Under the pieces are notes generated by a model. That model did no database searches. It was given only the letters and a program-made list of their open reading frames with translations, and was not told the DNA's origin. Shown piece after piece: positions 1 to 42,705 of a stretch of DNA of 42,705 bases. Every line of letters starts with the position of its first letter. The stretch's first letter is position 1. The DNA comes from an uncultured Bacteroidales bacterium (GTDB taxonomy: Bacteria > Bacteroidota > Bacteroidia > Bacteroidales > UBA4417): NCBI GenBank assembly GCA_903913645.1, contig CAIWMA010000381.1, positions 1-42,705 on the forward strand, written 5' to 3'. The position numbers were made by a program, and so were the translations under genes.

Positions 1-536
1 AGGAAAGAAACCATAAAGTATCCGGAGGTTGTCCAGATATTCAGCATCATTATTGAGATCAGGGCGGTTCTTGGATTGGTAAGCCAGTCGTTAGCCTGAA
101 AACCAAAATTGCCGAGAATTGAATTGAGCAAACCTTCTTTTGAGTAGATGGCCACAAAAATAATGGAAGTAACTACCGACGAAGTAACTGCAGGAATATA
201 AAAAGCAGTACGAAAGAACGATCTGCCGCGTATTTTCTGATTCATCACAAAGGCCAGGAACAAAGCCAGCATGGTTTGTATAGGAACCACGCCAATGGTG
301 TAAAGCACCGTATTGAGCATGGACTTGTAGAAAATTTTATCTCCAAAAATCTCCACATAATTTTTAATGCCTACGAATTTTTGCTGCGATGCCATCAGTT
401 CCCAGTCGAAAAAACTAATGCCCAGCGAAAACAGAATCGGGATAAACAAAAATATGGCAAGCAACATTAACGGGAAAAACAGGAAAGTGTATGCCCAGAA
501 TTGTTGCTCTTTTCGTGTGCTACAGTTTTTTTTCAT
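1..536 (-). CDS. sugar ABC transporter permease, MalF type (partial, C-terminus beyond left edge)
   Basis: This is an inner-membrane permease of a binding-protein-dependent sugar importer. The reverse strand reads open from an ATG at 534-536 to the window edge, giving 178 residues with no stop, so the C-terminal part is missing. Residues 14-35 form the first membrane helix. They are followed by FFDWELM and FVGIKNYVEIF, the usual MalF/UgpA N-terminal layout. Further helices lie near residues 74-93 and 105-125, with the conserved stretch RTAFYIPAVTSSV between them. The EAA cytoplasmic loop would lie beyond the edge. The gene follows the solute-binding protein by 63 bases on the same strand, so the two probably work together. 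A second permease and an ATPase are expected further left but cannot be seen. The sugar specificity is inferred only from the neighbours. Confidence 0.88.
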   Translation of the reverse strand, partial: MKKNCSTRKEQQFWAYTFLFFPLMLLAIFLFIPILFSLGISFFDWELMASQQKFVGIKNYVEIFGDKIFYKSMLNTVLYTIGVVPIQTMLALFLAFVMNQKIRGRSFFRTAFYIPAVTSSVVTSIIFVAIYSKEGLLNSILGNFGFQANDWLTNPRTALISIMMLNIWTTSGYFMVSF

Positions 537-599
537 TGGCAAATTATATTATTACCTACGCAACTTTTTTTAATTGAATCAGGTTACAGATTGAGTAAA

Positions 600-1838
600 T
601 TATTTTATTATCCGTAACGGTTTGATGTCGCTTTCCATTTGTTCCAACGTTTCCTGAATATCAGCTTTTTCATAAAAAACTGCCTGAAGTGCAGATTGGG
701 TGATCGTATACCAGCGTTCGTTGTAATCGACCTGGAAAACTTTGGCAAACGCCACACTTCCCATAAAGTACTTGTACAACGGATGATCGATATAGCCGAG
801 TTCAATAGCTACACTTTTTCGTGTTGGCATCGCAATCCCGGTGCTGGTCCACACTTTCATTCCTTCCTTACCGGTAAGGTAACTCATCAGTTTCCAGGTT
901 TCGGCTTTGAGATGATTTTCTTTGGCTGAGCTATACGAAACGGTAAAGGCAATGGTGGCCATTTGTTTGCCTTTAGGCAGATAAGCAATTTTATATCTTA
1001 CATCTTTAAACTGATCCTTCAGCTGTGGCAAAAACCAACCGCCGGAAATCAGCATAGCTGCACGTTTCCGGCCAAAAACCTCCTCAGTATTGTTCATGCT
1101 TACCTGAGAAGGCATAGTGGCTATATTCTTTTCATAAAACCCGTAATAAAATTCCAGGGCTTCTTTAAATTCGGGTGTGTTAACGGTGAGATTTCCGTCT
1201 TTATCCTGGAAACTACCCAAATTCTGGTACACGAAAGGCATCAGCTTATCAATGGAAGGCTCTACCACAAATCCATATTGATCTATTTTGCCATCACCAT
1301 CGGTATCTTTGGTTAATTTCCTTGAAAATTCTTCCATTTCAGCCCAATCCTTTGGTGGTCCGCTGAGGCCAGCAGCTTTGAACATTTCTTCATTGTAAAA
1401 CAGAACAAAAGGACCGAAATCTTTTGGGATGCCATAGAGTTTCCCGTTTTTGGTGAATGCTTCCAGAAACTGAGGATAGAAATCGGCTAAATCGAAAGTG
1501 GTATCCTTGTCGATAAATTCGTTGAGTGGTTGTAAAACATCATAACGGAGATAGGAAGGAGCCAGCCAGTCTTTGATGTAAAAAATCTGCGGAGCTGAAT
1601 GCGTGCCTAGCATCAGCTGTATTTTCTCAGAATAATTTCCCGGAATAAGTTCAAACTTCACTTTCGTTTTCGGATACTTTTCAGTAAAACAATGCAGCAG
1701 TGAATCGGTAAGCCTTTTCTCCGAAGGATTTGATTGCCAGCTTGAAAAGCGGATGGTATTTTCTTTGTCTTTGATGCAGGAAGTGATCAAAGCCAGAAAA
1801 GAAGCCAGCAATATATAGATGAGTTTGTTTTTTGCCAT
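600..1838 (-). CDS. ABC sugar transporter solute-binding lipoprotein
   Basis: This is an extracytoplasmic sugar-binding protein of the SBP_bac_1 (MalE/UgpB-like) family, 412 residues, which is normal for the family. The N-terminus is a lipoprotein signal with lipobox ITSC and lipidated Cys21. The mature part begins IRFSSWQSNPSEKR, the typical first strand, and contains GIPKDFGPFVLFYN (about 136-149) and an acidic DTDGDGKID loop at 178-186, often seen in this family and possibly calcium-binding. It lies 26 bases downstream of the GH13_18 phosphorylase and upstream of the permease, so it probably delivers the phosphorylase substrate. Such importers are uncommon beside SusCD systems in Bacteroidota. 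The ligand is not readable from sequence; sucrose or another alpha-glucoside is inferred from context. Confidence 0.88.
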   Translation of the reverse strand: MAKNKLIYILLASFLALITSCIKDKENTIRFSSWQSNPSEKRLTDSLLHCFTEKYPKTKVKFELIPGNYSEKIQLMLGTHSAPQIFYIKDWLAPSYLRYDVLQPLNEFIDKDTTFDLADFYPQFLEAFTKNGKLYGIPKDFGPFVLFYNEEMFKAAGLSGPPKDWAEMEEFSRKLTKDTDGDGKIDQYGFVVEPSIDKLMPFVYQNLGSFQDKDGNLTVNTPEFKEALEFYYGFYEKNIATMPSQVSMNNTEEVFGRKRAAMLISGGWFLPQLKDQFKDVRYKIAYLPKGKQMATIAFTVSYSSAKENHLKAETWKLMSYLTGKEGMKVWTSTGIAMPTRKSVAIELGYIDHPLYKYFMGSVAFAKVFQVDYNERWYTITQSALQAVFYEKADIQETLEQMESDIKPLRIIK

Positions 1839-1864
1839 ACAGAGGTGAATCGAATTATCCAGGC

Positions 1865-3334
1865 TTAGATTTTATAGTTTTCTATTTTACCACCATCTTC
1901 CAGAAACCTGATTTCAGAAGTAAGAGTGTTCAGATCAATGTGAAGAAAACAATTCTTTTCATCTTTTTCCCATGACAGATGTATTTCTGTATCAGGCGAA
2001 TCAAGTACAGTAAATTCACCATTAAATGCCGGATATTCGTTGCGGAACCTGATAAGTTTCAGAAGGCGTTGAACAACCGGTTTCTGTACTGCTTTTTCAA
2101 TTTCGGCAACACTGAAGTTCTGGCGGTTAATTTCGCGGCCTTCGCCGGTTAAAGTTACATTTTCAACGTCATTTTCTCCAGCCAGTAATCCCACATAATA
2201 AACCTGTGGAACTCCTGGCACAAAAAACTGTATCGCCCTTGCGGCCATGTATGCATCGTCATTGCAATCAATCAGCGAATAGTAGGAACCCCTGATCTGG
2301 TGAACATCGAAGCCATCATCCGCTTTTTGCGTGTCAGAAAAAACAAGGCTTAAGTTGGCTCCGCGCTCCATGCAAATATCGATTAATTTTCTGGCTTTTT
2401 CGGTATTAATCAATCCATCCATATCCGGTTTTACAGGAACTCCATCGTGGCAATCGAGCATGGTAAACTGCTTGTGAGGCCTCACTTTCAGGTATTCACT
2501 CAATTTCGAACTTGTCCTGTTAATTAAAGTGTCCAGGATGGTGTAAGGCAAAATAAAATCATAAATCCAATATCCACGTTGTGCAAGTTTAAACTGGGTA
2601 ATGAAATTAGCATGAACTTCGGGAAGTAGTTCAATTCCAAGTGGATTGGCAATATCCGAAATCCATTCCAGGAAATGGTAAATCTCAGGTTCGATAAAAA
2701 AGCAGCTGGTTCCCGGCTTTTTTGTGATATATCCTACGGCATCAAGCCTGATTAGCTTTACATTCTGTTTGCTGAAATTAACCAGGAATTCCTTCAGCAA
2801 CCTTCGGGCAAGGCTTGAATTTGTATCCAGATCAATTTGCTCCGAAGGATCCTGTTTCCCAAAAGTAGTCCAGATGTCTTCCGTTTCACCGCTATTCTCA
2901 ATACTAAAAGAAGAATAAGGTGTTGTGCGGCGTCGGAACATTTTGGCAATATCTTCTTGCACCGGTTTTCCATCCGGCCATATTTTATCAAGATTAATAA
3001 ACAAATCCGCAAACTCCGACTGGTTTCCTTTTTTCAAATAATCCTGAAACCATTCCGATTGCCTCGAAATATGATTCACCATCAGGTCGAGCATCACATC
3101 AAAGTTCTCGCTTATGATCTTAATATCGTACCATGTGCCAAATTCAGGTGCAATTTCCAGGTAAGTTAAAGGCGCAAAACCCCTGTCACCTGATGATGGG
3201 AAGGGGGGCAAAATGTGAATTCCACCACCGAAAATACCTGGAAAGTATTTTAAGAGAACGCTGTTGAGTGTTTTCAAGTCACCTCCCAGGGAATCGGGAT
3301 AGGTAATTAGTTGAACCTGGTTTTTAACGGACAT
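1865..3334 (-). CDS. GH13 subfamily 18 glycoside phosphorylase (sucrose phosphorylase-like)
   Basis: This is a cytoplasmic retaining phosphorylase that cleaves an alpha-glucoside with phosphate to give alpha-glucose 1-phosphate. It has 489 residues and no signal peptide, matching sucrose phosphorylases in length. The opening VQLITYPDSLGGDL, the LPPFPSSGDRGFAP loop and PGVPQVYYVGLLAGEND are hallmarks of GH13_18. Catalytic residues are in place: nucleophile Asp198 (LIRLDAVGY), acid/base Glu239 (LLPEVHANF) and Asp294 (MLDCHDGV). The acceptor-site loops read FRRR at 133-136 and DVHQIR at 343-348, where Bifidobacterium sucrose phosphorylase has YRPR and DLYQVN. Sucrose is therefore the default call, but sucrose 6'-phosphate, glucosylglycerol or glucosylglycerate are possible. 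The ABC-transporter genes follow directly. Subfamily is certain; substrate is not. Confidence 0.9.
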   Translation of the reverse strand: MSVKNQVQLITYPDSLGGDLKTLNSVLLKYFPGIFGGGIHILPPFPSSGDRGFAPLTYLEIAPEFGTWYDIKIISENFDVMLDLMVNHISRQSEWFQDYLKKGNQSEFADLFINLDKIWPDGKPVQEDIAKMFRRRTTPYSSFSIENSGETEDIWTTFGKQDPSEQIDLDTNSSLARRLLKEFLVNFSKQNVKLIRLDAVGYITKKPGTSCFFIEPEIYHFLEWISDIANPLGIELLPEVHANFITQFKLAQRGYWIYDFILPYTILDTLINRTSSKLSEYLKVRPHKQFTMLDCHDGVPVKPDMDGLINTEKARKLIDICMERGANLSLVFSDTQKADDGFDVHQIRGSYYSLIDCNDDAYMAARAIQFFVPGVPQVYYVGLLAGENDVENVTLTGEGREINRQNFSVAEIEKAVQKPVVQRLLKLIRFRNEYPAFNGEFTVLDSPDTEIHLSWEKDEKNCFLHIDLNTLTSEIRFLEDGGKIENYKI

Positions 3335-3380
3335 TCTTTATTTTTTTGTTCATTCGTTAATTTATTGGGTAAAAATTGAT

Positions 3381-3546
3381 GGCCGGAAGTCAGAAGACGG
3401 AAGACTGAAGCTGCCCTGAACAATATTTTTTCAATTTCAAGTAGCAGGTTATATGACAATTAACTTTATCTGACCTGTGTTTTATCAAAAGAAAGTAATA
3501 TCAATTTCAAGGGCACTTCGGTCTTCTGACTTCGGTCTTCCAGCCC
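3381..3546. repeat. imperfect inverted repeat rich in GGAAGNC, intergenic
   Basis: The 247-base gap between the kinase and the phosphorylase holds two facing copies of a GAAG/CTTC-rich element. The left arm at 3384-3403 reads CGGAAGTCAGAAGACGGAAG. The right arm at 3516-3535 is its reverse complement with two mismatches. An 11-base direct repeat TCAATTTCAAG lies between them at 3431 and 3501. A related inverted pair sits at 26122-26230, which suggests a dispersed intergenic repeat family rather than a local regulatory site. Transcribed, it could fold into a long-range stem. Confidence 0.65.
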
Positions 3547-3581
3547 CTGAAAGCCAAATTTAATTCAGGGTAGAGCCAATT

Positions 3582-4235
3582 TTATTCAGGTAGTATTACG
3601 TCGTATTCTTTTGTAATCACAAAATCTGCCAGCTGCCTGTGTCCGGCAATGATCTTGTGCTCGGTAATTAAAATCTGTTCCGTAAATAAATCATTGATTT
3701 CATTTCCCCGGTTTCTTTTTGTACGGTGTTCCAATGTATCCAGCCTGTTTCGTGCTATAAAAATCCTTGTATCCAGGTTTTTAAGCAGAGATGTATACGT
3801 TCCCTCGGCAATAACTACTTTAACTCCGATTAAATTGATTGTGGTTTCCTCAACGGAATTTTCGTTGTAGTCGATTAAGGGTTTAGTAATTTCATCTTTC
3901 CAGTTTATAGCATCCCTGAGGTTGTTCTCCAGTATGTCAAACTTAATCTCTGCATGTGGTCCAAGCCATTCAAGGTCTTCTTTTCGTTTTATGTCATTCG
4001 ACTTAGGCGGCAAATGAAAATAATCATCCTGGGCGAGCACGACAGATTTTACACCGTATTTCTCCATTTCATCTGCTATTGCCAATGCAGTTTCTGATTT
4101 CCCGCTTCCCGATTCACCTGCAACGGAAATGGTATACCGCGTAGATTTGTTCTTTATTCGTTCAACTATCTGTGATACAATTGTATGAGCTGCTTTTTTG
4201 TGATGTTCTTCCAGTACTAAAATATCGCCTTTCAT
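3582..4235 (-). CDS. uridine kinase-like P-loop kinase
   Basis: This is a small cytoplasmic kinase of the phosphoribulokinase/uridine kinase fold, 217 residues. The Walker A motif GESGSGKS occupies residues 40-47. Residues 70-77 read DDYFHLPP, matching the DDFY-type substrate segment of uridine kinases. A strand ending VVIAEGTY near 145-150 and the Arg-rich segment HRTKRNRG, which resembles the lid, follow. The ATG at 4233-4235 is the first in frame. It precedes the GH13_18 phosphorylase by 247 bases on the same strand, so it may be part of the same sugar pathway; a kinase acting on the acceptor released by phosphorolysis is conceivable. The true substrate (uridine, another nucleoside, or a sugar/glycerate-type alcohol) cannot be decided from sequence. 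Confidence 0.75.
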   Translation of the reverse strand: MKGDILVLEEHHKKAAHTIVSQIVERIKNKSTRYTISVAGESGSGKSETALAIADEMEKYGVKSVVLAQDDYFHLPPKSNDIKRKEDLEWLGPHAEIKFDILENNLRDAINWKDEITKPLIDYNENSVEETTINLIGVKVVIAEGTYTSLLKNLDTRIFIARNRLDTLEHRTKRNRGNEINDLFTEQILITEHKIIAGHRQLADFVITKEYDVILPE

Positions 4236-4646
4236 GATCTGATTAGAGGATAATTATTAATTGAATGCCTTGTGCTTATTACATCCTGATAAATCGGGAC
4301 AACAAATGATAGAAAAATATGGTTTTATTGAATTCACCATATTTATGCTTTTACCTGATATTGACTTAAGTAAAAGTGCTTTAAAGGCCTAACCAGTAAA
4401 AGAAAAGAAATTCCAATTTCGTTGGGATTTGGCTTTAATTCTTATTTTAAGATTTATGGGACACCTGAAATATAGTGTCCTTTTATCCGAAGAAAACGTA
4501 TATATTTTCAGAAATATAAAAGTTTGAAAAAGGGGTGGCTCAAATTCCCAACCTCAATGATAGGAATTATGAGCCATACCCCTCTGACAATCAAATCAAA
4601 CCAAACCAGACCAATTTAATAAAGGCTTTCCGTTCTTAAAATTCTG
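4236..4646. other. intergenic region between kinase and susD, 411 bases
   Basis: No open reading frame with coding character is visible here. The right part carries the susCD terminator hairpin at 4531-4583. The left part, nearer the kinase start at 4235, should hold the kinase promoter, but I do not see a clear TAnnTTTG motif. The base composition is AT-rich as expected for a promoter/terminator gap. Confidence 0.7.
4531..4583 (-). terminator. rho-independent terminator of the first susCD operon
   Basis: Arms AGGGGTGGCTCAAATTCC (from 4531) and GGAATTATGAGCCATACCCCT (to 4583) pair across a 14-base loop, with two small bulges. On the minus strand the stem is followed by TTTTTC, so the hairpin lies about 60 bases after the susD stop and would end that transcript before the kinase gene. 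Confidence 0.75.
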
Positions 4647-6161
4647 TTAGTTGTATCCGTCGTTCTGCTTCAGGTTTTTATTGGCTCCGATCTGTTGACT
4701 TGGGATTGGAAACAAAGCCCTGAATGGCTCAGAAACACCTTTCATGTCCCATGCAGCGGTGAATTTGCCGAAACGGATCAGGTCGTTCCTGCGTAGAAGT
4801 TCCCAGGTAAATTCTCGTCCGCGTTCGTCGAGAAGGATATTCAGATCGACCGATGGCAATGCCCTGAGTGGATCGCCGGCAGCGAAAGCACGCGCTCTAA
4901 CCGAATTGACAAGGCCTAAAGCTGTTGCGCCTTTAGGATCGGCAGCACCATTCAGAATAGCCTCTGCTTTCATTAAAACAACATCAGCATAACGGAATAT
5001 GGCGAAATCATTATTCAGGAAATAAAGTGGTCCTGCACCACCGGGAATATACTTTAATACTCTGGCACCATCAGTTTCTGAAGCATTATCAATTCCTTCG
5101 GCTGTAGTATATTCAGGGGTAAAAATAAGAGGTGTAACTCCATCCCTGCAATACAATTTTTCTCCATTTGGACCTAATTGTTGACCAACAAGGAAAATAT
5201 AATTACGTTTGTCTGTAGGTGTAAACTTCTGGTAAAAGCTCTTGGTTGTCGAAAAACCATTCCAGCCACCACTTGTTAATCCAAACTGTGGACCCTGGTT
5301 GTAATGCAAGGTGAAAAAATGAATGTAATACCCCGAGCCCCATGTGCTTGTTGTAGCATTATCACGGAAAGCATAGATGTTTTCAGGGCTGTTGTCGTTA
5401 TCATAATTAAATATTGATTTATAATCATCAGCAAGGTGATATACGCCTGCATCAATTATTTTATTGCAATATTCAATGGATTTATCCCATTGTGCTGTGC
5501 CGGTAAAGACTTTGGCATTAATGTACAACTTGGCCAACAGGAAATTAGCTGCATTTACATTTACCCTGCCTACATCGCTGGTTGCCGGTAATATTGCAGC
5601 GATTTCTTTCAGTTCGGTTTCCAGGAAAGTAAATACCTGTGCACGGGTATTGTTTGAAGGAGGATTTGAAGGATCAACTACGTCGGTTACAATAGGTACA
5701 TTCCCAAACATATCGATCATGTTATAATAATGGAATGCACGGACAAACCTTGCTTCTGCTTCAATTATATCAATATCAGTTCCTGTTAAGCCTGAGCCCT
5801 TCAGTGCTTTGATAAAAAGGTTTGCCTGGGCTATACCTGAGGATAAATTATTGTATGCATTATTGATTTCGCCGTTCTCAACGGTCCAGGTATGTTTGTG
5901 CAGGCTTTGCAAATCAATTGATTTCCAGTCGCCGCCACGAGCAGGCACTACAGCCTCGTCAGTGCATGATTCGTTTACTTTAAATAAACCGTCCATGTAA
6001 CAACCGGCAGTTGAATAAACGCCTGACAAGCCACCCAACAGATCACTTTTGGTTTGATACGCATTTTGATCGGTGAGCTGGCTCTTGGGATCCATATCGA
6101 GCTTGGTGCAGCTTATGGCAGTCAGTACAACCAGGAGCAATATATATGTTATTTTTTTCAT
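4647..6161 (-). CDS. SusD/RagB family outer-membrane glycan-binding lipoprotein (first pair)
   Basis: This is a surface lipoprotein that caps the SusC transporter and binds its oligosaccharide. It has 504 residues with a lipoprotein signal (lipobox AISC, Cys18). The mature start TKLDMDPKSQLTDQNAYQT is typical of SusD. Tetratricopeptide-like helices include AEARFVRAFHYYNMIDMFGNVPIVTD near residue 140, a strong family signature. The C-terminal part has RYADVVLMKAEAI and RGREFTWELLRRNDLIRFGKF, also typical. It lies 12 bases after the susC stop, so the two are co-transcribed, and a terminator follows. The ligand is unknown. The operon contains no hydrolase, but a LacI regulator and a sugar phosphorylase module flank it. 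Confidence 0.93.
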   Translation of the reverse strand: MKKITYILLLVVLTAISCTKLDMDPKSQLTDQNAYQTKSDLLGGLSGVYSTAGCYMDGLFKVNESCTDEAVVPARGGDWKSIDLQSLHKHTWTVENGEINNAYNNLSSGIAQANLFIKALKGSGLTGTDIDIIEAEARFVRAFHYYNMIDMFGNVPIVTDVVDPSNPPSNNTRAQVFTFLETELKEIAAILPATSDVGRVNVNAANFLLAKLYINAKVFTGTAQWDKSIEYCNKIIDAGVYHLADDYKSIFNYDNDNSPENIYAFRDNATTSTWGSGYYIHFFTLHYNQGPQFGLTSGGWNGFSTTKSFYQKFTPTDKRNYIFLVGQQLGPNGEKLYCRDGVTPLIFTPEYTTAEGIDNASETDGARVLKYIPGGAGPLYFLNNDFAIFRYADVVLMKAEAILNGAADPKGATALGLVNSVRARAFAAGDPLRALPSVDLNILLDERGREFTWELLRRNDLIRFGKFTAAWDMKGVSEPFRALFPIPSQQIGANKNLKQNDGYN

Positions 6162-6173
6162 GATTCTTATGTA

Positions 6174-9149
6174 TTAAAAGTTAATGTTTAAACCAACAGA
6201 AATGCTGCGCGCTTTAGGATAATTGTTGTAATCGATTCCTACTGAAGAGGCTGAAGAATTTCCTGCGTATGTGTTTACTTCAGGATCGTAACCTGTGTAT
6301 TTTGTGATTACAAAAAGATTCTGTCCGGTACAATAGATTCTTGCTTTCAACTCTGTTCCGATTTTAACCTTGAGGTTATAACCCAATGTCAGGTTGTCGA
6401 GGCGTAAGAAATTACCTTTTTCGAGCCAGCGTGTCGATGAATAATTGTAAGCGGCATGAGCAACGCCGGCAGCGCCTTCCTGGCTAACATTCTGACCTGG
6501 TAAACGGTTTGTCTGCGATATTTCAGCTCTTGTATTATTATAGAGTTCGTTACCAAAGCAACCTCTGAAACCAATATTCACATCAAAATCATTATACCTT
6601 AATGTTGAGCTCAGGCCATAAGTAGCTTTTGGAAGAGCATGGCCGATAATTTGTTTATCCTTATCGTCAATTACACCATTCTTATCCAGATCGGTAAATA
6701 TTTCTTTTCCGGCATTGTCAAGTCCTAAATATTCGTAGCCATAATATGAACCATATGGCTCACCTACGCGTATAATCTGGATTCCCTGGCCCGGTGCACC
6801 GGCTCCGCTGATAGCACCTGTGTGAATATCAGAACCTTCGTAAAGTTTCGTGATTTCATTTTTGTTGGTGGCTACATTGAAATCTATGTTCCATTGCAGG
6901 TTTTCTTTCTGAACGGCTTTCACTCCAATGCTGAATTCAATCCCTTTGTTGGTCATTTCACCAATGTTATCAAGATATACCGAAGAAACTGCAGGCTGAA
7001 CAGCAACTAATTCAACTAAGAGTTTAGTAGTATTTTTATTGTAATAATCAAGCGTTCCATATAAACGTTGTTTGAAGAATCCGAAATCAATACCTACATT
7101 GGTTTGTTTTGTTTCCTCCCATTGCAATCCCGGATTTGGAATGGTATTGGCATTATACCTTGAATAATAAGTGTTTCCGAAATATGCACCTCCCATTTGA
7201 TTAACCGAAAGTGTTGACATATAACGGTAGTTCCCGATTTCCTGGTTACCTGTTCCGCCATAGCCTAATCTTACTTTCAAATCAGAAAAGATGGTATTGT
7301 CTTTCATGAATTCTTCGTTGATTGTACGCCATGCAAAACCTACCGAAGGGAAAAGTCCGTACTGATTATCTTTACCAAATCGTGATGAGCCGTCGGTACG
7401 TAAGGTTGCAGTAAGCATATAACGGTCGCTGTACGAATAGTTTACACGTCCGAAGAAAGAAATCAACCTGTTTGCTTCATTTATGATGTTTATGGTTTTT
7501 GTTCCGGTTACATCCATGCTGTTATAACCCAGGTTATCGTTGCTGTATCCTTCGGCAGTTGTGTTGGTGAAATAATTATCATACTGTTGCCATGAATAAC
7601 CACCTAGCACATTTACCAGATGTTTATCCATTTGTTTGTTGTAAGTGAGGTAAAACTCCAGCAATTTACTTGCGTTTGTCTGGTCAGTGTTTATTCCCCT
7701 GCCGTGAACATCTTTTCCAATCGAAGAAGCGATAGGCTGGTAAATATTACGCTGCTGTGCATCACGGTCATACGCTAAGTTCAGTTTTGCCTTTAACTCG
7801 CTGAAAATAGTTACTTCTGTTTCCAGGTTTCCGATTACGCGGTTGCCTTCGGTTTTATCGGTTACCTGGTTCTGCAAAGCAACAGGGTTGCGTACATCAT
7901 TGGAATATTCATGGTAGGTTCCATCAGCATTTTGTACAGGCTGAGTTGGGTCCATTTTAAATATATTGTTCAATACACCGCCTCTGAAACCTCCGGTTTG
8001 CTGTTCAATCAGGTTATTGGAGGAATAGTTGGTGTTAGCCAGGTTGAACTGGAATTTCACTTTGTCATTCAAACATCTCTGGCTAACGTTAACACGTGCA
8101 TTGTACCTTTTCATATCGGTGCCAATAATAATACCGGCCTGATTTTGTGCGCCAAGCGAAACCCTGTATTGTGTTTTAGGACTTCCACCGCTGAAAGCAA
8201 CATTATGACTTTGTGAATAGGCTGTGCGGTAAATTTCATCCTGCCAGTCGGTATTTGCAGCACCAAATGTGGTGGAAAGTCCTTTTGAAGTAACCGCACT
8301 TTTATATTCATCTGTTGAAAGGATATCCAGTTTCTTTGGCAGTTTGCTCATTCCAAAAGATCCGTCATAGCTTAATTTCACTTCGCCGGCAACACCTTTT
8401 TTTGTGGTTATCATAATTACGCCGTTGGCACCACGTGAACCATAAATGGCAGTTGCCGAAGCATCCTTTAGAACGGTCATGGTTTCAATATCTTCAGGGG
8501 CTAGCATTACCAAAGGATTTATGCTCCCGTTGTTAAGGCCGTTATCGGAATTGGAATTCAGGTTAAGCTGCTTCCTGTTATTATCTACAGGAACACCATC
8601 AATTACAAAAAGTGGTTCGCTTCCTGCAGTAATAGAGTTGGTTCCGCGTATACGGATGCTGGAAGAACTTCCTGGCTGACCGTTGGAAGAGATAATCTGA
8701 ACGCCGGCAGTTTTACCATTTAAAAGTTGTTCGGGCGAAAATGCCATTCCTTTGTTAAATTTATCGGAACTAACAGTTGATATTGCTCCTGTGTTGTCTG
8801 ATTTTTTTTGAGTTCCATAACCAATAACAACAACCTCACTGAGGTTCGTTGCGTCCTGAATTAAGGTAACATCCAATGTTTTTTTGCCTTGTAATGCAAT
8901 TTCCTGAGTGGTGTAGCCCACAAATGAAAAAATAAGAACAGTACCGGCTTCAGGAACATTTAACGAAAATTTGCCATTTACATCAGTTACAGTTCCCTGC
9001 GTGGTTCCTTTTATTTGAATACTTACACCCGGAAGTGTCCCGACGTCATCTCTAACAGTGCCGGTAACCGTTCCCTGGGCGGAAGCAAAACCTGAACTTA
9101 TCAAAACAAAGCACAGGGTGTAAATAAATAGTTGAAAGGTTTTTTTCAT
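6174..9149 (-). CDS. SusC/RagA family TonB-dependent outer-membrane transporter (first pair)
   Basis: This 991-residue outer-membrane beta-barrel imports oligosaccharides using TonB energy. A signal peptide (to about residue 24, SGFASAQ) precedes a carboxypeptidase-regulatory-like domain (about 27-100, TVTGTVRDDVGTLPGVSIQIKG). The plug follows, with EVVVIGYGTQKK, SIRIRGTNSI, PLFVIDGVPVD and ASATAIYGSRGANGVIMITTKKG. The barrel ends in the usual aromatic strand SISVGLNINF. Size and order are normal for the family. The ATG at 9147-9149 heads a susCD operon divergent from the LacI gene, and the intergenic palindrome at 9263-9276 is the likely repressor site. The substrate is not evident. Confidence 0.95.
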   Translation of the reverse strand: MKKTFQLFIYTLCFVLISSGFASAQGTVTGTVRDDVGTLPGVSIQIKGTTQGTVTDVNGKFSLNVPEAGTVLIFSFVGYTTQEIALQGKKTLDVTLIQDATNLSEVVVIGYGTQKKSDNTGAISTVSSDKFNKGMAFSPEQLLNGKTAGVQIISSNGQPGSSSSIRIRGTNSITAGSEPLFVIDGVPVDNNRKQLNLNSNSDNGLNNGSINPLVMLAPEDIETMTVLKDASATAIYGSRGANGVIMITTKKGVAGEVKLSYDGSFGMSKLPKKLDILSTDEYKSAVTSKGLSTTFGAANTDWQDEIYRTAYSQSHNVAFSGGSPKTQYRVSLGAQNQAGIIIGTDMKRYNARVNVSQRCLNDKVKFQFNLANTNYSSNNLIEQQTGGFRGGVLNNIFKMDPTQPVQNADGTYHEYSNDVRNPVALQNQVTDKTEGNRVIGNLETEVTIFSELKAKLNLAYDRDAQQRNIYQPIASSIGKDVHGRGINTDQTNASKLLEFYLTYNKQMDKHLVNVLGGYSWQQYDNYFTNTTAEGYSNDNLGYNSMDVTGTKTINIINEANRLISFFGRVNYSYSDRYMLTATLRTDGSSRFGKDNQYGLFPSVGFAWRTINEEFMKDNTIFSDLKVRLGYGGTGNQEIGNYRYMSTLSVNQMGGAYFGNTYYSRYNANTIPNPGLQWEETKQTNVGIDFGFFKQRLYGTLDYYNKNTTKLLVELVAVQPAVSSVYLDNIGEMTNKGIEFSIGVKAVQKENLQWNIDFNVATNKNEITKLYEGSDIHTGAISGAGAPGQGIQIIRVGEPYGSYYGYEYLGLDNAGKEIFTDLDKNGVIDDKDKQIIGHALPKATYGLSSTLRYNDFDVNIGFRGCFGNELYNNTRAEISQTNRLPGQNVSQEGAAGVAHAAYNYSSTRWLEKGNFLRLDNLTLGYNLKVKIGTELKARIYCTGQNLFVITKYTGYDPEVNTYAGNSSASSVGIDYNNYPKARSISVGLNINF

Positions 9150-9261
9150 GGTTAGTGGTTGTTGTTGGTTAATGAATTATTTCAACACAAAGAAAATGCA
9201 TAAATTTGAATTTAAAACGCCTGAAAACCAATGCAATGCGGATTATCGATCCCAAACGTTC

Positions 9262-9285
9262 TCACAAACGTTTGTGGTTGATAAC
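9262..9285. promoter_or_regulatory. LacI-type operator in the susC/lacI divergent region
   Basis: CACAAACGTTTGTG at 9263-9276 is a perfect 14-base palindrome with a central CG, the form expected of a LacI-family operator. It is followed by GTTGATAAC. The same two blocks, TCACAAACGTT and GTTGATAAC, recur at 10559-10583 upstream of the hybrid two-component gene with one base different spacing. The partial copy CCAAACGTT lies just left at 9252. The natural binding protein would be the LacI regulator at 9439. Confidence 0.7.
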
Positions 9286-9307
9286 TTTTATAAAATAAAT
9301 TTCTAAG

Positions 9308-9353
9308 TTGTCATTATTTCACTGTCAAGTAAAAATAAATTTTATAATGACAA
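9308..9353. promoter_or_regulatory. perfect inverted repeat in the susC/lacI divergent region
   Basis: TTGTCATTAT (9308-9317) and ATAATGACAA (9344-9353) are exact reverse complements, ten bases each, 26 bases apart. This spacing suits either a looped operator pair or a leader hairpin. A partial third copy, CTGTCAAG, lies between the arms. No bound protein can be assigned. Confidence 0.45.
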
Positions 9354-9438
9354 GCATTTTTATACTTTTACCGGGGCGGAAAATACGATCCAACATCCCC
9401 ATCCACTAAATAACTCCCTGCAATTCAAGCAATAGCTT

Positions 9439-10449
9439 ATGAGAGTAAACACCATTAAACTTAAGGATATCGCTAAAGCCCTTAATCTTTCCATTTCAAC
9501 GGTAAGCCGTGCTTTAAAAGATCATCCTGATGTAAAACCCGAAACCATTAAAGCGGCAAAACAATTGGCGGAATTATTGCATTATAAACCTGATACCAAC
9601 GCGCTGTCGCTCCGAAACAGGAAAAGCAAAATAATAGGCTATATTACACCAGAAATTTCCTATTTCTTTTTCCCTTCGGTATTGAAAGGGATTGAAGAAA
9701 TAACCAACAGGAAAGGGTATAATGTGATGATTCTTCAATCAAACGAAGACTACCTGCGGGAAGTAGACTGTACTGAAACCCTGCTGTCGAATAATGTGGA
9801 TGGACTGATTATTTCTGTTACCAAAGAAACAAATACTTTTCATCATTTCGACATGGCTAAGAGAGGAAATGTGCCTATTGTTTTTATTGATAAAGTGCCC
9901 AAAAATTATGAGGGAGATAAAATTTCAGTCGATGGTGAAGACGGAACATTTAAAGCTATAGAATACCTGATAAATGAAGGGTATAAGAGAATTGCAATTG
10001 GTTTGGGTAATCCGAATATTTCCATTTCACAGGATCGGCTGAATGGATACATTAGAGCATTAAATAAACACAATATCCTTGTAAATGACGAGTATATTTA
10101 TCACAGCAACAGCATTGATGAAGCTGAATTCCTAACACATAAATTACTCGACTTACCTTCACCTCCTGATTCCATATTTTCGATAAGCGACCAGGTGGTT
10201 GCAGGTGTTATGATTGCAATAAACAAAAAGAACCTGAAAATACCTGAGCAGATTGCAGTATCAAGCTTCAGTGATGAGCCATTCTGCAATATGTTTAACC
10301 CGCCTCTAACTACGGTGCGTCCTATGGGATATGAATTGGGAAAAGAAACAGCTCAATTGTTAATTGATCGGATAGAAAGCTCTGAATTGTATTATACTCC
10401 AGTGGTTAAAAAGCTTAAAACTGAGCTGGTAATACGAAAATCTACCTGA
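9439..10449 (+). CDS. LacI/GalR family transcriptional regulator
   Basis: This is a cytoplasmic sugar-responsive DNA-binding regulator of 336 residues, the standard length. The LacI helix-turn-helix occupies residues 7-32 (KLKDIAKALNLSISTVSRAL), followed by the hinge helix YKPDTNALSLR (about 50-60). A periplasmic-binding-protein-like effector domain starts at KIIGYITPEI and shows VDGLIISV, PIVFIDKV and the C-terminal PLTTVRPMGYELG pattern. The gene is divergent from the first susCD operon, and a CG-centred palindrome lies between them, so local repression of susCD is the likely role. A related site in front of the hybrid two-component gene suggests it may also touch that system. The effector sugar is unknown; a sucrose- or fructose-related signal is inferred from the neighbours. 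Confidence 0.93.
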   Translation: MRVNTIKLKDIAKALNLSISTVSRALKDHPDVKPETIKAAKQLAELLHYKPDTNALSLRNRKSKIIGYITPEISYFFFPSVLKGIEEITNRKGYNVMILQSNEDYLREVDCTETLLSNNVDGLIISVTKETNTFHHFDMAKRGNVPIVFIDKVPKNYEGDKISVDGEDGTFKAIEYLINEGYKRIAIGLGNPNISISQDRLNGYIRALNKHNILVNDEYIYHSNSIDEAEFLTHKLLDLPSPPDSIFSISDQVVAGVMIAINKKNLKIPEQIAVSSFSDEPFCNMFNPPLTTVRPMGYELGKETAQLLIDRIESSELYYTPVVKKLKTELVIRKST

Positions 10450-10546
10450 TAAACAGGGGCTTGAAATTCCCCAAATGTATCTTGAATGCACAAAGGCAAA
10501 ATCTCCTACCGATTTGCACCTTGTTTGCTGATTGCTTTATTCTGTT

Positions 10547-10583
10547 AACTTGTCAAGTTCACAAACGTTGAATAGTTGATAAC
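10547..10583. promoter_or_regulatory. candidate regulator-binding block upstream of the hybrid two-component gene
   Basis: The block joins AACTTGTCAAGTT (10547-10559), a perfect palindrome around a central T, to TCACAAACGTT plus GTTGATAAC (10559-10583). The second half copies the LacI operator region at 9262-9285. It lies in the 240-base gap after the LacI gene, which has no other coding content. Confidence 0.5.
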
Positions 10584-10788
10584 ACTAATCACGATGAACA
10601 AGTTTTAGTGAGATTGTAGATTTAAGCCAGCCGCAGAACAAAGTTTTGACATAAATGTAGCATAGAAATAGAACGTAGGTGTTAGATACGTGAATAAAGC
10701 AGAAGAGGATTTTGATTTTAATAACAATTTCCTTTTCCTTCTGATTTTTAGTATCTTTATCACAAATTCAAAAAACAACCTCAAGGCA

Positions 10789-13596
10789 TTGAAAAATTTC
10801 ATACTGCTTTCTTTTGTTACAATCATACTCTTTCAAGGCAAGTATGCCAACGCGCAGAAAATAACTGCAAAAAACAAATTTCTGATTGGCTTCTCCCAAT
10901 GCACTACGGCGGATGCCTGGCGAAGATCAATGGATCTTGAGATGCAGAACGAACTGCTCTATTATCCTAATCTGCAACTTATGATTAAGGATGCCGGAAA
11001 CAGCAGCAAAAATCAAGTGAATGATATCAGGGCTTTATTGGCTGCCGGAATCGATCTTTTGATTGTTTCGCCAAATGAATCTGAGCCACTTACAGGTATT
11101 GTGAGTGAGGTTTATAAAAAAGGCATCCCGGTAATTCTTATCGATCGTAAGATTGAATCGGGTGACTATTCCGCTTTTATTGGTGGCAATAGTTATCAGA
11201 TTGGAAAAGAAGCCGGCATCTATGCTGTTAAATTGCTAAAAGGAAAAGGCCGCATAGTCGAAATTTCCGGGCTTGAAGGTTCGTCGCCGGCAAAAGAACG
11301 GCACAAGGGTTTTGTAGAGGAAATATCAAAAGCACCCGGAATTTCTATAGCAAAATCCTTATCAGGCGAATGGGAAGTAGCTATAAGCGAAAAGGTTATG
11401 GGCAATTATCTTGAATTGAACGAACCGTTTGATCTTGTTTTTGCTCACAATGATGTTATGGCTCTAGGAGCTTACAAGGCGTACATCCGAAAATTCGGGA
11501 ATAAAAATGCTTTTTTTATTGGCGTGGATGGTTTACCGGGAGCCGCTTGTGGTATACAGGCGGTAATGGATAGGAAACTGGATGCAACCCTGCTTTATCC
11601 CACCGGGGGCAGCCTGGCGATTTCGCTGGCCTGGGATTTGTTGAATGACAAACAGGTTAATAAAGAAAATATACTGAATACGCTGGTAATTGATTCGACA
11701 AATGTCCGCGCTTTAAAATACCAGACTGATGAAATTTCAAATCTTCATTACCGTATTGTAAGTTCCAGGAAGATCCTTGATGAACAGGTACAACGCTACC
11801 TGAGCCAACGATTCTGGTTGATTGTTGCTCTAGGTTCATTGTTTCTGGTTATTTTCCTTATTGTTTTGATATTCCGGGGATTCAGGAACAAAGCAAAAGC
11901 TAATTTTAAACTTGAAGCTCAGAAGCAGGCTATCACGAGGCAAAACGAGGAGCTTCGTAAAATTTCGCTTGAACTGGAGGAAGCTACAAAAGCCAAACTT
12001 TTGTTCTTTACCAATATCTCTCATGAATTCCGCACGCCGCTTACCTTAATGATCGGCCCTTTGGAAAATATTCTTTCTGACAGAAAACTTTCCGCTGAAC
12101 TGCGAAGCCAGCTTCAGATGATGCTTCGCAATGCCACCCGATTACTCAGGATGATCAACCAACTGATGGACCTTCGGAAAGTGGAAGATGAAAAGATGAA
12201 AATTAGTGCCGGAGAATATGACATCATCAGCTTTACGCGCGAAATAAAAGAAGCCTTTGATGAACTGGCCACCCGAAAAAATATTTGTTTCACGCTGACT
12301 TCTTTGCAAGATCAGCTCCCATTGTATTTCGACAGGGATAAGGTTGATATAATCCTGTTTAACCTGCTTTCGAATGCATTTAAATTTACATCCGAGTCTG
12401 GCAGTATAGAGATAAATATCAACAAAGTGCAGCATGTTTTCTATGGAATTGAAAAAGAAGCAATTGAAATAGAAATCAGGGATAATGGAATTGGAATTGC
12501 CGAAGATAGCTTAAAAAGGATTTTCGAGCGGTTTTACCAGGTTGAACAGGATAAAGGAAATATTGTAGCAGGAACCGGTATTGGTTTGCCGTTATCAAAA
12601 GGATTTGTTGAGCTGCATCACGGCGATATTCTTGTGAAAAGCAAAAAAGGAGAAGGATCATCATTTACCGTCTATTTCCAGCTAGGGAAGAGTCATTTTA
12701 CAGAAGATGAAATCTGCAAAACAGAAATAGAATTTACCCGGATTGATAAGCAGATATTCCCGGAAATCACCCTGGATGAAACGGATGAAGAAAATCTGAA
12801 TCAAATCCATATTTCGGATGATTATGAAAACATGCCGCTGCTACTTATTGTAGAGGATGATGCGGATGTGAGTAAATTTATTAAATCCTGCCTGAGCGAG
12901 AAATACAGGATCATGACAGCATCAAACGGCATTGAAGCATTTGAGAAAATTTACCTCGAACAGCCCGACCTGATTATCAGTGATGTGATGATGCCATTTA
13001 TGAATGGTTTTGAGTTTACAAAGAAGCTGAAATCAGATATCCGTACATGCCATATTCCGCTCATTCTTCTTACTGCTTTATCGTCGCATGAAAATAAAAT
13101 AGAAGGACTGGAAACAGGTGCAGATTCATATATTGCCAAGCCGTTTAATAAAAAGCACCTCCAGGTTAGGGTGGACCGGTTGATAGAAAGCCGACAGCAA
13201 CTTCGTAAGCATTACCAGCAGGATGTAATTACCCAGTTTGTTAAAGAAAATAAAATTTCGCAGCTGGACAGCAACTTCCTGAAAAAATGTAATGTCATTA
13301 TTGAGAAGCATTTAACCGATAATGAATATGGTGTAGAACAGATGAGCATCGAGATGAGCCTTTCGCGGGTTCACGTTTACCGGAAAATTAAACACCTCAC
13401 TGGACTAACGGTGAGTGAATTCGTAAGGAATATAAAGTTGAAAAAAGCTGCAGTTCTGTTGCAGGAAAGCGGGAAAACCATTGCTGAAGTTGCATATGAA
13501 ACAGGATTTTCAAGTCCATCCTATTTCTCAAAGTGTTTCAAGGACCTTTATACTATTTCTCCAACAGATTTCGTTCAGAATAATACTTCGGAATAG
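10789..13596 (+). CDS. hybrid two-component system sensor/regulator with periplasmic sugar-binding domain
   Basis: This protein senses a sugar in the periplasm and activates transcription. The frame is open from a GTG at 10690 (968 residues; numbering below uses that start). I prefer the TTG at 10789, which gives a clean signal peptide ending ANA-Q near residue 56 and has a TATCTTTA box 30 bases upstream. Domains in order are: ribose/fructose-type periplasmic binding domain (about 63-345), membrane helix (374-396), HisKA with His445 in NISHEFRTPLTL, and HATPase (NLLSNAFKF, DNGIGI, GTGIGL). A receiver with Asp765 (LIISDVMMP) and Lys817, and an AraC helix-turn-helix (about 875-962), complete it. 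A binding-protein sensor instead of beta-propellers is the architecture of the fructose-binding BT1754 regulator. It faces the fructan locus and probably activates it. Confidence 0.93.
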   Translation: MKNFILLSFVTIILFQGKYANAQKITAKNKFLIGFSQCTTADAWRRSMDLEMQNELLYYPNLQLMIKDAGNSSKNQVNDIRALLAAGIDLLIVSPNESEPLTGIVSEVYKKGIPVILIDRKIESGDYSAFIGGNSYQIGKEAGIYAVKLLKGKGRIVEISGLEGSSPAKERHKGFVEEISKAPGISIAKSLSGEWEVAISEKVMGNYLELNEPFDLVFAHNDVMALGAYKAYIRKFGNKNAFFIGVDGLPGAACGIQAVMDRKLDATLLYPTGGSLAISLAWDLLNDKQVNKENILNTLVIDSTNVRALKYQTDEISNLHYRIVSSRKILDEQVQRYLSQRFWLIVALGSLFLVIFLIVLIFRGFRNKAKANFKLEAQKQAITRQNEELRKISLELEEATKAKLLFFTNISHEFRTPLTLMIGPLENILSDRKLSAELRSQLQMMLRNATRLLRMINQLMDLRKVEDEKMKISAGEYDIISFTREIKEAFDELATRKNICFTLTSLQDQLPLYFDRDKVDIILFNLLSNAFKFTSESGSIEININKVQHVFYGIEKEAIEIEIRDNGIGIAEDSLKRIFERFYQVEQDKGNIVAGTGIGLPLSKGFVELHHGDILVKSKKGEGSSFTVYFQLGKSHFTEDEICKTEIEFTRIDKQIFPEITLDETDEENLNQIHISDDYENMPLLLIVEDDADVSKFIKSCLSEKYRIMTASNGIEAFEKIYLEQPDLIISDVMMPFMNGFEFTKKLKSDIRTCHIPLILLTALSSHENKIEGLETGADSYIAKPFNKKHLQVRVDRLIESRQQLRKHYQQDVITQFVKENKISQLDSNFLKKCNVIIEKHLTDNEYGVEQMSIEMSLSRVHVYRKIKHLTGLTVSEFVRNIKLKKAAVLLQESGKTIAEVAYETGFSSPSYFSKCFKDLYTISPTDFVQNNTSE

Positions 13597-13634
13597 TCCG
13601 ATTTGCTGTTTTATAAAAGAGATTCCCAACTAGC

Positions 13635-13696
13635 AAAAAAGGAACAACCTGGAACCTTTTTACCCTTTTTAAAAGAGCACTTCGGAACCAGGTTGT
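13635..13696. terminator. likely bidirectional terminator between convergent genes
   Basis: Between the regulator stop (13596) and the GH32 stop (13786) lie ACAACCTGG (13644-13652) and CCAGGTTGT (13688-13696), which pair perfectly across a T- and A-rich loop. A nested stem AAAAAGG/CCTTTTT sits at its left side. The position between convergent genes supports a terminator. Confidence 0.5.
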
Positions 13697-13785
13697 ATCC
13701 AAACCACAATCAACCAACCAAGTCAATTATCAACCAATCTTAATTGAGAAGCATCATTTCCTGTGCTTCATTCAATTTATAAATC

Positions 13786-15375
13786 TTACTTGCTTTCTTT
13801 CCAGATTGAATTCAATTTGTAAATGGAGCCGGAATCAAGCTGCACATTTCCATTTTTACTATAAAGACGTATACCAGAGAATCCTTCGGTGGGGAAGAAA
13901 ACTTCAGTCATCGCTATTTTGCCATTCATTGCAAACAATTCGACAGAAGCGGCATCAATGATGAGATGCATATCAACGGAAGTTCCGTTAATTGCCAATG
14001 GTGATATATGAATTCCATTAAAATCTTTCGAGAAATCGCTATTGCCGGCATTCGTCCTGTTTATGTAGAATTCACCCTTGGTTTTGTAGTAGCCGATCAG
14101 CAGGTTTTCACCTTTCGAATTGTAGAGTTCCAACCCAAAATCTGATGAAGCTTCGGTTGCCGGAAGAGTAAATTTCAGGTCCAGTTCAATGGGTAATAAG
14201 GGCTGCGAAAACTGGTGATCCAGTTCCAGCTTGTCTTTTATTACCACAGATTTCAGTTCAGTTTTGCGTTCGCGCAGCACCTGGAGTTCTTTTACCGGTT
14301 CCGAAACCAGCATGTATTTATTGTTTTCTGAAATTAGTTTAAGTTCACGAGGCAGTGTCATTGCGCTTCTCCACACTCCGGTTGGAACAACCTGTGCATA
14401 TTGCCAGTTACTCATCCAACCGATGGAAATACGTCTGCCGTCCGATTCAGGAATATTCGAAAACGTAACGGTTGCATAGTTGTCTTTTCCCTGGTCGGCC
14501 CATTGAATATCGGTGGATTCGTTTGTGAATTTATGTCCGTCGAATTCGCCCACGAAATATTGTGTAGCCGATCCTCCGTTAGGTCCCCCAGGATTTATAT
14601 TTACAATTAAAACCCATTTCTTTTGATCAGGTTTGCCTGTAACCGGTAATTGGAACAAATCAGGACATTCCCATACACCACCATGAGCGCCAATGCCTTT
14701 GCCAAATTCACTTTCGAGTGACCATTCTTTCAGGTTCAGCGAGGAGAAAAAGCAAACGTGGTCGCCAACGGCCAGCGTCATGATCCATTTTTTAGCTTCA
14801 GCATTCCACGAAACTTTAGGATCGCGGAAATCAGGCGTGCCGGGGCTTTTTAACACCGGGTTTTTCTCATATTTTGTCCAGGTACGGCCTTTATCCAAGC
14901 TGTAAGCAATTCCTTCACTTTCAATATCCTTTTTCCCGGCTTTTTGGCCTTTCATGTCATGGAGTGTGAAGATGGCAACCATGGCTGGTTTTCCTTCTTT
15001 TCCAAAACCAGATGTGTTGTTGATATCCACAACGGCGCTACCTGAAAAGATAAAGCCCAGGCTGTCGGGATACAATGCAATCGGCAGGTTTTTCCAGTGC
15101 ATCAGGTCTGTGCTTATGGAATGACCCCAGTGCATAGGTCCCCAAACAGTTGAATCCGGGTAATATTGATAGAATAAGTGGTATTCGCCTTCGAAAAAGA
15201 CCATCCCATTCGGATCATTCATCCATCCGGAAGGAGGGGAGAAGTGAACTTGCGAGCGATATTGTTCGGCGTACTGAACAGCTGTATCCGTTGTTTTCGG
15301 ACCAGTACTCTTACATGATGAGAAGAAGAGTGTTGTGGAGATAAAAATCAGAAGTAAGAAACTTATAGTTTTCAT
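13786..15375 (-). CDS. GH32 beta-fructosidase lipoprotein
   Basis: This enzyme hydrolyses beta-fructosyl bonds in sucrose, levan or inulin and releases fructose. It has 529 residues with a lipoprotein signal (lipobox FSSC, Cys21), so it is membrane-anchored. The five-blade propeller carries the GH32 triad: nucleophile Asp54 in WMNDPNG, Asp185 in FRDPK, and acid/base Glu236 in WECPDLF. The C-terminal beta-sandwich contains the conserved SVELFAMNG. It is the last gene of the minus-strand series and follows the GH36 gene by 79 bases. No acidic residues follow Cys21, so the usual surface-export signal is not obvious and the location could be periplasmic. Exo-fructosidase/invertase is most likely; chain-length preference cannot be read. 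Confidence 0.94.
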   Translation of the reverse strand: MKTISFLLLIFISTTLFFSSCKSTGPKTTDTAVQYAEQYRSQVHFSPPSGWMNDPNGMVFFEGEYHLFYQYYPDSTVWGPMHWGHSISTDLMHWKNLPIALYPDSLGFIFSGSAVVDINNTSGFGKEGKPAMVAIFTLHDMKGQKAGKKDIESEGIAYSLDKGRTWTKYEKNPVLKSPGTPDFRDPKVSWNAEAKKWIMTLAVGDHVCFFSSLNLKEWSLESEFGKGIGAHGGVWECPDLFQLPVTGKPDQKKWVLIVNINPGGPNGGSATQYFVGEFDGHKFTNESTDIQWADQGKDNYATVTFSNIPESDGRRISIGWMSNWQYAQVVPTGVWRSAMTLPRELKLISENNKYMLVSEPVKELQVLRERKTELKSVVIKDKLELDHQFSQPLLPIELDLKFTLPATEASSDFGLELYNSKGENLLIGYYKTKGEFYINRTNAGNSDFSKDFNGIHISPLAINGTSVDMHLIIDAASVELFAMNGKIAMTEVFFPTEGFSGIRLYSKNGNVQLDSGSIYKLNSIWKESK

Positions 15376-15454
15376 GATTTTACGATTTATTTAAATGATT
15401 TAATTTTAGGCTTTTAATTGGATTAATTGGCAGCTTTGTAACCAGCCATGCATT

Positions 15455-17665
15455 TTATTTTAATTCGTTAATTTCCAGCACAACACTTGTTCTTTTGCCA
15501 TTTACATCCGGGTTAATCCCAACTTTCATTAAAAAATCTCCGGAATAGACCTGGTTTGAGTTGATACTGGAAACTGTTCCAGGGTAAAGATTAATTTCTT
15601 TGATTTTGTATTTCTTCGCTGCATCCAAACCGTTTAATTGAATCGGCCTTTCTGTCGCATTTTCCATAAAACGCGTGCTGTGAAGGTAAGTAAACATGAT
15701 TGCCTTTGATTTATCCTCAGCTACATAAGCTATGGATGCAACAGGGTTTTCGTAGGGACTTGCCAGCCGGTATTGAGTTCCGTGCCAAACAATATCTTTA
15801 AACGAATCATAGTTTTTTATGGCATCCTGGCAAAAGTTCAGGTCATCTTTACTTAATTTATTGGCAACGATATCAAACCCCAGTTTACCCATACTTGCCA
15901 CATCAACCCTGAATTTAACAGGTTGCTTTCCCCAGTCCGTAACGTGGCAATCGGTTGTAATGGAAGGGAAGAAATAAGAGTAATTCCATTGCAGGAATAT
16001 ACGTTCAATGGGTTCGGTATCATCACTTGGCCAGAATTCAGTAAAATATTTCAATAATTCATAATCGGCCCTGCCACCGCCTCCGGAACACAACATCATC
16101 GAAACCGTTGGATATTTTGCTCTTATCCGCTGCAGCACACTGTATAATCCTTTCACATAATCCACATACAAATGTGTCTGGGGGATTTTGTTTTTGTTAA
16201 GATATTCAGAATAAGCATTGTAGATAACGGCATTGCAATCCCACTTGATAAAAGCAAGTTCAGGATTTTTGGTGAAAAGATCATCTACAATTCCGAAAAC
16301 AAAATCCTGTACTTCCGGGTTTGACAAATCGAGCACCAACTGGTTACGGTAGTATTTTTCAGGACGTTCGGGCTGACGGATCACCCAATCCAGGTGTTTT
16401 TCGTACAACTCACTTTTTGGATTTACCATTTCGGGCTCTATCCAGATGCCAAATTTCACACCTGCAGTTTTTGCTTCTTTCACCAGGTACCCGATACCAT
16501 GAGGCAGCTTTTTCACATTCTCCTGCCAATCGCCCAGACCTGCATCATCATTATTCCTGGGATATTTATTCCCAAACCAGCCGTCATCCAAGAGAAACAT
16601 ATCTACGCCAAGGCTTTTGGCATTTTTAAATAATGCGGATAATTTAGGCTCATCGAAATCAAAGTACGTAGCTTCCCAATTATTCAAAAGCGTAAGTCTT
16701 TCGCCTTCGCCGTTTAAGACACGGTATTTTCGAGCCCAGCTTTGTAATTGCCGGCTGGCCTGGCCGGTTCCGTTATTGGAAACTGTATAGATTAAGGAAG
16801 GTGTTTTAAATGTTCTGCCGGCCGATAATGTATATGCAGATTCATATGGATTGATTCCGGCAATGAAACGTAAGGTTTTATTCGAAGTGATTTCAAAATC
16901 CAGTTTGTAATTCCCGCTCCAAGCAAGTTGGCCTAGAATGACATGCCCGGTGTTTTCTTTGGCCGGTCCATCAAACGAAAGTATGAAATTAGGCGTTCCA
17001 AGCAACATCGCCCTGGTTCCTAATTTTGATTCGTTGCTTTTTATGCCTTGTCCTAATTTCTCTTCCGAAGGCTGCATTTCCTTCAGGTATTCGCCCTGGA
17101 AACTCGTTAAATAGAAATTTTTATTGCTGAAGAACAAGTTAGCCGATGCATACTTGTTTAAAACAACATCAGACTTTTCATTATTTGTAATTTCGGTCCA
17201 TTGTTCGATTACATTCTCGTTGTTCCATGTTTTGTAATACAAATCGACATTTAATTTGTAAACCGGATCAACGAGTTTTATGATTGTAATGGTTATATTT
17301 TCTGCTTCATTCTTTTTTTGAAAGCTCATATACTTTAATTCTGTTGACGGATTGCCATCAGCGTGAGTTACCTGCAAGGCAGGTTCCGAAAGGTTCCATG
17401 TGCCGGCTGGGGTATAGGCATTATTATAAATGCCTGAATTGCCTTCAGGGAAATGGTATTGTTGTGAAGTGCCTAAATAATCCGATGCATTCACTAGCTT
17501 ATTCCCGAAATATACAATCCAAAGGCGGTTTTCCTTATCGGTTTGAAGCACCAATGCATTGTCTTTTGTTTCGATGGGAATAGTGATCGTCTGACCACTG
17601 ATTTTACCAAAAACCAGGAGCAAAAAGATAAAAATATTCAGTTTTATATGGATTCCTGATTTCAT
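15455..17665 (-). CDS. GH36 alpha-galactosidase
   Basis: This enzyme removes terminal alpha-galactose, for example from raffinose or stachyose, leaving sucrose. It has 736 residues, typical of bacterial GH36. A signal peptide (about 1-24, ending KISGQ) indicates export to the periplasm. The N-terminal beta-supersandwich is followed by the barrel with LLDDGWFG (358-365), GIWIEPEMVNP (406-416), the nucleophile Asp476 in FIKWDCN and the acid/base Asp548 in WPSDDTEPIER. The CSGGGGR glycine loop near 526-532 is also present. It lies nine bases after the thioredoxin-like gene and between two GH32 genes, so the locus can strip galactose and then fructose from raffinose-family sugars. The family call is firm; the natural substrate is inferred. 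Confidence 0.94.
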   Translation of the reverse strand: MKSGIHIKLNIFIFLLLVFGKISGQTITIPIETKDNALVLQTDKENRLWIVYFGNKLVNASDYLGTSQQYHFPEGNSGIYNNAYTPAGTWNLSEPALQVTHADGNPSTELKYMSFQKKNEAENITITIIKLVDPVYKLNVDLYYKTWNNENVIEQWTEITNNEKSDVVLNKYASANLFFSNKNFYLTSFQGEYLKEMQPSEEKLGQGIKSNESKLGTRAMLLGTPNFILSFDGPAKENTGHVILGQLAWSGNYKLDFEITSNKTLRFIAGINPYESAYTLSAGRTFKTPSLIYTVSNNGTGQASRQLQSWARKYRVLNGEGERLTLLNNWEATYFDFDEPKLSALFKNAKSLGVDMFLLDDGWFGNKYPRNNDDAGLGDWQENVKKLPHGIGYLVKEAKTAGVKFGIWIEPEMVNPKSELYEKHLDWVIRQPERPEKYYRNQLVLDLSNPEVQDFVFGIVDDLFTKNPELAFIKWDCNAVIYNAYSEYLNKNKIPQTHLYVDYVKGLYSVLQRIRAKYPTVSMMLCSGGGGRADYELLKYFTEFWPSDDTEPIERIFLQWNYSYFFPSITTDCHVTDWGKQPVKFRVDVASMGKLGFDIVANKLSKDDLNFCQDAIKNYDSFKDIVWHGTQYRLASPYENPVASIAYVAEDKSKAIMFTYLHSTRFMENATERPIQLNGLDAAKKYKIKEINLYPGTVSSINSNQVYSGDFLMKVGINPDVNGKRTSVVLEINELK

Positions 17666-17674
17666 ATTTAGTCT

Positions 17675-18172
17675 TTATTTCTTCGAAGGTGTAATCAGTT
17701 TTAAAAATTTCTCAAGATACTGATCTTCATCGTCGTAAAGGAGTAACTTTTTCTGGGCAGAATACAGGAATACGGAAGGATATTTTCTTGGACTGAACTG
17801 TGTAATAAATTGATTTTTTGAATCTTGCAGGATTGTTACATTTTTTTGGCCAGGTAGGTTTTTACCATAAAGGGTGAAAAAGTTACTGATCGCAGCTTTG
17901 TCTTCTAGGGAGATGAGGTAAATGGCCATTTTCTGACATTCGCTGATCCGTTTGCTTAATGTACTGATTGTGTGTTGGCAGTGATCGCAGGTGACATCAA
18001 AAAAGATAAAAAGAACCTCCTTGCCATTTGTAACATTTTTATTTGTGAAAGGAGTTTTATCGAGTTTGTAAAATGTGAACTCAGGAATAGTTTGAGCCGG
18101 TGATTGTGCAGAACTATCAGCAGCAGCATACAAAAAGAGAAATAAGATTATAAGTTTTAAAAAGTATTTCAT
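17675..18172 (-). CDS. thioredoxin-like exported protein (TlpA/redoxin type)
   Basis: This 165-residue protein has a signal peptide (about 1-23, ending SSAQ) and a thioredoxin fold. The redox pair is Cys62 and Cys65 in DVTCDHCQHT. The cis-proline segment reads RKYPSVFLY near residue 155 of the frame, and the FTNKNVTNGKEVLFIFF start resembles TlpA/ResA-type reductases. It would act on thiols in the periplasm. The gene is tightly placed between GH32 and GH36 genes, ending nine bases before GH36, so it is co-transcribed with the sugar enzymes. No partner is evident; the exported hydrolases contain a few cysteines, but a link is speculation. A structural role with lost activity is less likely because the CXXC is intact. 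Confidence 0.8.
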   Translation of the reverse strand: MKYFLKLIILFLFLYAAADSSAQSPAQTIPEFTFYKLDKTPFTNKNVTNGKEVLFIFFDVTCDHCQHTISTLSKRISECQKMAIYLISLEDKAAISNFFTLYGKNLPGQKNVTILQDSKNQFITQFSPRKYPSVFLYSAQKKLLLYDDEDQYLEKFLKLITPSKK

Positions 18173-18253
18173 AAATCTTCTCTCCTGATGGTATTAAATT
18201 ATCTTCTCAATATCTTTATAACGGACTTCTATACTGTGCTTTTAGGCGTTCCC

Positions 18254-20014
18254 TTATTTTTTCCAGACCGACTTTAGCTGGTATGCCACTATTTTTACAT
18301 TAGCCAGATCCTTGTTCCCCGAAATAGTGAGGTTGGCCGGTTCTTTATCTTTATTCACGAAGCACTTGGCAATTTGTATAATTCCGTCATTGGCAAATAA
18401 CTCTATCGAAGTTCGGTCAACCAATAAACGTAATTTGATTTTATTGTCGACAGGAGCAAGTGGCGCTTTTATGCCTGCAAGGCTGATGAGTTGGTTGCCA
18501 AGGTTATATGAGATTTTCTGGCCTAAGATTTCTGCTTTTAGCAAATTATTTGTATCGGAAGCAGTGTACGCTTTCAGTTCAAACTGCACTTCTATATCCA
18601 GCAGTTCTCCTTTAATATTAGGTACCTGTATAGGTTTATCTAATCCTTTTAAACCTGCAGAGAAAGTCACTGGAACTGATATTACCAAATTTTTAATTTC
18701 TTTTATTGGTTCCATAAATAGTCGGATACCATCGGGTGTAGTGTGTAAAGTCAGGTTGCGTGGGCTGGTAAATTGCTGATTGAATGGCATTTTAGGATAT
18801 TCGCCACCCTGCATCCACGAGAATTGTATGCGCCTTCCATCTTTTGCCGGAATATCGCTGTAGGATTGAGCCGCGTAATCATTTCCACCATATTTTGTAG
18901 TAAAAGGACCGCTTTCAACTTTGAATTCTTTTCCATCAAAGTTGCCGATCAGATATTTTCCGTTGCCGCCCCAGAATACCCAGCGTGATTTCTGTTTATT
19001 ACCATCAACGGGCAATTCAAACATATCAGGGCATTCGCTGCAGCCTAAATTCTTTATATCGCATATTTTCTCCCATTGAATTAAATTCTTCGATGAGAAT
19101 AATGCATAATCTTCTCCATCCATGTACAAAGCCATGGTCCAATGGCCATTCTTAGGATTTTGCTTGTCCTCAAACCAAAATACTTTTGGGTCGCGGTTTC
19201 CCCCGATGATATGAGGAATTACGGGGTTGCCAGGATATTTAATCCAGGTTTTTCCTTCGTCGACGGAATATACCATCGATTGGGCTGATTTACCTTTACC
19301 GCGGTTAGCATCCGTGGAAGTGTAGAATGCTACCAAAGGCGGGTTGGTAATTTTTCCCGTTTTGTCTTTTATCGGTTTTGTTTGTAATCCCGATGTGTTT
19401 TTCCAGTCTACAACCGCGGACCCTGAAAAAACCACACCGTTTTTATCAGGGATTACGGCATCAGGCATTTCATTCCAGTGAAGAAGATCGGTACTCACAG
19501 CATGTCCCCATGTCATATTTCCCCAGCTTGTGCCATACGGATTATGCTGGAAAAACAAATGGTAGGTACCATTATAATATACCAGGCCATTCGGGTCATT
19601 TGTCCACCCGCGGCGGGGCGCAAAGTGAAACTGTGGCCTTAATTCTTCTTTGTAAACCAAACTTTCATCCGACATTTCATCAGATGTTTTTGTCAAACTA
19701 ATCCATTTTGAACCTGGCACTACGGTTTCGGCTGAAAGTACAAGCTTTTTGCCTTTCCATTGTCCTACTTCGAGAGTTGCATAAAAGTCGGGATTTTCGG
19801 GAGCCAGCTCAATTTCGAATTCGTGCTGAAATACTCCATCCACATTTACGGTTATCCAGGTTTTTGCAGCCCCGGTTTTAACAGGAAGGAGTATGAATTT
19901 TTTAGTAACAGGGTTACTTTCATACGATTGAACCAAGCTTTGTGCTGATAAATCAGTAAAAGCAGATAATACTCCAAATAAACAGAAAATTAGAATGAGA
20001 ATGCTTTTTTTCAT
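18254..20014 (-). CDS. GH32 beta-fructosidase with N-terminal extra domain
   Basis: This is a second fructosidase, 586 residues, with a cleavable signal peptide (about 1-25, ending LSAQ). Residues 26-125 form a beta-rich domain before the catalytic part, like the DUF4980-type domain found in Bacteroides GH32 enzymes. The propeller has nucleophile Asp140 in WTNDPNG, Asp275 in NRDPK and acid/base Glu327 in SECPDMF. The C-terminal sandwich contains TSIELFANDG. It heads the hydrolase block after the susD gene, behind an 18-base hairpin. Together with the lipoprotein GH32 it offers two locations or specificities for fructan or sucrose hydrolysis. Levan/inulin exo-hydrolase is the best guess. Confidence 0.94.
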   Translation of the reverse strand: MKKSILILIFCLFGVLSAFTDLSAQSLVQSYESNPVTKKFILLPVKTGAAKTWITVNVDGVFQHEFEIELAPENPDFYATLEVGQWKGKKLVLSAETVVPGSKWISLTKTSDEMSDESLVYKEELRPQFHFAPRRGWTNDPNGLVYYNGTYHLFFQHNPYGTSWGNMTWGHAVSTDLLHWNEMPDAVIPDKNGVVFSGSAVVDWKNTSGLQTKPIKDKTGKITNPPLVAFYTSTDANRGKGKSAQSMVYSVDEGKTWIKYPGNPVIPHIIGGNRDPKVFWFEDKQNPKNGHWTMALYMDGEDYALFSSKNLIQWEKICDIKNLGCSECPDMFELPVDGNKQKSRWVFWGGNGKYLIGNFDGKEFKVESGPFTTKYGGNDYAAQSYSDIPAKDGRRIQFSWMQGGEYPKMPFNQQFTSPRNLTLHTTPDGIRLFMEPIKEIKNLVISVPVTFSAGLKGLDKPIQVPNIKGELLDIEVQFELKAYTASDTNNLLKAEILGQKISYNLGNQLISLAGIKAPLAPVDNKIKLRLLVDRTSIELFANDGIIQIAKCFVNKDKEPANLTISGNKDLANVKIVAYQLKSVWKK

Positions 20015-20101
20015 GCCTGTCTTATCTTTAGAAACTAGTTATCCGGAGCTGAATTCTATGGTTCAATCTTTTTATTTTCAATAATAATCAGATTTCAAAG
20101 G

Positions 20102-20146
20102 TAATCAAACAATCAGGCTAAATTTCCCAGCCTGATTGTTTGATTA
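20102..20146 (-). terminator. 18-bp perfect hairpin between susD and the hydrolase genes
   Basis: TAATCAAACAATCAGGCT (20102-20119) pairs perfectly with 20129-20146 across a nine-base loop. On the minus strand it follows the susD stop by 15 bases and precedes the GH32 start by 87 bases. The following bases, ACCTTTG, form no strong U-tract, so partial termination or 3'-end protection of the susCD transcript is more likely than a full stop. Confidence 0.7.
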
Positions 20147-20161
20147 ACAATGAATTAAATA

Positions 20162-21913
20162 TTAGTATCCTGGATTTTGGTGATACAAACCTTTTGTAAA
20201 GGTTATTTCCCTTTGCGGGATAGGATAGTATTCATCCCTGCCCTTTGTGAAATGTGCAAAGGAGAGGAAATCCCTTTTGGTCTTTTCAACAGCAAGGTAA
20301 CCATTCAATGTTTCAGCAGCAATACCCCAACGTACCAAGTCGAAGTAGCGATCGCCTTCCATACCGAATTCAAGTCTTCTCTCGAACATCAAAGCTTTCC
20401 ATGCATTTGCTTTATTCCAGGTTATATTCACGCCGTCTTTGTATTCATCGATGCGATAGTTCGAAGGACTTGAGCCGTCTAATAATTTGGTCCTGCCTGT
20501 GCTTGCCTTTGCCCTGGCACGAATCTGGTTAATGAGAGGAAGAGCCTCGGCTTGCCTGTTCAGTTGAATTAAAGCTTCAGCACGCTGAAGTAAAACATCG
20601 CCGTAACGGATGAAATCGATGTTTTTGGAAGTTCCCATAAAAGGTCCTTTTTTGAAATAACATGCACAATCGGGTGCCTGCTGCTCTTTCATATTGCTGA
20701 AGAAGCCATAAACTCCCGGAACCCTGGCCCAGCTAACCTGGTATATCATGGATTCGCCATTTATAAGGCCCGGACGATATTTGAAAGGGTGACCTGGTAC
20801 TCCAACAGTATGATCGAGTCTTGGATCGACTCCATTAGTTTGAAAATCGGCAGGTTGAACCATATCCGAATTGTTGAATGTATCAAACATTGGCAAACCA
20901 TTGGCGTCTGTTTTAAAAGCATTAACCATGTTCTGGCTGGCCTTGTGGAAATCGCAGCATCCGTACAGCGGAGTGCCGGTAGGCGAATTTAATCCGGTAA
21001 CATAGCTTGCCCTGCCTGCTTCGGTTCCATCATTTAATGAAAACTGTGCAGCAAAAATCGACTCAACGCCATTATCGAACCCATCGAGGAAGTTTTCGCC
21101 ATAATCAGGTTGAAGGGAGTAATGTCCAAGTACCAGGCCAGTAAGGTCAACAACTTCCTGCAAACGTGCAGGATTAATATTTGTTACATTATGATTTTCA
21201 TCCTGCTCGTAAGCCTGGTATAGCCTGGTTTTTGCCAGGTAAGCTGCAGCTGCAAATTTATTTGCCCTGCCAACCTGTGCTTGTTTTTCGGGTAAATTAT
21301 CCAAAGCAAATTTAAAATCATCACCAATTTTGTTCCAGAGCGCATCACTGGTCAAGTCGTTGGATGTTTTCAGGATCTGATCCGCGGTCATGTTTTCATC
21401 AATAAATGGCACTTTATTGAATAACCGTTTCATCATAAAATAGCAGTGTCCCCTTAAGAAGCGAAGCTCAGCTTGTGTTTCGGCTTTAGCTGGAAATTGG
21501 GCAACGTCAAGGGCATTTGCAATAGCTAATGCAGAATTTATCCTTGAAATAGCTTTGTAGTAATTTGCCCAGGTGCGTGGAGCAAACCAGTCGCTTCCTC
21601 CCTGATCAGCAGTTGTAAGATAATATTGCTCGTATTTGTTAACATCACCCACGTCATCTATACCACCGCCTCCTTTATACGCATCGTCTGAGCGAACACT
21701 GCCAAATGCCCACATACTGGTCATAGGCCCGATCATATCATCATTGGTTATTCCTGCATAGGAAGCAATTACCAGTTTATCAATATTGGCCGAGGTTGAA
21801 ACTTGTTCCTGTGTTAAAGCTCCTTGGGGCTGGTAATTTAGAAAATCTTTACCGCATGAGGTAAGCAATACCCCTGCTGTGACAAAGACCAGAATTTTTG
21901 AAATATATTTCAT
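20162..21913 (-). CDS. SusD/RagB family outer-membrane glycan-binding lipoprotein (second pair)
   Basis: This 583-residue surface lipoprotein has lipobox LTSC (Cys20) and a mature start GKDFLNYQPQGALTQEQ, typical of SusD. Helical signature segments include AELRFLRGHCYFMMKRLFNKVPFID near residue 150 and FIRYGDVLLQRAEALIQLNRQAEAL in the C-terminal half. It ends with EYYPIPQREI, the common SusD tail. It lies 33 bases after susC on the same strand. With that protein it should bind and import a fructan, sucrose or raffinose-family oligosaccharide; this is inferred from the fructokinase, GH32 and GH36 genes around it. Confidence 0.93.
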   Translation of the reverse strand: MKYISKILVFVTAGVLLTSCGKDFLNYQPQGALTQEQVSTSANIDKLVIASYAGITNDDMIGPMTSMWAFGSVRSDDAYKGGGGIDDVGDVNKYEQYYLTTADQGGSDWFAPRTWANYYKAISRINSALAIANALDVAQFPAKAETQAELRFLRGHCYFMMKRLFNKVPFIDENMTADQILKTSNDLTSDALWNKIGDDFKFALDNLPEKQAQVGRANKFAAAAYLAKTRLYQAYEQDENHNVTNINPARLQEVVDLTGLVLGHYSLQPDYGENFLDGFDNGVESIFAAQFSLNDGTEAGRASYVTGLNSPTGTPLYGCCDFHKASQNMVNAFKTDANGLPMFDTFNNSDMVQPADFQTNGVDPRLDHTVGVPGHPFKYRPGLINGESMIYQVSWARVPGVYGFFSNMKEQQAPDCACYFKKGPFMGTSKNIDFIRYGDVLLQRAEALIQLNRQAEALPLINQIRARAKASTGRTKLLDGSSPSNYRIDEYKDGVNITWNKANAWKALMFERRLEFGMEGDRYFDLVRWGIAAETLNGYLAVEKTKRDFLSFAHFTKGRDEYYPIPQREITFTKGLYHQNPGY

Positions 21914-21946
21914 GATTTTTAGTTTTTGAATTAATTACTAAATGGG

Positions 21947-24900
21947 TTAGAAACTGGCGCTTAAGCCTAATGAATAAGTTGTAGGAACCGGAATCCGATT
22001 AATGTCGGTTCTTTCAGGATCTGCACCTATATACCCTTTTGGAGTTATCCAGAACAAGTTTTCACCCTGGAAATAAACCCTTAGCTGGCTCATTCCTGCC
22101 TTTTTAATCATAGCAACAGGAAGGTTGTATCCGATCTGCAGATTTCTTAATTTAAAGTAGGAATTATTCCTTAACAAATAGGTAGACATTCTTTTTTCGT
22201 TGTTATTGTCTACAATGGTTGCTGCGGGAATATCAGACCCTGTGTTTGTAGTAGTCCATGCATTTAATGTTCCCGGAGCGGCATTTTCTCTACTTTCAAC
22301 AAAATTGTTATAATAGATATATCCATCCACACCCTTACGACCTGTTACTCCTGATCCAAAAGCTGAAAAATCAAAGTTCTTGTATCCCAGGTTCACACGT
22401 ACACCATATTCAAGTTTTGGTAAAGTGGTTCCAATCCAATCCTGGTCTAAAGAATTTACTACGCCATCGCCATTAAGGTCAACGTATTTGATTCTTCCTG
22501 GTGCTGCGCCGATCTGGGTTGGCCATGCAGCTACTTCTGCAGCGTTCTGGAATATTCCTGCTGATTGATACCCGAATACTTCATATTGTGAATGTCCGAG
22601 GATTGTATTTCCTGGAAGTCCGGCGTAACCAGCCTGTACTTCTTCAGGTAATTTAGTTATTTTATCCTTGAATGCACCAAAGTTTGTCGAGACTGAATAG
22701 GTAAGACCACCTTTTGTCTCGTCCTGGTATGCGAGGGAAAGTTCCCATCCGTGGTTATCCTTTGTAGCTCCGTTTAACCATTTTTGTTGTCCTTCGCCTA
22801 ATGCTGATGCAATCGGGGGTTTGATTAATATGTTATCAGTTGTACGTTTGAAATAATCGAATGAACCGACAATCTTATTCTTTAAGAATCCGAAATCAAG
22901 ACCTAAGTTGATTTCTCTGGTCGATTCCCATTTTAGATTCGGATTTGCAGCCTGGATGGAAACAAAACCAGAAGGAAGGTTTCCTGTATTAACACCATTT
23001 ATATCGTATGCAGTACCTATATTATAATATTGCTCGAAAAATCCACCGGCATAATCATACAAAGTTGCACCATACCGGGCTTCATATAGGCCGAACTGAG
23101 CCAAGTCGCCGATTGACTGATTACCCACTTCACCATAACCTGCCCTTACTTTAAGGTTTGTAATTTGCTTTTCCTCCTTCAGAAAGGAAAAATTATTAAG
23201 CCTTATACCTACGGTAGCAGATGGGAAAATACCATATCGTGTGTCTGATCCGAACCTGGATGATCCATCCCTACGTATTGTTGCTGATGCTAAAAACAGA
23301 TCTGAATAACTGTAGCCTATTTTACCGAATTGCGATAAAAGACTGCTGCCAGTGTTAAACCCGGTTGTAGTCCTTTGGCCTGAAGCGGCGCCCAGAACAA
23401 AATATTGTTCTGTTTCTACAGCAAAATCGTAGGCTGTTGAAGTTACATTTTCAATATCTGTTTTAACTGATTCAGTACCAGCAAGAATATCAAAATTATT
23501 TTCACCCACCTTGAGGTTATAGTTAAGTGTGTTGGTGAATGCTATACTTAAGTAGTCGGAAGTGCTGAGAGCTAAACTATTGGTGCTTCTGGTAACAAAT
23601 CCATTATTTATTTTAGTTTCAATATTCTTTTGTTTAAATGCGTTGTAATCCATGCCGATACTCGACCTGAACACAAGGTTTTTTAAGATTTTCCATTCGC
23701 CGTATGCATTACCAAAAATCATCGAGTTATGTGAATTATCCCACTGATTTTTATCCTGCATCAAAACCGGGTTATTCCTGTCGGAGTATCCACCGCCTAA
23801 AGGTCCGCCATAGGTTCCATCCAATCCATATAGTGGAATTGTTGGTGCTAAACTGATAGCAAGACCAGGAGTAGGTGCACTACCTACGTCAGGAGTTGCA
23901 CCGGTTTCATTTGATGATGAAAACTGAGAATTAACTCCAAATTTGAGTTTGCCGTCAAACATTTTAAAATTTGAATTGAGTTTCCCGTTAATTCTATCGT
24001 AGTTAGTGTATACCAGCATTCCGGTGTTCTTGAGGTAACCAAAATTAGCCATTACATAAGCATTGTCATTGCCAGCTGTTAAGGTAAGATCACTATTGGT
24101 AACATAGCCTTTTTTGTAAGAAGCATCCTGCCAATCGGTATTTCCTGCCGGAAAATTAGCATTACCACCTACAAAAGGTTTTAGTGCAACACTGGAAAGT
24201 ACAGGGTTAGAGTAATCGCCATTCCAGCTATACGAATAGATATCACCATATGCTGCAGACGGATCGGTATGATCGTTTACGCAAGCCTGCCATAATACCT
24301 TTCCACGGTCTAACGAGCTCATCATTTTATAACGCTCTTTCTTTTCGGATAATACGGAAAGATTGGTATTAAAAGTAAGATTAACTTTCCCTTTGGTTAC
24401 AGAACTGGTTTTTGTGGTTACAATAATAACTCCGTTTGCAGCTCTTGATCCGTATATGGAAGCGGCAGATGCATCTTTCAATACCTGAACTGATTCGATC
24501 GAACCGGGGTTAAGACTTGCAAAAACCTCCGCCCTTGTAGTGGGCACACCATCAATAATGTACAATGGATGAGTGTCACCAAGAGTATTTACACCACGGA
24601 TTAAAATCTGGTCGCTCGCGCCTGATGGGTTACCCGATTTAGTAATATACAAGCCGGGGACATTGCCCTGTAAAGCCTGCATCACGTTTCCGGAACTCAA
24701 ACTTGCGCTTGCAATCTTTTTCATTTCCACAACCGAAATAGCACCGGTAACATCTACTTTCTTCTGTGATGAATATCCGGTTACAATCAGTTGGTCCAGC
24801 AGTTGTGCTGCTGACGATAAGCTGACATCAATAATTGTTTTTCCCTGTACCGGAATTTCCTGAGTGGTAAAACCGATAAAACTAAACACAAGGGTTGCCT

Positions 24901-25120
24901 TGGCATCCACATCAATGATGTATTTACCGTCAATATCAGTCATAGTTCCAGTATTGGAGCCTTTAACTGAAATGCTGACACCGGGAATGGTGCTCTGGTT
25001 ACTAGCATCAGTTACCTTGCCTGTTATTTTAACCTGGGCAAAAGCACTGGCTACCGATAGCCCCAGGAAAAATACCAGGAGGAAGAACCGGATTTTCAAT
25101 TGTTTGTTAATGTTTCTCAT
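21947..25120 (-). CDS. SusC/RagA family TonB-dependent outer-membrane transporter (second pair)
   Basis: This 1057-residue outer-membrane importer has a signal peptide (to about residue 28, ASAFAQ). A carboxypeptidase-regulatory-like domain (about 30-105, VKITGKVTDASNQSTIPGVSI) follows. The plug motifs are QLIVTGYSSQKK, QILIRGVNTLGD, PLYIIDGVP and ASAASIYGSRAANGVIIVTTK. The barrel ends with YSLGLSASF. It is 66 residues longer than the first SusC and clearly a different paralogue. It follows the fructokinase gene by 80 bases and precedes its SusD. As part of the fructan-type locus it probably imports beta-fructosyl or sucrose-containing oligosaccharides into the periplasm. Confidence 0.95.
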   Translation of the reverse strand: MRNINKQLKIRFFLLVFFLGLSVASAFAQVKITGKVTDASNQSTIPGVSISVKGSNTGTMTDIDGKYIIDVDAKATLVFSFIGFTTQEIPVQGKTIIDVSLSSAAQLLDQLIVTGYSSQKKVDVTGAISVVEMKKIASASLSSGNVMQALQGNVPGLYITKSGNPSGASDQILIRGVNTLGDTHPLYIIDGVPTTRAEVFASLNPGSIESVQVLKDASAASIYGSRAANGVIIVTTKTSSVTKGKVNLTFNTNLSVLSEKKERYKMMSSLDRGKVLWQACVNDHTDPSAAYGDIYSYSWNGDYSNPVLSSVALKPFVGGNANFPAGNTDWQDASYKKGYVTNSDLTLTAGNDNAYVMANFGYLKNTGMLVYTNYDRINGKLNSNFKMFDGKLKFGVNSQFSSSNETGATPDVGSAPTPGLAISLAPTIPLYGLDGTYGGPLGGGYSDRNNPVLMQDKNQWDNSHNSMIFGNAYGEWKILKNLVFRSSIGMDYNAFKQKNIETKINNGFVTRSTNSLALSTSDYLSIAFTNTLNYNLKVGENNFDILAGTESVKTDIENVTSTAYDFAVETEQYFVLGAASGQRTTTGFNTGSSLLSQFGKIGYSYSDLFLASATIRRDGSSRFGSDTRYGIFPSATVGIRLNNFSFLKEEKQITNLKVRAGYGEVGNQSIGDLAQFGLYEARYGATLYDYAGGFFEQYYNIGTAYDINGVNTGNLPSGFVSIQAANPNLKWESTREINLGLDFGFLKNKIVGSFDYFKRTTDNILIKPPIASALGEGQQKWLNGATKDNHGWELSLAYQDETKGGLTYSVSTNFGAFKDKITKLPEEVQAGYAGLPGNTILGHSQYEVFGYQSAGIFQNAAEVAAWPTQIGAAPGRIKYVDLNGDGVVNSLDQDWIGTTLPKLEYGVRVNLGYKNFDFSAFGSGVTGRKGVDGYIYYNNFVESRENAAPGTLNAWTTTNTGSDIPAATIVDNNNEKRMSTYLLRNNSYFKLRNLQIGYNLPVAMIKKAGMSQLRVYFQGENLFWITPKGYIGADPERTDINRIPVPTTYSLGLSASF

Positions 25121-25200
25121 AGGTTTATTTATTTGGTTTTTGTTGGATAAAAGCTGTTAGTAATTATTTTATTTATCTATAATTTAGTGGTGTTTTAGTT

Positions 25201-26088
25201 TCAATCTTTTATAAAGCGTTTGATTACTTCTCTTGTATAATCGGGAGTTGCACCGGGTTGTGAAGCAACGAATGCGCCGATGGCAGAAGCTTCGGTAAGA
25301 GCAGTATTTAAATCTTTTCCATCAAAAAAGGCTGCAAGGAAACCTGCCAGGAAAGCATCGCCGGCACCTACTGAATCTTCTGTTTCTACTTTAAAACCTT
25401 TGTGATGAAAGAGTTCGTTTTTGTGAAGAACGTAGGCTCCGTTTTTTCCCATGGTTACAATAAGAGTTTCCAGGTTTAATAATCTGCCGGTAGATATGAT
25501 CCTTTCTTCAAGCGTTCCTGATAAATTATACCAGCCGGTAATCTTCATCAGTTCATCATCATTTAATTTTACAATATCTGCTTTCTCAAGGAGCGGTTTA
25601 ACATTGGCTTCGGTATCGTAAGGTGGCCTGAGGTTAACATCCATTATCTTCAGGATATTATTTTCAAGAAGCTTGATAAGTGTATTCCTGCTTGTGGCAT
25701 TACGAGAAGCCAACGAGCCGAAAACAATAGCTGAAGATGCTTTTGCTTCAGCAACCAGTTCAGGGGTGAGGGCTATTCCATCCCAGGCAACCGGTTCACA
25801 AATCTCATACGAAGCTGTGTTATGCTCATCCAGAAAAACGAGTACTTCGCTTGTTGGTAAGGTTTCATGTACCTGAACAAGGTCAGTTCTTAATCCGGAT
25901 TGTTTCAGGAAAGCAACGAGGTCAGCTCCTTTTTTATCGTTTCCGATGCTGCTGGCAACCGACGAACTGATGCCGAAGCGTGATAAATGAAGCGCAACAT
26001 TCATAGGAGCTCCGCCTGGAACAGGCCCGCTGGGGAGGTTGTCCCATAATATTTCGCCAAAACATAAAATCTGGTTATTTTTGTTCAT
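25201..26088 (-). CDS. fructokinase, PfkB (ribokinase) family
   Basis: This cytoplasmic kinase phosphorylates fructose, feeding it into glycolysis. From the ATG at 26086-26088 it has 295 residues, beginning NKNNQILCFGEILWDNLPSG, the usual fructokinase start; a TTG ten codons upstream keeps the frame open but adds only a polar tail. The substrate loop GGAPMNVALHLSRFG lies at 25-39. The PfkB signature EDSVGAGDAFLAGF contains the catalytic base Asp244. It is flanked by the MFS porter upstream and susC downstream on the same strand, so it completes the path from exported GH32 product (fructose) through the porter to the cell. Other hexose or ketose substrates are possible, but the context strongly favours fructose. 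Confidence 0.92.
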   Translation of the reverse strand: MNKNNQILCFGEILWDNLPSGPVPGGAPMNVALHLSRFGISSSVASSIGNDKKGADLVAFLKQSGLRTDLVQVHETLPTSEVLVFLDEHNTASYEICEPVAWDGIALTPELVAEAKASSAIVFGSLASRNATSRNTLIKLLENNILKIMDVNLRPPYDTEANVKPLLEKADIVKLNDDELMKITGWYNLSGTLEERIISTGRLLNLETLIVTMGKNGAYVLHKNELFHHKGFKVETEDSVGAGDAFLAGFLAAFFDGKDLNTALTEASAIGAFVASQPGATPDYTREVIKRFIKD

Positions 26089-26121
26089 TTCTGTGGTTCT
26101 AGATTTATTGTTATTCAATGT

Positions 26122-26230
26122 GGGTTTGAAGTCGGAAGCCGGTTTATTCTATTTTAACTTCATTTTCTCTGCTTACTGAGATTCTCTTTTCCAACTTGCG
26201 ACTTCCGTCTTCAGACGCCCGACTCCAAGC
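26122..26230. repeat. intergenic inverted GAAG/CTTC repeat, second copy
   Basis: GAAGTCGGAAG near 26128-26138 faces GACTTCCGTCTTCAGAC near 26199-26215, whose reverse complement gives GAAGACGGAAGTC. The wording is close to the repeat at 3381-3546. It fills most of the gap between the porter and fructokinase genes. No coding content is seen. Confidence 0.55.
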
Positions 26231-26249
26231 TTTTTCAAACTACTATTAA

Positions 26250-27593
26250 CTAATTCTTCCCCAGCAATTCAGCATGAATAGCTTCCAGCGATTTGCCTTT
26301 GGTTTCGGGAATCCAGATTTTTACAAAAATCCAGGCAACTACACTGAAGAATCCGAAGATGCCAAACAGATACTGTAAGCCCAGAGTTCCGTGTATAACA
26401 GGGGCAAAATAAACAGTAAGGAATGTACATAACCAGCTTACAGCTGTCGAAAACGACATGGCCACACCTTTGATACGGTTAGGATAAATTTCGGAAATGA
26501 TTACCCACATTACTGGGGCAAATGAAGCAGCAAAAAAAGCAATGTAAACCAATAATGCAATTAACACACCGGTTCCATTCTGCTGCGCTTTTGAAAATTC
26601 AACAGTTAGATATAACAATGATGCAAACATACCAACTGCTCCCCAGAGCAATAGCGTTTTACGTCCGCTCTTATCAACGAGCCACAAAGCCAGAATTGTT
26701 GCGAGGAAGTTTACAGTTCCAACTATCATCGCCAACATTAAGGAATCTACTTTAGCTGCGCCTGCTGACTGGAAAATATCAGGAGCAAACATAATTACGG
26801 CATTAATACCGGTAACCTGCTGAAAAGCGGCTATCAAGGTTCCGATAAGAACAATTTTTCCTGTTTTCCCTTTAAACAATTCGCTTATCGACATTTTCTC
26901 CTTCTTTTGCTCGGCTGCCAAAGCACTTTCCATTTCCGGCAATTCTTCATCAACCAGTTTCTGGCCTCCAAGTTTGATCAGCACTTTTTTAGCTTCATCC
27001 TTACGTCCATGAGCTAACAACCAGCGTGGACTTTCAGGGAAATCCAACACGAGAAATACCAGGTAAACTACCCCGAAGATGGCAGGAACAGCAAGCATAA
27101 AACGCCAGTTGTTTTCGCCTACGCCAACAAGGAAATAATCGAAAATGTATGCCACCACAATACCTATTGTTATAGCAAACTGGTTGAATGACACCAGGCG
27201 ACCACGTTTTTTGGCAGGTGCAATTTCAGAGATGTACATGGGAGCAACAACCGATGTAGCACCTACGGCGAGACCAGAAAGTAGGCGGAATGCAATCAAT
27301 ATTAAAGAAGAGCTTGCAAAAGCACATCCCAAAGCTGATATAATATAAAGTATCGCGGTAACAATCATTACTTTTTTACGGCCATACTTTTCAGTGAAAT
27401 TTCCTGTAAACAAGGCGCCGACCAAACAGCCAATCGTTAATAAAGCAGCTACAGTACCCAGCCCACTATCGGTAAGCGAAAAATCGCCTTTAATCCCGTC
27501 AACGGCGCCAGAAATTCCGGCCATATTTAATCCAAACAATAACCCGCCCAATACGGCAACAAAAGTCACCCAGCTTAAAAATCGTGTGTTCAT
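26250..27593 (-). CDS. MFS sugar porter (sugar:proton symporter family)
   Basis: This inner-membrane transporter has 447 residues and twelve predicted helices. Sugar-porter signatures are all present: GRKK at 71-74, PESPRWLL at 186-193, QQVTGINAVIMFAP in helix 7, DKSGRK in the second half and PETKGKSLE at the C-terminus. It probably brings fructose or glucose released in the periplasm into the cytoplasm. It is the first gene of the minus-strand series and precedes fructokinase by 161 bases, the same pairing seen in Bacteroides fructan loci. A TAAATTTG motif on the minus strand (27744-27751) could be its promoter. Which hexose is carried is inferred from the neighbouring fructokinase. Confidence 0.92.
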   Translation of the reverse strand: MNTRFLSWVTFVAVLGGLLFGLNMAGISGAVDGIKGDFSLTDSGLGTVAALLTIGCLVGALFTGNFTEKYGRKKVMIVTAILYIISALGCAFASSSLILIAFRLLSGLAVGATSVVAPMYISEIAPAKKRGRLVSFNQFAITIGIVVAYIFDYFLVGVGENNWRFMLAVPAIFGVVYLVFLVLDFPESPRWLLAHGRKDEAKKVLIKLGGQKLVDEELPEMESALAAEQKKEKMSISELFKGKTGKIVLIGTLIAAFQQVTGINAVIMFAPDIFQSAGAAKVDSLMLAMIVGTVNFLATILALWLVDKSGRKTLLLWGAVGMFASLLYLTVEFSKAQQNGTGVLIALLVYIAFFAASFAPVMWVIISEIYPNRIKGVAMSFSTAVSWLCTFLTVYFAPVIHGTLGLQYLFGIFGFFSVVAWIFVKIWIPETKGKSLEAIHAELLGKN

Positions 27594-27970
27594 CTTTTAA
27601 ATATTTAAATTTTTACTATTAGGATTATTTCTTCAATTTCGTCATTTGCCTTATTTGAGATTTACCAGGAGAAGGAAGAAAGGCGGTAAAAATGATTTGC
27701 TATTTTTAGGCGACAGGTCGAAGAATACGCAATGATTCTGAAGCAAATTTAGTTCTGACTCCAGCTGAAGGCATTAAAAATTGATACAAGTGCAGCGACT
27801 GAGGTTACATTTTCATTGATTTTAACGACGTTTATCAATTATGTTACACGAATATCAAATTTTGAAGCTGAGTTAAAAAAGTTTATTACAGGGCTCATAA
27901 AATATTTCATTCCGGTTAAATGCAGCCATTGATGAAAAATCTTTATAGTTTTGACGAATATTAACAAGTA
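27594..27970. other. divergent intergenic region between MFS porter and Rieske gene, 377 bases
   Basis: No coding frame is seen. Two TAnnTTTG motifs point outward: TAAATTTG on the minus strand at 27744-27751 toward the porter, and TAGTTTTG on the plus strand at 27946-27953 toward the Rieske gene. Clear TTG boxes at the usual spacing are missing for both. No operator-like palindrome is visible. Confidence 0.6.
27946..27953 (+). promoter_or_regulatory. candidate Bacteroidota -7 promoter motif for the Rieske/cytochrome unit
   Basis: TAGTTTTG matches the TAnnTTTG consensus and lies 17 bases before the TTG start of the Rieske gene. A TTG occurs upstream but with shorter than usual spacing, so the assignment rests on the -7 motif alone. 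Confidence 0.35.
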
Positions 27971-28381
27971 TTGGATAAGGACAGGTACATAAACCGGAAA
28001 ACTTTCATGAGGCTGGCAACTTTAGGTTTAGCTGCGGCATTTATGGCACTGTGGGGTTTTCTGACCGGCAAAAGCAAAAAGTTATCGGAGCAACCTGTGG
28101 TTAGTACAATCAATGTAGCTAAACTTGGAATGGGCATTTTCCTTTTCGACAAATATATACTGGTAAAGTCTGATGCTTCAATAAAAGTCTTTTCAAATAA
28201 ATGCACCCATGCAGGTTGCAGAATCAACCAGGAAATTAGCGGTCAGTTGGTTTGTCCCTGCCATGGCTCCAGGTATGACGCATCGACAGGCAAGGTTTTG
28301 CAAGGACCGGCAGGGCTTCCATTATCAACCATTCCGTTTAGTACTGATGCAAAAACCGGTGAAATCACAATAAAAATCTAA
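27971..28381 (+). CDS. Rieske [2Fe-2S] protein of a cytochrome bc-type complex
   Basis: This is a membrane-anchored electron-transfer subunit of 136 residues. The N-terminus RKTFMRLATLGLAAAFMALWGF combines a twin-basic motif resembling Tat signals with one membrane helix. The cluster-binding boxes are complete: CTHAGC (Cys78, His80, Cys83) and CPCHGSRY (Cys95, Cys97, His98). Ser100 and Tyr102, the residues that raise cluster potential in bc1 Rieske proteins, are present. The start is TTG at 27971: a TAA at 27962-27964 closes the frame just upstream and the only internal ATG (28007) would cut the twin-basic region. It stops two bases before the cytochrome b-c fusion, so the two form one operon and probably one complex. 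Confidence 0.9.
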   Translation: MDKDRYINRKTFMRLATLGLAAAFMALWGFLTGKSKKLSEQPVVSTINVAKLGMGIFLFDKYILVKSDASIKVFSNKCTHAGCRINQEISGQLVCPCHGSRYDASTGKVLQGPAGLPLSTIPFSTDAKTGEITIKI

Positions 28382-28383
28382 CA

Positions 28384-31101
28384 TTGAAAATTCCCGAAAA
28401 CATACGCAGGTATATTGTTTTTGATACATTTGGATGGGTTGCCGTGGCTTCTGTTATCCTGTGTGCGGTTTCGGGTGCATTGCTTGCAATTCCATACGAT
28501 ATCACGTCACCTTATTTATCGGTTACAAAACTTGTTACCGCCAATCCTCCAGCCTCATTGTTGCGGAATATGCATTACTGGAGTGCGCAATTATTTCTTA
28601 TACTTACTCTTATACACATTTTCGACCATCTTTGGAAAGGTACAGAAGGCAATATTAAAAAGAAGAGTATATGGTTCAGGCTTGTACTTTCGATCGTATT
28701 TACAATTTATGCTATGCTTTCCGGTTTTATTCTGAAAGCAGACGGCGACAGTTTGCAGGCGCACCGGATACTTTCATCAATTGTAAACAGTCTTCCATTG
28801 ATCGGAACTATGTTGCAGCAGACTTTCATCGGTACTGAAGGTAATTTCCAGGTATTGTATATTCAGCATGCTGCAACCGCGACTGTGATACTTTTTGTGA
28901 TTATTATGGAGCATGCCAGAAGTTTAAAAGTAAACCTTGGAACATTGCTGATAACGACTGGACTAATCACAATTGTAAGTTTTCTTTTCAGGGCGCCGAT
29001 TAACGGATTGAATGATGCCATAATGAAAGGACCTTGGTATTTTGTCGGACTGCAGGAAACATTGCACTGGGTTTCGAATCCTCTGCTGATTTCCATCGGA
29101 CTGATTCTTTTTCTTGTATTGCTTTATCTGATTCCATGGGTAAAGCCTTTGTATTCAAAGATTATCAAACAATTTTTTGTTGTGATGATCATTCTTTATG
29201 CTTTGCTGACCATAACCGGGTTTTTCTTTCGTGGACCTATGTGGCAATGGCAATGGCCATGGGAGAAAGAATATACAATACAACCGTTGTTGCATTCCGA
29301 AAAAATCAACTTTTCACCCGCCGACACTACACAAATTGATATAGTTCAGGGACATGCTGAAGGCTGTGTTTCCTGCCATAAAGGAATGACTGGTTTTTCG
29401 GATGCGCATAAGCCTGAATACATCGGTTGTTTTTCGTGCCATGGCGGTGATCCGCTTACCCTCGATAAAACTAAAGCCCACAGCACAATGTTTCCTGTTC
29501 CGGGAAATTTATCCAAAGCTCCTCAAACCTGTGGAAATGTGGGTTGTCATCCGGGAATTGTAAGCCGGGTTGATATTTCACTAATGACATCTTTAAGTGG
29601 AATAATCAGTGTTGATAAATGGGTTTTTGGCGAAACCAAGGATCTGAATATGGCTTCGCATATAAACGACATTGGAAACACAGCTTCCGGGCAGCACCTC
29701 AGAAATTTGTGTGCCGGATGTCATTTAGGAAACGAAAAAACGAATACAGGTCCCGCAGAATGGCTCGAAAGAGGTGGTGGTTGCCTTGCATGTCATCTGT
29801 CGTATGATGAAAAATCGCAATTCACTTTAGCCCAAGTGAAACGAAAGCAGAAATCGGGTGCACCATTACCTATGTTCCATCCTTCACTAAACCTCAATAT
29901 TACCAACGATAAATGTAAAAGCTGTCATAGTCGTTCGGGCCGGATTTCAATGAATTACGAAGGCTGGCATGAAACAGAACTGAAACCTGAGAACGTAAAA
30001 GGCAAAGATAACTTTCAGATTTTACCCGATAAGCGTGTTTTTGTAAAAATGCCCGCGGATATTCATCATCAGAAAGGAATGCTCTGTATCGATTGCCACG
30101 GATCATATGAATTGATGGGAGATGGAAAGCATTACGCCCATAAGGAAGAAGCTGTAAAAGTGCAATGCAGCGATTGCCATACGCAAAAAGCATACAGGCA
30201 AAAACCCCTTGCCGGAACAGACCAGGAAACGCAGCTTATATCGTGGTCGAGGAAGTTTAAAAATGAGGGAATCCAGTTAATTCTCACACAAAAGGGAGGA
30301 GTTCCGCTTGTAAATACTCTTGTGGAAGATGAAGGCTCAAAGTTGAGTATGATTAAAAAATCCGGAAAAGAAATTGTAATCATGAAACCTCCCGCCAAGG
30401 TTTGTACCGAAGGCAAAGCCCATTCCAGATTAAGTTGCGAAGCCTGCCATACAGCGTGGGCACCGCAATGCATTGGCTGTCACAACGGCTACGATAGCAA
30501 GGTTAAAAGTTTCGATATTTTGAAAAACACAGCAAAAGCAGGAACCTGGGTCGAATATTCAACCGAAGGAGTAGCCGAAATGCCGGTTCTGGGAATCAAT
30601 GCTTCCGATAAAACAAGGAAAAACGGGCAAGTCGGTACGTTTACTCCCGGAATGATTATGACGATTGACAAAGGCTCATTCAGGAAAGGTGAAAAAACTG
30701 TTTTTCACAGGTTGTTTGCTCCGTCATCGGCACACACTACGCAACGAGAAGGGAGAAGTTGTAAATCGTGCCACAACGATCCTTTGGCAATAGGGTATGG
30801 GCGCGGGAAATTATCCTATTCTGTTGCCGGGAAATGGACTTTCGATCCTCTTTATCAGAATAATAAATATGACGGATTGCCGGAGGACTGTTGGACTGGA
30901 TTCCTTAAGGAACGAAAGGATCAGGCTTCAACGCGAATTGGAATGCGTCCTTTTAACCTTGTGGAGCAAAAGCGAATTCTCACCGCAGGTGCATGTTTAA
31001 CCTGTCACGATGCTGCATCAAATGTAATGAAACGCAGCCTTGTTGATTTTCAGAAAGTGATTAGCGAGAAAAGTAAGCGTTGCATTATTCCTGTATTCTG
31101 A
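28384..31101 (+). CDS. cytochrome b (b6/subunit IV type) fused to a twelve-heme cytochrome c domain
   Basis: This is a quinol-oxidising membrane protein with a built-in electron wire, 905 residues, TTG start. Seven helices (about 17-37, 63-84, 99-117, 157-178, 185-202, 234-253, 264-282) match cytochrome b6 plus subunit IV. Heme b ligands are His64/His78 (13 residues between) and His162/His177 (14 between, the b6f spacing). The loop after helix five reads GPWY at 216-219, where PEWY is usual. From residue 320 the protein is c-type: eleven CXXCH motifs starting at Cys328, 349, 443, 467, 511, 568, 595, 685, 696, 793 and 871, plus CX4CH at 383-389. With the Rieske protein it should pass electrons from menaquinol to periplasmic or extracellular acceptors. 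The acceptor is unknown. Confidence 0.92.
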   Translation: MKIPENIRRYIVFDTFGWVAVASVILCAVSGALLAIPYDITSPYLSVTKLVTANPPASLLRNMHYWSAQLFLILTLIHIFDHLWKGTEGNIKKKSIWFRLVLSIVFTIYAMLSGFILKADGDSLQAHRILSSIVNSLPLIGTMLQQTFIGTEGNFQVLYIQHAATATVILFVIIMEHARSLKVNLGTLLITTGLITIVSFLFRAPINGLNDAIMKGPWYFVGLQETLHWVSNPLLISIGLILFLVLLYLIPWVKPLYSKIIKQFFVVMIILYALLTITGFFFRGPMWQWQWPWEKEYTIQPLLHSEKINFSPADTTQIDIVQGHAEGCVSCHKGMTGFSDAHKPEYIGCFSCHGGDPLTLDKTKAHSTMFPVPGNLSKAPQTCGNVGCHPGIVSRVDISLMTSLSGIISVDKWVFGETKDLNMASHINDIGNTASGQHLRNLCAGCHLGNEKTNTGPAEWLERGGGCLACHLSYDEKSQFTLAQVKRKQKSGAPLPMFHPSLNLNITNDKCKSCHSRSGRISMNYEGWHETELKPENVKGKDNFQILPDKRVFVKMPADIHHQKGMLCIDCHGSYELMGDGKHYAHKEEAVKVQCSDCHTQKAYRQKPLAGTDQETQLISWSRKFKNEGIQLILTQKGGVPLVNTLVEDEGSKLSMIKKSGKEIVIMKPPAKVCTEGKAHSRLSCEACHTAWAPQCIGCHNGYDSKVKSFDILKNTAKAGTWVEYSTEGVAEMPVLGINASDKTRKNGQVGTFTPGMIMTIDKGSFRKGEKTVFHRLFAPSSAHTTQREGRSCKSCHNDPLAIGYGRGKLSYSVAGKWTFDPLYQNNKYDGLPEDCWTGFLKERKDQASTRIGMRPFNLVEQKRILTAGACLTCHDAASNVMKRSLVDFQKVISEKSKRCIIPVF

Positions 31102-31203
31102 TTGTTGGTTCTGAAAAGTGTAAAAGGAATGGTATTCAATTAGATGTTTCAAAATGGAATGTCATCACCTCATAAAGCCTAATACCCAAACCCTAACACT
31201 TTT

Positions 31204-31938
31204 TTAGAAAAAGAATAGCTTAATGCTGGCAGCAATCAGCACAATAGATAATACACGTTTTAGATTGAGTTCCGAAATGGTACGGCTTCCCATAGCAGAA
31301 CCTACAAGTCCGGCTACCATAACACCCAAAACCCAATAGATCAGATTCGGCTGAAAGCTAAACTGCGCAGTCATCAGACCGGCCAGACCACTGGCTGAAT
31401 TTAGAAAAATAAACAATGCAGATGCTGCCGAAGCTTCTTTTATGCGTGCATATTTTGCTAATAACAGGATGGGCGACAATAAAATTCCTCCGCCAATTCC
31501 GATTATCCCGGAAACCAATCCAAGCACGAGTCCGGTTCCAAGCGCCAAAACCAGCGGTGGATCATTCGTTACATCATTCTCTTTGTTGCCAACCACCAGC
31601 ATCCTGGTAACTGCAATCAGCAGCATGATGCCCAAAATAATTTTGTATGCCGTCGGATTAATGCTGAATGTCGCCCCGATATAAGCAGCCGGAATGGAGG
31701 TGATCAGGAATGGAACCACCTTTCGCCACCTGAAAAATCCTGCCCTGTAATACGAAATAAAAGCAATTGCCGAAACCACAAGGTTCAGAATCAATGCATA
31801 ATAGCGTATGGATTCGGGCGCAAAGCCAAAAAGTGCCATCAGTGCCAGGTAGCCGCTGGCTCCGCCGTGGCCGACAGATGAGTAGAAAAAAGCAATAAGC
31901 ATCAAGCCTATCACAAAAAGTATTTCATAGTGTACCAT
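31204..31938 (-). CDS. TauE/SafE family sulfite/organosulfonate exporter-like membrane protein
   Basis: This inner-membrane protein has 244 residues from the ATG at 31936-31938, chosen because AAAGGAG lies just upstream and the frame further left adds only a polar stretch. It starts with a helix containing SSVGHGGASGYLALMALFG, the first half-repeat signature. The second half-repeat has LVSGIIGIGGGILLSPILLL, the matching TauE/SafE motif. About eight helices are visible. Family members move sulfite, sulfoacetate or similar anions; the substrate here is unknown. It converges on the cytochrome gene with a 102-base gap and is not in its operon. The next minus-strand gene upstream is mobA, 154 bases away. 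Confidence 0.88.
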   Translation of the reverse strand: MVHYEILFVIGLMLIAFFYSSVGHGGASGYLALMALFGFAPESIRYYALILNLVVSAIAFISYYRAGFFRWRKVVPFLITSIPAAYIGATFSINPTAYKIILGIMLLIAVTRMLVVGNKENDVTNDPPLVLALGTGLVLGLVSGIIGIGGGILLSPILLLAKYARIKEASAASALFIFLNSASGLAGLMTAQFSFQPNLIYWVLGVMVAGLVGSAMGSRTISELNLKRVLSIVLIAASIKLFFF

Positions 31939-32092
31939 GGTTCTCCTTTCCAATTCATTTTTTATTCGGGAGGCTGTCCTGTTTCCGGGGCAACCCATCG
32001 GTCAGCATTTCATAAATCAACCTGATTGTTAGAAATGAAAACTCGGAGAATTACTGTGCAATATTAAGAAAGAAAGGCGTTCGGCAAGAGAA

Positions 32093-32683
32093 TTATTTTC
32101 TGTTATTCATCAGGTTTTCGGCTGTTGCCAGATCATGTTTTGAATTGACATTTAAAAACAGGTTTTCAGTGTAAAAAGCTAAATTATTATTGATATCCAG
32201 CTTGTTAATGATAATTTCTTCAAACAAATCAGGAAGTTTGTAATTGATTTTATGAATAAATGCTTTCATTTGATCCAGTACCGACACATGGTAAAAACCG
32301 CAAAGTGGCTCATAATGTTGATTTCCCTGCCAGGAAACTGCAACCTGGTAACCATCAGAATTTTTCAGGATGAACGACATTAATTCTTTTGATACGAAAG
32401 GCAGATCGCAGGAAAGGACCATGTTTTTCTCCGTTTTACTTTGCTTCAAAGCGGAATATATTCCTCCCATAGGGCCAATACCGGGAATTTCATCAGGTAT
32501 AGTTTTTAATCCAAATGAGAGGTATGCATCAGAAGATGTGCTGATAATAATAGTACTGCATATTTCGGAAAGTGACTGAATGGCGTAACTTATAAGTGCT
32601 TTCCCGCAAAGTTCCTGCAACCCTTTGTCGGCACCCATGCGTGCGCTTTTTCCACCTGCAAGAATAATCCCTGTTACCTCCAT
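32093..32683 (-). CDS. mobA: molybdenum cofactor guanylyltransferase
   Basis: This cytoplasmic enzyme attaches GMP to molybdopterin to form the guanine dinucleotide cofactor used by DMSO-reductase-family enzymes. It has 196 residues, the usual MobA length. The nucleotide-binding signature IILAGGKSARMGADKGL is at residues 5-21, followed by IPDEIPGIGPMGGIYSAL (62-79) and the metal-site CDLPFVS (96-102). It begins one base after the stop of the QueA-type gene, so the two are co-transcribed; no functional link is known. Presence of MobA implies a molybdoenzyme elsewhere in the genome, since none is in the window. Confidence 0.9.
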   Translation of the reverse strand: MEVTGIILAGGKSARMGADKGLQELCGKALISYAIQSLSEICSTIIISTSSDAYLSFGLKTIPDEIPGIGPMGGIYSALKQSKTEKNMVLSCDLPFVSKELMSFILKNSDGYQVAVSWQGNQHYEPLCGFYHVSVLDQMKAFIHKINYKLPDLFEEIIINKLDINNNLAFYTENLFLNVNSKHDLATAENLMNNRK

Positions 32684-32684
32684 T

Positions 32685-33929
32685 TTATTTTAGGTCGTGT
32701 TTAAAAAACAGGCAGCTGTCGCCATAACTGAGAAAACGAAAATTATTAGACAATGCATAATTGTAGGCAGTTTTCCAATTGCTGCCAACAAATGCAGCAA
32801 CCAACAACAACAATGTGCTTTTGGGCTGATGGAAATTGGTTATGATGGCATCCGGAATATGATATGTATAGCCTGGCGCTATCATTAGGGAAGTTTCTCC
32901 GTGAAGTTCTGCCAGCCCAAATCTTTCAAGGGTATCGATGACACATTTCAACGAATCTTCAGTTGAAACAGGTTTTCCTGAATGGTCTGAATACGGATCC
33001 CATTGTTCAATATGCAGTAGTGGAATTTCGGGTTTATTATGCAGCCATTTTACTCCTTGCCAGTAAACGCTTTCAAGAGTGCGAACGGTAGTTGTCCCAA
33101 CCAGTGTGATATGTTTTTGCTTGTAACTGAGAATTTCTTTCAACAGTCGTACCGGAACAATAACCTGTTCAAAATGCATGTGGTGATCACCAATGCTTTC
33201 GGAACTCACAGGCTTAAAAGTGCCTGCGCCAACATGAAGAGTCACTGAATTGGTTTTAATATTTTTTTGCGCCAGCGATGATAATACTTCCGATGTAAAA
33301 TGCAGTCCTGCTGTCGGAGCAGCAACTGAGCCGTCATTTTGTGCAAAAACAGTCTGGTACCTGGTATTGTCATTGTCGGAAGCTTCACGCGAGATATAGG
33401 GTGGCAAAGGAATCTTGCCGAAATGTTCGAGAATCTGAGCAAACGTAAATTGTGACGGTGTCCATTCGAAAAGGATATTAAAAGCTGTTTCATCACGTTC
33501 GGTCAAACTTGCAACAAGTGTAACTTGATTGCCATCAATTTCGCTTTTTAATTCTAATGGACCTGATTTCCATCGGCGGGCATTGCCAACCAGGCATTTC
33601 CATGTACAGCTTTGTTGTTGCTGAAATGCACGCTGAATATCGTTCGTAGGCTTAACAGGTTCGAGACAGAAAATTTCAATTTGCGAGCCTGATGGCTTCC
33701 TGAATAAAAGACGGGCATGAACCACGCGGGTTTCGTTCGAAATAAGCAGGCTGTCAGCGGGAAGAAGCGATGCGATATTTTCGAAAGTATTTTCAGATAT
33801 AACATTTTCCTTTAAAAGGAGCAGCTTTGACTTATCACGTACTTCGAGTGGGAACTGGGCTATTAACTCCGTCGGCAGCGGGTAGTTGTAATCTTCAATA
33901 CGAATATTGCGCAGGGTTTCGAGTATCAT
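32685..33929 (-). CDS. queA: S-adenosylmethionine:tRNA ribosyltransferase-isomerase (QueA-type, long form)
   Basis: QueA transfers and rearranges the ribose of S-adenosylmethionine onto preQ1 in tRNA during queuosine synthesis. Family motifs are present: YNYPLPTELIAQFPL near 14-28, GKIPLPPYI, YQTVFAQNDGSVAAPTAGLHF, LHVGAGTFKPV, and TNFHQPKSTLLLLVAAFVG with FRFLSYGD near the end. At 414 residues it is clearly longer than the roughly 350-residue classical enzyme, and the early NDTRVIPARL motif reads SNETRVVHARL. Bacteroidota often carry such a long paralogue besides the standard one, so exact function is less certain than family. It is the first gene of a pair with mobA. Confidence 0.85.
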   Translation of the reverse strand: MILETLRNIRIEDYNYPLPTELIAQFPLEVRDKSKLLLLKENVISENTFENIASLLPADSLLISNETRVVHARLLFRKPSGSQIEIFCLEPVKPTNDIQRAFQQQQSCTWKCLVGNARRWKSGPLELKSEIDGNQVTLVASLTERDETAFNILFEWTPSQFTFAQILEHFGKIPLPPYISREASDNDNTRYQTVFAQNDGSVAAPTAGLHFTSEVLSSLAQKNIKTNSVTLHVGAGTFKPVSSESIGDHHMHFEQVIVPVRLLKEILSYKQKHITLVGTTTVRTLESVYWQGVKWLHNKPEIPLLHIEQWDPYSDHSGKPVSTEDSLKCVIDTLERFGLAELHGETSLMIAPGYTYHIPDAIITNFHQPKSTLLLLVAAFVGSNWKTAYNYALSNNFRFLSYGDSCLFFKHDLK

Positions 33930-34525
33930 AAGCTGTTTTGTCAGGTTGGCAAAATTACGTTTTTTATTCTAATCGGGTTTGTGATGCTCATATTCAGCCT
34001 GGCGAAATGAGTCATATGTATAATTTTAAGTTGACAATCAAAATTCTGAAGTTACATGGGAACTGAATTTACATTTTCAATTTTTCGTCGTTTTGGCATG
34101 GAGGTTGGTTTTCATATTCTTTCTGGTCAAATCTCCAGGTTAAGAATATTTTAAGCTGGCGATTCAATTTTTAACTTTATGTTGTAATTTTATATGGTAT
34201 AAAATCGAATATATAATCTGGTTATTATTTCTCAATTCTACTTGTTAGCGAATCAATAAGGATTGGATTCTATGAAATCCTCTTAGTGCCACTCTTACAA
34301 CTATTTATACTTGTTTATTTATTTATAATAATGAAACGCCATACTTATCAATCATGAGTAGCCGATTTTTTTTTCTGATCAATCCCTTGGATTGCGGAGC
34401 CAGCCTTTCATTTAATAAAAACCTGGTTTTTTAAATTGGCATATCAAGATTTAGCAGGATATGGAATTCGGAATACACATCTCATATAGTATTTTATTAC
34501 AGAGTTTAACATTAAAAATAGAACT
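33930..34525. other. intergenic region upstream of the repeat-rich secreted protein, 596 bases
   Basis: This is an AT-rich gap between divergent genes with no plausible coding frame; the longest ATG frame I noted is a few codons. It contains the queA promoter motif at its left end, an 8-base AT dyad ATTTTATA-TGG-TATAAAAT at 34187-34205, and a short GGATT/AATCC dyad near 34260-34280. I find no clear TAnnTTTG motif for the secreted protein on the right. Confidence 0.6.
33950..33957 (-). promoter_or_regulatory. candidate -7 promoter motif for queA-mobA
   Basis: On the minus strand the sequence reads TAATTTTG, a full match to TAnnTTTG, 20 bases before the queA ATG. The matching TTG box is not evident. 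Confidence 0.4.
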
Positions 34526-37498
34526 ATGAAAAAGGTAATTTTCCTTGCAGTATTGTTTTTAGTTATTTCAATAACTCTTCGCGCACAAATCCATTCAGCC
34601 TCAATAGGGGGATATTGGAATGATGCTAATACATGGGTTGGTGGTGTTATACCCGGTTCGGGCAACGATGTTATCATTGATGGTCCGGTTATCCTTGCTT
34701 CAGCAAGCGGATATTCAATACTTACTGAATATTGCAATAACCTTACAATAACATTAGCCGGCTCACTGAAAAACGGAGACTACGGAGGCGGTTCAGGTAT
34801 TTTCCCTTTAGTAGTTGCCGGAAATGTTGTTAACAACGGAACAGTAGCCAATGGCCCATCCGACGCGCTCATAATATTTATTGCAGGCGATCTCGAAAAT
34901 AATAACGTCTGGATGCCATACCAAACTGAATTTCAAACTTCTGACAACCATAACCTGAGCCTGGCACCTGGCAAAACATTTGGCAGCAAAATAATTAATA
35001 ATGGAGCTTCAACTTTTACTGCTCTTACGGATATGGTTTTTACCTGCGATTATACAGGTGATGGCAACCTGATCAGGGATAGTTTTTATTTAAACGGGAA
35101 AACATTTGTAGTTGGGAACCATACAATTGAACTCCGCAAATGTTTGATAAATGGAGGAACCTTAACCGGAGATTTCCAGATAAACGGCAACTTTAAGGTA
35201 GATATGAATCCATCCGATACAATGGTTCTTATTGGAAATATTGTAGTGAATGATACCCTGACTTGTAATGAATACGGTGGCGGATATGCGAACGAAAAAT
35301 TAAAAATTATCGGCGACATAACCAATAATGGAGTGATAACGGATAATGACGGCGGAAATCCGGATGATCTTAGCATTCTGATTACCGGAAACATTATCAA
35401 TAATGGTTTTTGGACCTGCAATTTCGTTAACCTGATTGGCGCTGGAACCCAATACATTACTCAAATTGCGGGTAAACAATTTGATAGCTTCTTTTCCGAT
35501 CTTAATGCCGCAAGCAAAGTGCAGGCATTAAGCGATATAACAATTGTAAAAGATTTTAATTTAAACGGCACCACTCTCGAAATGGACGGGCATACTCTTG
35601 CAATAAAGGGGTGGCTTTATAACGGATTTATAAATAATACAAAGTTACATGACGGGTACCTGCAAAACCTTACAAGTATTAATAATCTTATTATTGAAGG
35701 GCTTGTAACTATTGAAACCAACACTGTTTTTCAAAATTCGGTTGTGGTAAATGATACACTGCAATCAAAAGAATACGGTGGCGGAAGTATTACATACATT
35801 TTGAAGGTTGAAGGAAATATTGAGAATAACGGTGTCATCAGAAGCTACTCGCCTGATGATCAGCTTGCTGTTGAAATAACCGGAAATGTATCAAACAATG
35901 GGTTATGGGAATGTAATTTCGTAAATCTTACCGGCGCAGCAACACAATTTATTTATCAAAGTCCGGGTAAGCAATTTGATTGCAGTTTTACAGACCTGAA
36001 TGCAGGCAGCCAAGTCCAGGCGTTAAGCCATTTCACAATCACACATGATTTTAATTTGAACGGTTCCACTCTTGAAATGGAAGGAGCTACCCTTACAATT
36101 AATGGTTGGCTGTATAATGGATTTATTAATAATACGAATTTGCATAACGGGTACCTGCAAAATATAACCAGCCTCGATAACCTCAGTATTGAAGGGCTTG
36201 TTACCGTTGAAACCGGAAATACATTTAAGAAATCAGTTGTCGTAAATGACACGCTGCAGTCGAAAGAATATGGTGGCGGAAGTTCTGTCTACACTTTATC
36301 TATCGATGGAAATATTCAGAACAATGGAGTTATAAAAAATTACTCTCCCGATGATCAGCTATCACTCGAAATTACCGGTGATATTCAAAATAACGGGAAA
36401 TGGGAGCAGGGCTTTACCAAATTTAAAGGAACCAAAGATCAACAAGTGAGCTCATTAGCTGATCATGTTTTTAGCGGTGAATTTTCTGACCTGGATTCGA
36501 CCAGTTCTATTATTGGAAGCACTGATCTGGCGTTTTCGGGTAATTTTAATCTTGGCAGAGCAACCTTAAATATGCAGAACAATGCGATTATTTTCCGGAC
36601 CGATAGATGGATAAGCAATGGATATCTTAAAAATGCCCGGCTCCGCAACGGAATGTTATCACACGTTCAATTTGCTGGCGAAACCGAAATAAACGGGCAT
36701 GTAGAAATTGGCGAGGGCAATTCCGCAATTGGAAATATCACTGTCAACGATACACTTATTGTAGCTTCCTATGGCGGAGGTTCTATAGCATATACTTTCG
36801 TGGTTTATGGAAACATCGTAAATAAAGGTCTCCTTGGCCAGTTATACGACGATGTTCTGTACATAAAAGTAAATGGGAATATTATTAACGAAGGTGTTTG
36901 GAATGCCTGGCGGAATTGCTTTCTGTTTTATTCAAATACCAGTATTTGCTCATTAACCTATACAAATAAAGGCATTTCTGATCTTCAGGTTAACAATTCT
37001 GTGATCACTGGTACAGGTGCAGGGGCATTTTCGATTCACTCGGGTGGTGGTATGCAAACAGTTCCTCCAAACCAATCCTATGGTGCTACCATTCAGTTTA
37101 TCCCGCCGGGTGCCGATGCAACTGCTTTATTAACGCTGGACTGCGCTCAGTTGGGAAGTCTTAATTCCATTGAGTTAAATGGGTTTAATTTCGACAACAT
37201 TTTTACAGGGGAAAAAAATAATGAACTGCTGCTTACCAAAATCGTATTGGCTCAAAACTATCCTAATCCATTTACCGAAACCACAACCTTTACCTGGCAA
37301 CTCCCAGACGATGCTCATGTTGTGCTGAAAGTTTACGATTTTACCGGCCGTGAAGTTAAAACTCTTATGGATGGCAATCAGGCAAAGGGTGAACACAAAG
37401 TGGAATTAGACAGTTCAGGATTGTCATCCGGAGTTTATTTTTATCAGCTCAATGCAAATGGAAGGCACGAAACCAAGAAAATGATTTTAACGAAATAA
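34526..37498 (+). CDS. large repeat-containing secreted protein with T9SS type A sorting domain
   Basis: This 990-residue exported protein has a signal peptide (about 1-20, ending TLRAQ). The mature start GGYWNDANTWVGGVIPGSGNDVII is the common opening of secreted beta-helix-like proteins. The body consists of about five units of 164-167 residues, marked by YGGG at Tyr86, 250, 417, 582 and 749 and by GNI-NNGVI and FNLNG-TLEM segments. The C-terminal 80 residues (from NYPNPFTETTTF to ETKKMILTK) form a type IX secretion sorting domain, so the protein is probably passed over the outer membrane and anchored or released. Function is unknown; adhesion or matrix roles are typical guesses. A second T9SS protein follows 28 bases later. 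Confidence 0.9.
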   Translation: MKKVIFLAVLFLVISITLRAQIHSASIGGYWNDANTWVGGVIPGSGNDVIIDGPVILASASGYSILTEYCNNLTITLAGSLKNGDYGGGSGIFPLVVAGNVVNNGTVANGPSDALIIFIAGDLENNNVWMPYQTEFQTSDNHNLSLAPGKTFGSKIINNGASTFTALTDMVFTCDYTGDGNLIRDSFYLNGKTFVVGNHTIELRKCLINGGTLTGDFQINGNFKVDMNPSDTMVLIGNIVVNDTLTCNEYGGGYANEKLKIIGDITNNGVITDNDGGNPDDLSILITGNIINNGFWTCNFVNLIGAGTQYITQIAGKQFDSFFSDLNAASKVQALSDITIVKDFNLNGTTLEMDGHTLAIKGWLYNGFINNTKLHDGYLQNLTSINNLIIEGLVTIETNTVFQNSVVVNDTLQSKEYGGGSITYILKVEGNIENNGVIRSYSPDDQLAVEITGNVSNNGLWECNFVNLTGAATQFIYQSPGKQFDCSFTDLNAGSQVQALSHFTITHDFNLNGSTLEMEGATLTINGWLYNGFINNTNLHNGYLQNITSLDNLSIEGLVTVETGNTFKKSVVVNDTLQSKEYGGGSSVYTLSIDGNIQNNGVIKNYSPDDQLSLEITGDIQNNGKWEQGFTKFKGTKDQQVSSLADHVFSGEFSDLDSTSSIIGSTDLAFSGNFNLGRATLNMQNNAIIFRTDRWISNGYLKNARLRNGMLSHVQFAGETEINGHVEIGEGNSAIGNITVNDTLIVASYGGGSIAYTFVVYGNIVNKGLLGQLYDDVLYIKVNGNIINEGVWNAWRNCFLFYSNTSICSLTYTNKGISDLQVNNSVITGTGAGAFSIHSGGGMQTVPPNQSYGATIQFIPPGADATALLTLDCAQLGSLNSIELNGFNFDNIFTGEKNNELLLTKIVLAQNYPNPFTETTTFTWQLPDDAHVVLKVYDFTGREVKTLMDGNQAKGEHKVELDSSGLSSGVYFYQLNANGRHETKKMILTK
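34770..36920 (+). repeat. tandem ~500-base intragenic repeats
   Basis: Coding repeats inside the secreted protein have anchors at 34781, 35273, 35774, 36269 and 36770 (the YGGG codons), with spacings of 492, 501, 495 and 501 bases. Units starting near 35742 and 36237 are the most alike, sharing long near-identical stretches such as the codons for GWLYNGFINNT and VVVNDTLQSKEYGGGS. The outer units are more diverged. Confidence 0.85.
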
Positions 37499-37526
37499 GA
37501 ATTGGATTCTTTTAAAAGATGTTTTT

Positions 37527-38762
37527 ATGAAAACCATAAAATTGTTTATCGTAATTCTATTTGTTTTACTGAGCAGATTTGAAACCAGTGCTCAATGGGT
37601 AAATATCAATTTTTCAGATAAATACGAAGCCCAACAAATACTTTCTTATAAAGAAGCATTATATGTCCCGGCATTTGCAAAGCTTCTCGTTGATACTAGC
37701 GGGATATTCAAATCAACTGATAAGGGAAATAGTTGGAATAGAGTAAAGCGTATTTCTTCTGATTTTTATACAAAACTCATGGCGTTTTCTGTTGGTGCCA
37801 CTGATTATATTTTTGCAGCTTCCGACAGCGGAGTGTTTTGCTCAACTGATGCAGGACTAACTTGGATTGCGAAAAACAATACAATAGGCTATGTGCCATT
37901 TTCCAAAGTTGCTCAAGCAGATGGCATTCTATATGCAAGTAAGTATTTACACACCTACAGATCCGAAGATCTAGGCGAAAGCTGGCAGGAAATATTCTTC
38001 GATGCCAAAAACAGGGGCGCCGGAGCCATTATAAAAAAAGACAACTTCCTACTTGCAACTATGGTAGATGGAAGTTCCGATTTTCTGTTTAAATCAACAG
38101 ATAACGGATTGACATGGAATTCTGTTGGAAGTAATATGTACCAGGCCACCTGTATGGCTGTGCTTGGCGATAATCTGTATGCTGCTTGTGGAACAGTTTT
38201 GATCAAAAGCCCTAATAATGGATTAACCTGCTCAATTGTAAGCGGCTTGCCACCGGGCTATAATTTCCTGAATATTAAAGCTTACGGCGACTATCTTTTT
38301 TGTGTTCACTTAACAGGAATTTATTTTCAGCATAAAGACAGTACCAACTGGCATAATGCAAGTTCCAGTTTGTTGCCGGTTTTTTTCTCGGCTGGCGAAG
38401 TAGATGAAAATTATATTTTTGCCTCAACTTTTGAGCGCAAAATCTGGCGGAGGCCTATAACTGATGTTCTTACTGAAGTTAAGGATCAGAATCTGAGACC
38501 AACTTATGCTTTAAAGCAGAATTATCCCAACCCATTTGTCGAAACTACCACTATTTCCTGGCAACTTCCCGAAATGGCTCATGTCGCTTTAAAAGTTTAC
38601 GATTTTGCAGGCCGCGAAGTGGAAACTCTTGTGGATGGCAAGCAGACAAAGGGACATCACTGGGTAAACTTCGATGCATCAGGACTGCCAGCCGGGGTAT
38701 ATTTATGTCGGCTTCAGGCAAATGGTAATATTGAAACAATAAAGATGCTGGTTTCCAGATAA
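37527..38762 (+). CDS. secreted BNR/Ycf48-like repeat protein with T9SS type A sorting domain
   Basis: This 411-residue exported protein has a signal peptide (about 1-22, ending ETSAQ). Several propeller-type repeats carry the Asp-box pattern: FKSTDKGNSW, CSTDAGLTW, RSEDLGESW and FKSTDNGLTW. This gives a sialidase/Ycf48-like beta-propeller, but no catalytic sialidase residues are evident. The last 80 residues (from NYPNPFVETTTI) form a sorting domain nearly identical in pattern to that of the preceding gene, which it follows by 28 bases. Both are probably secreted together by the type IX system. The specific role is unknown. Confidence 0.88.
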   Translation: MKTIKLFIVILFVLLSRFETSAQWVNINFSDKYEAQQILSYKEALYVPAFAKLLVDTSGIFKSTDKGNSWNRVKRISSDFYTKLMAFSVGATDYIFAASDSGVFCSTDAGLTWIAKNNTIGYVPFSKVAQADGILYASKYLHTYRSEDLGESWQEIFFDAKNRGAGAIIKKDNFLLATMVDGSSDFLFKSTDNGLTWNSVGSNMYQATCMAVLGDNLYAACGTVLIKSPNNGLTCSIVSGLPPGYNFLNIKAYGDYLFCVHLTGIYFQHKDSTNWHNASSSLLPVFFSAGEVDENYIFASTFERKIWRRPITDVLTEVKDQNLRPTYALKQNYPNPFVETTTISWQLPEMAHVALKVYDFAGREVETLVDGKQTKGHHWVNFDASGLPAGVYLCRLQANGNIETIKMLVSR

Positions 38763-39020
38763 TTGAATGCAAAAGTGTTACTCTTGATTATTCGTATACT
38801 TTGTGATAATCGAATTTCTCAACCCAATATTCATTTTAGTTACTTTATTCATTAGGATGTTTGAGTAAAAGGTAAGATATTCAAAGGCTTCGCATACGTT
38901 TTTCTATTCATAGTCAGAACTTCCGCTTCTAATTAGAACTGTTTGGCGAACAAACATTATTGTAAATATTATTCGTATTATTCTTTCAAATTGATTTTCA
39001 GGTCGTCAAATAAAAATCCC

Positions 39021-39029
39021 TAAATTTGC
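39021..39029 (+). promoter_or_regulatory. candidate -7 promoter motif for tatC
   Basis: TAAATTTGC matches the TAnnTTTG consensus with the frequent trailing C. The longest possible tatC frame begins at the TTG inside this box (39026), which argues that translation starts further right. Confidence 0.5.
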
Positions 39030-39046
39030 GACTCAAATTTTTCCTC

Positions 39047-39910
39047 TTGGCAGCATTACTCAAAAAAAAGACCCGTAAACCAGACGACGATTCAGGGAAG
39101 GAAATGTCTTTCTGGGATCATCTCACCGAGTTGCGTAAACGGCTTTTCCGTATGATAATTGTGTGGGTCGTTATGACTACGGTAGCATTTATCTACAGCC
39201 GATTCATTTTTGATAAGATATTGCTTGCTCCCAAGGAGTCTACATTTATTACGTATAGATGGCTTTGCAAACTCGGGCAGTTAATTCATGTCGACACACT
39301 CTGTTTGCCGCCCATGTCGCTGTCTATCATCAACCTTAATCTTTCCGGTCAGTTTATGACCGACATGACAGTTTCGATGTTCGCGGGACTTATACTTGGA
39401 TTTCCTTTAATAATTTATCAACTGTGGCAATTTATAATGCCTGCTCTTTATGTTAAAGAACGCCGTTACGCTCGTCGCGCAGTTTTTGTAATGTCGTTTT
39501 TGTTTATAATCGGAGTGCTTTTCAGTTATTACTTTATGGTTCCATGGACACTGAACTTCCTTGGAACATACCAGGTGAGTTCAATGGTGGTTAACCAGAT
39601 ATCCTTATCCTCATATATAAGCACCGTTACTTCAACAATTTTAGGTGTTGGAGTTGTTTTTGAATTGCCTGTAGTGGTTTATGTTCTTGCTAAGTTGGGG
39701 ATTGTTACACCTGAATTGCTGAAAAATAACCGAAAATATGCATTGGTCATTATTCTGATTGTAGCGGCTATCATCACACCTCCCGATGTTTTCAGCCAGA
39801 CAATTGTTACCATTCCCTTATATGCGCTTTATGAAATAAGTGTATTGGTTGCTAAAAGAGTATCTCCTGCTCCCGATCCTGAGATCGAGGACGATGATGA
39901 TGAAGAGTAG
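39047..39910 (+). CDS. tatC: Sec-independent (twin-arginine) translocase subunit TatC
   Basis: TatC is the inner-membrane receptor for folded proteins with twin-arginine signals. From the TTG at 39047 it has 287 residues, beginning AALLKKKTRKPDDD before the conserved EMSFWDHLTELRKRLF; the ATG at 39104 within that motif is an alternative. Six helices are visible. The signature FPLIIYQLWQFIMPALYVKERR lies after the second helix, and GVVFELPVVVYVLAKLGIV and the final AAIITPPDVFSQ are also typical. The C-terminus is an acidic tail. No tatA gene is adjacent. The Rieske protein in this window is a plausible client. The upstream box TAAATTTGC explains why a start at 39026 is unlikely. Confidence 0.92.
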   Translation: MAALLKKKTRKPDDDSGKEMSFWDHLTELRKRLFRMIIVWVVMTTVAFIYSRFIFDKILLAPKESTFITYRWLCKLGQLIHVDTLCLPPMSLSIINLNLSGQFMTDMTVSMFAGLILGFPLIIYQLWQFIMPALYVKERRYARRAVFVMSFLFIIGVLFSYYFMVPWTLNFLGTYQVSSMVVNQISLSSYISTVTSTILGVGVVFELPVVVYVLAKLGIVTPELLKNNRKYALVIILIVAAIITPPDVFSQTIVTIPLYALYEISVLVAKRVSPAPDPEIEDDDDEE

Positions 39911-40211
39911 TTTCACTGCTTCATCAAATTCGAAACTGATAAATATCTGATTTGCTTTTCACTGCATTTCTTATATCCGGGAATTCCTAACGGTTTAATT
40001 TCTCATTTGTACAATTTTATATTTTGATTGGGGTAAATTCAGGTGGAATCCCAGCATACTTTGTGTTGTGGAATCATATGATTTGAATCAGTAGACCAAA
40101 AACCCGGTCGGGTTTCGCCTGTTTATTTTCAAAAACATTTTCTTTCGGTGTAACCTGTTTGCGATCATTGCGTCACATGCTTAAACAATAACAATTTTAA
40201 AGCTTAACGTC
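39911..40211. other. intergenic region between tatC and pspC-like gene, 301 bases
   Basis: There is no coding content. A short stem AAACCC-GGTC-GGGTTT at 40100-40115 could be a weak terminator or leader hairpin. ATACTTTGTG occurs near 40060, similar to a sequence near 38800, but it misses the TAnnTTTG spacing by one base. Confidence 0.55.
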
Positions 40212-40703
40212 ATGGAAAAGAATAAACGTTTGTATCGCTCAGCTAAGAGCAAGGTCTTTGGTGGTGTTGCCGGTGGAATAGCCGAGTATTTCGATATCGA
40301 TCCGATAATTATCCGCTTGTTATTCGTAATCATAGCCTTTGCCGGCGGCGGAGGTGCTATAGTTTACCTGATCCTTTGGATTGCCCTGCCACTTGAACCT
40401 ATTACACCATTTACGATGAATATGGGTGCCGGAGAGCCTTTTAATGCCGGAAATCCTGGCGAACAATCAACTACGGAAAATACTTCCGGCCCTTCCAATC
40501 CTTTCAACATCCCAGTAAAACCGGAAAACCGGAACGGGCTTATCGGCGGAATAGTACTTATCACATTAGGAATGATTTTCCTGGCAAACAGGTTTATTCC
40601 TAATATCAATTTCCACGATCTCTGGCCTCTGGCCCTTGTCATATTAGGTGGTGTGCTTATTGCTACCAGTTTGGCGGAACATAAAAGCAATAAAAAAGAG
40701 TAG
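40212..40703 (+). CDS. PspC domain membrane protein
   Basis: This small inner-membrane protein has 163 residues. The PspC domain fills residues 5-62: KRLYRSAKSKVFGGVAGGIAEYF, then DPIIIRLLFVI and a glycine-rich helix AGGGGAIVYLILWIALP. A Pro/Asn/Gly-rich linker (about 70-105) leads to a C-terminal pair of helices (about 108-125 and 135-152) of the LiaI/DUF5668 type. PspC proteins take part in envelope-stress control. It is followed 56 bases later by a LiaF/toastrack-like gene, a common pairing. No PspA or sigma/anti-sigma gene is seen beside it, so the output is unknown. Confidence 0.87.
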   Translation: MEKNKRLYRSAKSKVFGGVAGGIAEYFDIDPIIIRLLFVIIAFAGGGGAIVYLILWIALPLEPITPFTMNMGAGEPFNAGNPGEQSTTENTSGPSNPFNIPVKPENRNGLIGGIVLITLGMIFLANRFIPNINFHDLWPLALVILGGVLIATSLAEHKSNKKE

Positions 40704-40759
40704 TATAATTTCTGAGTTGAGATTCAATAAATCATTCAAACAAATAAAAACCGAATACT

Positions 40760-41680
40760 ATGAGCTACCGTAAAATATTCTGGGGACTTCTGCTGGTTTT
40801 AATTGGCGTCCTTTTTATCCTGAAAAATACCGGAGTGCTGTTTTTCACCTGGCATAGCATGTGGCACCTGTGGCCTGTAATTCTTATCCTTTGGGGAATT
40901 TCAATTATTCCGGTTAAGGATTGGATTAAACTGGTGCTTTCGCTTGCAACTGTTTTAGTCACATTTGTTGCTGTTCAATATTACGGCCCGAAAGACAGCC
41001 ATGAATGGAACTTCGAATGGAATGACAATCGGAATAACGACGACGAAGATTCCACTAAAGTTTACAATAATGTAATGTCCGAAGACTTTGATTCGCTCAC
41101 AAAATTTGCTGAACTTAAACTTAATATCGGGGTTGGTAAATTTAGTATTAAAGATACTACCTACAAACTTATTGAAGTGAAACACGATAACGATAATGCA
41201 AATTATTCGATGACGGCCAAAGCAGAAGATAGCCTTACAATCATTGATCTTTCACTCGAAAAAGGCGAATTCAATGATGGCAAGGTCAGCAACAATGTGA
41301 ATTTGAAACTCAATCCTAACCCTATCTGGGACCTGGATCTTAATGTAGGTGCTGCTGAAGTAAAATTCGATCTTTCCGGTTTCAAAACCCGTAACGTGAA
41401 AGTTCAGGGCGGTGCATCGGATATTGAACTGAAATTAGGCGCAGCTCTTCCCCTCACTGATTTGAAAGTAGAAGCCGGTGCCGCATCTATAATGATTCGC
41501 ATACCCGAAAGTGCCGGCTGCGAAATTATTTCCAACACCTTTATGTCGAGCAAAGATTTTAAAGGGTTTACGAAAGTAGCCAATCAAAAATACCAGACAC
41601 CTAATTTTGCGGCAAGTGCCAACAAGATTATGATTAATCTCCAGGCCGGCGTTGCAAGAGTTGATGTGGAAAGGTATTAA
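40760..41680 (+). CDS. LiaF/toastrack-like membrane protein
   Basis: This 306-residue protein begins with helices of the DUF5668/LiaF type (YRKIFWGLLLVLIGVLFIL, then LWPVILILWGISII and a third near 57-72). After an acidic linker rich in Asn and Asp (about 80-97), residues 110-306 form repeated short beta-strands with a periodic pattern (LNIGVGKFSI, LNVGAAEVKFDLS, VQGGASDIELKLG, VEAGAASIMIRIP). This is the single-stranded beta-helix or toastrack layout. It follows the PspC gene and ends at a strong terminator, so the two form an operon likely concerned with envelope stress. No enzymatic motif is present. Confidence 0.82.
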   Translation: MSYRKIFWGLLLVLIGVLFILKNTGVLFFTWHSMWHLWPVILILWGISIIPVKDWIKLVLSLATVLVTFVAVQYYGPKDSHEWNFEWNDNRNNDDEDSTKVYNNVMSEDFDSLTKFAELKLNIGVGKFSIKDTTYKLIEVKHDNDNANYSMTAKAEDSLTIIDLSLEKGEFNDGKVSNNVNLKLNPNPIWDLDLNVGAAEVKFDLSGFKTRNVKVQGGASDIELKLGAALPLTDLKVEAGAASIMIRIPESAGCEIISNTFMSSKDFKGFTKVANQKYQTPNFAASANKIMINLQAGVARVDVERY

Positions 41681-41698
41681 TCAGTACACTTAAAAATT

Positions 41699-41760
41699 GA
41701 AAGGTTTGCAGGTTTTGGGAGTTTGACCGTTCTCAGAGGCTTCGCAAACCTTTCTTTTTT
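41699..41760 (+). terminator. rho-independent terminator after the pspC-toastrack pair
   Basis: GAAAGGTTTGC (41699-41709) and GCAAACCTTTC (41744-41754) pair perfectly over 11 bases across a 34-base loop, followed at once by TTTTTT. It lies 18 bases after the stop codon. Confidence 0.75.
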
Positions 41761-41928
41761 GTTATTTGTCAATTGTTGGATAGTTCCTTATTGAGAACAA
41801 AGAATAACTTGTATATTAACATCCTGATCGTTAATCAAACGTTTGTCCATTTCTGCTTTTCTCCTTTTCGCCCTTCTCCTAGTCACCCCTCTTCGATTTC
41901 TTATAATTTCTATTTTGACTAATCTGGC

Positions 41929-42705
41929 TCAAATGCCATAAATGCATTCCCTTTCCAGGAAAGTACTTAAGAGTAAACACAACTCTTCCGGCGCATCAGC
42001 ATGAACCCAGTGCGATGCCCCGGAAATTGTTTTTATAACGGCTTCCGGAAACATGCTCTTAATCAGTGGTATATCTTCATCCAGGACATAATCGGAATTC
42101 CCGCCGCGAACAAATAAAGCTGGTCCTTTATACTGACTTTCGCTTCTGATGCCATCAAACAACAGGTCCATGCTTTGATTTATTGCTTCTAGGTTGAGTC
42201 GCCAGGCGAGTTTCCCATGGAGTTTATAATAAAGGTTTTTCATTATAAACATCCGTACCCGGGAATCGGAAATTTTTGTGTCCAGGATTTTCTCCACTTC
42301 ACCGCGTGTAGTAACTTTTTCCAGATCAATGCTCATCATCTGGCTTATAACCTGTGTATGAGTAAGCCTTTCAGGATATTTTCGTGGGCTGATATCAATA
42401 ACTGCTAATTTCTTGACCTTTCCAGGATTCTCGAGCGCATAAGTCATAGCTACTTTTCCACCCATGGAATGACCTATTAAAACAGGATTTTCTATCTGAT
42501 GTTCTTCGATAAACTCAGCCAGATCATCAGCCATTGCCGGGAAACTATGCAATGGCGTGTGCGGCGATTGCCCATGGTTCCTTAGATCGGGGACGAACAC
42601 ATGAAACTGATCGGCTATGCGACGGACTACTGTAACCCAGTTATCGCTCTGCCCGAAAAGTCCGTGCAAAATAATAGCCGGTTGTCCTACGCCGAATTCG
42701 CGGTA
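41929..42705 (-). CDS. alpha/beta hydrolase (partial, N-terminus beyond right edge)
   Basis: This is a cytoplasmic serine hydrolase of the YbfF/esterase type. The reverse strand stays open to the window edge, giving 259 codons; the edge part reads REFGVGQPAIILHGLFGQ, the normal strand before the oxyanion HG motif, so an internal start at the TTG of that motif is not real and the true start lies outside. The nucleophile is in GHSMGG, the acid probably in RGGNSDYV, and the base in GASHWVHAD. DLRNHGQSPH is a family motif. The substrate is unknown, possibly acyl-CoA or small esters. It converges on the toastrack gene; the gap of about 250 bases holds that gene's terminator. Confidence 0.88.
   Translation of the reverse strand, partial: YREFGVGQPAIILHGLFGQSDNWVTVVRRIADQFHVFVPDLRNHGQSPHTPLHSFPAMADDLAEFIEEHQIENPVLIGHSMGGKVAMTYALENPGKVKKLAVIDISPRKYPERLTHTQVISQMMSIDLEKVTTRGEVEKILDTKISDSRVRMFIMKNLYYKLHGKLAWRLNLEAINQSMDLLFDGIRSESQYKGPALFVRGGNSDYVLDEDIPLIKSMFPEAVIKTISGASHWVHADAPEELCLLLSTFLERECIYGI

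Follow-up and report, generated by a model that had tools for sequence, protein, structure and literature searches.

A Rieske protein encoded beside a single-chain cytochrome b-dodecaheme cytochrome c in Bacteroidales: a candidate menaquinol oxidase with a divergent quinol-oxidation site

Introduction

In Geobacter, the ext cluster (GSU2930-2937) encodes a 12-heme cytochrome (ExtM), a 10-heme cytochrome (ExtN), a Rieske protein (ExtO), a cytochrome b (ExtP), and ExtQ, and this ext/bc set was proposed to form an inner-membrane bc complex from separate genes (PMC2825233, PMC5877670). Members of the CbcL/MtrH/MtoC group, such as G. sulfurreducens CbcL, are quinol oxidases in which a membrane domain with two b hemes, fused to a multiheme cytochrome c, passes electrons to the periplasm (PMC9129911, PMC6295460); the c-domain is N-terminal and carries nine hemes, all bis-His, the six helices are of the HydC/FdnI type, and there is no Rieske partner. 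The R/b complexes of the anammox bacterium Kuenenia (Kustd1480-1485, Kuste4569-4574, and Kuste3096-3097) combine Rieske/cytochrome b with multiheme c subunits; the hexa- and octaheme subunits are polypeptides of their own, NAD(P) oxidoreductases are part of two of these complexes, and in Kuste3096-3097 a c-domain is also fused to cytochrome b but holds two hemes (PMC12954380). In Caldithrix abyssi, a Rieske protein and a cytochrome b (Cabys_2558/2557) are encoded near a periplasmic molybdoenzyme, for which they were proposed as feeder; these genes are linked to Nap nitrate reductase and the tetraheme NapM, and the dodecaheme fusion is unreported there (PMC5317091).

The locus described here was found in a 42,705-nucleotide stretch of DNA from an uncultured Bacteroidales bacterium (contig CAIWMA010000381.1), the whole of which is referred to as the window. 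It shares with the Geobacter ext/bc cluster a full-length dodecaheme of the same family, a Rieske protein, and a cytochrome b, but the dodecaheme and the cytochrome b form one chain. Membership in the CbcL group was rejected on domain order (the twelve-heme c-domain is C-terminal), b family (Cytochrome_B), and the presence of a Rieske protein. Like canonical bc1/b6f complexes, the encoded proteins have a Rieske subunit, two b hemes with b6-like spacing, and seven core helices, whereas the monoheme c1 or f is replaced by twelve hemes, and PEWY and LPWDQ are both not kept; identity with cytochrome c1/f was rejected, as no single-heme domain is present and the 12-heme domain stands in its place.

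The sequence-only reading of the window had suggested a complex of the bc type whose outlet is a multiheme domain instead of c1/f. The Rieske protein, b-heme ligands, topology, and conserved gene pairing bear this out, but the idea has a precedent in Geobacter; as to whether the architecture is already characterised, the Rieske/b/dodecaheme set has been proposed there, as separate genes and not fused. The locus is a fused, divergent variant of that complex, and what is new here is the single-chain fusion, its spread, the divergent quinol-oxidation site, and the company of a molybdoenzyme.

Gene organization and distribution of the fusion

The Rieske [2Fe-2S] protein (27971..28381, + strand; 136 aa, TTG start) has one N-terminal helix and the cluster motifs CTHAGC and CPCHGS, and matched Pfam PF00355 (3.6e-12) and the NCBIfam b6f Rieske model (1.7e-14). 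Downstream of it, after a gap of 2 bases, lies the open reading frame of the fused cytochrome b-dodecaheme cytochrome c (28384..31101, + strand; 905 aa, TTG start). Both frames, including the intact Rieske gene and its spacing, were recovered as originally described.

In a 295-genome sample of the order, the fusion was present in 20 genomes, in every one of which it was a single open frame of 903-928 aa. Dozens of assemblies made independently, one of them a finished 3.3 Mb chromosome, have this same single frame, which rules out that two genes were joined by an error of assembly or annotation, the remaining probability being negligible; only locus L033 has a stop inside the fused chain, near a contig end. 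The Rieske gene lay on the same strand and within 78 bp of the fusion in 30 of the 34 testable loci, so that the co-occurrence on which the sequence-only reading had asked for a check was found to be regular, and no Rieske gene was found near the fusion in L031. The fusion occurs in Bacteroidales, Ignavibacteria, and Calditrichia.

In 4 of the 10 genomes with a full-length dodecaheme in a 296-genome phylum sample, the cytochrome b and the adjacent Rieske gene were gone, and the dodecaheme was encoded alone beside a molybdoenzyme operon. Secondary loss of the b-domain in these unfused dodecahemes is favoured by synteny and by nesting in a tree of fused and unfused forms rooted by midpoint only.

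Cytochrome b part and quinol-oxidation site

The membrane part of the fused chain (28384..29241, + strand) corresponds to cytochrome b6 plus a subunit-IV-like portion (Pfam Cytochrome_B, 9e-12), and its best Foldseek matches were cytochromes b of bc1 complexes (E 1e-7). The seven helices read earlier from the sequence were seen in the AlphaFold2 model (residues 16-35, 55-85, 94-119, 155-178, 185-201, 233-249, and 255-281), which was only moderate for the whole chain (pLDDT 64); from the helix count, the N-terminus would be inside and the C-terminus outside. The two b-heme His pairs were likewise confirmed as bis-His pairs with spacings H-X13-H and H-X14-H, namely H64 and H78 on helix B (28573..28617, + strand) and H162 and H177 on helix D (28867..28914, + strand), all four invariant in 28 aligned homologues.

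In an alignment with conventional cytochromes b from the same and related genomes, the LPWDQ/LPWNE of other cytochromes b was replaced by a divergent Qo/cd region, LKADGDSLQA (residues 117-126; 28732..28761, + strand), in which L117, D120, Q125, and A126 were invariant or nearly so (pattern LK-x-D-x-D-x-x-QA). PEWY was replaced by GPWY (residues 216-219; 29029..29040, + strand) or GPWF, since G216, P217, and W218 were invariant and position 219 was Y or F. The fused cytochrome b has neither the canonical PEWY nor the LPWxQ loop. Systematic variants of the Qo motifs are known among cytochromes b (PMC9162462), and other cytochromes b of the fusion-bearing genomes had A/SPWY with LPWDQ; a non-canonical Qo motif is thus compatible with the Rieske/cytochrome b superfamily. 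Because the PEWY glutamate is absent and LPWDQ is lost, electron bifurcation is not assured. The departure from motifs usually regarded as essential makes this site a natural test of Qo requirements.

For the b part, a simple ExtP-ExtQ-ExtM fusion was rejected: the ExtP model (NF040969) gave 57 bits with the fused b-domain, far from Geobacter ExtP and below the equivalog cut-off (290 bits), against 253 bits with a cytochrome b elsewhere in the same genome. The ExtQ profile had no match to the fused chain.

Dodecaheme domain

Residues 324-905 (29353..31098, + strand) constitute the c-domain, predicted to be periplasmic. Twelve c-heme sites were present as the sequence-only reading had counted, but only 11 are canonical CXXCH; the other, the third, is CX4CH (CGNVGCH, residues 383-389; 29530..29550, + strand), with Cys, Cys, and His invariant in 38 sequences and the CX4CH form kept in 37 of the 38 homologues, the remaining one (L070) having CXXCH. 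In 2000 shuffles of the fused protein, CXXCH occurred 0.037 times on average and at most once. Twelve c-hemes in the fused chain are a fair reading of these sites. The domain matched NCBIfam NF040943 (ExtM; E 2.3e-78, profile positions 15-592 of 599) at 264 bits against an equivalog cut-off of 800, and is, as far as this model goes, a homologue of ExtM and not an equivalog.

Only 8 non-motif His residues were invariant for the 12 hemes among the 38 sequences, and Met residues were conserved at positions 401, 578, and 757 and, in 37 of the 38, at position 369, so some c-hemes are probably His/Met-ligated or open. An unlikely reading, though one these ligands would accommodate, is that one or more dodecaheme hemes lacking bis-His ligation form the active site of a terminal reductase, acting for instance on oxyanions of sulfur, selenium, or tellurium, and that the cytochrome b and Rieske protein only feed it; the persistence of the domain without cytochrome b, and an octaheme gene near the dodecaheme locus in L037 and L039 (that of L037 being of the tetrathionate-reductase family; TIGR04315, 1e-153), would fit. 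However, 8 His and 4 Met could fill all 12 distal positions of a pure wire, and among solved catalytic homologues only a weak match to nitrite reductase (5.6e-5) was obtained. The AlphaFold2 models (pLDDT 53 for the c-domain alone) were too poor for distal heme ligands to be assigned.

Comparison with extracellular electron transfer systems

The homology to ExtM, which in Geobacter belongs to a cluster with the porin ExtI (PMC5877670), raises the possibility that the complex is the gate in the inner membrane through which electrons leave for Fe(III) or another acceptor outside the cell, passing from the twelve-heme domain via periplasmic carriers to a porin-cytochrome conduit in the outer membrane. 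A Porin_O_P/ExtI-like gene adjoins the fusion in two relatives only: the L024 neighbors are remotely related to ExtI (7.6e-10) and ExtH (6.9e-12), and L029 has similar neighbors by sequence. Melioribacter roseus, which carries the fusion, reduces Fe(III) (PMC3534657). Against this, an ExtI-like porin was not found in the window's genome, no ExtH rhodanese, ExtI porin, ExtKL, or ExtN neighbor was present in the window, although ExtN/ExtKL accompany the Geobacter set, and a porin-cytochrome cluster was absent beside the fusion in the other neighborhoods read. We regard this route as improbable, and the extracellular wiring suggested earlier gained no specific support, the outer-membrane conduit being unlinked in most loci.

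Molybdoenzyme association and proposed function

The earlier observation that no oxidase or reductase gene is adjacent holds for the window, but in relatives an operon for a Psr/Phs-type molybdoenzyme is the usual neighbor, lying no more than a few kb from the dodecaheme in 20 of 39 loci; in the window's own genome, the operon MopB-FeS-NrfD-YedE-YedE-rhodanese-rhodanese is on another contig (C469). All 10 of the 296 phylum genomes with a full-length dodecaheme also carried a Psr/Phs-type molybdoenzyme, which was present in 34 genomes, 24 of them without the dodecaheme (naive hypergeometric 1e-10, uncorrected for shared ancestry).

On balance we lean toward a menaquinol oxidase that would pass electrons through its fused twelve-heme wire to a periplasmic module reducing sulfur or metalloid oxyanions. 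The Rieske/cytochrome b complex would oxidise menaquinol at the inner membrane; one electron would go through the Rieske protein to the twelve-heme domain, which is covalently attached and takes the place of cytochrome c1/f, and the other through the two b hemes, and a Q-cycle may conserve energy. The wire would deliver electrons to the oxyanion-reducing module, whose most regular member would be the Psr/Phs-type molybdoenzyme (MopB, FeS, NrfD), whose genes stand together with those of YedE/TsuA-like sulfur transporters and rhodaneses. We infer from the genes the direction, the Q-cycle, the periplasmic location, the delivery to the module, and the chemistry, with oxyanions of sulfur, selenium, or arsenic. 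A point against this menaquinol oxidase reading is that the molybdoenzyme is itself linked to quinone through an NrfD subunit of its own and thus would not need electrons from the fused complex; they may be branches that work as alternatives or in opposition. The 24 genomes in which the molybdoenzyme stands without the dodecaheme also count against it. With the quinol-oxidising core and the multiheme wire in one polypeptide, stoichiometry would be fixed and no mobile c-type partner required. The complex would also suggest that a widespread group of anaerobes has a respiratory branch so far unrecognised.

Flow in the reverse direction, from a periplasmic sulfur or metalloid donor through the twelve-heme domain and cytochrome b to quinone, would agree with the surroundings of the fusion in L035, where a type III sulfide:quinone reductase, a DsrC/TusE-like protein, and DsrE2 are encoded close by, and in L046, which has a comparable set; CbcL-type fusions are thought to be bidirectional (PMC6295460). 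It is nevertheless highly improbable, as a Rieske protein on the electron path points to quinol oxidation and the sequences gave no sign of donor chemistry.

A wider proposal, to which we give rather low credence, is a dedicated energy-conserving branch in which the remodelled-Qo Rieske/b-dodecaheme chain supplies, or is supplied by, the Psr/Phs-type molybdoenzyme, that is, bc-coupled respiration of metalloid or sulfur oxyanions in Bacteroidota, Ignavibacteria, and Calditrichota, with the bc core repeatedly lost and the wire kept.

The genome taken as M. roseus (G247; finished chromosome, 3,300,414 bp) has the fusion before MROS_1773-1776, of which psrA is strongly arsenate-induced (PMC5492636). 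Against the proposed menaquinol oxidase reading, sulfur, thiosulfate, or sulfite gave this bacterium no growth gain (PMC3534657). No bc1 genes were reported in the M. roseus genome paper. As M. roseus is cultured, the role of the fusion can be tested in culture.

Other neighboring genes

A plasmid search gave no matches. Two neighbors outside the complex are encoded on the - strand: a TauE/SafE-type permease (31204..31998), whose family was found in 8 of 27 fusion neighborhoods, and a MobA-like molybdenum cofactor guanylyltransferase (32093..32683), which recurs near the fusion, a MobA-like gene being recognised by motif in the gene lists of L027, L035, L036, L040, L069, L071, L073, L074, and L085.

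Rieske gene and cytochrome b-dodecaheme fusion

A Rieske gene (27971-28381, plus strand, TTG start, 136 aa) is followed after 2 bases by a gene on the same strand (28384-31101, TTG start) for a 905-aa protein with eleven CXXCH motifs and one CX4CH motif; shuffling of this protein gave a mean of 0.04 CXXCH (maximum 1). Pfam matched Cytochrome_B at its N-terminus (9e-12) and families of cytochrome c7/c3 type at its C-terminus. Our count of seven helices agreed with the sequence-only reading, and its two b-heme histidine pairs were confirmed as H64/H78 and H162/H177; none of these four residues varied among 28 aligned homologues. With the N-terminus inside and the number of helices odd, the c-domain would reach the periplasm with no need of a signal peptide.

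The fusion is real and conserved. It was detected in 20 of 295 genomes (13 of 183 genera) in an even sample of the order, always encoded by one uninterrupted frame (903-928 aa) with identity down to 39%, which excludes the assembly error considered earlier. Almost all genomes of the same genus carried it, some copies being just contig-cut pieces, and a scan of GTDB genomes yielded 26 fusion loci in Bacteroidales, Lentimicrobiaceae, Ignavibacteriaceae and Calditrichia. Among the 34 loci with sufficient upstream sequence, a Rieske gene lay immediately 5' of the fusion (≤78 bp or overlapping) in 30. It was separated by intervening genes in L030, L045 and L085, and none was found near the fusion in L031 or by a Pfam Rieske search of its genome, G014 (90% complete). 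In these four loci, a small zinc-ribbon protein resembling by eye the N-terminus of IS1595-type transposases was encoded directly 5' of the fusion, accompanied in L031, L045 and L085 by OsmC-like and thioredoxin genes; the Rieske gene, where found, lay beyond these genes. One copy (L033, G010:C223) had an in-frame stop after five CXXCH, from decay or sequencing error.

Dodecaheme c-domain

The NCBIfam model of ExtM, from the selenite/tellurite cluster of Geobacter, matched residues 321-891 over nearly its whole length (E 2.3e-78). It scored 264 bits, where the equivalog cut-off is 800 bits, so the c-domain is a homologue, not an equivalog, of ExtM. Geobacter ExtM, a 12-heme protein, is encoded with ExtO (Rieske), ExtP (cytochrome b) and others, and the set was proposed to be a genus-conserved inner-membrane bc complex (PMC2825233; PMC5877670); a twelve-heme partner of a bc complex is therefore no new idea, and the fusion is a variant of the Geobacter-type Rieske/b/dodecaheme complex. 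Its components fall within the Rieske/cytochrome b superfamily and the ExtM dodecaheme family. No description of the single-chain combination, its b-domain or its partner operon was found in the searchable literature, outside which key reviews lie and an earlier description is possible.

All 12 heme attachment sites were invariant in 38 fused and unfused c-domains, as were eight histidines and three methionines outside these sites, with one more methionine in 37 of 38. This pattern fits eight bis-His hemes, with as many as four others ligated by His/Met or in another way. The same argument gave bis-His ligation for all nine hemes of CbcL (PMC9129911), whereas ligation in the dodecaheme domain appears mixed. 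Predicted structures of the fusion and the c-domain were too weak for judging ligation.

The NCBIfam model NF040968, "ExtO (iron-sulfur subunit)", has 416 positions and matched, as did ExtN, the heme region of 28384-31101; ExtO is described in its paper as a 14.1 kDa Rieske protein, and the model may be mislabelled. G012, of the same genus, gave no match to the full fusion and encoded a stand-alone 861-aa ExtM-like multiheme protein with a helix at both ends (L019:769-3354, 3e-48).

Cytochrome b domain

A lengthened ExtP was rejected as the identity of the fused b-domain, the ExtP match being just 57 bits; ExtP matched another cytochrome b of the same genome (G000:C57) at 253 bits. That contig holds a second set (L084:2470-6642) of ExtP-like cytochrome b (420 aa, APWY), Rieske protein (189 aa) and eight-heme cytochrome (769 aa).

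In alignment with conventional cytochromes b, the fused b-domain retained the heme ligands and surrounding helix-B residues, and had GPWY or GPWF at the position of mitochondrial PEWY, whose glutamate is among the proposed proton acceptors (PMC9162462). The LPWDQ loop was replaced by LK-A/G-D-x-D-S-x-Q-A; because related A/SPWY cytochromes b retain LPWDQ, this is the more distinctive feature.

Molybdoenzyme operon

The sequence-only reading saw no adjacent reductase, which holds for the window but not for relatives, where a MopB-FeS-NrfD-YedE-YedE-rhodanese operon recurs, divergent or downstream, within a few kb of the fusion (20 of 39 loci, L076 included). Its MopB was nearest to thiosulfate reductase PhsA (2e-133, under the cut-off), and one half of its transporter was related to the thiosulfate transporter TsuA. 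The window's genome has its own operon (MopB, FeS, NrfD, two YedE-like proteins, two rhodaneses; G000:C469, L078:5029-11464), unlinked to the complex in the assembly, with MopB 83% identical to that of L027; the window itself retains two recurrent neighbors, a TauE-type permease and MobA. Among 296 phylum genomes, 10 had a full-length dodecaheme and 34 MopB, and all 10 dodecaheme holders had MopB (naive hypergeometric 1e-10, ignoring shared ancestry). In a further genome, G283, ExtM was present as fragments at the ends of contigs, and no MopB reached the threshold.

The anatomy of the complex is shown by these data; the best-supported reading of its mechanism is that the Rieske/b core would oxidize menaquinol, perhaps with bifurcation, and that electrons would leave through the covalently attached twelve-heme domain to a putative acceptor, a periplasmic oxyanion module. 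As rivals, the domain could serve extracellular transfer or be itself catalytic, or flow could be reversed. Since MopB-FeS-NrfD is itself quinone-linked, it and the bc complex may be parallel or opposed branches with a common periplasmic heme wire.

A separate dodecaheme protein (634-655 aa) occurred in four of the 10 dodecaheme genomes (G193, G094, G141, G194), with one predicted N-terminal helix in three, at the same place near MopB with no adjoining Rieske gene. The fused b-domain had no match anywhere in G193 (single contig) or G194, and only distant, conventional cytochromes b matched in G094 and G141. In a midpoint-rooted c-domain tree these four were scattered among the fused ones at three or more separate positions. 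Most simply, cytochrome b and Rieske would have been lost repeatedly while the dodecaheme was retained, and its role beside the molybdoenzyme would thus not strictly depend on the bc core.

Melioribacter roseus

The finished genome G247 was taken as the cultured M. roseus because its gene order agrees with the published MROS_1773 (MerR) and MROS_1774-1776 (psrABC). Its fusion (L068), 43.5% identical to that in the window, overlaps a Rieske gene and is followed 3' by a MerR gene and MopB-FeS-NrfD; it is present although cytochrome bc1 genes were described as absent in the genome paper, in whose text Mros1771 and Mros1772 were not found (PMC3534657). Transcription of psrA, the proposed main arsenate reductase, was near nil without arsenate and strongly increased with it (PMC5492636). 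Growth was not stimulated by sulfur, thiosulfate or sulfite (PMC3534657), so a sulfur role is not to be assumed in this organism.

Other neighbors

An octaheme cytochrome was encoded upstream of the fusion on the opposite strand in two loci (L037:4702-6357, L039:4718-6382), that of L037 belonging to the tetrathionate reductase family (TIGR04315, 1e-153). Genes for type III sulfide:quinone reductase, DsrC/TusE-like protein and DsrE2 lay near the fusion at L035:11586-14423 and L046:13784-16609, the families (selenoprotein subtype model for the reductase) being tested on the L035 copies. Beside the complex, positions 1-27593 of the window form a large carbohydrate-use region with SusC/SusD-like pairs, invertase-like glycosidases, a sugar kinase and an MFS transporter, part of which close relatives (L022, L028) have in the same location.
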